Below are positions 1 through 39,817 of a stretch of 39,817 nt of DNA, one piece after another. The DNA is from Ruminococcus sp. (GTDB taxonomy: Bacteria; Bacillota; Clostridia; Oscillospirales; Ruminococcaceae). Below the pieces are notes generated by a model, which saw nothing but the letters and a program-made list of their open reading frames with translations, ran no database searches and was not told where the DNA came from. The position numbers and the translations under genes were made by a program. The first letter of the stretch is position 1, and each line of letters opens with the position of its first letter. Location: NCBI GenBank assembly GCA_030531185.1, contig JAUNOG010000019.1:1-39817 (forward strand). Direction: 5' to 3'.

Positions 1-954
1 GGATTTGATTATACAGCGTTATCTTGGTGCGAGTATAATATGAAAGATGATACTACAGCTGACCTGTGGGCGTATCATTCTAAAGATACCATAATTACAA
101 TTCCAACGTCTATTGATGGAAAGAAAATCACTTCATTAGGAAAAACAACATTGGGAGGATTTGATTATGCACCTAATATGACAAAATTGATTATTCCAAA
201 TACTGTAATAGACATTGGACCTTCTTTTCAAAATTGCAAAAAGCTTAATAATGTTATTATTTCGAATAGTGTTGCAAATATTGATGGTTATGCATTTAAT
301 AATTGTAAAGAGCTAAAAACAATAACAATACCAAAATCAGTAAAAAATATAGGAGAGCATGCTTTTGGATATATTTATAATGACAATTTCAAATCGGTAA
401 AGATTGACAACTTCAAAATTTACTGCTACTCCAACACAGCGGGCGAACAATACGCCAAAGACAACGGTTTTGAATACGAACTTCTCGACAAGCCCGTCGT
501 AAACGGCACAGGCACGGTCAACATCAAAAATACCGTAAGCGGCTTGAAAGTTGATAACCTTTCGGTAGATATCGGCAAAAAAGGCTCGGGTAAGAACGAT
601 AAAACAGTAAAAATTGCCTCGGACGGCAAATTTACAGTAGAGGGACTTGCAGACGGCAATTATGATTTCACATTCAAAGCTGATAAATGTGTTCCGAGAA
701 CGTATTCCGTTACAGTAAAAAACGGTTCGTTCAAGCTCGATAAAGTTGAACTTCATCTTTGCGGTGACACCAACGGAGACGGAAAAATCACAACTGCCGA
801 TATTGGAAGAATAAATGCAGATATCCATAAAACAAAGGCTATCAGCGACAAATACGATTTTGCGGTTTCAGATACCAATAGCGACGGTAAGCTTACTACC
901 GCCGATATAGGAAAAATCAATGCGCACATCAGAGGTACTAAAAACCTTTGGTGA
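1..954 (+). CDS. Leucine-rich-repeat (BspA-type) dockerin protein, 5' truncated
   Basis: The frame is open from base 1, so the true start lies left of the window; 317 codons are visible. Bases 1 to about 410 encode BspA/TpLRR-type repeats (for example LKTITIPKSVKNIGEHAF), usually surface-exposed protein-binding repeats. A linker follows, then a beta-rich region of about 80 residues resembling a carboxypeptidase-regulatory/Ig-like fold. Bases 763-951 encode a type I dockerin with two calcium loops, DTNGDGKITTAD and DTNSDGKLTTAD, each followed by an IGxIN helix. Dockerins bind cohesins on scaffoldins, so the product is probably secreted and held in a cellulosome-like complex. No catalytic domain is visible. 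Codon use changes sharply near base 415, from very AT-rich to GC-richer, suggesting a mosaic origin. The signal peptide cannot be checked because the N terminus is missing. Confidence 0.85.
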   Translation, partial: GFDYTALSWCEYNMKDDTTADLWAYHSKDTIITIPTSIDGKKITSLGKTTLGGFDYAPNMTKLIIPNTVIDIGPSFQNCKKLNNVIISNSVANIDGYAFNNCKELKTITIPKSVKNIGEHAFGYIYNDNFKSVKIDNFKIYCYSNTAGEQYAKDNGFEYELLDKPVVNGTGTVNIKNTVSGLKVDNLSVDIGKKGSGKNDKTVKIASDGKFTVEGLADGNYDFTFKADKCVPRTYSVTVKNGSFKLDKVELHLCGDTNGDGKITTADIGRINADIHKTKAISDKYDFAVSDTNSDGKLTTADIGKINAHIRGTKNLW

Positions 955-970
955 TATATCAATCCCCTTA

Positions 971-1001
971 AACGGCGGAGGTCAAAACCTCCGCCGTTTT
1001 T
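971..1001 (+). terminator. Rho-independent terminator after the dockerin gene
   Basis: A perfect 12-bp stem (AACGGCGGAGGT at 971-982 with ACCTCCGCCGTT at 987-998) has a CAAA loop and runs into a T tract. It lies 17 bases after the dockerin stop codon. Confidence 0.92.
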
Positions 1002-1028
1002 ATGTCCGCTAAAATTTGCTGAAAACTA

Positions 1029-1057
1029 TTGAAAAAACTCGGAATATGTGTTATACT
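1029..1057 (+). promoter_or_regulatory. Sigma-A promoter for the SLOG/LCP-like/PII-like cluster
   Basis: TTGAAA at 1029-1034 and TATACT at 1052-1057 are separated by exactly 17 bp, directly after the upstream terminator and about 35 bp before the first gene. Confidence 0.8.
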
Positions 1058-1091
1058 ATAATTTAAGAATGCTTTGAAAGGCGGCGGTGCT

Positions 1092-1652
1092 TTGAAATGT
1101 GTGGAATTAGCTGAGTTTTCCTGCAATAAAAATGAAACCTGCTGCTTTACGGGGCACAGAAACCGCGATCTGCCCTGCGGCGGCGACGTAACTAAACAGG
1201 GTATGAAACGGCTTGTTAGTATGCTCCATTTGCTCTGCGAGGAGGCTTACCGCGACGGCTACCGTACTTTTATCTCGGGTATGGCGGAGGGCGTCGACCT
1301 TATCTGCGCGCGTATCGTCCACGATATGATGTGCTCGGGTAAGTTCAAGGGTATGCGGCTGGTGTGCGCTCTGCCCTATGAGGAACAGTACAAAGAGATA
1401 AGAGGCGCTATGGACGGCTATTATTATTCGCTGATACTGGCGTCCTGCGACGAAAAGGTCATAGTAAGCCGCAGAGACGATAAAGCAAGATATAAGCTGA
1501 GAAATCAGTTTATGGTAGATAATTCTTCAAGGATAATCGGCGCATATAAATATAAGGAAAGAGGCTCGGGAACGCTCCAGACCATTAATATGGCTAAAAG
1601 AGCGGGGCTTGATATGAAAATTATCGCATTGGATAACAACTTCTCGGAATGA
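1092..1652 (+). CDS. SLOG-family (DUF1273/YpsA-like) protein
   Basis: About 186 residues. The N-terminal CCFTGHRNRD motif, the central GYRTFISGMAEGVD block and the later LVCALPYEEQ segment are characteristic of the DUF1273/YpsA branch of the SLOG (DprA/LOG-like Rossmann) superfamily, thought to bind nucleotides or nucleotide-derived ligands. No catalytic reaction can be read from the sequence. I prefer the TTG at 1092, which has an AAAGGCGGCGG stretch just upstream; another in-frame TTG at 1074 would add six residues. No membrane segment is seen. It is the first gene after a strong promoter, and its stop overlaps a spurious upstream extension of the next reading frame, so co-transcription with the LCP-like gene is likely. 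Family call is good; biological role unknown. Confidence 0.85.
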   Translation: MKCVELAEFSCNKNETCCFTGHRNRDLPCGGDVTKQGMKRLVSMLHLLCEEAYRDGYRTFISGMAEGVDLICARIVHDMMCSGKFKGMRLVCALPYEEQYKEIRGAMDGYYYSLILASCDEKVIVSRRDDKARYKLRNQFMVDNSSRIIGAYKYKERGSGTLQTINMAKRAGLDMKIIALDNNFSE

Positions 1653-1687
1653 AAATTTACAACAAACAATCAGAAGGAGACGGTGAT

Positions 1688-2611
1688 ATGTCCGCTGTAA
1701 CAAATGCTAAAACAAAGAAGAAAAAGAAAAGAAAGTCGCAGGCTCCCGTTGCGCTGGTCTATTTTATAACGGTACTTATTTTTATGGGACTGCTGGCGGC
1801 GCTGTCGATCTATCTTCTTAAAGAATTCAATGTTATTAAAGATGACGACACGGAAGATGAGGTCACTACCAAAACGTCCTTCAATAACCTTTATGCAAGG
1901 GTCAACAGCAAGGGCGTGCTGGCGGACTGCGCTTTCGTTCGAATTGAACCTGATACGCAGAAAATTCTTGTTGTTCCCATTTCGTCTATGACAGTGAGCG
2001 CAAAGGATAAGTCCCAGACGTTCAGAGACGTATTTGAAACAAGCGGTATGACGGGTCTGACCTCCGCTGTCTGCGAGACGTTTGACGTGACGGTGGACAA
2101 TTACGTATCGCTGACAAACGACGCTTTTGAGCGTGTGGCGGATATTTTCGGCGGTATAACATATACTCCTGAGGAGGAGCTTTACTATCTGTCGCAGGAA
2201 AATAACGAAAACGATATTTCCATTTCAAAGGGCGAGCTGGTAAATCTCAGCGGCAGACAGATAAGACTGATATTCCAGTATCCTGTGTTTGAAAGCGGCA
2301 AGCAGGGCAATATCGATTTTATGGGACTTGCTCTTACAAGACTGCTTAACAATGCGTTCCAGCAGTCTAATATCACTATCGATAACCTCGACAATATTTA
2401 TAATATCATCACGGAAAACAGCGATACCGATCTGACCTCGGACGATTTCAATTTGCAGAAGTCCTTTGTAAAGGAAATGCTTGCAAGCGGACTTGCTCCT
2501 GCCGAGCAGATGATACCGCAGGGAACGTGGGGCGCGGACGACGAGAGCTTTGAGGTCTCCTCGGAATTCAAGGCGGAGCTGAAAAACAGAATTGCAGGCA
2601 CAGAGGAATAG
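1688..2611 (+). CDS. LytR-CpsA-Psr (LCP)-like membrane protein, degenerate
   Basis: 307 residues from the ATG at 1688, chosen because AGAAGGAGA sits 8-16 bases upstream; the frame opens 39 bases earlier without such a site. A lysine-rich cytoplasmic tail (residues 7-15) and one transmembrane helix (about 19-41) precede an extracytoplasmic domain. The pattern resembles LCP domains: a hydrophobic strand ending FVRIEPDTQKILVVPISSM, then NYVSLTNDAFERVADIFGGI, which corresponds to the LCP core where the family has RSDTI and IPRDT motifs. Those arginines and aspartates, which bind the polyprenyl pyrophosphate and metal in true LCP ligases, are not present here. It may therefore be a non-catalytic relative. 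It lies between the SLOG gene and the PII-like gene with short spacing. Confidence 0.7.
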   Translation: MSAVTNAKTKKKKKRKSQAPVALVYFITVLIFMGLLAALSIYLLKEFNVIKDDDTEDEVTTKTSFNNLYARVNSKGVLADCAFVRIEPDTQKILVVPISSMTVSAKDKSQTFRDVFETSGMTGLTSAVCETFDVTVDNYVSLTNDAFERVADIFGGITYTPEEELYYLSQENNENDISISKGELVNLSGRQIRLIFQYPVFESGKQGNIDFMGLALTRLLNNAFQQSNITIDNLDNIYNIITENSDTDLTSDDFNLQKSFVKEMLASGLAPAEQMIPQGTWGADDESFEVSSEFKAELKNRIAGTEE

Positions 2612-2639
2612 TTTATAATTTACGGCGGGAGTGATCGGT

Positions 2640-3059
2640 TTGAAGCTATTGGTCATTATTTTAAATAAAACGGACGCATTGGAATACTTGCTGGAGGGAC
2701 TTTCTGCGGCGGGTATCGGAGGAGCGACTATCATTCAGTCCTCGGGTCTTGCAATGACCTTGTCTAAAATGAATTCAAGCTTTATCAGCGCGTCTATAAG
2801 AAGTATGTTTACGGGCGACGAGGAGGATAACCGTACTATACTTTCGGTCATCAGGAACAATCAGCTTGAAACTGCAAGAAAAGTAGTTTACAGCACCGTG
2901 GGAGATCTGTCTCAGCCAAATACGGGTATTCTGTTTACCGTTCCGCTGGATTTTGTAGAGGGCACACGAAAAAATCGGGTACTTCCCGTTTTAGAAAATG
3001 GACAGACGGCGGAGACCGAAAAGGATAAAGGGAAAACAGACGGGGACAAGGATTTGTGA
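2640..3059 (+). CDS. PII-like regulatory protein
   Basis: About 139 residues from the TTG at 2640, which has a GGGAGTG site 6 bases upstream; a GTG at 2631 is an alternative. The start MKLLVIILNKTDALEYLLEGLSAAGI followed by GATIIQSSGLA has the alpha/beta ferredoxin-like layout of PII/GlnB-related trimeric signalling proteins. A second unit (TILSVIRNNQLETARKVV...) and GILFTVPLDFVEG match the second half of that fold. A charged low-complexity tail (TAETEKDKGKTDGDKDL) follows. The uridylylated tyrosine T-loop of classical GlnB is not seen, so it is better called PII-like than GlnB. No ammonium transporter or nitrogen gene lies beside it. It closes the three-gene cluster. Confidence 0.65.
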   Translation: MKLLVIILNKTDALEYLLEGLSAAGIGGATIIQSSGLAMTLSKMNSSFISASIRSMFTGDEEDNRTILSVIRNNQLETARKVVYSTVGDLSQPNTGILFTVPLDFVEGTRKNRVLPVLENGQTAETEKDKGKTDGDKDL

Positions 3060-3139
3060 TACAGGACGATATTTAACAAAATGTTTACAATCTGTATTGC
3101 AAAAGTTCCAAATAATTCTGAAAAAGCCCTTTTTTCCCC

Positions 3140-3168
3140 TTGCAAAAGACTAAATTTTGTGGTATACT
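3140..3168 (+). promoter_or_regulatory. Promoter of the rimP-nusA-infB operon
   Basis: TTGCAA at 3140-3145 and TATACT at 3163-3168 have a 17-bp spacer. The predicted start near 3175 leaves a 75-nt leader before rimP. Confidence 0.8.
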
Positions 3169-3188
3169 ATTTACAATAGGCTTTTATG

Positions 3189-3217
3189 AAAGACTGGAAC
3201 TTGACTTCCGGTCTTTT
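3189..3217 (+). promoter_or_regulatory. Leader hairpin with short U tract (possible attenuator)
   Basis: AAAGACTGGAA (3189-3199) pairs with TTCCGGTCTTT (3206-3216), 11 bp with one G-U, six-base loop, followed by T residues. It lies between the promoter and the rimP ribosome binding site, so it may cause partial termination of the operon transcript. The U tract is short, so strength is uncertain. Confidence 0.5.
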
Positions 3218-3252
3218 GTGTTTGTATATGGAATTTTGTATGGAGGTATTTA

Positions 3253-3747
3253 ATGGCAGAAAAGAAGAATACGGTTGCCAGAGTGACCGAGCTTGCACAG
3301 CCGCTTGCCGACGAACTGGGGCTTTTTCTGTGGGACGTCCGCTTTGAAAAAGAGGGAGCGACGTGGTATCTCAGGGTCCTTATCGATAAGGACGGCGGGG
3401 TGACAATGGACGACTGCGAGGCGTTCACCAGACCTTTTAATAAGATACTCGACGACGTTGACCCTATATCGCAGAGCTACATTTTCGAGTGCGGAAGTCC
3501 GGGGCTTGGACGAGAGCTGAGAAAGCCTGTACATTTCGAGGTGTGTATCGGAGACGTGGTGAGAGTAAGACTTATCAGACCCGACAAGAACGGCGAAAAG
3601 GAGTTTATAGTCGGACTAGTGGGATATGACGGTGAGGAAAACAAAATACTATGCCAGACACTGGACGAAAACGGCGACGGAGTAGAAAACGTGGAATTCA
3701 AGCTGTTGGACTGCGCGTATGTAAAGCTTAACGACGACGATTTTTAA
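3253..3747 (+). CDS. rimP: Ribosome maturation factor RimP
   Basis: 164 residues, slightly longer than usual. It assists late maturation of the 30S subunit in the cytoplasm. The N-terminal domain carries LGLFLWDVRFEKEG and YLRVLIDKDGGVTMDDCEAFTR, and the FECGSPGLGRELRKP block matches the highly conserved RimP signature (usually EVSSPGLDRPL). The C-terminal half is the Sm-like barrel ending DCAYVKL. The ATG at 3253 follows a GGAGG site. It is the first gene of the classic rimP-nusA-ylxR-L7Ae-infB operon, but a 365-base structured spacer separates it from nusA, where family members are normally close. Confidence 0.95.
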   Translation: MAEKKNTVARVTELAQPLADELGLFLWDVRFEKEGATWYLRVLIDKDGGVTMDDCEAFTRPFNKILDDVDPISQSYIFECGSPGLGRELRKPVHFEVCIGDVVRVRLIRPDKNGEKEFIVGLVGYDGEENKILCQTLDENGDGVENVEFKLLDCAYVKLNDDDF

Positions 3748-4112
3748 CAAAAAAGGCGCGGGTCCAGCGGCGCGACGCTGGCGGGGTCGAGGGGCAGAGC
3801 CCTTGTCGCTCCCGCAGGAACGAAACACTCCTACTGGCGACCGGCAGATCAGAGAGTAGAAACCGGAATGAGAAGTCCCAACAGGCGGCGCACATAAAAT
3901 AAATCTGAAACGCACAAGCGAAAGACGGCTCACAATTTATCAAACTCGACAGATGTGCGCCGCCGTGATTTGAACAGCGTAAGCGTTTTCAAATCACTAT
4001 GCCGACGTTAGGAGGCATACTCTGTCGGCAAGGCACAACGTTATTTACGGTCAAACCGTCAAAATATAAATAAAAAGTAACATATAATAAACCGAAAGGA
4101 ATGATTGAAAAA
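3748..4112 (+). repeat. Structured 365-base spacer between rimP and nusA
   Basis: No gene is visible. The left part (3764-3830) holds a hairpin CCAGCG/CGCTGG and a GC-rich block GGGCAGAGCCC followed by an imperfect TCGCTCC-CGCA-GGAACGA hairpin; a related block occurs at 10855-10960. The right part has a chain of exact inverted repeats: GGCGGCGCACAT (3884-3895) with ATGTGCGCCGCC (3953-3964), GTGATTTGAA (3965-3974) with TTCAAATCAC (3988-3997), TGCCGAC (4000-4006) with GTCGGCA (4024-4030), and ACGGT (4047-4051) with ACCGT (4055-4059). It looks like an interspersed repeat plus a folded leader in the mRNA. Confidence 0.7.
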
Positions 4113-5249
4113 ATGAACGAACAGTTTTTCAGCGCACTGGAGGCGCTCTCACAGGAAAATAATATCGGCAAGGAAATTCTGATCGAAAAGGTAAAGGAAA
4201 GCGTTATCAAGGCGATCAAAAAGGACTATCCTTTCAGCGAGCATATCGCGGTGGATATCGACCCCGATACGGGTAAGTTCGAGATGAAAATACTCAAAGA
4301 GGTTATGGAGGTAATGTACGTCGATGACCCCGATAACGAGATCTATATCGGCGAGGCAAGAACCTACGACCCCGATATCAAGGTGGGCGATTGGGTGGAG
4401 ATCCCGATAAATCCTGCCAAGATCAACAGAGTTGCCGCACAGCAGGCTAAGCAGAACTTTAAGCACGAGATCAAGGATTTCGAGAGAAATCAGATAATCG
4501 AGCAGTATAAGGATAAGGAGCATACTATCGTGTCCGCTACCGTTCAGAAGGTTGAGCCTGCTACCCTCAACGCCGTTATCACTATCGACAAGAACGAGCA
4601 TTATTTCTACAGGAACGAGCAGATACCCGGAGAAGTCCTTAAAGAGGGAGACATCATCAAGGTCTATATCGTAAGCCTTGGCGGCGGAGAGAAAAAACAG
4701 CCTATCGTTAAGCTTTCGAGAACTCATAAGGACCTCGTTAAAAAGCTGTTTGAGCTTGAGGTTCCCGAAATTGCGGACGGTACCGTAGAGGTCAAGTCAA
4801 TTTCAAGAATTGAGGGCGTAAGAAGCAAGATTGCCGTTTATTCAAAGGATAAGAACGTTGACGCGGTAGGCGCTTGCATCGGTCCTAAGAAGTCGAGAAT
4901 TTCGGCAGTCGTAAGTGAGCTGAAGGGCGAGAAGATAGACGTTATCAACTGGTGCGAGGACGAGGCTGAATTTATCGCTAAGGCTCTTGCTCCCGCGGAG
5001 GTCATAAGCGTCGATATTCTTGAAAGCGAAACTAAGACGGATATCAAGAGCGACGGTACGGAAATAAGCAAGGTCATCAGAAAGTGCAGAGTTGTGGTTC
5101 CAGATAATCAGTTCTCGCTGGCTATCGGAAATAAGGGACAGAACGCTAAGCTTGCCGCTAATCTTACAGGCTATAAGATAGACATTGTGCCGCAGTCGTC
5201 TGTTAATGCAGCAGAGGAGGAAGCTCCCGCTGAGACAGACGGTGAGTAA
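4113..5249 (+). CDS. nusA: Transcription termination/antitermination factor NusA
   Basis: About 378 residues, the short Firmicutes form without the proteobacterial C-terminal acidic repeats. It binds RNA polymerase and nascent RNA and modulates pausing and termination. The N-terminal RNA-polymerase-binding domain ends in the conserved RVAAQQAKQNF motif. An S1 domain follows (EHTIVSATVQKVEP...GDIIKVYIVSL) with VKLSRTHKDLVKKLFELEVPEI; the KH1 and KH2 domains contain KNVDAVGACIGPKKSRI and LAIGNKGQNAKLAANLTGYKI. I chose the ATG at 4113 (MNEQFFSALEAL), which fits NusA N termini, over the in-frame ATG at 4101, which lies one base from the AAAGGA site. An AT-rich stretch with TATAAT at 4083-4088 lacks a good -35, so an extra promoter is possible but unproven. 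Confidence 0.95.
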   Translation: MNEQFFSALEALSQENNIGKEILIEKVKESVIKAIKKDYPFSEHIAVDIDPDTGKFEMKILKEVMEVMYVDDPDNEIYIGEARTYDPDIKVGDWVEIPINPAKINRVAAQQAKQNFKHEIKDFERNQIIEQYKDKEHTIVSATVQKVEPATLNAVITIDKNEHYFYRNEQIPGEVLKEGDIIKVYIVSLGGGEKKQPIVKLSRTHKDLVKKLFELEVPEIADGTVEVKSISRIEGVRSKIAVYSKDKNVDAVGACIGPKKSRISAVVSELKGEKIDVINWCEDEAEFIAKALAPAEVISVDILESETKTDIKSDGTEISKVIRKCRVVVPDNQFSLAIGNKGQNAKLAANLTGYKIDIVPQSSVNAAEEEAPAETDGE

Positions 5250-5254
5250 TACTT

Positions 5255-5527
5255 ATGAAAACTAAAAAAATACCTATGAGAATGTGCCTTGGCTGCGGAG
5301 AAATGAAGCCCAAGAAGGAGCTTGTCCGCGTCGTGAAGTCCAAGGAGGGGGAAATTTCCCTCGATCTTACGGGCAAGAAAGCGGGCAGAGGGGCATATAT
5401 ATGCCGCAGTCCCGAATGTCTGAAAAAGGCGAGAAAGGCGCGTCGCTTTGAAAAAAGCTTTGCTTGCAGGATAAGCGATGAAATATACGACAGTATGGAG
5501 GAGGAGCTTGGCAATGAGTGCGAATAA
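5255..5527 (+). CDS. ylxR: YlxR family RNA-binding protein
   Basis: 90 residues. The RMCLGCGEMKPKKELVRVV start, the DLTGKKAGRGAYICRSPEC block and the AxKxxRFEKSF tail are the complete YlxR (DUF448) signature. In Bacillus the homologue has been reported as an RNase P modulator (RnpM) and nucleoid-associated factor; the activity here is inferred from family only. It lies five bases after nusA and its last 14 bases overlap the start of the L7Ae gene, implying translational coupling. Confidence 0.93.
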   Translation: MKTKKIPMRMCLGCGEMKPKKELVRVVKSKEGEISLDLTGKKAGRGAYICRSPECLKKARKARRFEKSFACRISDEIYDSMEEELGNECE

Positions 5528-5855
5528 TAAGCTGGGACTGATCTCTATATGCAGAAAAGCGGGAAAGCTTGTTATGGGTATGGATATGGTCAAGGACGCC
5601 TGCAATACGGGTACGGCAAAGGCGGTTTTCGCCGCTTCGGATTTTTCCCCGAAGTCCCTTAAAGAGGTAAAGTTCGCCTGCGCGAGAAACGGCGTCAAGC
5701 TTTACGCTCTGGGATTAACAATGGACGAGATAGGCGCGGGTCTCGGAAAGCGCACGGGCGCGCTCGCTATGACCGACGGCGGATTTGCAAAGTCCTGCGC
5801 TAAGGGTCTTGAAGAAATTGAGATCGATGAGAATGAGTTTTACGGAAATATATGA
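5514..5855 (+). CDS. L7Ae/L30e/S12e-family ribosomal-type RNA-binding protein (YlxQ-like)
   Basis: 113 residues from the ATG at 5514, which follows GGAGGAGG and overlaps the end of ylxR; the frame opens earlier, but the upstream part is just ylxR read in another frame. KLGLISICRKAGKLVMGMDMVKDA, AKAVFAASDFSPKSLKEV and a later GAGLGKRTGALAM motif match the YlxQ/RplGA family of kink-turn RNA-binding proteins. Its place between ylxR and infB is conserved in Firmicutes. Confidence 0.92.
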   Translation: MSANNKLGLISICRKAGKLVMGMDMVKDACNTGTAKAVFAASDFSPKSLKEVKFACARNGVKLYALGLTMDEIGAGLGKRTGALAMTDGGFAKSCAKGLEEIEIDENEFYGNI

Positions 5856-5886
5856 ATTTGCGTGAAGTAAGGAGGATATACAGCCT

Positions 5887-8469
5887 ATGAGTATGAAAAC
5901 AAACAAGATAAAGCTTAACGAGCTTGCTAAGGATCTAAAGCTTTCCGCTAACGAGCTTATAGAATGTCTTGCAAAGCTTGACGGAGAACAGAGGAAAACA
6001 CAGTCTGCGCTGTCGGCGCAGGAGGTATCCTATGTTTTTGAGTATTTTACACAGAACAATCAGGTGGAGAATTTTAACGATTATTTTGCAAACAATAAAA
6101 AGCCTGAGAATGAGGTAAAGGCAGAAAAGCCAAAGACAGAGAAAAAGCCCAAAGCGGAAAAGAAAGAAAAGCCGAAAACGGAAAAGGCTGAAAAGTCGGA
6201 ACAGCCAAAGCAGGAACAGGCAAAGCCCGAGCAAACCGAGAAGAAAGCCGAGCCTAAGACCGAAAAGAAAGAGACGGAAAAAACGGCGGCTAAGACGGCG
6301 GAAAAGCCCTCAGAAAAGGCTGAGAGCAAGGAGGCTTCCAAGCCCGCGAAGTCCTCTAAAAAGCAGGAGAAGAAAGAGGCGGCAAAGAAAAAGGAGCACG
6401 GCATTAAGCAGCAGCTCGGCGGTTTCTCCAAGTCGGCTAAGGATAACGACAAGGGATATACTATTTCCGAGGGTTCGGACAGCTATTCAAGTCCTCACAG
6501 GACTGTCGATACACGAGGCAGCTATGTGGAGCTTGACAAGTACAATGAGAAGTACGACAATCTCGCAAGCTCAAAGCAGGGCAAGAGCAATGATAATTTC
6601 CGCAAAAAGCAGAAAATCACCCAGAAGTCTCAGCAGTACAAAAAGCAGCAGCACTCCCACAAGAGAGAAAGCGAGCAGGATAAGCTCAACAGACTTGCTC
6701 TTGAAAAGGCGAGAAAGCAGCAGCTTAAGGTGCTTATTCCCGATGAGATCGTGGTTTCCGAGCTTGCAAGCAGATTAAAGGTAACTGCCACCGAGGTCAT
6801 CAAAAAGCTTATGGGTCTGGGCGTTATGGCGTCTATCAACGAGGTCATCGACTTCGATACCGCGTCGCTGGTTGCCGACGAGCTGGGAGCAAAGGTGGAA
6901 AAGGAAGTTATCGTCACTATCGAGGAAAGACTTATCGAGGACGAAGAGGACGCTCCCGAGGATCTGGAGGAAAGATGCCCTGTCGTGGTCGTAATGGGAC
7001 ACGTTGACCACGGTAAGACCTCGATACTTGACAGAATAAGAAACGCAAACGTTGCAGACGGCGAGGCGGGCGGTATCACACAGCATATCGGCGCATATCA
7101 GGTAAGAGTGGGAGATCAGAAGATAACCTTTCTCGATACCCCGGGACACGAGGCTTTCACTTCTATGAGAGCGAGAGGCGCGAACGTAACGGATATCGCT
7201 ATCCTTGTTGTTGCGGCAGACGACGGTATTATGCCGCAGACTATCGAGTCCATAAATCACGCAAAGGCGGCGGGAGTTTCCATAATCGTCGCTATCAATA
7301 AAATGGATAAAGAGGGCGCAGATCCCGACAGAGTTAAGCAGCAGCTTACCGAACACGAGCTTGTTGTCGAGGAATGGGGCGGCGATGTTATTGCAGTTCC
7401 CGTTTCGGCTAAGACGGGTATGGGTATCGACGAACTTCTTGAAAACGTTCTGCTTGTTGCGGAGATCAAGGAATTAAAGGCTAACCCCAACAGACTTGCT
7501 AAGGGCGCCGTTATCGAGGCGAGACTTGACAAGGGCAAGGGTCCTGTGGCTACTCTGCTGGTACAGAACGGTACGCTCAGAACGGGCGATGTCATTATCG
7601 CAGGCACTTCCGTAGGACGTGTAAGAACTATGACCAGCCACACGGGCAAGCTTTTGCAGAAGGCGGGTCCGTCAACTCCTGTGGAGATAACGGGTCTGGG
7701 AGAAGTCCCCAGCGCGGGAGACACCTTCAACGCCGTTGCGGACGAAAAGCTTGCAAGAGAGCTTGTTGAGCAGAGAAAGCACGAGGCCAAGGAAGAAATA
7801 TTCCAGCAGTACAAAAAGACTACTCTCGATAATCTGTTCGCTCAGATATCCGAGGGCGAGATGAAGGAGCTGCCTATTATCGTAAAGGCGGACGTTCAAG
7901 GCTCTGTGGAGGCTGTTAAGCAGTCCCTTGAAAAGCTTTCAAACGAGGAAGTAAGAGTAAAGGTCATTCACGGTGCGGTAGGAGCGGTTTCCGAGGGCGA
8001 TGTTATGCTTGCAAACGCGTCCAACGCGATAATCGTAGGCTTTAATGTAAGACCCGACCCTGTTGCAAAGGCTAATGCAGAGCAGAGCGGCGTTGACATC
8101 AGACTGTACAGAATTATTTACGACGCAATAGAGGAAATCACCGACGCTATGAAGGGTATGCTTGCGCCTAAGTACAGAGAAGTCGATACCGCAAGAGTTG
8201 AGGTAAGACAGACCTATAAGATATCCAACGTGGGTACTGTTGCAGGCTCTTATGTGCTTGACGGAAAGATCGGCAGAAACGACCTTATCAGAGTTGTCCG
8301 CGACGGTATCATCATTGCGGACGATAAGATGTCCTCACTCAAGAGATTCAAGGACGACGCCAAGGAGGTAGCCGCAGGCTTCGAGTGCGGTATCACTCTT
8401 GAAAAATTCACTGATATCAAGGTAGGAGATATCCTTGAGGGCTATATTATGGAGGAATACAGAGACTGA
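5887..8469 (+). CDS. infB: Translation initiation factor IF-2
   Basis: 860 residues; the GTPase that places fMet-tRNA on the 30S subunit and promotes subunit joining. The N terminus carries a small IF2-N helix-turn domain ([22 protein letters not shown]), then a 100-residue highly charged Lys/Glu/Pro linker (about residues 70-180), then a second IF2-N-like domain ([18 protein letters not shown]). The G domain begins with GHVDHGKTS at residues 371-379, followed by [26 protein letters not shown] and [12 protein letters not shown]; the C-terminal half has EF-Tu-like domains II, III and IV ending [14 protein letters not shown]. The ATG at 5887 follows AAGGAGGATA; a second ATG two codons later is possible. 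Confidence 0.97.
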
Positions 8470-8484
8470 TAAATATTTGCTTTT

Positions 8485-8517
8485 CCGAATGCGGCGGACG
8501 GAGTTTCCCGCATTCGG
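8485..8517 (+). repeat. Intercistronic hairpin between infB and rbfA
   Basis: CCGAATGCGG (8485-8494) and CCGCATTCGG (8508-8517) form a perfect 10-bp stem with a 13-base loop. There is no T run, so an mRNA stabiliser or processing site is more likely than a terminator. Confidence 0.7.
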
Positions 8518-8542
8518 AGGCAGACAATAAAAGGAGATAAAA

Positions 8543-8926
8543 ATGGCAGGATATAAAGCAGGAAGAATGTCCGAGGACATTCGGAGAATTATTTCGGGGA
8601 AAATGAGAGACCTCAAAGACCCGAGAATAGGCGGCGGAAATATGCTTACGGTAGTAAGGTGCGACGTTGCAAAGGACGGCTCCTACTGCAAGGTGTATAT
8701 ATCCAGCTTTGAGGGCTTGGACAGGGCTAAGGAGGCTGTAAAGGGCTTTGAGTCCGCAACGGGCTTTCTGAAGCGGGAGATATCCAACGTGCTGAAACTG
8801 AAAAAATGTCCCGAGCTTAAATTTGTGGCGGATAATTCCATTGAGCATTCGGCTGAGATAACCAGAAAGCTCAGAGAGCTTATGCCCGAGGAAAACGCCG
8901 ACGAGAATGACGAGGAACAATTATGA
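8543..8926 (+). CDS. rbfA: Ribosome-binding factor A
   Basis: 127 residues; a KH-like protein binding the 30S platform during 16S rRNA maturation. The start GYKAGRMSEDIRRIISGKMRDLKDPRI and the later CKVYISSFEGLD and LKLKKCPELKFVADNSIEHS blocks are typical. A clear AAAGGAGA site precedes the ATG. The tail is acidic (EENADENDEEQ). The stop overlaps the nrnA start by four bases (ATGA), indicating translational coupling. Confidence 0.95.
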   Translation: MAGYKAGRMSEDIRRIISGKMRDLKDPRIGGGNMLTVVRCDVAKDGSYCKVYISSFEGLDRAKEAVKGFESATGFLKREISNVLKLKKCPELKFVADNSIEHSAEITRKLRELMPEENADENDEEQL

Positions 8927-9867
8927 CTTTTCGAGATATACTGGATATATTTGAGAACAATGACAATTTTCTTATTTTAACGCACAAAAGTCCCGACGGA
9001 GATACTCTGGGTACGGGCTTTGCGCTGTGCTATTATCTGAGGGATATGGGAAAAAAGGCGAACGTTATCAATGCGGACAGCTTTCCCGACAGATATAATT
9101 TTATGTACACCGATTACAAGCCGCAGGATTTCGACGTACAGTATGTTATTGCCGTTGATATTGCAGACCCTAAGCTTATCGGCAGCGCTCTTGAAGAATT
9201 TCAGCAGGAGGGCGCGGTAGACCTTTGCATAGATCACCATATTTCCAACAAAAGGTTCGCAAAACAGACTTACGTCGATCCCGACGCTTCGGCGGCGGCT
9301 CTGATAATGTATGAGATATTCAAGTACTCGGGCAGAGAGATATCGGATATTATAGCAAAATGTCTTTACACGGGAATAGCTACCGATACGGGCTGTTTCA
9401 AGTACGAAAATACCACTCCCAAGGCGCATATAGCCTGCGCGGAGCTTATGGCTTACAACATAGAGTTTTCAGCGGTGAACAGAAGAATGTTCGACGTCAA
9501 GAGCCGCGGAAGAATTGAAGTGGAGCAGACGGTGATAAGCAAAATGGAGTATTACTGCGAGGGCAAATGCTCTATGATAGCGCTTACCACAAAGCTTATA
9601 GAGGACTGCGGCGTTGATCCTGCAGAATTTGACGGGCTTGCGTCTATCCCGCTTTCGGTGGAGGGCGTGAAGATAGGAATTACCGTTAAGCAGAGACACG
9701 AAAACGTGTTTAAAATTTCAGTTAGAACGACGGAGGAGATCGACGCGTCACAGTTCTGCCAGCAGTTCAACGGCGGCGGACATATCCGCGCGGCGGGCTG
9801 TGAGATACAGGGTACGCTGGAAGAAGTAAAGGCTAAGCTTATCGAGGCGGTGGAAAAGGTTTGCTGA
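8923..9867 (+). CDS. nrnA: DHH/DHHA1 phosphoesterase, NrnA/oligoribonuclease type
   Basis: 314 residues. Family members are manganese-dependent phosphoesterases that degrade nanoRNAs and dinucleotides such as pApA, or act on pAp. The N-terminal DHH domain has THKSPDGDTLGTG (about residues 20-32), VDIADP and the DHH triad at 104-106 (IDHHISNKRFA), and TGIATDTGCFKY. The DHHA1 domain near the C terminus has GGGHIRAAG from residue 284. All metal-binding motifs appear intact. The placement rbfA-nrnA-truB is conserved in Firmicutes. The exact substrate cannot be told from sequence. Confidence 0.93.
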   Translation: MTFRDILDIFENNDNFLILTHKSPDGDTLGTGFALCYYLRDMGKKANVINADSFPDRYNFMYTDYKPQDFDVQYVIAVDIADPKLIGSALEEFQQEGAVDLCIDHHISNKRFAKQTYVDPDASAAALIMYEIFKYSGREISDIIAKCLYTGIATDTGCFKYENTTPKAHIACAELMAYNIEFSAVNRRMFDVKSRGRIEVEQTVISKMEYYCEGKCSMIALTTKLIEDCGVDPAEFDGLASIPLSVEGVKIGITVKQRHENVFKISVRTTEEIDASQFCQQFNGGGHIRAAGCEIQGTLEEVKAKLIEAVEKVC

Positions 9868-10775
9868 CAGATAAGCAGGAAGAAAATATCAGCGGAATTA
9901 TTGCGGTATACAAGCCTCGGGGCTGGACTTCCTTTGACGTTGTGGCAAAGCTCAGGGGGATACTGCGCATTAAAAGACTGGGACACGGGGGAACTCTCGA
10001 CCCTATGGCGGAGGGAGTTCTGCCCGTTTTCGTGGGAAAAGCCACTAAAGCGTGCGATATTATCCCCGACAGGAAAAAGGAATATTCAGCGGGCTTTAAA
10101 CTGGGGATCTCAACGGATACGCAGGATATAACGGGAAAAATACTTACGGAAAGTCCCGCAGATATCGGTTTGGAAAATCTCAGGGCTGCGGCAGAGGATT
10201 TCGTCGGAGATATTATGCAGATACCTCCTATGTACTCGGCGGTAAAGGTGAACGGGAAAAAGCTTTACGAGCTTGCAAGAGAGGGCAAGGAAGTGGAGCG
10301 TGAGCCGAGACCGATACGGGTGAATTCCATAGAGATTACGGAATACGATGAGACGACCCGAGAGGGGAAAATGTATGTCAAGTGCGAAAAGGGGACATAC
10401 ATACGCACCGTAATCCACGATATAGGCGAAAAGCTCGGTACCGGCGGAGTTATGACAACGCTGGTGAGAACCTATTCGGGCGGGTGCGGAATTTCCGACT
10501 GTCATACCTTGGAGGAAATACAGGAATTTGCGGACAGCAAAAAAATAGGGGATATTATAATTCCTACGGATAAGGCGTTTGCGGAGTATGAGGAAGTAAG
10601 GTTATCCAAGCGCATAACGGGACTTTATAAAAATGGCGTAAAGCTGAGACCCGAGCAAACGGGAAAAGCTCCCGACGGTAAGCTTTACAGAGTTTACAGC
10701 GCGCAAAACGAATTCCTTGGCATAGGACACTTCGTAAACGGAGAATTCAGGAGCAGGAAAAACTTGTTCTGTTAG
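9861..10775 (+). CDS. truB: tRNA pseudouridine-55 synthase TruB
   Basis: 304 residues; converts U55 of the tRNA T-loop to pseudouridine. The start uses TTG at 9861, overlapping the nrnA stop by seven bases, with GGAAAAGG just upstream; the conserved GIIAVYKPRGWTSFDVV follows soon after. The catalytic aspartate is D47 in GGTLDPMAEGVLPV. KEYSAGFKLGISTDTQDITG, QIPPMYSAVKVNGKKLYELAREG and CEKGTYIRTVIHDIGEKLG are the other family blocks. The C-terminal PUA-like region is short. The TAG stop falls inside the first unit of a heptamer repeat array. Confidence 0.96.
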   Translation: MLTDKQEENISGIIAVYKPRGWTSFDVVAKLRGILRIKRLGHGGTLDPMAEGVLPVFVGKATKACDIIPDRKKEYSAGFKLGISTDTQDITGKILTESPADIGLENLRAAAEDFVGDIMQIPPMYSAVKVNGKKLYELAREGKEVEREPRPIRVNSIEITEYDETTREGKMYVKCEKGTYIRTVIHDIGEKLGTGGVMTTLVRTYSGGCGISDCHTLEEIQEFADSKKIGDIIIPTDKAFAEYEEVRLSKRITGLYKNGVKLRPEQTGKAPDGKLYRVYSAQNEFLGIGHFVNGEFRSRKNLFC

Positions 10776-10791
10776 ACGTAAGAGGTTAGAA
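10771..10791 (+). repeat. Heptamer array at the truB stop codon
   Basis: Three consecutive 7-mers, GTTAGAC, GTAAGAG and GTTAGAA, start at the truB TAG stop codon. The stretch differs at only one base over 20 from the start of the array at 30058, after an unrelated gene. No partner arm is obvious here. Confidence 0.6.
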
Positions 10792-10854
10792 AAAACCTGC
10801 TCAGCGGAACGAAATGAAAAGCTAACACTAAATTATGACGTGAGTTAAAAAGCG

Positions 10855-10960
10855 GAGGGTCAAGCCCGCCGCAAGAGGGCTTGCGAGGGTTCAAAGGGGC
10901 GAGGAGCCCCTTGCGGGTGCAGGGCAGAGCCCGCTCGCCTCCGCAGAGGCGAAATCCCCT
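10855..10960 (+). repeat. GC-rich interspersed repeat with nested hairpins
   Basis: It contains CAAGCCC/GGGCTTG (10861-10883), AAGGGGC/GCCCCTT (10894-10912), GGGC-AGA-GCCC (10922-10932) and TCGCCTC-CGCA-GAGGCGA (10935-10952). The last two have the same order and loop as the block in the rimP-nusA spacer, so these are two diverged copies of one element. The rest of the 217-base truB-nudC spacer shows no gene. Confidence 0.65.
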
Positions 10961-10992
10961 GATAGAGAACTGCTGCGAAAGAGGTGAACGCT

Positions 10993-11823
10993 ATGTTTCA
11001 GGATTGCGCCGAAGATTTCAATATAGAATATGACGGAAAAAGTCCCTGCGGAAACGATACCCTGCTTTGCTATAAGGACAGGGAAATACTCTGCAGATTT
11101 GACGGGGACAATCGGGTCGTGCTGCCGAAATTTAAGGATATCAAGGAAAATATCAATGCGGTCTTTGTCTTTTCGGAGACGGACGCAAGGTACTTCCTTG
11201 CACTCGATACGGTTTTTTCGGCGGAGGGCTTTGAGTATAAAAATACAGAGCTGTTAAAGTCCGCCGCTGAGGATAAAAACCAGTTTGCGGCGATAACGGG
11301 CTTTCATTATAAGTCATTTCACGAGGAAAACCGCTTTTGCGGCAGGTGCGGGGAGCGTCTTGCGCATTATCCGAAAAAAAGGTGTATGCTCTGCGAAAAC
11401 TGCGGAAACGAGGTCTTTCCGAAAATATCTCCCGCCGTTATAGTCGGTGTTATCGACGGCGAAACGGACTCCATAGTGCTTACGAAGTACGCGGACAGGG
11501 ATTATAAAAAATACGCTCTTGTGGCAGGCTTTGCCGAAATGGGCGAGAGCGCCGAGAACGCCGCAAAACGCGAGGTTATGGAGGAAACGGGTCTGGAAAT
11601 TACGGATTTGAAATACTATAAATCCCAGCCTTGGGGCTTTTCACAGAATTTGCTTTTGGGATTTTTCGCAAGGGTGAAGAATTCCCAAGAAATAAAAATG
11701 GACGAAACGGAGCTTTCCGAGGCTGTCTGGGTAAAGCGTGAGGACGTTCCCGCTGTGCCCGACAGTATAAGCCTTACGGGAGAAATGATGTGGGCTTTTA
11801 AAAGCCGCCAATGCGGTCTATAA
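10993..11823 (+). CDS. nudC: NAD+ diphosphatase NudC-type Nudix hydrolase
   Basis: About 276 residues from the ATG at 10993, preceded by GAAAGAGGTGA. Layout follows NudC: an N-terminal domain, a four-cysteine zinc ribbon (CGRCGERL...CENCG, about residues 115-138), then the Nudix domain with a complete Nudix box, GFAEMGESAENAAKREVMEE ending TGLEI at about 180-204. The downstream SQPWGFSQNLLLGF matches the SQPW motif that distinguishes NADH pyrophosphatases from other Nudix enzymes. It hydrolyses NAD(H) to NMN(H) and AMP and, in other bacteria, removes NAD caps from RNA. It sits between truB and ribF, which are often adjacent in relatives, 22 bases upstream of ribF. Confidence 0.92.
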   Translation: MFQDCAEDFNIEYDGKSPCGNDTLLCYKDREILCRFDGDNRVVLPKFKDIKENINAVFVFSETDARYFLALDTVFSAEGFEYKNTELLKSAAEDKNQFAAITGFHYKSFHEENRFCGRCGERLAHYPKKRCMLCENCGNEVFPKISPAVIVGVIDGETDSIVLTKYADRDYKKYALVAGFAEMGESAENAAKREVMEETGLEITDLKYYKSQPWGFSQNLLLGFFARVKNSQEIKMDETELSEAVWVKREDVPAVPDSISLTGEMMWAFKSRQCGL

Positions 11824-11844
11824 TTTTTCGAAAGGAGGAATATA

Positions 11845-12786
11845 ATGCTGGAAATTACCGACGGTAACAGCATTTTAAAAGAAAAAACAGCCTGTGCATT
11901 AGGTATTTTCGACGGAGTTCACTTAGGTCACAGGCTTGTAATAGAAACCGCCGTCAAGCAGAAAAATCGGGGATTGAAAGCGGCTGTGTTCTCCTTTTGC
12001 ACCGATACTGTGACCTCAAAAGGGGAAAACGGCAGACTGGAAAGAATTTTAACAGAGGACGAAAAGCACAGACGTATTGCAGCTCTGGGCGCGGACTATA
12101 TGTACTGTCCCGATTTTTCGGCTGTCAAGGATATGTCGGCGGAGGATTTTGTAAGAAGTATACTTGCGGAAAAGCTTAACTGCGCCGTGGCGGTCTGCGG
12201 AAAGGATTTCCGTTTCGGCAGAGGCGCAAAGGGAAATGCAGACGCGCTGATAAGGCTCGGCGAAAGGTACGGTATTGAGGTCATTGCTCTCGATAAGGTA
12301 AGCTTTGAGGGCGAGGAGGTAAGCTCCAGCCGTATCAGGGAGCTTATAAAATCGGGAAGAATTGACGAGGCGAATTTCCTGCTGGGTAAGCCTTTTTCTT
12401 ACCGTTTAACCGTAGAACACGGTAACGAGCTGGGCAGAACTTGGGATTTCCCTACGATAAATCAAAGACTTCCCGAGGGGATAGTCGCGCCGCAGTTCGG
12501 AGTGTACGGCTCATACGTCAAGGTCGGGGACAAGCTTTACAGGGGACTAACCAATATCGGCGTAAAGCCTACCGTGGAAAAGGTCAAAAAAGAGATCTCT
12601 CCGCTGGCGGAAACCTATATTATGGACTTCGATGGAGATCTGTACGGTCAAACGGTTGAGCTTACGCTTGAATTCTTTGTACGTCCCGAGAGAAAATTTT
12701 TAAGCTTTGAGGAGCTGAAAAATCAGATCGAGAGGGATAAGGGAACGGTCATAAGTATGTTTGAAAATAAGGCTTTCACCCCGTAA
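11845..12786 (+). CDS. ribF: Bifunctional riboflavin kinase/FAD synthetase
   Basis: 313 residues; makes FMN from riboflavin and then FAD. The N-terminal nucleotidyltransferase domain has LGIFDGVHLGHRLVIETA, CGKDFRFGRGAKGNA and VSSSRIRELIKSGRIDEAN. The C-terminal flavokinase domain has HGNELGRTWDFPTINQ, in which the conserved PTxN is kept although the usual GxPTAN surroundings differ, and YRGLTNIGVKPTV. An ideal AAAGGAGGAATATA site precedes the ATG. It is the last gene of the cluster beginning at rimP. Confidence 0.95.
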   Translation: MLEITDGNSILKEKTACALGIFDGVHLGHRLVIETAVKQKNRGLKAAVFSFCTDTVTSKGENGRLERILTEDEKHRRIAALGADYMYCPDFSAVKDMSAEDFVRSILAEKLNCAVAVCGKDFRFGRGAKGNADALIRLGERYGIEVIALDKVSFEGEEVSSSRIRELIKSGRIDEANFLLGKPFSYRLTVEHGNELGRTWDFPTINQRLPEGIVAPQFGVYGSYVKVGDKLYRGLTNIGVKPTVEKVKKEISPLAETYIMDFDGDLYGQTVELTLEFFVRPERKFLSFEELKNQIERDKGTVISMFENKAFTP

Positions 12787-12824
12787 TAAAAAACCTTTCC
12801 GTAAACTATCACTCCCCTTTCACA

Positions 12825-12854
12825 TTGGTAAAATAAAATTAATAGTGATTTAAT
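12825..12854 (+). promoter_or_regulatory. Possible promoter upstream of the ABC operon
   Basis: TTGGTA (12825-12830) and TTTAAT (12849-12854) with an 18-bp spacer. If used, the leader would run through the hairpin at 12942-12966, making that hairpin an attenuator. Confidence 0.35.
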
Positions 12855-12913
12855 CTGTCCTTTGGAGTATCCTACGGTGCGGAAACCCTTTTATAAAGTT
12901 GATTTCCGCAAAA

Positions 12914-13001
12914 GTTAGAAACCGGATATAAGAAATAAGATAAGGCGCCTGCGGCGCACCTTTTTTAATCTCTTACCTCTGATCTCTTACTTCTGAAAGA
13001 T
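12914..13001 (+). repeat. Heptamer-repeat palindrome with GC-rich core
   Basis: Left arm 7-mers GTTAGAA, ACCGGAT, ATAAGAA, ATAAGAT (12914-12941) and right arm 7-mers AATCTCT, TACCTCT, GATCTCT, TACTTCT (12967-12994) are roughly complementary and flank a GC hairpin. It sits in the 257-base spacer between ribF and the ABC operon. The same spacer also has a TGCGGAAA/TTTCCGCA inverted repeat (12878-12910). Confidence 0.7.
12942..12966 (+). terminator. Terminator-like hairpin in the core of the ribF-downstream repeat
   Basis: AAGGCGCC pairs with GGCG-CCTT (two-base bulge), loop TGC, followed by six T residues. It could end ribF transcripts or attenuate transcripts entering the ABC operon. Confidence 0.6.
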
Positions 13002-13043
13002 TATCCTGCGGACAGTAAAAATTTCTCGTTAGGAGGAAATATA

Positions 13044-14027
13044 ATGATAGAGGTTGTAAACCTTTCAAAGCATTACGGCGATAAAAAAGCCGTAGACAAC
13101 GTGTCCTTCAAGGCTGAGGACGGCGAAATTCTCGGCTTTCTCGGACCTAACGGTGCGGGTAAATCCACTACTATGAATATTCTTACGGGCTATATTTCCA
13201 GCACAAGCGGAAAGGCTCTTATCGACGGCATAGATATTCTGGAAAATCCCGTCAAGGCAAAGCAGAAGATCGGATATCTCCCTGAGATACCTCCGCTTTA
13301 TGTGGATATGACAGTTAAGGAATATCTTTACTTTATCTACGATCTGAAGAAATGCAAGCTGCCTAAGATATCCCATTTGAAGGACATATGCGGACTTGTA
13401 AAGATCGATCACGTATACAACAGACTGATAAAGAATTTGTCAAAGGGCTACCGTCAAAGAGTTGGTCTTGCGCAGGCTCTTGTGGGAAATCCCAAGGTGC
13501 TTATTCTGGACGAGCCTACGGTCGGTCTCGACCCTAAGCAGATAATCGAGATCAGAACGCTCATCAAAAAGCTTGGCAAGAACCATACGGTAATTCTCTC
13601 CTCGCATATTTTGTCGGAGGTTCAGGCGGTCTGCGATAAGATCATCGTTATCAACGAGGGAAAGATCGTGGCGAACGATACCGAGGAAAATTTGTCCCAC
13701 AGACTTACGGGAGACCATAAGCTTATGTGCAAGATCGAGGGCAATAAGGATAACGTTATGAGAGCTCTCCAGAGCATAGAGGGCGTTGACAGAGTTTACT
13801 GCGACGCGGAGCATAAAAACAACGTTTCGGAATTCAGAATAGAGGCTAAAGAGGGTAAGGATATCAGAAAGGCGCTGTTTAAAAAGGTTGCCGAAAACGG
13901 CTGGTATCTGCTTGAGCTTAAATCCTCCGAGCTGTCACTGGAGGATATATTCTTAAAGCTTACAATGGGCGAAAGTATTCCCGCCCTTGAAAATACCGAG
14001 AAAAACAAAGAGGAGGCTGAGGACTGA
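13044..14027 (+). CDS. ABC transporter ATP-binding protein, GldA-like
   Basis: 327 residues. Walker A GPNGAGKSTT at about residues 34-43, signature LSKGYRQRVGLAQAL from about 132, Walker B VLILDEPTVGLDP, and the switch histidine in ILSSHILSE are all intact. A C-terminal extension of about 110 residues (KLMCKIEGNKDNVMRALQS...) follows, as in the GldA/CcmA-type ABC-2 ATPases. A strong AGGAGGAAATATA site precedes the ATG. The stop and the permease start share a base (TGATG), so translation is coupled. The substrate is unknown; related four-gene systems are annotated as gliding-motility-type ABC exporters even in non-gliding Firmicutes. Confidence 0.93.
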   Translation: MIEVVNLSKHYGDKKAVDNVSFKAEDGEILGFLGPNGAGKSTTMNILTGYISSTSGKALIDGIDILENPVKAKQKIGYLPEIPPLYVDMTVKEYLYFIYDLKKCKLPKISHLKDICGLVKIDHVYNRLIKNLSKGYRQRVGLAQALVGNPKVLILDEPTVGLDPKQIIEIRTLIKKLGKNHTVILSSHILSEVQAVCDKIIVINEGKIVANDTEENLSHRLTGDHKLMCKIEGNKDNVMRALQSIEGVDRVYCDAEHKNNVSEFRIEAKEGKDIRKALFKKVAENGWYLLELKSSELSLEDIFLKLTMGESIPALENTEKNKEEAED

Positions 14028-14731
14028 TGGGAGCTATATTCAGAAGAGAGGTCAAGGGCTACTTTACCTCGCCTATCGGATACATATTTATTGCGGCGTT
14101 CTTTGCATACAGCGGAATTATGTTTTCATATTACAGCTTAAACAGCGGATATACGAAGCTTGATTCGCTTTTCGGCTCGCTGCTCACTATCATTATCGTG
14201 CTTATTCCTATCCTCACTATGAGGACTATTTCCGAGGAAAAGCGTTCAAAGACGGATCAGTGTCTGCTTACTGCGCCTATCAGTCTGGGCAGTATCGTTG
14301 CGGGCAAGTTCTTTGCGGCTTTCCTTGTGTACCTTATTGCTATCGCTATTACTGCGGTTATGGCGGTCGTGGTCTCGGCGTTCGGCCAGCCCGACTGGAA
14401 CGTTATTGTAGGCAATATTGTGGCTCTCGCTCTTGTGGGCGGAGCGTATATCGCTATTGGAATTATGTGTTCCTCCTTTACGGAAAATCAGGTAGTTGCG
14501 GCTGTTCTCAGCTTTGTTGCGCTTATTGCGGCGTCCTTTATGACGACTATCGGTAATCTTATTCCGATCAATGCCGTTCAGACCGCTTTCGAAAAGATAT
14601 CGTTCGGAGAAAGATATTTTTCCTTTACCTACGGTATTTTCGATTTTTCAAACGTAGTATTTTTCATAAGCGCTATTGTGGCATTTCTTTTCCTTACCGT
14701 AAGAGTGCTTGAAAAACGCCGCTGGGGCTGA
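14027..14731 (+). CDS. ABC-2 type permease, GldF-like
   Basis: 234 residues with about six hydrophobic segments, starting with MGAIFRREVKGYFTSPIGYIF, a typical opening of the ABC-2 permease subfamily paired with GldA-like ATPases. The TMRTISEEKRSKTDQCLLTAPIS motif between the second and third segments is the conserved cytoplasmic coupling region of this family. It ends with LEKRRWG at the membrane surface. It overlaps the ATPase gene by one base and is followed 18 bases later by the GldG-like gene. Confidence 0.9.
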   Translation: MGAIFRREVKGYFTSPIGYIFIAAFFAYSGIMFSYYSLNSGYTKLDSLFGSLLTIIIVLIPILTMRTISEEKRSKTDQCLLTAPISLGSIVAGKFFAAFLVYLIAIAITAVMAVVVSAFGQPDWNVIVGNIVALALVGGAYIAIGIMCSSFTENQVVAAVLSFVALIAASFMTTIGNLIPINAVQTAFEKISFGERYFSFTYGIFDFSNVVFFISAIVAFLFLTVRVLEKRRWG

Positions 14732-14749
14732 TAAGGAGGGTGAGCTTTA

Positions 14750-16462
14750 ATGGATAATATAAATAATGAAGAACAGGTTTCCAAGGACAGCAAGACCTTC
14801 CTCGAAGATATTGTAAAGAGCGAAAAGGAAGAAAAAGACAAGTCCGCCGACAAGTCGTCCGGGAAGAAAAAGGATAAAAAGTCCGGGAAAGATAAGAAAG
14901 AGAAAAAATTCAACGGCAAAAAGCTGAAACACGGAACAATGGCTACGGTTTTCACCTGCGTTTTCCTTGCTCTGCTGGTGCTGGTGAACGTTGTCACCAC
15001 AATGCTTTTTGACAGATATCCGATTACCATAGACCTTACGAGCGAGAAGATATATTCTGTTTCCGACGAGTCGGAGGAGTACGTAAAGAACGTTGACGTT
15101 GACGTTATGGTGACCATTTTCGCCGACGAGGAAACATATACGAATTATTCCTCCTACAACAAGCAGGCGGTCGAGCTGCTTAAAAACTACTGCAAGCTTA
15201 ATCATCATATAGATTACAGATTTATGGATATAGACTCCAACCCAGAGGTCGTTAAGAGCTATTCGAACTCCATTCAGCAGTTTGATATTATTTTTGAGAC
15301 TAACACTGAGGTAGACGGAGAGACTATTCAGAGAACCAGAAAACTGGGTATGATAGATCTGCTGAGCTTTAACGAGGAATTTGTGAGCAGTCTTTCACAG
15401 TCGGGCTACAGCATTGATCTTCTTGCCGAGCAGGCGGGCAGCGATCTTACGTTCCTTGCTTATTACGGAAATTATGTGGAGTCCTCCAATGCCGAGCAGG
15501 CGTTTACCTCCGCTCTGATGACCGTAACGGACCCCAATCCTATTTACGTTACCATACTTACAGGCAGAAACGAGATTGCGGATCTTACCTATTTCCAGAC
15601 CCTGCTTGTGGCAAACGGCTACAATGTAAATTCTGTGGATATTACTTCCGAGGATATTCCGGAGAACACCGATATTATTGTACTGCCCGCGCCTAAGAAC
15701 GATTATCTTGAGGCTGAAATAGCCAAGATAAGCGATTTCCTTAACAACGACGGAAATCTGGGCAGACAGATGATATATATTGCCTCCTACAGCCAGGACA
15801 GCACCCCTAATCTCGACGAATTCCTTGAGGAATACGGACTTTCCGTAGGAGAGGGTGTTATATGCGAGACGTATCAGGCAAACTACTATAATTATCCTTA
15901 TATTACGACAACCACAAATCTGTCCGACAGCTTCGATCAGGACATCGAGACGTCAAATCCTGTGGTAGTGTCGGAGTTTACAAGACCTGTAAACGTGCTC
16001 TTCGAGGAGCAGGATATGGTTTCTACCAATGAATATATTCTTTCCACAGACGACGCATATACGGCTGCGCTCGACGTTTCGTCGCAGATACCGCAGGTCG
16101 GCGAAAGATTGGAAAAGGGACAGCAGTGTTACTTTGCAGTAGGCTCAAAGGCTAAGTTCGTTAACGGCGAGGACACGGATACGCTTTACAGCAACGTTCT
16201 GTGCTTCGGTTCGGAGTATCTCCTTAACAACAACATTCTTTCCGCAGAGCAGTATAACAACAGAGAATATATCCTCAGCGTGCTTAACGGTATTACCCAT
16301 AAGACGGACGGCGTGACCATTACTCCTAAGACTATCACGGGCAGCGCTTTCGATATCAACGAACAGCAGAAGAGAATTCTTATGTGGACATTCAGCGCGA
16401 TCATTCCGGGCGTAGTGCTTATTACGGGTATTGTGGTCTGGATAAGAAGAAAGAATAAGTAA
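14750..16462 (+). CDS. GldG-like ABC transporter auxiliary protein
   Basis: 570 residues. A cytoplasmic, very lysine-rich N-terminal tail (about residues 25-60) leads into a transmembrane helix (about 64-87). A long extracytoplasmic domain starts with RYPITIDLTSEKIYSVSDES, the hallmark opening of the GldG/DUF4350-like domain, and contains VDVMVTIFADEETYTNYSSYNKQAVELLKNY. A second helix at the C terminus (WTFSAIIPGVVLITGIVVWI) is followed by RRKNK. This one-helix-in, one-helix-out layout matches GldG. GAAGGAGGGTGA-like Shine-Dalgarno sequence precedes the ATG. Confidence 0.88.
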   Translation: MDNINNEEQVSKDSKTFLEDIVKSEKEEKDKSADKSSGKKKDKKSGKDKKEKKFNGKKLKHGTMATVFTCVFLALLVLVNVVTTMLFDRYPITIDLTSEKIYSVSDESEEYVKNVDVDVMVTIFADEETYTNYSSYNKQAVELLKNYCKLNHHIDYRFMDIDSNPEVVKSYSNSIQQFDIIFETNTEVDGETIQRTRKLGMIDLLSFNEEFVSSLSQSGYSIDLLAEQAGSDLTFLAYYGNYVESSNAEQAFTSALMTVTDPNPIYVTILTGRNEIADLTYFQTLLVANGYNVNSVDITSEDIPENTDIIVLPAPKNDYLEAEIAKISDFLNNDGNLGRQMIYIASYSQDSTPNLDEFLEEYGLSVGEGVICETYQANYYNYPYITTTTNLSDSFDQDIETSNPVVVSEFTRPVNVLFEEQDMVSTNEYILSTDDAYTAALDVSSQIPQVGERLEKGQQCYFAVGSKAKFVNGEDTDTLYSNVLCFGSEYLLNNNILSAEQYNNREYILSVLNGITHKTDGVTITPKTITGSAFDINEQQKRILMWTFSAIIPGVVLITGIVVWIRRKNK

Positions 16463-16475
16463 CGGAGTTATCAAA

Positions 16476-17975
16476 ATGAACGGAAAAGTACAGGGAATTA
16501 TTATCTGCGGCGTTATTGCCGCAAGTCTCGCGGGCGTTATGGTTTTCCTTAACGCTACCGGGGACGATAGCCAAAAGGAGGAGTCCTCCTCTGTGACGGA
16601 TACCGCAAGCAGCGAGGACGAAAGCGTAGTAATTTTAGAGCGTGCGGCGGAGGATATTTCTTCCGTGCACGTTGCAAACGAGAACGGCGAATACACTCTT
16701 GAAAAATCAAGCTCGGGCAAGTCCCTCTGGACTATAGGAGAGCTGGGTACGCTTAATCAGAATACTACCTTAAAGGACAGTCTGCGTGACGCCTGCGGAA
16801 GTCTGGAGGCTAAAAAGCTGGTTGAGGAGAACGTTTCGGATATGTCCAAGTACGGTCTTGACCAGCCGACGGCGTCGGTCACTATAACCTATAAGGACGA
16901 TAGCCGAACCGTCCTCGATGTGGGAACAACCGCGCCCAACGAGAGATATTCCTATGTGAGAATTCAGGGGGATAACAGCGTTTATATGGTGCTTGGTTCA
17001 AAGATTTCTTACTTCACGTACCCCGCGACCTCTTATGCGGAGCTTAATCTCATTACACAGCCCAGCGACGAGGACTGGCCCGATTACGGCGTGGAGACCA
17101 TTACCCGCAGAGACTGGGATTATGAAGTTACCTTTGAAAACGATCCTCAGAATATAGAGGGAATGCTTTCAAGTCAAGTCATTTCATCGCCTATTTTTTC
17201 ATATCTGAACATCACGGGTTCAAGCGACGTAACTCACGGTATGTGGGGACTTACCGCAAGCGAATGCGTGGTTTTAAATCCCGAGGGAGAGGATTTCGCG
17301 GAGCACGGTCTTTCGGAGCCTTTCTGTACGGTAAATCTTAAAGGCGACGGGTACGACTACAATCTCCTTATAGGAGACCCTATCAAGGCTGTCGACAGCG
17401 AGGGAAACGAAAAGGACGAGATAACAGGCTATTACTGCTATCTCAAGGGCGTGACGGGAGCAAATGCGATATTCATTATCGGCATTGACAGTCTCCCATG
17501 GGCGACCTTTGAGATAGAGGACGTTATTTCAAGCATTATGACGTCGAATTATCTTGTGGACTTATCGGAAATCTCCATTGACTACAAGGGAGAAAAGACT
17601 GTTTACGAGATAACCTCCAACGGTTCAAGTACGGAAACTCTCGAGGACGGCAGCGCGGCGGACGTAACAAGCGTCAAATGCGACGGCAAGGAACTTGACG
17701 TTTACAATTTCAAGAGCCTGTATCAGTATATGATGACCTGTCCGACCAACGAGATATACTTTACCGATCCCGAGGGCGAGAGCGAAATGACCATAGTTCA
17801 GACCAGAGCGGACGGAGGTTCGGACACCATAGAGCTTTACAAGGATACGTCCAGAAGATATATCGTCAAGCTGAACGGTAAGACTTCGTTCAGGATACAG
17901 TCCACTTGGATAGATACCTTGGTCAAGAATATGGACAATATCAAAAACGGAAAGGCTATCGACGACAACTACTGA
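16476..17975 (+). CDS. DUF4340 domain protein, fourth component of the GldAFG-type system
   Basis: 499 residues. A single N-terminal hydrophobic segment (about residues 6-26) acts as an anchor or signal, followed by a Ser/Asp/Glu-rich linker and a repeated alpha/beta domain. The LTSVHVAN-like strand, WTIGELGTLNQNTTLKDSL, and the SKYGLDQPTASVTITYKDDSRTVLDVG segment are typical of DUF4340, which regularly follows GldG in bacteria. A second copy of the GLxxPxxxV...G motif appears at HGLSEPFCTVNLKGDGYDYNLLIGDP. Its role is unknown, probably extracytoplasmic. It starts 13 bases after the GldG-like gene. Confidence 0.85.
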   Translation: MNGKVQGIIICGVIAASLAGVMVFLNATGDDSQKEESSSVTDTASSEDESVVILERAAEDISSVHVANENGEYTLEKSSSGKSLWTIGELGTLNQNTTLKDSLRDACGSLEAKKLVEENVSDMSKYGLDQPTASVTITYKDDSRTVLDVGTTAPNERYSYVRIQGDNSVYMVLGSKISYFTYPATSYAELNLITQPSDEDWPDYGVETITRRDWDYEVTFENDPQNIEGMLSSQVISSPIFSYLNITGSSDVTHGMWGLTASECVVLNPEGEDFAEHGLSEPFCTVNLKGDGYDYNLLIGDPIKAVDSEGNEKDEITGYYCYLKGVTGANAIFIIGIDSLPWATFEIEDVISSIMTSNYLVDLSEISIDYKGEKTVYEITSNGSSTETLEDGSAADVTSVKCDGKELDVYNFKSLYQYMMTCPTNEIYFTDPEGESEMTIVQTRADGGSDTIELYKDTSRRYIVKLNGKTSFRIQSTWIDTLVKNMDNIKNGKAIDDNY

Positions 17976-18078
17976 TTTCGACAGGAATTTTAACGGCAAT
18001 GCACTATAATTAACAGTGCGCCTCTGAAAAAAGTATAACAGAGTTTGTAAAAAGTATGAAAAAAATAACTCAAAGGGC

Positions 18079-18107
18079 TTTTCATTTTGTATGAAATATG
18101 TTATACT
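18079..18107 (+). promoter_or_regulatory. Promoter of the 92-residue protein gene
   Basis: TATACT at 18102-18107 is good; the -35 (TTTTCA, 18079-18084, 17-bp spacer) is weak. Confidence 0.55.
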
Positions 18108-18148
18108 TAATTGAGGAGAAAATCAGACAGAAACGGAGGAGAATTCAA

Positions 18149-18427
18149 ATGGCAGAAAAATCAGGATTTTTCACATACAAGGGACTGCCTTTGGTAAGAA
18201 AGGGCAATCAGATCTATTTCGGAAATATGTACGATGAATTTGTGGTAATGATCGAAATTCAGGGTACGGAAAAGGTCGGCGGACTTGACGTTGCCAACAA
18301 GGTGATGATAAGGAAAATGGCGACGGATATGACGCTGCCGCCCAACGAGGCTATCGTTAAGACGGCAAAGAAGGACAGTCTCTACGAGGCGCTGGATATT
18401 GCCTGCGCTTGGCTGAAGGTAAGCTAA
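18149..18427 (+). CDS. Small uncharacterised protein
   Basis: 92 residues from the ATG at 18149, preceded by ACGGAGGAGAATTCAA; the frame extends upstream but only over the promoter region. I do not recognise a named domain. It is soluble, mixed charge, and looks well folded: FFTYKGLPLVRKGNQIYFGNM, then a hydrophobic strand FVVMIEIQG, then TLPPNEAIVKTAKKDSLYEALDIA. The gene stands alone between its own promoter and terminator. Coding statistics match its neighbours, so I consider it real. Confidence 0.8.
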   Translation: MAEKSGFFTYKGLPLVRKGNQIYFGNMYDEFVVMIEIQGTEKVGGLDVANKVMIRKMATDMTLPPNEAIVKTAKKDSLYEALDIACAWLKVS

Positions 18428-18447
18428 CAGCCGAAAACAGAAAAATC

Positions 18448-18481
18448 AGCGGCAGGATAGAAATATTTCTGCCGCTTTTTT
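18448..18481 (+). terminator. Terminator after the 92-residue protein gene
   Basis: AGCGGCAG (18448-18455) pairs with CTGCCGCT (18469-18476), followed by a run of T. Confidence 0.88.
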
Positions 18482-18605
18482 GTGAAATATGGGGATTTTA
18501 TGTAAAGCAACTTAAGGTTTCGCAAAAGAAACGCAAAGTTTGTGGACTATTAATTCGGTTCGTGATAGAATTACGGTACAAAATCACGAAGGGAGTTTTG
18601 AAAAA

Positions 18606-19007
18606 ATGAGTTTTTCGGATAACATTATCAAGATGCGTAAGGACAACAGCATTACTCAGGAACAGTTGGCGGAGGAGCTTAACGTATCAAGGCAGGCTGT
18701 TTCAAAATGGGAGCGAGGAATAGGTTATCCCGAGACGGAAAAGATTTTGTACATATGCTCAAAGTACGGAATTTCCATGGATACGCTGTTTGCTGAGGAG
18801 ATAGGGGCAAGCTCCGACGACGGTAAAAAAAGTCCTGCGGAAAAGGATTTTTTTGAACAGCTTTCAAACTGGTGGTCAAATCTGTCGGTGAGGGACAGGC
18901 GTGGGTGCAAGATTATTGCAGGAATTTTTCTTTTTCTGATAATGGCGGATATGACTTACGAGCTGGGATATCATTTCGGGGGATTTCTGTATAATCTTTT
19001 TTATTAA
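18606..19007 (+). CDS. XRE-family regulator with a C-terminal membrane anchor
   Basis: 133 residues from the ATG at 18606 (MSFSDNIIKMRKD). The frame opens 66 bases earlier but the upstream residues do not fit the family. The HTH_3 domain is clear: ITQEQLAEELNVSRQAVSKWERGIGYPETEKIL, about residues 19-50. A Ser/Lys linker leads to FFEQLSNWW and then one hydrophobic segment (IIAGIFLFLIMADM). This places the DNA-binding domain at the membrane. Target and signal are unknown. An upstream GAAGGGAG site lies 8 to 12 bases before the start. Confidence 0.85.
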   Translation: MSFSDNIIKMRKDNSITQEQLAEELNVSRQAVSKWERGIGYPETEKILYICSKYGISMDTLFAEEIGASSDDGKKSPAEKDFFEQLSNWWSNLSVRDRRGCKIIAGIFLFLIMADMTYELGYHFGGFLYNLFY

Positions 19008-19014
19008 AAGGACT

Positions 19015-19041
19015 GCTGTACGTAACAGCGTGTGTTTTTTT
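19015..19041 (+). terminator. Weak terminator after the XRE gene
   Basis: GCTGT (19015-19019) pairs with ACAGC (19025-19029); a T run begins five bases later. Short stem, so only moderate support. Confidence 0.45.
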
Positions 19042-19092
19042 CGCTTGTCGGGGTGCGGAGATTTAAAATTTACAAAAAATTAATAAAAGCCC

Positions 19093-19121
19093 TTGACAAG
19101 CCTTTTAATGTATGATATAAT
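19093..19121 (+). promoter_or_regulatory. Promoter of the rpmG-secE-nusG-rplK-rplA operon
   Basis: TTGACA (19093-19098) and TATAAT (19116-19121) with 17-bp spacer: perfect consensus. The 180-nt leader that follows has a hairpin ACCTC-TTTAT-GAGGT plus T run (19128-19151) at the predicted transcript 5' end and a TACTCCG/CGGAGTA hairpin (19259-19282). No gene is visible between 19008 and 19306. Confidence 0.93.
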
Positions 19122-19306
19122 AAATGTACCTCTTTATGAGGTCTATTTTTTTGCGCTGTTTTTGCGGCGGAAAAAATCATAAGTTACCTCAGAATTCCGC
19201 ACAACGGCGGGGTTTGCGCGGGGCGGAAGTCCAAGGCGTATCGAGGGAGGCAAAGACGTACTCCGATAGTTCTTGCGGAGTATAAATTTCGTCAGGAGGT
19301 GCCGAA

Positions 19307-19456
19307 ATGAGAGTAAAGATTACACTTGCTTGTACTGAGTGTAAGCAGAGAAACTACAACACAAAGAAGAACAAGAAGAATGACCCTGACAGACTTGAAA
19401 TGAATAAGTATTGCAAGTTCTGTAAGAAGCACACTCTTCACAAAGAGACCAAGTAA
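19307..19456 (+). CDS. rpmG: 50S ribosomal protein L33
   Basis: 49 residues, preceded by TCAGGAGGTGCC. The sequence [19 protein letters not shown] and the later [15 protein letters not shown] carry two CxxC pairs, so this is the zinc-binding (C+) form of L33. First gene of the secE-nusG operon, the usual position in Firmicutes. Confidence 0.95.
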
Positions 19457-19473
19457 TCTGAAAGGAGCTATTT

Positions 19474-19722
19474 ATGGCTAAGGAAAAAGAGATTACTAAG
19501 TCCTCTAAGAAGGTGCCTGAAAAGAAGAAAAAGGGCGGTATCAGAAAGTATTTCAGAGAACTGAGATCTGAGATCAAAAAGGTCGTATGGCCCACAAGAA
19601 AGCAGGTCGTAAACAATACGGGCGTCGTATTGTCCGTAATGATCGTTATGGCTCTCTTCCTTTTCGCTGTCGACTCGGGTCTGGGCGCGGCAATTCAGGC
19701 AATTCTTAAAATTGGAGGCTGA
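19474..19722 (+). CDS. secE: Protein translocase subunit SecE
   Basis: 82 residues. A lysine-rich N-terminal tail precedes the conserved amphipathic segment YFRELRSEIKKVVWPTRKQV and a single transmembrane helix (VVLSVMIVMALFLFAVDSGL). This is the short one-helix SecE of Gram-positive bacteria, part of the SecYEG channel. Starts 17 bases after rpmG with AAAGGAG. Confidence 0.96.
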   Translation: MAKEKEITKSSKKVPEKKKKGGIRKYFRELRSEIKKVVWPTRKQVVNNTGVVLSVMIVMALFLFAVDSGLGAAIQAILKIGG

Positions 19723-19772
19723 CGGCAAATGTCGGCAAAACGGTTTTGACAGTTCAATATGGAGGTAATTTC

Positions 19773-20300
19773 ATGTCAGAAGAAGCAAAGTGGTATGTAG
19801 TTCATACCTACTCAGGTTATGAGAATAAGGTTGCACAAAATATTGAAAAGGTTGTTGAAAACCGTAAGCTTCACGATCTTATTCCCGAGGTTCGTATTCC
19901 TATGGAAACTGTGACCGAGATAAAGGGCGGTAAGACAGATGAGGTTGAAAAAAAGCTTTTCCCGAGTTATGTGCTTGTGAAAATGGTATTGACGGACGAC
20001 AGCTGGTATATCGTAAGAAATACCAGAGGCGTTACGGGCTTTGTAGGTCCCGGGTCCAAGCCTGTGCCCCTTTCGGAAAGGGAGGTCGCTGCGCTGGGCG
20101 TTGAGACGGCTGCTCCTGCGGTTGAGACCAATCTTAAGGCGGGGGACAACGTTGTTGTCAACGGCGGCTCGTTTGACGGCTTTACAGGCGTTATCCGAAG
20201 CATTGACCTTGAGGCTAAGACTGCGGACGTAACGGTATCTATGTTCGGACGTGAGACGGCGGTAACTCTGCCTCTTACTCAGATAAAGCTTGAGGGATAA
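19773..20300 (+). CDS. nusG: Transcription termination/antitermination protein NusG
   Basis: 175 residues from the ATG at 19773, which follows ATGGAGGTAAT; the frame extends upstream without a site. The NGN domain starts KWYVVHTYSGYENKVAQNIEK and contains FPSYVLVKMVLTDDSWYIVRNT and GVTGFVGPGSKPVPLSE. The C-terminal KOW domain has GDNVVVNGGSFDGFTGVIRSI and the terminal FGRETAVTLPLTQIKLE. It travels with RNA polymerase and links it to the ribosome or to Rho. Confidence 0.97.
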   Translation: MSEEAKWYVVHTYSGYENKVAQNIEKVVENRKLHDLIPEVRIPMETVTEIKGGKTDEVEKKLFPSYVLVKMVLTDDSWYIVRNTRGVTGFVGPGSKPVPLSEREVAALGVETAAPAVETNLKAGDNVVVNGGSFDGFTGVIRSIDLEAKTADVTVSMFGRETAVTLPLTQIKLEG

Positions 20301-20357
20301 GCTTTGCGGGTGAAAGTCCCGTGACATTCGTACTTGGAAGTATATGCTTCCAAAAAC

Positions 20358-20386
20358 GTGGGAGAGCCAACGGCTCGCCTTACCAC
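20358..20386 (+). promoter_or_regulatory. Putative r-protein leader element before rplK
   Basis: GTGG (20358-20361) pairs with CCAC (20383-20386), enclosing an inner GAGCC/GGCTC stem; the invariant-looking parts GTGGGA and TTACCACTTAAT recur before rplA. L1 is known in other bacteria to repress the L11-L1 operon by binding its mRNA, so this may be such a site. Confidence 0.55.
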
Positions 20387-20409
20387 TTAATTATGGAGGT
20401 GCAAATATA

Positions 20410-20835
20410 ATGGCACAGAAGGTAGTAGGCTATATTAAGCTTCAGATTCCGGCAGGAAAGGCAACTCCTGCTCCTCCGGTTGGCCCGGCTCTGGGTCAGC
20501 ACGGCGTTAACATTATGGCATTCACAAAGGATTTCAACGAGAGAACTAAGAACGACATCGGTCTTATCATTCCTGTTGTAATTACGGTTTATGCCGACAG
20601 ATCGTTCACATTTATCACTAAGACTCCTCCCGCAGCTGTTCTTATCAAGAAGGCTTGCAAGATCGAGTCGGGTTCAGGCGTACCTAACAAGACAAAGGTA
20701 GCTACAATTACAAAAGAGCAGGTTCAGAAGATCGCTGAGCAGAAAATGCCCGACCTTAACGCAGCAAATCTCGAGAGCGCTATGAGTATGATCGCAGGTA
20801 CTTGCCGTTCAATGGGCGTTGTAGTTGAAGAGTAA
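20410..20835 (+). CDS. rplK: 50S ribosomal protein L11
   Basis: 141 residues from the ATG at 20410 after TTATGGAGGTG; the frame extends upstream over the leader only. [40 protein letters not shown] and [17 protein letters not shown] are diagnostic. Part of the GTPase-associated centre of the 50S subunit. Confidence 0.97.
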
Positions 20836-20960
20836 GGAAGCGCTTATTAAATAAAATTCGCACACTCAAATGAGAATATTCGTGCGCTGAATTTTATGCG
20901 ATGCGCTTTTAATAAGCGCATCCTTAATTAATCGCATCTGTATCTTTGATACAGTAAATG
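20836..20960 (+). repeat. Competing hairpins in the rplK-rplA spacer
   Basis: A long imperfect hairpin pairs GCGCTTATTAA (20840-20850) with TTAATAAGCGC (20909-20919) and ATAAAATTC (20851-20859) with GAATTTTAT (20889-20897). It competes with a local perfect 9-bp stem GATGCGCTT (20900-20908) with AAGCGCATC (20914-20922). A separate 7-bp hairpin CTGTATC/GATACAG lies at 20938-20954. Confidence 0.7.
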
Positions 20961-21007
20961 GTGGGAGGATTATTCCGCTAACCGGCGAATTCGGTCGGTA
21001 TTACCAC
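20961..21007 (+). promoter_or_regulatory. Putative r-protein leader element before rplA
   Basis: GTGG (20961-20964) pairs with CCAC (21004-21007). The outer GTGGGA and TTACCACTTAAT match the element before rplK, while the inner stem (ACCG/CGGT with CCG/CGG) differs in sequence, which suggests conserved structure. The rplA AGGAGGA site follows immediately. Confidence 0.55.
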
Positions 21008-21027
21008 TTAATGAGGAGGAAATATTA

Positions 21028-21723
21028 ATGAAACATGGCAAGAAGTATGTTGACAGCGTTAAGGCTGTTGACAAGTCTAAGCAATATGATTCCGCAGAGG
21101 CGCTTGAACTTGCAGCTAACAATGCAAAGGCTAAGTTTGATGAGACAATCGAGCTTCACATTCGTCTCGGCGTAGACTCAAGACACGCTGATCAGCAGGT
21201 AAGAGGCGCGGTTGTACTTCCTAACGGAACGGGCAAGAAGGTAAGAGTTCTTGTATTCTGCAAGGAGGACAAGTACGAGGCTGCAAAGGCAGCAGGCGCA
21301 GAGTATGTAGGCGGTATGGAGTTTGTTGACAAGATCACAAAGGAAAACTGGATGGACTTTGACGTTGTTATCGCATCGCCTGATATGATGGGCGTTGTCG
21401 GCAGACTTGGTAAGGTTCTCGGCCCTAGAGGACTTATGCCTAACCCCAAGGCAGGTACGGTTACTCCTGATGTAGCTAAGGCTGTTACAGACGCTAAGGC
21501 AGGTAAGATCGAGTACCGTCTTGACAAGACAAACATTATTCACTGCCCTATCGGCAAGGCTTCATTCGGTGTTGAAAAGCTCGAGCAGAACTTCAACACG
21601 CTTGTTGACGCAGTTGTAAAGGCTAAGCCTGCCGCTGCAAAGGGACAGTATCTTAAGAGCATTGTTGTAGCTTCAACAATGGGCCCCGGAATTAAGGTAA
21701 GTACAGCTAAGTACGGTAACTGA
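21028..21723 (+). CDS. rplA: 50S ribosomal protein L1
   Basis: 231 residues with an ideal GAGGAGGAAATATTA site. [59 protein letters not shown] and [19 protein letters not shown] are complete family blocks. It forms the L1 stalk of the 50S subunit and is the likely autoregulator of this part of the operon. Confidence 0.97.
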
Positions 21724-21747
21724 TTTCGGAGAGTATATGCAAATTCG

Positions 21748-21771
21748 GGACGGAAGAAATTCCGTCCTTTT
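21748..21771 (+). terminator. Terminator of the rpmG-rplA operon
   Basis: GGACGGAA (21748-21755) pairs perfectly with TTCCGTCC (21760-21767), loop GAAA, followed by TTTT. Confidence 0.92.
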
Positions 21772-21791
21772 GTATTTTATGGAGGTCAATT

Positions 21792-22240
21792 ATGAAAATA
21801 GAGCTGCGAAAAATAGACGGGAGCAACAGGGCGGAATGTATGGCGATAAAAGTTTCAGAGCAGCATACAAAATACATCAGCTCAGTTGAGGATTCTTTAC
21901 GCGACGCTGAGGAAAATCCGGACGTAGCGAGAGCATTTGCGTTTATGCCGACGGCAGAGCGGTAGGCTTTGCTATGTTTGCCTTTGATGAAAATAATGAA
22001 GATCATAACGACAGGTACTGGCTCTGGAGATTTATGATAAATTCCTCCGAGCAGGGAAAAGGTTTCGGAAGTGCAGCTTTGAACGAAATAATCGAATATT
22101 TCAGAAATAACGGCGCAGATCAGATCACCTTGTCCACAAAACCCGAAAACACGGCGGCTTTGGGTCTTTATCACAAATTCGGATTTAAAGAAAACGGCGA
22201 TATGAACGATGATGAAATAGTGTTAAAGCTTTTCCTGTAA
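21792..22240 (+). pseudogene. GNAT acetyltransferase, single-base frameshift
   Basis: An ATG at 21792 with a GGAGGTCAA site opens a frame (MKIELRKIDGSNRAECMAI...) that runs to a TAG about 170 bases on. The rest of the protein continues in another frame to 22240. Restoring one base at the TTT of 21942-21944 would join them as AFAFYADGRAVGFAMFAF, a sensible acetyltransferase strand. The second part carries the acetyl-CoA-binding motif QGKGFGSAALNEII and ends with ALGLYHKFGFKENG, both classic GNAT features, closest to the BltD/spermidine-type branch. It is either a recent pseudogene or a sequencing error in a T run; a short product from the ATG at 21974 would lack the N-terminal half. Confidence 0.82.
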
Positions 22241-22389
22241 GCTTGATCTGTCCGAATGACATAACGTAGCTTACAGCAAAAATTTTTTATTTTTCTCCGC
22301 AAGGATTTCCCTTTCTCAAACGTATTATTAGTGAAAACCGATTAGAGCCGCCGTTCCCCTTGCGGTTTGCTCTGAAAAGGGGTGGTTTT

Positions 22390-22872
22390 ATGTTAATTCA
22401 GGACAGTGAGAATGTTTCATCGGATTTCTCCGCTGTTTATTCACGATATTTCGATATGGTCTACCGTATATGCTTTATGTACTTTAACGGAAATAAGGCG
22501 GACACCGAGGACGCAGTACAGTCCGTTTTTATGAAATATATTCAGACCGATACGGACTTTGAGAGCGAGGAGCACCGAAAAGCGTGGCTTATCGTTGCGG
22601 CGAAAAACACCTGCAAAAGCGTCCTGAGACTGGCAAGACGGAAAAATATCAGCTTACATACCGTGCAGGAGCAGTCGGCAGGCTTTCAGTACGGGGAAGT
22701 CCTCGACGCCGTTATGAGACTGCCTGATAAAGAGAAAATGGCAGTATATTTATGCTATTACGAGGACTTGACCGCCGCGCAGATAGCTGAAATAATGAAG
22801 TGCAGGGAAAATACGGTGTATTCATATCTTCACAGAGCAAGAAAGAAATTACAGAAAACTTTAGGAGAGTGA
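22390..22872 (+). CDS. ECF-type RNA polymerase sigma factor
   Basis: 160 residues from the ATG at 22390 (AAAAGGGGTGG upstream). Region 2 is YSRYFDMVYRICFMYFNGNKADTEDAVQSVFMKYI and region 4 is LPDKEKMAVYLCYYEDLTAAQIAEIMKCRENTVYSYLHRARKKL. There is no region 1 or 3, so it is of the ECF group. The next gene starts five bases later and encodes a membrane protein that is probably its anti-sigma factor or sensor. A hairpin (AGAGC...GCTCT) precedes the gene; I could not identify a convincing autoregulatory promoter. Confidence 0.92.
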   Translation: MLIQDSENVSSDFSAVYSRYFDMVYRICFMYFNGNKADTEDAVQSVFMKYIQTDTDFESEEHRKAWLIVAAKNTCKSVLRLARRKNISLHTVQEQSAGFQYGEVLDAVMRLPDKEKMAVYLCYYEDLTAAQIAEIMKCRENTVYSYLHRARKKLQKTLGE

Positions 22873-22877
22873 GCGCA

Positions 22878-25127
22878 ATGACAGATAATAAGTTAAGAAA
22901 TATTATCCGTGATGAATTCAGTAAAATTTATGCTGATGAAAACGTCAAAGCGCAAATTCTGAAAGGCTTGACGGGTGATACTATGAAAACAGAGAAAAGG
23001 GAAAGCATTATAACAACGGCAAATGCGGAAAATAATGAAAAAACTATTGCTAAGGAGACAACTACGAACGGCAAGGCGAGAGTTGCTCCAAGGGGACGTA
23101 TCGCGGCGGCAGCGGCTGCTGTTGTCCTCTGCTTGGGCGGCGGAGCGTATCTGCTTAAAAGCGGAGATCTGTCCGATATTGAAAATCCCTCTGCAAGCAG
23201 CGTCGCAGAGAACGATACGGAGAACAGCGTCACGGATAATGTGAAATCTGTGGAGTTTGACGGGTATTTTGACGAAAACGGCTATACGGTGTATGACAAA
23301 TTCGGTGATATATCCGAAATATGGAGACTGTCCAACGGAAAGTTTCTGGTAAAACAGGACGCTTCTTTCAGATTTAATGACAGAGTGTCCAACTATTATT
23401 ATATTATTTATAACGGGGAAACTAATTCTATTGAAAAGGTTATGGAGTCGTTGCTGTGCAACGTGTATGTATATGAGAACGGTTTTTCGCTGGAGGATAT
23501 GCTTATTAAATCGGAATTGGGAGTAAACAATACCTATGCGGAATTCTACGATTTTGATTTGACTTTGGTAAACAAGTTCAGCTTTAAAACAAAAGAAACG
23601 GGAGAGTTAATTGACGCTACGACCTGCGCTCCCGACGGTTCGGCGCTTTATGTAAAAACCTCGGGCGACGGTTTTGTTAGTTTTTACAAGTTTACAAACG
23701 ACGGAGACACAGAGCCTGTTTACACACAAAATGTTATTGAAAAAACGTCGGCCAACGACATAGATATGCTTTTTGCAAGCGACGACGGCAGCGCACTGTA
23801 TTTTATCGGTCCAAATTGGCGGGAAGACGAGACCGATGATATGGAAAATGTTTATAAGCTGTGCACCATAACTGAAGGAGGCTATTCAAAGCTTTATATG
23901 CCATATGAGGATATAAAGGTATTCGAGCGCAATAATATGCTTTATGTATTTTCATCATTGTCCGCCGAGTACAACGTATATCAAGCAGAGAGTAAACCCA
24001 AAACGGCGGATATGAAGGACAGCGACAATCCTATCGGCGGAGAATACTGCGAATATACTTTCGGTGACGAAATCTTCGGCAATACTCCGTCGCAGATAAA
24101 TATGTCTCAATCGGGAAAATACATTATAGCTATATCCTGGATCGCAGATGACGACGGATTAATCACAGACACATTGATAACGGTCTATGAGTCTGACGGA
24201 ATGAAAGAAATATACACCGATGCGATTTCGGGAAGTATAATCCCCACAGACGGGCAGTTTGTATTCGACGAGACTACGGGGGACATCTGCGCGCAATGGA
24301 CTAATATGGGAGACGATTTTAAAGGGCGAGGCGTTTATACTGCAAACGTATTCGGCAATGAATATTCTAATTTCGGAATAAAGCAAACTGTTGATGACAA
24401 TAGTTCTGTTCCGCAGGACGGACAGACTGTTACAACGACTGTAACAGCTGTTGAAAATTCCGAGGTTAACGAAACAGAAGATTTCAAGGCAGTTAAGGAT
24501 AACTACAACCCCGATTTTGATGCGGATGTAAGCTATATTACCGACGAGGAGCAAAAAGAGCAGATACTTGATTGGTATGATAAGTTCATTAATGCGGGTT
24601 ATGAACCTGTTGAGCTCAACCATATCAACGATTGGAGCAACGGAAATCCTGTAACACTGTATTTTACCGCGCGAAACGGAGATAAGGTTTCTATGAATAT
24701 TCCTGTCTATGACGGAGCTAATATTGAAATAAATGATGAATATTACTCTTTGCCCGACGTATCGATACTTGGTTTATTTGATAATTATATAGGAGAATTT
24801 AAAATAACCTGCACGGATTATAATTACAACTATGTAGGATATGTCAATTACTACGGCGCCAAGGAAGATTATTTGGAATGGTATAATGACTTTGTGAATG
24901 CAGGTTATGAACCTGTGGATATAAGCAATGCCCACGCAGCCGGCGGAGGAATATACCCAAAGCTCAGCTTTAAAGTAAATAACAGCGAGGTCGTGATATG
25001 CGACAGTCAATATCCCGATGATGCAAATATTTGCGTTAACGGAAAGTATTATTTAATTCCCGAAGAAAAACTGAACGTGCTGGATTTCTCAGATAAAATA
25101 AGAAATTATTATTCGGATTTATATTAA
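22878..25127 (+). CDS. Large transmembrane anti-sigma/sensor protein partnered with the ECF sigma factor
   Basis: 749 residues from the ATG at 22878 (AGGAGAGTGAGCGCA upstream), five bases after the sigma gene. A short cytoplasmic region (about 1-73) is followed by one transmembrane helix (RIAAAAAAVVLCLGGGAYLL, about 74-93) and a large outside part. The middle (about 130-520) has repeated beta-rich blocks with Asp/Gly-Ser-Ala-Leu-Tyr motifs (APDGSALYVKTSGDGFVSFY, SDDGSALYFIGPN), resembling a beta-propeller. Two related C-terminal repeats lie near residues 548-628 and 651-730, each with a WYxxFxNAGYEPV core and a final YYxxP. No zinc-finger anti-sigma motif is seen. I infer from position that it holds or signals to the sigma factor; the ligand is unknown. 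Confidence 0.75.
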   Translation: MTDNKLRNIIRDEFSKIYADENVKAQILKGLTGDTMKTEKRESIITTANAENNEKTIAKETTTNGKARVAPRGRIAAAAAAVVLCLGGGAYLLKSGDLSDIENPSASSVAENDTENSVTDNVKSVEFDGYFDENGYTVYDKFGDISEIWRLSNGKFLVKQDASFRFNDRVSNYYYIIYNGETNSIEKVMESLLCNVYVYENGFSLEDMLIKSELGVNNTYAEFYDFDLTLVNKFSFKTKETGELIDATTCAPDGSALYVKTSGDGFVSFYKFTNDGDTEPVYTQNVIEKTSANDIDMLFASDDGSALYFIGPNWREDETDDMENVYKLCTITEGGYSKLYMPYEDIKVFERNNMLYVFSSLSAEYNVYQAESKPKTADMKDSDNPIGGEYCEYTFGDEIFGNTPSQINMSQSGKYIIAISWIADDDGLITDTLITVYESDGMKEIYTDAISGSIIPTDGQFVFDETTGDICAQWTNMGDDFKGRGVYTANVFGNEYSNFGIKQTVDDNSSVPQDGQTVTTTVTAVENSEVNETEDFKAVKDNYNPDFDADVSYITDEEQKEQILDWYDKFINAGYEPVELNHINDWSNGNPVTLYFTARNGDKVSMNIPVYDGANIEINDEYYSLPDVSILGLFDNYIGEFKITCTDYNYNYVGYVNYYGAKEDYLEWYNDFVNAGYEPVDISNAHAAGGGIYPKLSFKVNNSEVVICDSQYPDDANICVNGKYYLIPEEKLNVLDFSDKIRNYYSDLY

Positions 25128-25140
25128 CAGGTATTAAAAT

Positions 25141-25174
25141 AAAAACAGGGACGCATTTAATCGTCCCTGTTTTT
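25141..25174. terminator. Bidirectional terminator between convergent genes
   Basis: AAAAACAGGGACG (25141-25153) pairs perfectly with CGTCCCTGTTTTT (25162-25174). A-rich and T-rich flanks serve both the plus-strand sensor gene and the minus-strand phosphorylase gene. Confidence 0.93.
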
Positions 25175-25195
25175 GTTATATTGTATGCAATGTGA

Positions 25196-27646
25196 TTATC
25201 CCATTACAACCTCGACCTCGTGAGCCGTACCCTTATCAAATACGGGAAGAACGTTGCCGTTGATCTTAACGCCGTCAACAGTAACGGACTTTATTCCCTT
25301 TGAAACGTGATCGGGGTTCTTCACTATGATGTTGTATGTGTTGTTACGGAATTTTCTTGTGAGCTTGAAGCCGTCCCACTCAGCAGGGATAGACGGGTCT
25401 ATCATAAGTCCGTCGTATGCGGGGATACAGCCCAGAATGAACTGCGATATCGCTACGAAGTTCCAAGCCGCCGTACCTGTAAGCCATGAGTTCTTAGCCT
25501 CGCCGTGTCTGCCTGCGTCCTTGCCTGCGATCATCTGAGCGTAAACGTAAGGCTCTGTTCTGTGGAGGTCCGAAATGTCCTCGAGATATGCGGGAGCGAT
25601 CTTTGAATAGTACTCAAATGCCTGATCTCCTCTGCCGATCGCCGCCTCTGCGCAGATTATCCATGCGTTGTTGTGGCAGAAGATACCTGCGTTCTCCTTA
25701 TATCCTGCGGGATATGTGGAGATCTCGCCGTATTCCTTATAATACTTTGTGAATGCGGGATTGTTCAGTACAAGACCGTACTTGGAGTCAAGGTACTTCT
25801 TAACGCTGTTCAACGTAAGGATATCCTTGCCCGACTCCTTGCCGAGACCGCCCATTACAGCAAATCCCTGAGGTTCAATAAATATCTTGCCCTCCTCGCA
25901 CTCGTGAGAGCCTACCTTGTTGCCGAAATCGTCGTAAGCTCTGAGGAACCATTCGCCGTCCCAGCCGTATTCCATTGTGTTTTTGTTCATTGTCTTGATA
26001 GCCTCGTCAGCCTTTGCCGCCTCGTCGTCAAGTCCCTTGTATTTGCACAGAGCAACGTATTCGGGTCCGATGTAAGCCATCATAGCCGCAACCATTACGG
26101 ACTCCGCCACACGGCTGAACTTTTCTTCGCCGTACTTAGGCGAAGTATATGTCTGGAAGCTTTCGCCCGGAGTGTCGGAGTGACAGCTCAGATTGAGACA
26201 GTCGTTCCAGTCGGCTCTCATAGCAAGAGGCAGACCGTGAGGACCTACGAACTTGGCAACGTGCCAGAATGACTGCTTTAAGTGGTGCATCATTGTCTGA
26301 GCCTTGCTTTCGTCGTTGTCGTAAGGAACCATTTCGTCGAGAATTGAGTAGTCGCCTGTTTCCTTTATGTACTGCGCGGTTGAAAGTATCATCCACAGCG
26401 GGTCGTCGGAGAAGTCTCCGCCGATCTCGTCGTTGCCTTTTTTTGTAAGAGGCTGATACTGGTGATAACAGCCGCCGTCCTCAAGCTGAGTAGCCGCAAG
26501 GTCGAGAATTCTCTCTCTTGCTCTTTCGGGTATCTGGTGTACAAAGCCCAGCAGATCCTGATTGGAGTCTCTGAAGCCCATACCTCTGCCGATACCGCTC
26601 TCGAAATAAGACGCAGAACGGGACATATTGAATGTTACCATACACTGATACTGGTTCCAGATATTTACCATTCTGTTGAGCTTGTCGTCGGCCGTTTCAA
26701 CGTGGTACTGCGAAAGCAGAGCGTTCCATGTTTCTTTCAGCTCGGCAAGAGCCTTGTCCGCCTTTTCGGCAGTATTCATAGCCTCGATCATTTCGTAAGC
26801 CTTGGACTTGTTCATAGAACCGTCGGCGTTCCACTTGTCTGCGCCGTTTTCAACATAACCGAGAACGAATACAAGGGTCTTTTCCTCGCCTGCGTCAAGA
26901 GTAATGTCAAGGCAGTGGGAAGCGATAGGAGACCAGCCGTCCGCTACGGAGTTGCTTGGCTGTCCCGCAACGACTGTCTGAGGATTTTCAAAGCCGTTGT
27001 AAAGTCCCATAAAGCTTTCTCTGTCGGTGTCAAAGCCGCAGATATCAGCGTTTACGGTATAGAATGCGAAGTGGTCGCGTCTCTCCTTGTACTCTGTCTT
27101 ATGATAGAGGGTAGAGCCTTCGATCTCGACCTCGCCTGTGTTGAAGTTTCTCTGGAAGTTTGTGGAGTCGTCCTGAGCGTTCCAAAGACACCATTCGATG
27201 AAGGAAAACAGCTTGAAGTTCTTCTTTTCGGAGGACGTGTTCTTGAGAACGACCTTCTGAACCTCTCCGTTGTAGTTCTGAGGAACGAAGAATGTCACCT
27301 CAGCCTCAACGCCGTTTCTCTCGCCCTTGATAACGGTATAGCCCATACCGTGGCGGCAGGAATAGCTGTCAAGGTCTTTCTTTACAGGACTCCAGCCCGG
27401 GGACCAGATGTCGCCGTTATCGTTGATGTAGAAGTATCTTCCGCCCATATCAACGGGGACGTTGTTGTAGCGGTAACGGGTAATTCTTCTCAGTCTTGCG
27501 TCCTTGTAGAAGTGGTAGCCTCCCGCAGTGTTGGAGATAAGGGAGAAGAACTCCTGAGTGCCCAGATAGTTTATCCATGGGTAAGGGGTTCTGGGGTTTG
27601 TGATGACGTATTCCTTGTTTACGTCGTCGAAAAATCCGAATTTCAT
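25196..27646 (-). CDS. cbpA: Cellobiose phosphorylase (GH94)
   Basis: 816 residues. It splits cellobiose with inorganic phosphate into alpha-glucose 1-phosphate and glucose in the cytoplasm, saving ATP. The opening [15 protein letters not shown] is that of ruminococcal and clostridial cellobiose phosphorylases. [16 protein letters not shown] carries the substrate-binding arginine-aspartate pair, and the general acid is the first aspartate in [31 protein letters not shown] forms the phosphate-side loop. Length and order (N-terminal beta-sandwich, helical linker, (alpha/alpha)6 barrel, C-terminal beta domain) fit the family. I prefer the ATG at 27646, 9 bases after AAAGGTGG; an in-frame GTG at 27658 overlaps that site. 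A cellodextrin phosphorylase is less likely because of this N terminus and length. Confidence 0.95.
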
Positions 27647-27822
27647 CAAATTTTCCACCTTTCCTGTGATTTTGGTTTATATAAAATTAATTGCTTAATT
27701 AATTTCCGTTAATTATGAGTTTGCTCTTGGGGGTACTGTCCGGTGTATTCGCCGTCCTGAATTGTGACCGTATAGCCCTGTCAACTTCAAACTACGCATA
27801 GTTCTCTTTAACTATTTCTTTT

Positions 27823-27850
27823 AGTATACCTCGGGAATTTTGGATTTGAA
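27823..27850 (-). promoter_or_regulatory. Possible promoter of cbpA
   Basis: On the minus strand TTCAAA (27850-27845) and TATACT (27828-27823) have a 16-bp spacer. It would give a leader of about 170 nt containing an AACTA/TAGTT hairpin. The -35 is weak. Confidence 0.5.
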
Positions 27851-27878
27851 GCAACAACATAAATATTAAAAGAATGCA

Positions 27879-28538
27879 TTATATTTCGCAGTCCTCGTAA
27901 ATGACCGAATTGAAGTAATACTTAACGCTTACGGGCGTGCAGTACAGCTCTGCGTCCTTATAGCCGCCGTATGTGGAGTCCACCACTAAACGGTAAACCT
28001 CGTTTTCGGTATGGACGTCCGATACCGTACCCTGTTTAAGTTCATTGTATTTCTTTTCGGGAATTAACAGAAGTATGCATTCTCCCTTGTCCTCAAAGCC
28101 CAGATAAAAATTACTGCCGTCTGTCCGGCAGAGGACGTATTCCTCTGCGGTAATATCCCTCACGTTGTTCAGATCGTCGGTTATGTTATGTATTGCAAGG
28201 AATTTTCCGATACCCGTGAAGGCGATTATAAAAGCGGTGAAGATCGTCATCATAAACTGGTAGATAGAACCTTTAACGCCCTTCCACGTTTTAAAGACCG
28301 CAACCACAAAGGCTATGAATATCGCCAGTATAATTACCATTGCGGTGACGTTTGAGTGAAGATACTGCTCCACGGTCTTTCGCCCGCCCAGCAGATCGGA
28401 ATGCTTTTTCGAGTAGCTTGTCACTGCCATAGCCGCCATACAAACTAAAGCGAATAATGCGAAAAACGCAGTCCATTTGCTGCTTTCCCGACGTTTTTCT
28501 CTCAGTTCCTTAAAGACGGGATCGTCAAAAAGTCCCAT
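27879..28538 (-). CDS. Uncharacterised three-helix membrane protein
   Basis: 219 residues, ATG at 28538 preceded on the minus strand by GAGAGGGGTAATCTGA. An N-terminal charged segment (FKELREKRRESSK) precedes three hydrophobic helices near residues 22-41, 64-85 and 92-112. The C-terminal 100 residues are soluble and beta-rich (EEYVLCRTDGSNFYLGFEDKGECILLLIPEKKYNEL...). I do not recognise a family. It is read 30 bases after the aldose epimerase gene in the same direction and may be co-transcribed with it. Start and coding status look solid. Confidence 0.75.
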   Translation of the reverse strand: MGLFDDPVFKELREKRRESSKWTAFFALFALVCMAAMAVTSYSKKHSDLLGGRKTVEQYLHSNVTAMVIILAIFIAFVVAVFKTWKGVKGSIYQFMMTIFTAFIIAFTGIGKFLAIHNITDDLNNVRDITAEEYVLCRTDGSNFYLGFEDKGECILLLIPEKKYNELKQGTVSDVHTENEVYRLVVDSTYGGYKDAELYCTPVSVKYYFNSVIYEDCEI

Positions 28539-28568
28539 TCAGATTACCCCTCTCTGAAAATTCAGCCG

Positions 28569-29582
28569 TTATTCCGTAAAAAATCTCTGCCAACACTTAA
28601 AGGTCTGTCCCTTTTTAAGCTCGGTATAGCCCGATACTTCGCGGGGCAGACTGAGATTAGGCGCATTGATAAGCGCGGTCATAGGCTCGGGACAGAAATA
28701 TCCCTTTCCGCCCTCGTCGTTCCACATATTCCAGAACCTGAATTCCTTTGAGACTTCGTTGCAGATAACGTGTCCGTTTGCCGTGTCTGCGATAACGGAG
28801 CCGTAAAAAGGCTTGCCTTTATATGTATTCATTTCCGCCTTGTACATATCGTTTTCGATTATCTGGCCCGTGGGGACTTTAGTGCCGTTTTTGTACTCCA
28901 TATCCCAGTCGGTGAGAGGATAGAATTTTTCATCGGAAATAAATCTGTCGGTAAGTCCGCACTTTTCGCCGATAGGTACGCACATTCTCATTGTGCTTTC
29001 CTGTCCGCCGTCGCACATAGGAGCGTTAAGGCAGGTATGCGTGCAGATCGAAACAGGCAGCGCCTTATCGCTGTTGTCGGTGAGATATATCTCCTGAAGA
29101 AGTCCCTTGCCGGACAGCGTGAATGTATATGAAATTTTAAAGTCCACAGGGAAATACCTGTACATTTCGTCTTTTTCGTTAAAGGTATAGCTTGTGACAA
29201 GCACGCATTTGCCGCCGTCCTCTGAATAGCATTCAACATCGTGCTCTCTAAGGTGTACCCAGCCGTGGAGATGATTGTCAAATTTGGTTTCGTTCACAGG
29301 AAGATGATATTCTCCGTCGGAGGTTTTTACAAGTCCCCTGTCGAAACGGTTGGGAAGATAAAGCGTAGGCAGACCCCACACCTCGCGCTGAGCGTTGATA
29401 GTTTCGGCGGATACATCTTTTCTGTATCTGAAAACCTCGATGCCGTTCTCGTCGTCGTGAAGTCTAAGCACAGCCGCGCCCATTGTCGGAGCAATTATCG
29501 CCGTATACTTGCCCGACTGCATTTTCACGCAGTTCGCGCCTTTGAAATTGAAATTAAGACTGATTTTGTTGATATTGTTCAC
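28569..29582 (-). CDS. Aldose 1-epimerase (mutarotase) family protein
   Basis: 337 residues. The enzyme family interconverts alpha and beta anomers of sugars. Conserved positions are present: DNHLHGWVH for the first histidine region, ICTHTCLNAP for the catalytic histidine, and YFCPEPMTALINAPN for the catalytic glutamate. It uses a GTG start at 29582 with AAGGAG eight bases upstream. Nearness to cellobiose phosphorylase on the same strand suggests it supplies the anomer needed downstream, but glucose versus another sugar cannot be told. The substrate-binding arginine of galactose mutarotase (HGxxR) is replaced here, so this is a divergent member. Confidence 0.85.
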   Translation of the reverse strand: MNNINKISLNFNFKGANCVKMQSGKYTAIIAPTMGAAVLRLHDDENGIEVFRYRKDVSAETINAQREVWGLPTLYLPNRFDRGLVKTSDGEYHLPVNETKFDNHLHGWVHLREHDVECYSEDGGKCVLVTSYTFNEKDEMYRYFPVDFKISYTFTLSGKGLLQEIYLTDNSDKALPVSICTHTCLNAPMCDGGQESTMRMCVPIGEKCGLTDRFISDEKFYPLTDWDMEYKNGTKVPTGQIIENDMYKAEMNTYKGKPFYGSVIADTANGHVICNEVSKEFRFWNMWNDEGGKGYFCPEPMTALINAPNLSLPREVSGYTELKKGQTFKCWQRFFTE

Positions 29583-29653
29583 TTCTAAAACTCCTTAAAT
29601 AAAAATTTATAGGTAAAATTGTAATGATTTACTTAAACGATTATATTCAATTT

Positions 29654-29682
29654 ATTATAACATAATTAATAAAATTTGTCTA
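29654..29682 (-). promoter_or_regulatory. Promoter of the aldose epimerase gene
   Basis: Minus-strand TAGACA (29682-29677) and TATAAT (29659-29654), 17-bp spacer. It gives a leader of about 65 nt. Confidence 0.82.
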
Positions 29683-29812
29683 GTGTTTTCAACTGATTTT
29701 TACACATTTTAATAAAGATTTTTTTGTTTTGAGAGAAAACCTGAAAAAATTTTTACAGTCGGAGAAAATTTTCGTATATTTTTCGCAAAGCGGACAATAA
29801 TATTTACAGCAA

Positions 29813-29836
29813 GGACATCACGGCAGCGTGATGTCC
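29813..29836 (+). repeat. Perfect hairpin just upstream of the DUF378 gene
   Basis: GGACATCACG (29813-29822) pairs with CGTGATGTCC (29827-29836), loop GCAG. There is no T run beyond it, and the DUF378 ribosome binding site follows within 10 bases. The rest of 29583-29857 is AT-rich and holds only the minus-strand promoter. Confidence 0.75.
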
Positions 29837-29857
29837 CCACAGAAAGGAATGATAAAT

Positions 29858-30061
29858 ATGCTGGACAGAATAGCGCTTGCGCTGCTTATCATAGGCGGCA
29901 TCAACTGGGGACTTATCGGTATTTTCAGCTTTGACCTTGTTGCGTTTATCTTCGGAGGACAGGCTGCGGTAATGTCAAGAATTATTTATACTCTTGTGGC
30001 GGTGTCCGCGATCTGGTGCATTTCTTTGTTTTTCAAGGAAAGAGAACTGCTGCCCGATTAG
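29858..30061 (+). CDS. DUF378 family membrane protein (YuzA-like)
   Basis: 67 residues from the ATG at 29858 (GAAAGGAATGATAAAT upstream). Two hydrophobic helices; the first contains LALLIIGGINWGLIGIF, followed by FDLVAFIFG, the diagnostic DUF378 signature. Function unknown, small integral membrane protein. The TAG stop is the start of a heptamer repeat array. Confidence 0.9.
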   Translation: MLDRIALALLIIGGINWGLIGIFSFDLVAFIFGGQAAVMSRIIYTLVAVSAIWCISLFFKERELLPD

Positions 30062-30150
30062 AGGTAAGAGGTTAGAAGTTAGTGGTTAGAACTATTGCGC
30101 GGCTGTTGAGCCGTTTCTAATCTCTGACAGCTAACTTCCGACGTCTGATT
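30058..30150 (+). repeat. Heptamer-repeat palindrome at the DUF378 stop codon
   Basis: Left arm units TTAGAGG, TAAGAGG, TTAGAAG, TTAGTGG, TTAGAAC (30058-30092); GC core CGGCT-GTTG-AGCCG; right arm units TTTCTAA, TCTCTGA, CAGCTAA, CTTCCGA, CGTCTGA (30114-30148). Arms are partly complementary (GAAGTTAG with CTAACTTC). Strict 7-nt period over both arms. Confidence 0.8.
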
Positions 30151-30358
30151 GTCGGAGTTTTGGAAAGGAAGTCTGTTTCGGACTGATTAAAGGCACGGGT
30201 TTGCGAAATAAGGTTCGGGAGAGATTATTCTGCTTTTGATATTTTGATAACTTCAGAATTCAGCAAGGGCAAATTAATCACAGACTTCCTTTCCAAAGCT
30301 CCGACAGGTCTGCCGCCTGAACTGAGGACAGGGACGGATAGACCGATACATAGCAGGC
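30151..30358 (+). ncRNA. Candidate structured non-coding RNA
   Basis: Bases 30151-30175 pair without interruption (one G-U) with 30281-30305. The helix continues: TGATTAA (30184-30190) with TTAATCA (30274-30280), and TTTGC (30200-30204) with GCAAA (30269-30273). The 3' strand is contiguous, giving 37 bp with two 5'-side bulges of eight and nine bases. Inside is an ATTCTG/CAGAAT hairpin (30227-30259). Downstream lies a GGTCT...AGACC hairpin, and GGTTCGGG (30212-30219) could pair with CCTGAACT (30316-30323) as a pseudoknot. Orientation, promoter and ends are uncertain. The size and layout are compatible with the raiA-motif RNA class of Firmicutes, but I cannot confirm this. Confidence 0.55.
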
Positions 30359-30532
30359 TAAAGTATTAAAATTTGAACTAAAAACGTTGTTTTATGTGTT
30401 AATTTCAATAACAAATTTAGGCTGATTTTAGTTATAGCAATAAATGTGTGTGCGAAGTGGTGATTTTGTGCATTCGTTTTTGTGCAGACTGCCGAAATTG
30501 TTCGGAAAATGAATTTTACTTGCAACTTTTTC

Positions 30533-30561
30533 TTGACTTATGTGCAAAAAAAGGGTATAAT
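30533..30561 (+). promoter_or_regulatory. Promoter of a small RNA
   Basis: TTGACT (30533-30538) and TATAAT (30556-30561) with a 17-bp spacer; near-consensus and not followed by a convincing gene before a terminator. Confidence 0.85.
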
Positions 30562-30567
30562 TTAATT

Positions 30568-30692
30568 GATGTTAAGGATATTGAACAATATTTGTTTGAT
30601 TTAACATCCGTTTTGTTGTCTCCTTTCTTTTGTTCTACACATAGTTTTTTTATTTTATTTTCTGCCGGGCACCGTTGCTCGGCTCTTTTTTT
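30568..30692 (+). ncRNA. Candidate sRNA of about 125 nt
   Basis: The predicted transcript begins with a hairpin, GATGTTAA (30568-30575) with TTAACATC (30601-30608) and an inner ATATT/AATAT. A pyrimidine-rich single-stranded region follows, then a terminator. No ribosome binding site plus start codon pair looks usable; the 87-codon frame over this region spans the promoter and is rich in Phe and Cys from T-rich DNA, so I treat it as chance. Confidence 0.65.
30664..30692 (+). terminator. Terminator of the candidate sRNA
   Basis: GCCGGGCA (30664-30671) pairs with TGCTCGGC (30676-30683), loop CCGT, followed by TCTTTTTTT. Confidence 0.88.
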
Positions 30693-30758
30693 GCTCTTTT
30701 GCTCCATATAAAATGACGGGGTTTACAAAATCTGAACATTTGCGTCGCTGGCTCCGAT

Positions 30759-30788
30759 TTGAAAAAAGCCGAAAGCTCTTGGTATAAT
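30759..30788 (+). promoter_or_regulatory. Promoter of the second ECF sigma operon
   Basis: TTGAAA (30759-30764) and TATAAT (30783-30788) with an 18-bp spacer. Confidence 0.72.
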
Positions 30789-30875
30789 GAAAGAAAAAAT
30801 TATTCTTTAGGCTGTAACCTTTCCTGAAAAGCTGTGTATATACTAGTGAAAGCCGACAGACGGGAGGTTTTAGGC

Positions 30876-31433
30876 TTGACTGAAAAACGTTTGATTTCAA
30901 AGCTTAAAAACAAGGATAAAAAGGCGCTGGATATTCTCATAAAGGAATATTCCCCTTACGTGTACACGATCGTGAGAAATATCATCGGACAGGCTATGTC
31001 AAAAGAGGATATGGAGGAGGTCGCCGCAGACTGCTTTATAAGGCTGTGGCAGATATCCGAAAAGCTGGACGAAAACCGTCCGATAAGTCCTTATCTTGCC
31101 GCCTGCGCCCGTAACTGCGCCAAGAACAAGCTCAGGGAGCTGCACACCGACTACTGTGCCGACGAACTGTTTGAGGATATAGTTTCCTCGGACAGCATTC
31201 AGGACAGCTACGAGGTCTCCCAGCAGCTTAATCTCATCACCGAATGTCTGGGCGGTCTTTCGGATACCGAACAGGAAATATTCGTAAGATTTTACTATTA
31301 CGGAGAAAAGCTCAGGGAAATAAGCGAAATGCTTGAAATTTCCGAAAGCGCCTGCAAGACCAAGCTTTGCAGGACGAGAGAAAAGCTTAGAAAATATCTG
31401 GCGGAAAGGGGTTACACTAATGAAAGATCTTAA
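30876..31433 (+). CDS. ECF-type RNA polymerase sigma factor
   Basis: About 185 residues from the TTG at 30876, chosen because GGGAGG sits 8 bases upstream; a GTG at 30834 would add 14 residues without a site. Region 2: KALDILIKEYSPYVYTIVRN, EDMEEVAADCFIRLWQISEKL; region 4: LSDTEQEIFVRFYYYGEKLREISEMLEISESACKTKLCRTREKL. No further domains. The next gene overlaps its 3' end and encodes a membrane protein, the usual sigma/anti-sigma layout. Confidence 0.92.
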   Translation: MTEKRLISKLKNKDKKALDILIKEYSPYVYTIVRNIIGQAMSKEDMEEVAADCFIRLWQISEKLDENRPISPYLAACARNCAKNKLRELHTDYCADELFEDIVSSDSIQDSYEVSQQLNLITECLGGLSDTEQEIFVRFYYYGEKLREISEMLEISESACKTKLCRTREKLRKYLAERGYTNERS

Positions 31434-31968
31434 TTGGAATGAAAGGTTTGTTCCCCGCAATATGGCGGACGAAGATGATTTCAGCATTGACAGCATAAGC
31501 CTTTCCGTTCAAAACAAACTTGAAAACGAGAAAGGACATATCACTATGACAAAGAAAAGAATTAAGCCGCTTTTGATCGTGGCGGCGGCAGTGGCAACGG
31601 CGGCAGTTTCTATGATCTCGGTTAACGCGGCAACAGACGGAGCTATCGCAGACGCAGTGGAAAATACTGTGTCAAAGGTAAAAATGTTCATTAACGGCGA
31701 GGAAGTTGAGGCCGACGCATATCTTGTTGACAGCGGCGTCGACGAAAGCGGTAATGAATACAGCGTTTACCGTTTTGATGTGGACGATGATACTTCAATG
31801 GCAGTTGCCGTTGAGGAAGGCGAGGGAGAAGGAACATTAGTCCAATATGAAAGTGACGAGCTTGATCTGAGCGACGGAGAATACTACAGAAAAGACATAA
31901 CAATGGAATTTGACGGTGAAAACGTTGAGGAAGAGCAGTCCGGTGTCACAGAAGCTCCCGAAGAGTAG
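31420..31968 (+). CDS. Membrane-anchored probable anti-sigma factor
   Basis: 182 residues from the ATG at 31420, overlapping the sigma gene by 14 bases (GGAAAGGGG upstream). A cytoplasmic part of about 50 residues (MKDLNWNERFVPRNMADEDD) precedes a single transmembrane helix (LLIVAAAVATAAVSMISVNA). The outside part (about 100 residues) is acidic, with KVKMFINGEEVEADAYLVD and a Glu/Gly-rich tail. The classic zinc-binding anti-sigma motif is absent. Assignment rests on the overlap with the sigma gene and topology, not on a recognised domain. The frame opens 87 bases earlier, but that stretch is the sigma gene in another frame. Confidence 0.72.
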   Translation: MKDLNWNERFVPRNMADEDDFSIDSISLSVQNKLENEKGHITMTKKRIKPLLIVAAAVATAAVSMISVNAATDGAIADAVENTVSKVKMFINGEEVEADAYLVDSGVDESGNEYSVYRFDVDDDTSMAVAVEEGEGEGTLVQYESDELDLSDGEYYRKDITMEFDGENVEEEQSGVTEAPEE

Positions 31969-32004
31969 TTCACAAAAAATTTACAGAAGAATTTATGCAA
32001 ACCC

Positions 32005-32033
32005 TTGACATAACGTCGGGGGTTTGTTATAAT
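32005..32033 (+). promoter_or_regulatory. Promoter of rplJ-rplL
   Basis: TTGACA (32005-32010) and TATAAT (32028-32033), 17-bp spacer, perfect consensus. Confidence 0.94.
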
Positions 32034-32039
32034 ATATAA

Positions 32040-32200
32040 GCATTCGTATCTAAAGACAGCAGGCAGCGGTATCGCGTAAGTCCCGCCGAGGAAGGAATAG
32101 CAAAGTTTTATAACGGCTTTGTGTCTCTTTTGTCTTTATGTGATAAAAGGGATTTTCTTTTTAGTATACGCTTTGTAAAATTATACAAAGAGGTGAAATC
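32040..32200 (+). promoter_or_regulatory. Ribosomal protein L10 leader RNA
   Basis: The 165-nt leader has AAAGACA (32052-32058) pairing with TGTCTTT (32131-32137), enclosing AGCAGGCAGCGG, the CCCGCCGAGG motif and a CAAAG/CTTTG hairpin. These match the general form of Firmicutes L10 leaders, where the L10-L7/L12 complex binds to repress its own synthesis. A CTTTGTA/TACAAAG hairpin (32171-32190) sits right before the ribosome binding site. Confidence 0.8.
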
Positions 32201-32204
32201 AGAA

Positions 32205-32714
32205 ATGCCAAGTGAAAAGGTTTTGCTTGCTAAACAGGCAAGAGTTGCTGAGCTTACAGACCTCATCAAGAATTCTGCTGCGGGCGTTCTCGTTAACTAC
32301 GAGGGTATCACAGTAGAGGAGGATACAAAGCTCAGAAAGGAAATGAGAGAGGCAGGCGTTAGCTACTTTGTAGAAAAGAACACGCTTCTCAGATTTGCAT
32401 TCAAGAACGCAGGTCTCGGCGATATTACAAACGTACTCGAGGGTACTACCGCTATTGCAATTTCCAACGACGACCAGACAGCTCCTGCAAGAATTCTCGG
32501 AAAGTTTGCCGAGGGTACTGAGAACAAGAAGTTTGCTCTCAAGGCAGGTTATATCGGCGAAGAGATCTACGACGAGGCAGGCGTTAACGCGCTTTCAAAG
32601 ATCCCTTCGAGAGAAGTGCTTCTCGCAATGCTGGTTGGTTCGCTCCAGGGTCCTATGCAGAAGCTTGCAGCTACATTGCAGGCTGTTGTGGACAAGAACA
32701 ACGACGCTGCTTAA
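32205..32714 (+). CDS. rplJ: 50S ribosomal protein L10
   Basis: 169 residues from the ATG at 32205 (AAAGAGGTGAAATC upstream); the frame extends upstream over the leader only. VLLAKQARVAELTDLIKNSA, VNYEGITVEEDTKLRKEMREAGV, VVEKNTLL-like YFVEKNTLLRFAFKN and the C-terminal LVGSLQGPMQKLAATLQAVVD are diagnostic. It anchors the L7/L12 dimers to the ribosome. Confidence 0.97.
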   Translation: MPSEKVLLAKQARVAELTDLIKNSAAGVLVNYEGITVEEDTKLRKEMREAGVSYFVEKNTLLRFAFKNAGLGDITNVLEGTTAIAISNDDQTAPARILGKFAEGTENKKFALKAGYIGEEIYDEAGVNALSKIPSREVLLAMLVGSLQGPMQKLAATLQAVVDKNNDAA

Positions 32715-32831
32715 TTGCGGCATAGGTCGTTAAAAATGCCGGCGGACGGCAATGCCGATGAACGGCTTAGGAAGTCCGCAGAATTTATCGGTTATACCGA
32801 AATTTAATTAATTAAAAGGAGAATAATTATC

Positions 32832-33203
32832 ATGGCTTCAGAAAAGATTATGAAATTTGTAGAAGATATCAAGACTCTCTCAGTTCTCGAGCTTTCAGAA
32901 CTCGTAGAGGCAATTCAGGAAGAATTCGGCGTAACAGCTGCTGTTGCTGCTGCTCCTGCTGCAGGCGCAGGCGCTGCTGCTGAGGCAGAAAAGACTGAGT
33001 TCGACGTAGTTCTTACTTCATTCGGCGACGCTAAGATGGGCGTTATCAAGGCTGTTAAGGAGATCACAGGTCTCGGACTTAAAGAGGCTAAGGCTCTCGT
33101 TGAGGAAGCTCCTAAGGCTATCAAGGAGGCTGCTCCTAAGGCTGAGGCTGAGGAGATCAAGGCTAAGCTCGAGGCTGCAGGCGCAACTGTTGAGCTCAAG
33201 TAA
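32832..33203 (+). CDS. rplL: 50S ribosomal protein L7/L12
   Basis: 123 residues with AAAAGGAGAATAATTATC upstream. N-terminal dimerisation domain ([20 protein letters not shown]), an Ala-rich hinge (about residues 36-53), and the C-terminal factor-binding domain ([41 protein letters not shown]). Codon use is highly biased, as expected for an abundant protein. The 117-base spacer after rplJ holds a TCGGT/ACCGA hairpin and nothing else I can name. Confidence 0.98.
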
Positions 33204-33236
33204 TTCTGATTTGATTACTTGTACTTTGTATAACAA

Positions 33237-33267
33237 AACCGCTTTCCGTAACGGAGAGCGGTTTTTT
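33237..33267 (+). terminator. Terminator of rplJ-rplL
   Basis: AACCGCTTTCCG (33237-33248) pairs with CGGAGAGCGGTT (33252-33263), loop TAA, then a T run. It also separates the convergent aldo/keto reductase gene. Confidence 0.92.
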
Positions 33268-33282
33268 GTGTTTATCATTCGT

Positions 33283-34287
33283 TCAGTTCTTTAGGATATC
33301 CTCGATCGCTGCTGTTTCTTCTTTTGAAAAGTCAAGCTTTTGCGCTGTTTTTACGTTTGTGAGTATCTGCTCGGTCTTGCTTGCTCCCATTATTACCGTG
33401 GTGACAGCTTCGTTATGAAGTACCCACGATAACGCCATTTCCGACAGGCTTTGTTCTCGCTTTGCCGCAATGCCGTTAAGCTTATTGAGCTTTGAAACAA
33501 GCTCTTCGGTGAGCATATCGCCTATCCACGTATTGCCCTTGCCTATTCTGGAGTCCGCGGGAACACCTTTCAAATATCTGTCTGTAAGAAGTCCCTGATT
33601 TAGCGGAGAAAATACGGCAAGTCCTATTCCGTTGTTTTTGGCATATTCGTCAAGCTTATCGTCCTCTATCCAGCGGTTGAGCATTGAATAGGAGGGCTGA
33701 TTTACAATGAACGGAGTTTTCAGTTCCCTGAAAATTTCGGTTATTTCCGCAGTCTGCTCTCTGTTGTAGTTGGAAATGCCCACATACAGCGCCTTGCCCC
33801 GCCTAACGGCGTTGTCCAGCGCAAGAGCGGTTTCCTCAAGGGGAGTATTCGGGTCAAAGACGTGATGATAGAAAATATCCACGTAGTCAAGTCCCATTCG
33901 TTTAAGGGACTGGTCAAGGCTTGCCGTGAGATATTTGCGGGAGCCGTTTCTGTCGCCGTAGGGACCCTCCCACATATCGTAGCCCGCTTTTGTGGCTATT
34001 ACAAGCTGGTCTCGGTATCTTCCCAGACCTCTTTCAAGCACTCTGCCGAAGTTTTCCTCCGCAGAACCGTTATAGGGATTGCCGTAATTGTTTGCAAGGT
34101 CAAAGTAGGTTATTCCGTTGTCAAAAGCTGTTCTGCACATTTTTTCAACGTTCTCAAAAACAGAACCGTATCCGCAGTTCTGCCACATACCAAAGGATAT
34201 TACAGGCAGTTTAAGTCCGCTGTTTCCGCATTTTCTGTAAACCATTTTTTCGTATCTTTTATCGTCTGCTATATAAGGACTGTACAT
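33283..34287 (-). CDS. Aldo/keto reductase, YghZ-like
   Basis: 334 residues. Cytoplasmic NAD(P)H-dependent reductase family. MVYRKCGNSGLKLPVISFGMW is the start seen in the YghZ/AKR14-type group that reduces small aldehydes such as L-glyceraldehyde 3-phosphate. The catalytic tetrad is visible: Asp and Tyr in YFDLANNYGNPYNGSAEENFG, Lys in VIATKAGYDM, His in IFYHHVFDPN. NAD(P)-binding WVLHNEAVTTVIMGASKTEQ is near the end. I chose the ATG at 34287, nine bases after AAAGGA; ATGs further upstream overlap that site. Substrate unknown. It follows the alpha-galactosidase gene after a terminator-like hairpin. Confidence 0.92.
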   Translation of the reverse strand: MYSPYIADDKRYEKMVYRKCGNSGLKLPVISFGMWQNCGYGSVFENVEKMCRTAFDNGITYFDLANNYGNPYNGSAEENFGRVLERGLGRYRDQLVIATKAGYDMWEGPYGDRNGSRKYLTASLDQSLKRMGLDYVDIFYHHVFDPNTPLEETALALDNAVRRGKALYVGISNYNREQTAEITEIFRELKTPFIVNQPSYSMLNRWIEDDKLDEYAKNNGIGLAVFSPLNQGLLTDRYLKGVPADSRIGKGNTWIGDMLTEELVSKLNKLNGIAAKREQSLSEMALSWVLHNEAVTTVIMGASKTEQILTNVKTAQKLDFSKEETAAIEDILKN

Positions 34288-34321
34288 ATAGATCATTCCT
34301 TTCAATTCGGGTTTTAACAAA

Positions 34322-34352
34322 ATGCAGGGAGACGCCGCACTCCTCCCTGCAT
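34322..34352 (-). terminator. Terminator-like hairpin between alpha-galactosidase and reductase genes
   Basis: ATGCAGGGAG (34322-34331) and CTCCCTGCAT (34343-34352) form a perfect 10-bp stem; the minus strand continues TTTTG. No separate promoter is evident for the reductase, so it may be expressed by readthrough. Confidence 0.7.
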
Positions 34353-34357
34353 AATTT

Positions 34358-36568
34358 TTACTTCTTTATATAGTGCAGGATTTTCGATGCGTAATCGCCG
34401 TAAAGTCCGTCGCCGTTCCAGATCTTCGCAATATTGATGCCTGCGTTCATCAGCGCGGAGCCTGAGATAAGCTCGTCGGGATTGCTTTCCTCATAGTAGT
34501 AAGCCTCCGGCTCAAGACCCTTGAGCTTAATTCTTCTTGAACGCTCGTTTGGTCTTGCCATTACCTGAACGAACTCAAAGAGAGCCTCGGATTTGTCCTT
34601 TGCCACGAACATCCAAGCGTCCCATGTGTTGTCCTCGAACATATTGCCTATTCTGTAATGGTCGCCCGTTCTCACAAGCTTGTTGTATTTTTGGAATTCC
34701 TCTATCTGTCCGGGGATAGCGTCTCTGTCCTCCTGCGGTATCCTGGTAACGTCCAGCTCATAGCCGAAGGTGCCTACCATTGCAACGTGCCCTCTTGTCT
34801 TGAACGGAGTATTTCTTCCTACCGTATGGTTAGGGCAGTCTGAAACGTGCGCGCCCATAGCCGAGCAGGGATAGCACATTGAAGTACCGTGCTGTATTTT
34901 AAGTCTCTCGATAGCGTCCGTATCATCGGAGCACCATATCTGCGGAGAATAGTAAAGCATACCGGGGTCAAATCTTGCTCCGCCGCCCGAGCAGTTTTCA
35001 AGGAGTATATGAGGATAATCTGTAGTAAGCCTGTTCATAACGTCGTAAACGCCCAGTACATATCTGTGCCACAGCTCTCTCTGTCTTTCCTTTGGCAGGA
35101 AGTTTGAACCTACCTCGGTAAGCTGTCTGTTCATATCCCACTTGATATACTCGATATTTGCGGAGTCAAGAATGTTTTTCATCATACCGTAAACGTAATC
35201 TCTTACCTCTTTCTGAGAGTAATCGAGAACATACTGCTCTCTGCAAAGCGTGAGAGGTCTGCCCTTTATCTGTATCGCCCAGTCGGGGTGCGCTTTGTAA
35301 AGCTCCGAATCGGGGGAGATCATTTCAGGCTCGAACCAGATACCGAACTTCATACCAAGCTTGTTTACCTCGTCCACAAGATGTTTAAGTCCGCCGTTTA
35401 TCTTCTTTTCGTATACGAACCAGTCGCCCAGAGACGAGTTGTCGGAGTCTCTGTGACCGAACCAGCCGTCGTCCATAACCAGCATTTCGATACCAAGCTT
35501 TGAAGCCTCTTTGGCAATGTCGATAAGCTTGTCGGTATTGAAATTGAAGTAGGTAGCCTCCCAGTTGTTTATCAGTATGGGACGTCTCTTGTCCTTGTAT
35601 TCGCCTCTTATAAGGTTTTCTCTGTAAAGGTCGTGGAAGGTTCTCGACATTTTGCCAAGTCCCTCGTCGGAATGTACCATAACGACCTCGGGAGCGGTAA
35701 ATACTTCGTCCTTTTCCAGCAGCCACTCGAAATCAAGGTGATTTATACCCATAATAAAGCGTGTTTTCTTATGCTGAGTGACCTCGGCGCAGGCGTAGAA
35801 GTTGCCCGAATAAACCAGATTGAAACCGAAAACCTCTCCGCTGTCCTCGTCCGCCTTATGCTCGCAGAGCGCGACAAAAGGATTGTTCTGATGAGAGGAC
35901 TCGCCCTTGCAGGAGTCAACGATCTGTTTAGCGTGGTGCAGACGGCAGCGCTCGATCGCTCTTTCTCTCGCCCAAGAACCGTTAAGAGTTATCATATCGA
36001 ATTCGTGAGTATCGAAGTCCACGCAGCCGGACATAACTCTTGTAAGTTTAAGCGGCTGTTCACCGTAGTTTCTGAAGTTTACCGAACGCGTGATAACGTC
36101 GAGATTATCAAAAGCGGTGTAAATGAGAGTAGCCTCCAGCTTTGCAGGCTCGTCCCTCATAGTGATCTCAAGTGTCTCGCAGCCGCTTTTTTCTGTTGCA
36201 AACGTAGCGGGGAGACCCTCCAGAGCGGGCTTGCCCTTATAAATTTTATGTGAAACATATCTCAGATCGCAGGTGGACATACCGTTTGCGTCCATTATCA
36301 TCAGCGCAGGCTCTCTGTAATCGCCCAGACCAAAGCACGGGTACTCCAGCGGAAGGGTGTCCATAAACGACGCTCTGTCTCTGTCGTTGGTAGCGGGGGT
36401 ATAAGGACTTTCGTCGAAACGCAGCAGATAGGTAAGGTCCTCGTCGCAGACCTTTTTTCCGTAATAGATGTGAGTGAGGTAGCCCTCCTCGGCTACTTTG
36501 ATCATATAGTCCGTGTCCTTGGCTCTCAGCTTGAAGGTACACGATTTTTCGTTGTATGAGATACTTAT
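34358..36568 (-). CDS. Alpha-galactosidase (GH36), possible ATA start
   Basis: About 736 residues. Hydrolyses terminal alpha-galactosides (raffinose, stachyose, galactomannan side chains), intracellular since no signal peptide is seen. The nucleophile is the Asp in YIKWDMNR and the acid/base is in the SDDTD motif; MLVMDDGWFGHRD and KFGIWFEPEMISPDSELYKAHPDW are GH36 landmarks. The first ATG (36505) would remove the first strand of the N-terminal beta domain. In frame upstream, ATA at 36568-36566 gives I/M-SISYNEKSCTFKLRAKDTDY, just the N terminus expected for the family, and AAGGGAG lies nine bases before it. No ATG, GTG or TTG is in frame there. Annotate the end at 36505 if only canonical starts are accepted. 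Confidence 0.9.
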   Translation of the reverse strand: MSISYNEKSCTFKLRAKDTDYMIKVAEEGYLTHIYYGKKVCDEDLTYLLRFDESPYTPATNDRDRASFMDTLPLEYPCFGLGDYREPALMIMDANGMSTCDLRYVSHKIYKGKPALEGLPATFATEKSGCETLEITMRDEPAKLEATLIYTAFDNLDVITRSVNFRNYGEQPLKLTRVMSGCVDFDTHEFDMITLNGSWARERAIERCRLHHAKQIVDSCKGESSHQNNPFVALCEHKADEDSGEVFGFNLVYSGNFYACAEVTQHKKTRFIMGINHLDFEWLLEKDEVFTAPEVVMVHSDEGLGKMSRTFHDLYRENLIRGEYKDKRRPILINNWEATYFNFNTDKLIDIAKEASKLGIEMLVMDDGWFGHRDSDNSSLGDWFVYEKKINGGLKHLVDEVNKLGMKFGIWFEPEMISPDSELYKAHPDWAIQIKGRPLTLCREQYVLDYSQKEVRDYVYGMMKNILDSANIEYIKWDMNRQLTEVGSNFLPKERQRELWHRYVLGVYDVMNRLTTDYPHILLENCSGGGARFDPGMLYYSPQIWCSDDTDAIERLKIQHGTSMCYPCSAMGAHVSDCPNHTVGRNTPFKTRGHVAMVGTFGYELDVTRIPQEDRDAIPGQIEEFQKYNKLVRTGDHYRIGNMFEDNTWDAWMFVAKDKSEALFEFVQVMARPNERSRRIKLKGLEPEAYYYEESNPDELISGSALMNAGINIAKIWNGDGLYGDYASKILHYIKK

Positions 36569-36643
36569 GACAATCAGCTCCCTTGTAATATTAATCTGCG
36601 TATTAAAATTTGAACATATTGATATTTTTTAATACTGAATATC

Positions 36644-36672
36644 ATTATAGCAACAAAAGCAAAATAATGCAA
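36644..36672 (-). promoter_or_regulatory. Promoter of the alpha-galactosidase gene
   Basis: Minus-strand TTGCAT (36672-36667) and TATAAT (36649-36644), 17-bp spacer. The predicted leader is about 70 nt and ends in AAGGGAG, upstream of the ATA codon, which supports the longer reading frame. Confidence 0.85.
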
Positions 36673-36762
36673 GGAGTAAAACGATTACGCTGTAAAATTT
36701 ATTTGTGAATTTTTTGTTAATGGATTAAAATACGAACTTTTTCACATATTAGAATTTCGGAA

Positions 36763-36826
36763 TTAAGAGACAGGAGGGTTATCCGTCCGTTTGACTGTTC
36801 TTACCTCTGATATCTTATTTGTTCGG
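36763..36826 (-). repeat. Heptamer repeat at the kinase stop codon
   Basis: Read on the minus strand, units TAAGATA, TCAGAGG and TAAGAAC follow directly from the TAA stop of the kinase. On the plus strand the units are TCTTACC, TCTGATA, TCTTATT, closely matching 12971-12992. A partner arm AAGAGACAG lies at about 36765. Confidence 0.65.
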
Positions 36827-39586
36827 ATTTATTGCTTTATCTATTTGACCGTACAGCAATGCGGGTATTACGGGCTTTGCTATGTGTCCGTTCATTCCTG
36901 CCGCCGCAGATTTTTCTATATCTTCGGGATATGCGTTTGCGCTCATTGCAAGTATGGGTATGCTTTTTGCGTCCGTTCTGTTAAGCGCTCTGATTTTTTC
37001 GGTTGCCTCAAAGCCGTCCATTACGGGCATTCTTATGTCCATAAGGATAACGTCGAAATACCCTGTGCCGGAGTTCATATATTTCTTCAGAGCCTCAAAT
37101 CCGTTCGCCGCCGTTTCTGTTTCAAAGCCCGCTTTTTTCAGTACCTTTTCGGCAAGAATGCGGTTTATGGCGTGATCCTCGACTATCAACGCTCTTTTTC
37201 CCGTAAAGTCATATCCCGCAGTGACGGAGATCTTTTCCTCCTGCACCGCGGCTGATGCCTCGGCGTCTATTTCTGCGGTTATCTCAGTACCCTCGCCCAG
37301 CTTGCTTTTTACTTCTATTGTTCCGCCCATAAGCTCCACAAGATTTTTGGCTATGGGAAGTCCCAGACCTGTGCCCTGTATCGCCGCTGTGCTTACGTTT
37401 CGCTCCTGAGTAAACGGCTCGAAGATATGCTCCAGAAATTCCTCGCTCATACCTATTCCGTTATCCTTAACGGTAAAAATCGTTTTTACCTTTCCCTGAG
37501 AACCGTTCATCTGGGAGACGGTGAAATCCACTCTGCCCTTTTCGGGAGTGAATTTAGCGGCGTTTGACAGCAGATTAATAAATATCTGGTTTAGTCTCAG
37601 TTTGTCAAAGATCAGCTCTCCCGCATAAATGTCGTGCAGTTCAAAACGGAAATCTATATCCTTCTGCTGCATAAGCGGCGTGATGACCGTGTTTATGTTA
37701 TCCGCAAAAGCCTCTAAGCTGTACGGCTCGGGATAGAGTGTGATCTTTTCGTTTTCTATCTTGGACATATCGAGAATATCGTTAAGAATTCCCAGCAGAT
37801 ATGAGGCGGAGGTCTTTATTTTTCTGAAATAATCCTCCGAACCCTGATCTGAGGTCTCTTCTCTTCCGAAGTCGGACATACCTATAATGGCATTCATAGG
37901 AGTTCTTATTTCGTGGCTCATACGGGACATAAATTCGCTCTTTGCCGCATTTGCCCGTTTTGCGTCCTCTAAAGCGGCGGCAAGCTTTTCGCTGTGCGCT
38001 TTCTGTTCCAGATAAACGTCGGTAATGTCGTGCTGGATACAGCATATCTCGCGTTTCGTGCCGTCAAGATAGGAGTATGTAAGATACTTTCTTGTTTCAT
38101 TTCCGTCGAAATCCTTGACGGAAAATGAGACGTGGTAAACAGGCTTTTTCTCAAGCTCCTTTTTGATAGGTCCGACCGTAATGGAGGACAGTATATCTTC
38201 CGCGTCGTCGCCAATGATATTTTCTCGCAGATAGTCCACATAGTTGTTTGTCATTTCTATAAAATTATCGCTGTCGGAATTATTGCACGCCAAGGAATAC
38301 TCGCTGCTTTCGTGTATGCTTATCATACTGCCGTTCTCTGCGCTGAAAATACACACCATATCGTAATCGATGTCGATAACCTTTGTAATAAGAGCCTCCA
38401 GAGTTTTGGGCTTTGTGATGTTTACCGAATAGGTCACGCCCTCTATATCTCCCGTGGCGGGATTTCTGGCAAGCTCTACAACGGTGTTTATCCAGCATAT
38501 CTGTCCCTTTTCGTTGTAGGAACGGTGCTCGCATTCAACCGTGCGCCTGCCGCTTTCAAAGGCTTTGAGGAGAGCCTCGCGGCTGAAATCCTTTCTGAAC
38601 TCGTTTCTTTCTTCCTCTGTAGGTATCTGAGTATAGCCGTAATCGTAAAACCCGTCCACAGTACCCGCTTCCTGCATTTTCATAACCTTTTTGAATTTTG
38701 AATAACCTCCGAAGCAGATGTTTTGTGTAAGGTTAAATCTAAATACTCCTATAGCGTCTTTGTTGACTGCTGATACGGAGCATATTCTTTCGTTGAAACG
38801 GTTTTCCTCCTCCACAAGCTCTTGAATATCCGTAGCGCAGCCTATGGCGTAAGAAACTGAGCCGTTGTCGGCAAAGACGGGCATAAACGATAGCTGTTTC
38901 CAGCGGAAGCTTTTTTCTTTTCTGTCGTAAAGATAAATACGCTCCGAGACTTTTTCGCCCCGGGCAGCGCTTTCATAGAGCCGACTGAAAAGCTCCGCAT
39001 ACTTCCCGTCCACAACGCCGTTTTTGATAAGACTTTCGGGAATGTCCGAGAGCGTGGGGTAATCCCACATACGATCGTCGCCCGAAATGACCGTATTCTG
39101 TTTAAGGACGGGGTCATATTTCCAAATGGTTATATTTTCATTTTCTATTACGATATTCTTAGCCTTTTCGGACAGTTCAAGCTGTTGGCGGACATTTACC
39201 AGATTATCGATATCGGTATAGACGGTATAAAAGACCCTGATCTTTCCCTCGCCCGTTACGGAGCCTTTAACGCTGAACCATTTATACACTCCGTCGTCTG
39301 TCATTATGCGGACGTTTTCTTCGTATTCTCCGCCTTCGGCATAGGCTTTTTCAAGGGCTTTGACATACCCCTCCCTGTCGCTCTCGTATACATAGTCGTA
39401 GGGAGTGAATTTTCCTTTTTCCGACGAAGGATAAGGCAGTCCCGTAAAGACCGTGAAGAAATGAGCGTTGCAGTGCAGGCAATCGTAAGTTTGTCCGTCG
39501 TAGCTGAACACGCATATGCCTGCGGGAAGTCTGTCAAGCAGCTCGGAATTCATAAAAATCTCATTGTGTATGGTGTTTTCCGTCAA
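36815..39586 (-). CDS. Soluble PAS-domain hybrid histidine kinase with receiver domain
   Basis: 923 residues. Three or four PAS-like domains fill the first 530 residues (for example RLPAGICVFSYDGQTYDCLH, FRWKQLSFMPVFADNGSVSY, CWINTVVELARNPATGDIEG, KYLTYSYLDGTKREICC). A coiled-coil leads to the HisKA domain, with the phosphorylated histidine at 558 in MSHEIRTPMNAIIGM. The ATPase domain has N box NLLSNAAKFTP, G1 DNGIGM and G2 GTGLGLPIAKNL. The C-terminal receiver domain has its phospho-acceptor at D850 (VILMDIRMPVMDG). No transmembrane segment is present, so it senses a cytoplasmic signal. Start is TTG at 39586 with AAAAGGAC upstream. No output regulator or HPt protein is in the window. Confidence 0.93.
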   Translation of the reverse strand: MTENTIHNEIFMNSELLDRLPAGICVFSYDGQTYDCLHCNAHFFTVFTGLPYPSSEKGKFTPYDYVYESDREGYVKALEKAYAEGGEYEENVRIMTDDGVYKWFSVKGSVTGEGKIRVFYTVYTDIDNLVNVRQQLELSEKAKNIVIENENITIWKYDPVLKQNTVISGDDRMWDYPTLSDIPESLIKNGVVDGKYAELFSRLYESAARGEKVSERIYLYDRKEKSFRWKQLSFMPVFADNGSVSYAIGCATDIQELVEEENRFNERICSVSAVNKDAIGVFRFNLTQNICFGGYSKFKKVMKMQEAGTVDGFYDYGYTQIPTEEERNEFRKDFSREALLKAFESGRRTVECEHRSYNEKGQICWINTVVELARNPATGDIEGVTYSVNITKPKTLEALITKVIDIDYDMVCIFSAENGSMISIHESSEYSLACNNSDSDNFIEMTNNYVDYLRENIIGDDAEDILSSITVGPIKKELEKKPVYHVSFSVKDFDGNETRKYLTYSYLDGTKREICCIQHDITDVYLEQKAHSEKLAAALEDAKRANAAKSEFMSRMSHEIRTPMNAIIGMSDFGREETSDQGSEDYFRKIKTSASYLLGILNDILDMSKIENEKITLYPEPYSLEAFADNINTVITPLMQQKDIDFRFELHDIYAGELIFDKLRLNQIFINLLSNAAKFTPEKGRVDFTVSQMNGSQGKVKTIFTVKDNGIGMSEEFLEHIFEPFTQERNVSTAAIQGTGLGLPIAKNLVELMGGTIEVKSKLGEGTEITAEIDAEASAAVQEEKISVTAGYDFTGKRALIVEDHAINRILAEKVLKKAGFETETAANGFEALKKYMNSGTGYFDVILMDIRMPVMDGFEATEKIRALNRTDAKSIPILAMSANAYPEDIEKSAAAGMNGHIAKPVIPALLYGQIDKAINPNK

Positions 39587-39640
39587 TGTAATCAGTCCTT
39601 TTTGTTATGAAACATCGCATAAAATGTGTATGCCTTATTA

Positions 39641-39669
39641 ATTATAGCATATTTTTTAGCATTCGTCAA
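39641..39669 (-). promoter_or_regulatory. Promoter of the hybrid kinase gene
   Basis: Minus-strand TTGACG (39669-39664) and TATAAT (39646-39641), 17-bp spacer. Confidence 0.87.
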
Positions 39670-39706
39670 TTAAAATATTATTCGGACTGATTTTTATGAA
39701 TTTTTG

Positions 39707-39735
39707 TTGACATTTCTGCCGCGAGGTATTATAAT
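39707..39735 (+). promoter_or_regulatory. Consensus promoter leading out of the window
   Basis: TTGACA (39707-39712) and TATAAT (39730-39735), 17-bp spacer, diverging from the kinase promoter. The last bases, AGGGAG then AATAAA then TTG at 39815-39817, could be the ribosome binding site and start of the next gene. Confidence 0.88.
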
Positions 39736-39817
39736 TAATGTGGAAGAGTTAAGCGAGGTTAATGCGGTAAATCGGAATTTGCAGGGATAAATATGGTGTC
39801 TCAGGGAGAATAAATTG

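Follow-up and report, generated by a model that had tools for sequence, protein, structure and literature searches.

Within the 39,817-nucleotide stretch of Ruminococcus DNA analysed here (the window), a DUF378 gene and an ECF-type sigma factor gene lie one behind the other on the + strand, and between them sit a strongly folded element, the main subject of this work, and a second gene for a small RNA (sRNA; Table 1). The DUF378 product is presumably a small membrane-type protein, and an orthologue is present in all 29 Ruminococcus genomes.

Table 1. Coordinates of features at the DUF378 locus (window numbering)
Feature	Position	Strand	Basis
Sigma-F/G-like promoter sequence (CGTATA-N17-AATAATA), 55 nt upstream of the start of DUF378	29773..29802	+	
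DUF378 (PF04070) gene, 67 aa, with the element in its 3′ UTR	29858..30061	+	Pfam E 2.7e-27
P1, 5′ strand of the conserved rod (26 bp)	30151..30176	+	MFE helix, inverted repeat, covariation in relatives
P2 hairpin, 8-bp stem 30177-30184 / 30212-30219, enclosing the conserved motif	30177..30219	+	MFE
Conserved motif ACGGGTTTGC (ACGGGUUUGC)	30195..30204	+	Genus loci and alignments A2, A3
P3, extra hairpin giving a three-way junction in the window's species	30223..30279	+	MFE, folds
GCAAA segment, can pair with UUUGC of the motif in the 37-bp fold	30269..30273	+	Constrained fold
P1, 3′ strand	30280..30305	+	MFE helix, inverted repeat, covariation in relatives
sRNA promoter TTGACT-N17-TATAAT	30533-30561		
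sRNA core CGTTTTGTTGTCTCCTTTCTTTTGTTCTACACATA	30609-30643		
sRNA terminator-like hairpin and T-run	30664-30692		
ECF-type sigma factor gene, 3′ of the element	30834-31433	+	

Upstream of DUF378, a sigma-F/G-like promoter sequence scores within the top 2% of 100 of its own dinucleotide shuffles at all 29 genus loci (TGAATA-N17-CATAATA is an example from an orthologue), with weights that were set post hoc, after the upstream sequences had been seen, and with shuffles that leave other sigma factors possible. The scoring used a sigma-F/G consensus. In other genera the promoter score reaches p ≤0.05 at 22 of 28 DUF378 loci. Judged by these upstream sequences, DUF378 is putatively expressed in the forespore from this promoter-like sequence. 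Between the promoter and the start codon lies a small hairpin (GGACATCAC...GTGATGTCC, 29813-29836), and several other species show, by eye, hairpins of different sequence in that interval. A short dispersed repeat of the gaggtaagaggttagaagttag type occupies 30056-30092, just upstream of the element; at E 0.01 the window's own genome gives 35 matches, counting this one, which with a single exception fall on 30056-30092, and the repeat is matched in 5 of 120 relatives.

An earlier note on this DNA, made from the letters alone, placed a strongly folded RNA at 30151-30358, and the strong folding is borne out: the region has a folding energy of -90.5 kcal/mol against a mean of -51.5 for dinucleotide shuffles (z -8.5), none of 200 shuffles folds as well, and its minus strand folds less strongly (z -5.9). 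Two 27-nt arms (30150-30176 and 30280-30306) that are 96% complementary form the first of seven inverted repeats listed across the whole window at a length of at least 18 and a distance of up to 300. The minimum free energy (MFE) structure of the element is a three-way junction closed by a 26-bp P1, at -73.9 kcal/mol. The note had drawn a different helix, in which a 37-base 3′ strand (30269-30305) pairs with three 5′ segments; these strands do pair as described, in blocks of 25, 7 and 5 bp that are separated by bulges of 8 and 9. This is not the preferred fold, however, and imposing it gives -61.7 kcal/mol, 12 kcal/mol above the MFE. At 45.7% GC the region is richer than its intergenic flanks (26.1% and 32.2%) but no richer than the entire window (45.4%). 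The conserved RNA spans about 30151-30306, not 30151-30358: the second hairpin that had been counted as part of it (30307-30343) falls beyond the conserved element, and the proposed pseudoknot is rejected, its partner CCTGAACT (30316-30323) also lying outside.

In all 29 Ruminococcus genomes searched, a long hairpin begins 0-87 nt 3′ of the DUF378 stop codon. The window's own gap of 87 nt is the longest, and at the other 28 loci P1 starts 0-27 nt past the stop codon. A promoter of its own could hardly fit in so short a gap without lying inside DUF378, and cotranscription with DUF378 is the simplest reading. In ten albus-like genomes the neighbouring sRNA gene is instead divergent and upstream, which argues that the element travels with DUF378 and not with the sRNA. 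The arms themselves differ in sequence between genomes. The BLASTN collection of homologues that the earlier note had suggested returns no hairpin copy at E 0.001 when 30040-30400 is compared with 120 relatives; at the two closest orthologous loci BLAST leaves 30058-30478 unmatched and matches the DNA on either side, yet in G028 and G003 the corresponding stretch between the genes does contain a long hairpin, with arms of other sequence. Folding z-scores fall below -4 in 28 of the 29 orthologous elements and in none of the 58 stretches that served as controls at these loci, a comparison in which the elements, and not the controls, had been excised by the helix search. Inside the hairpin, the motif ACGGG[TC]TTGC is exact at 24 of the 29 genus loci and present as variants at five, with a pattern that was widened after looking and a helix search that was anchored on the motif.

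Substitutions in the stem preserve its pairing. Alignment A2 comprises 25 of the 29 genus copies, with the window, G028 and G007 held out and G027 omitted as a near-duplicate of G005; 92.3% of its P1 cells are paired, 18 of 24 pairs change on both sides (the compensatory stem changes that the earlier note had named as its test), the covariation score is 0.514 against 0.261 when shuffled and at most 0.148 when slid, and RNAalifold recovers the same P1 helix. Alignment A3, whose 31 copies include the window and four from other genera and which was fitted to the model and is hence biased toward it, gives 92.1% paired cells, two-sided changes at 16 of 21 pairs, and a score of 0.635, with sliding yielding no more than 0.183. 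There are 69 G-U pairs to 13 A-C cells in A2 and 76 to 19 in A3, counting cells that are not independent, and such an excess is not expected of a palindrome acting at the DNA level. A covariance model built without the window (R1) scores the held-out window at 50.8 bits in the sense orientation and 28.9 in antisense, and the orientation in sense with DUF378 gives the better match at all 33 element loci matched, being the sole match at three. Of the four genus copies outside R1, the model finds G000 and G027 and misses G028, the closest relative, and G007, both of which carry long inner inserts; because G027 nearly duplicates G005, only the window counts as an independent success within the genus. 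Inserts of this kind, as with the window's P3, also occur in G235 and G301. The G-U excess and the sense-biased model scores together indicate that the element acts as RNA, on DUF378's strand. In covariation, strand asymmetry and the match to the held-out window, the earlier note's structured RNA is supported, with compensatory change beyond that of the controls, as for a conserved structured RNA of a new Rfam-type family. Many letters of this rod-shaped RNA past DUF378 have changed, yet its pairing and its loop sequence persist, so it is probably functional.

The element is single-copy in its own genome, which is 87% complete, both by DNA comparison (no other match below E 0.04 except between its own two arms) and by covariance model. 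Among 297 genomes of the family, a model search matches eight, five of them of the genus and three from two other genera; among 394 genomes of the order, which may not include other members of Ruminococcus, model R2 matches four, the window's own and G659, G093 and G585, and both searches ran under stricter filters that lose weak matches. We judge the matches in G659, G093 and G585 to be chance hairpins, with no DUF378 found by pattern at their loci. At 28 DUF378 loci of other genera, R1 matches six and four more (G063, G145, G177 and G148) look similar by eye, counts that are not family rates, the loci having come from 30 genomes chosen for an sRNA or R1 match. The remaining 18 have different hairpins, a few of them ambiguous (G130, for example). 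Within these sequence searches, the distribution of the element is narrow.

At the gathering threshold, Rfam identifies in the window only an L10 leader (RF00557, 54 bits) at 32032-32167, behind which stand ORFs that look to us like L10 and L7/L12. The Rfam search that the earlier note called for, raiA and 6S included, places no family at the site; for 20 of the 29 orthologues the locus was searched up to E 0.5, and no family falls on the element there either. We take MIR4240 (minus strand, 26.5 bits against a gathering threshold of 200) and ceN68 at the site to be chance matches, and BSnc120 in locus L112 (25.6 bits against 114) is adjacent to the element without covering it. The same locus holds an odd, sub-threshold tmRNA match of 76 bases on its minus strand (819-894; 24.4 bits against 47, E 6.5e-6). 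6S RNA is rod-like and similar to the element in size; 6S (RF00013) matches occur elsewhere in 26 of the 29 genus genomes, nine over the cut-off, and with no 6S match at the site this identity is rejected. The earlier note had likened the layout to the raiA motif RNA (ModT, RF03072), which is like the element a structured noncoding RNA of Bacillota, about 200 nt long. PMC11706538 describes a raiA model with P1-P8 and two pseudoknots and links deletion of the RNA to spore formation. The element, in contrast, is a single long rod tied to DUF378 and free of Rfam matches, with one long P1, an inner P2 and an optional P3 in place of P1-P8, and with the proposed pseudoknot partner outside the conserved part. 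RF03072 is found neither in the window at the gathering threshold, nor among matches at the site up to E 10, nor in the 20 orthologous loci covered up to E 0.5; nor is it found in any of the 29 genus genomes, a silence that is weak by itself, 14 control genomes being silent too. With no model match and a different architecture, raiA identity is rejected. In literature searched on DUF378 noncoding RNA, Ruminococcus structured RNA and R. albus sRNA, none of the titles among the matches listed describes this RNA.

We propose, with a probability of roughly 0.6, that 30151-30306 is a + strand structured 3′-UTR RNA, probably cotranscribed with DUF378, whose P1 serves the 3′ end and whose loop serves a partner. 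The element would be transcribed on the + strand, probably together with DUF378, from a forespore (sigma-F/G-like) promoter. P1, kept by compensatory change, would most likely protect or form the transcript's 3′ end, or else the RNA would persist as a 3′-UTR-derived sRNA; in either case P1 would present the conserved loop ACGGGYUUGC to a partner in trans, RNA or protein. Set beside CsfG and other forespore sRNAs of B. subtilis, the element follows a sigma-F/G-like promoter as part of a 3′ UTR behind a protein gene. The family, absent from Rfam 15 and strongly covarying in rumen and gut Ruminococcus species, ties a structured RNA to a function-unassigned gene with a conserved forespore-type promoter, and may give a testable entry to the DUF378 protein and to post-transcriptional control in sporulation.

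A possible, though less favoured, reading is that of a free trans-acting sRNA, either with its own promoter within DUF378 or released from the DUF378 mRNA by processing, for which ACGGGYUUGC would be the site of pairing with targets. The element's compact size across the genus loci (89-163 nt) is in keeping with such an RNA, as is the position of the motif, in the loop of P2 both in the window's MFE structure and in the albus-like group, the only one shown to have a covarying P2. While P1 and the motif are well established, P2 is a likely stem. In the albus-like group (n=10), 47 of 50 P2 cells are paired and three of five pairs show two-sided changes, in a count made without a control. When each stem is compared with shuffled flanks, 17 of 39 elements have a P2 at p ≤0.05, several of these best stems being P1 itself, and 22 do not, the window (p 0.115) among them; P2 as a universal helix is accordingly rejected. 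Against a trans-acting sRNA, no target has emerged: among 29 loci no local sense-strand mRNA partner for the motif stands out, and the three that reach p ≤0.03 (G028, G012 and G027) do so at differing places. The motif can, moreover, pair internally in the albus-like group.

We consider it unlikely that P1 is just an elongated intrinsic terminator that ends DUF378 transcription, with the inner part as a passenger. Like intrinsic terminators and 3′-UTR-derived sRNAs, the element is a stable hairpin directly past a stop codon; in other genera whose loci do not have the motif, DUF378 is by eye often followed by ordinary terminator-like hairpins; and 12 of the 29 orthologues have a U-run (six or more T within 8 nt, located at the end of P1 or immediately past it). 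Unlike those hairpins, however, the element has a much longer stem and a conserved inner motif, ten nucleotides kept where a passenger would drift. In 17 of 29 orthologues the U-run is absent, G028 and the window (at most 2 T in the 8 nt at the end of P1) among them. With the U-run confined to 12 of 29 and missing from the window, termination is not the element's common role.

The inner part also raises the hypothesis that the motif switches between two pairings. In the albus-like group (n=10) it can pair with a downstream GCAAGYCC-like segment, forming a helix, Palt, that is mutually exclusive with P2, again as a count without a control; variation in Palt is confined to G-U pairs except at the outermost pair, which is broken in four of the ten copies. 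The window offers the same choice in its 37-bp fold, where UUUGC of the motif meets GCAAA, and the albus-like helix is comparable. Were this choice used, the element would be a switch in cis, with the motif alternating between the P2 loop and Palt and so altering where the DUF378 mRNA ends or how stable it is. This we regard as improbable. P2 and Palt both stay paired in the albus-like copies as such a switch would have it, but internal pairing of the motif beats that of shuffled motifs (p ≤0.01) in six of the ten albus-like copies and in none of the 19 others (p 0.30 in the window), the window's alternative carries the 12 kcal/mol penalty given above, the albus-like counts have no control, and no ligand is at hand. 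The earlier note's main alternative, a mobile inverted-repeat element, taken here as a MITE-like one that landed 3′ of DUF378, has near-perfect arms and the dispersed repeat just upstream to recommend it, yet it is very improbable given a single copy per genome, at the same site in all 29 species, the G-U/A-C strand bias, and no match to the element in phage and plasmid records at E 0.01.

Returning to the 3′-UTR RNA that we favour, its putative forespore expression bears on sporulation in a genus some of whose species, R. albus and R. flavefaciens for example, are generally regarded as not forming spores. We take yuzA to be DUF378. PMC4433262 places yuzA among putative C. perfringens sporulation genes. 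Other candidate sources fall away: PMC9610443, matched for DUF378 and spores, actually concerns DUF3787, and the yuzA matches in PMC5743806 and PMC7769602 are an author name in reference lists. Searched with a SigG model, 20 of the 29 genomes, among them that of the window, have a match that is nearly full-length and scores 334 bits or more, eight have a match in two pieces, and G019 has only a 144-bit match; no genus match reaches the cut-off, and E. coli and other non-sporing controls also match at that E-value. These matches support, but do not prove, the presence of SigG in the genus. Bolder, and quite doubtful, is the idea that a forespore RNA is cut from the DUF378 mRNA and kept in the spore, with a loop that switches between shown and hidden, in Ruminococcus and a few near genera; if true, a long, freely evolving stem would carry a single fixed sensor loop.

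The divided SigG matches form an observation of their own (regions L292, G027:C8:31500-40500, and L293-L296). The two pieces lie 6-9 kb apart on one contig in G027, G002, G023, G024 and G017, all albus-like, and on different contigs in G005, G012 and G018; G022 and G014 have undivided matches. Next to the first piece, the G027 gap contains a gene for a large serine recombinase; its other genes encode an MFS transporter, a NAMPT/NAPRTase, an isochorismatase-family (nicotinamidase-like) protein and one product that Pfam does not match. The gap in G023 has a recombinase gene too. It looks like a skin-type intervening element. A common end repeat around the intervening region was not found, and the literature searched yielded nothing linking sigG with an intervening element, sporulation and a recombinase.

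The neighbouring sRNA gene (30533-30692) is far better conserved in sequence than the rod-shaped element. Its CU-rich core resembles an anti-Shine-Dalgarno sequence. Rfam matches it neither in the window nor in 20 orthologous loci, and a 29-mer from it was not found in the literature searched. By BLAST the sRNA occurs in 73 of 247 family genomes, and its exact 35-mer is present in at least 118 genome stretches. Among 97 unique copies collected by BLAST or by the core, 92 match TTGACA/TATAAT at 11-12 of 12 positions, and all have the T-run.
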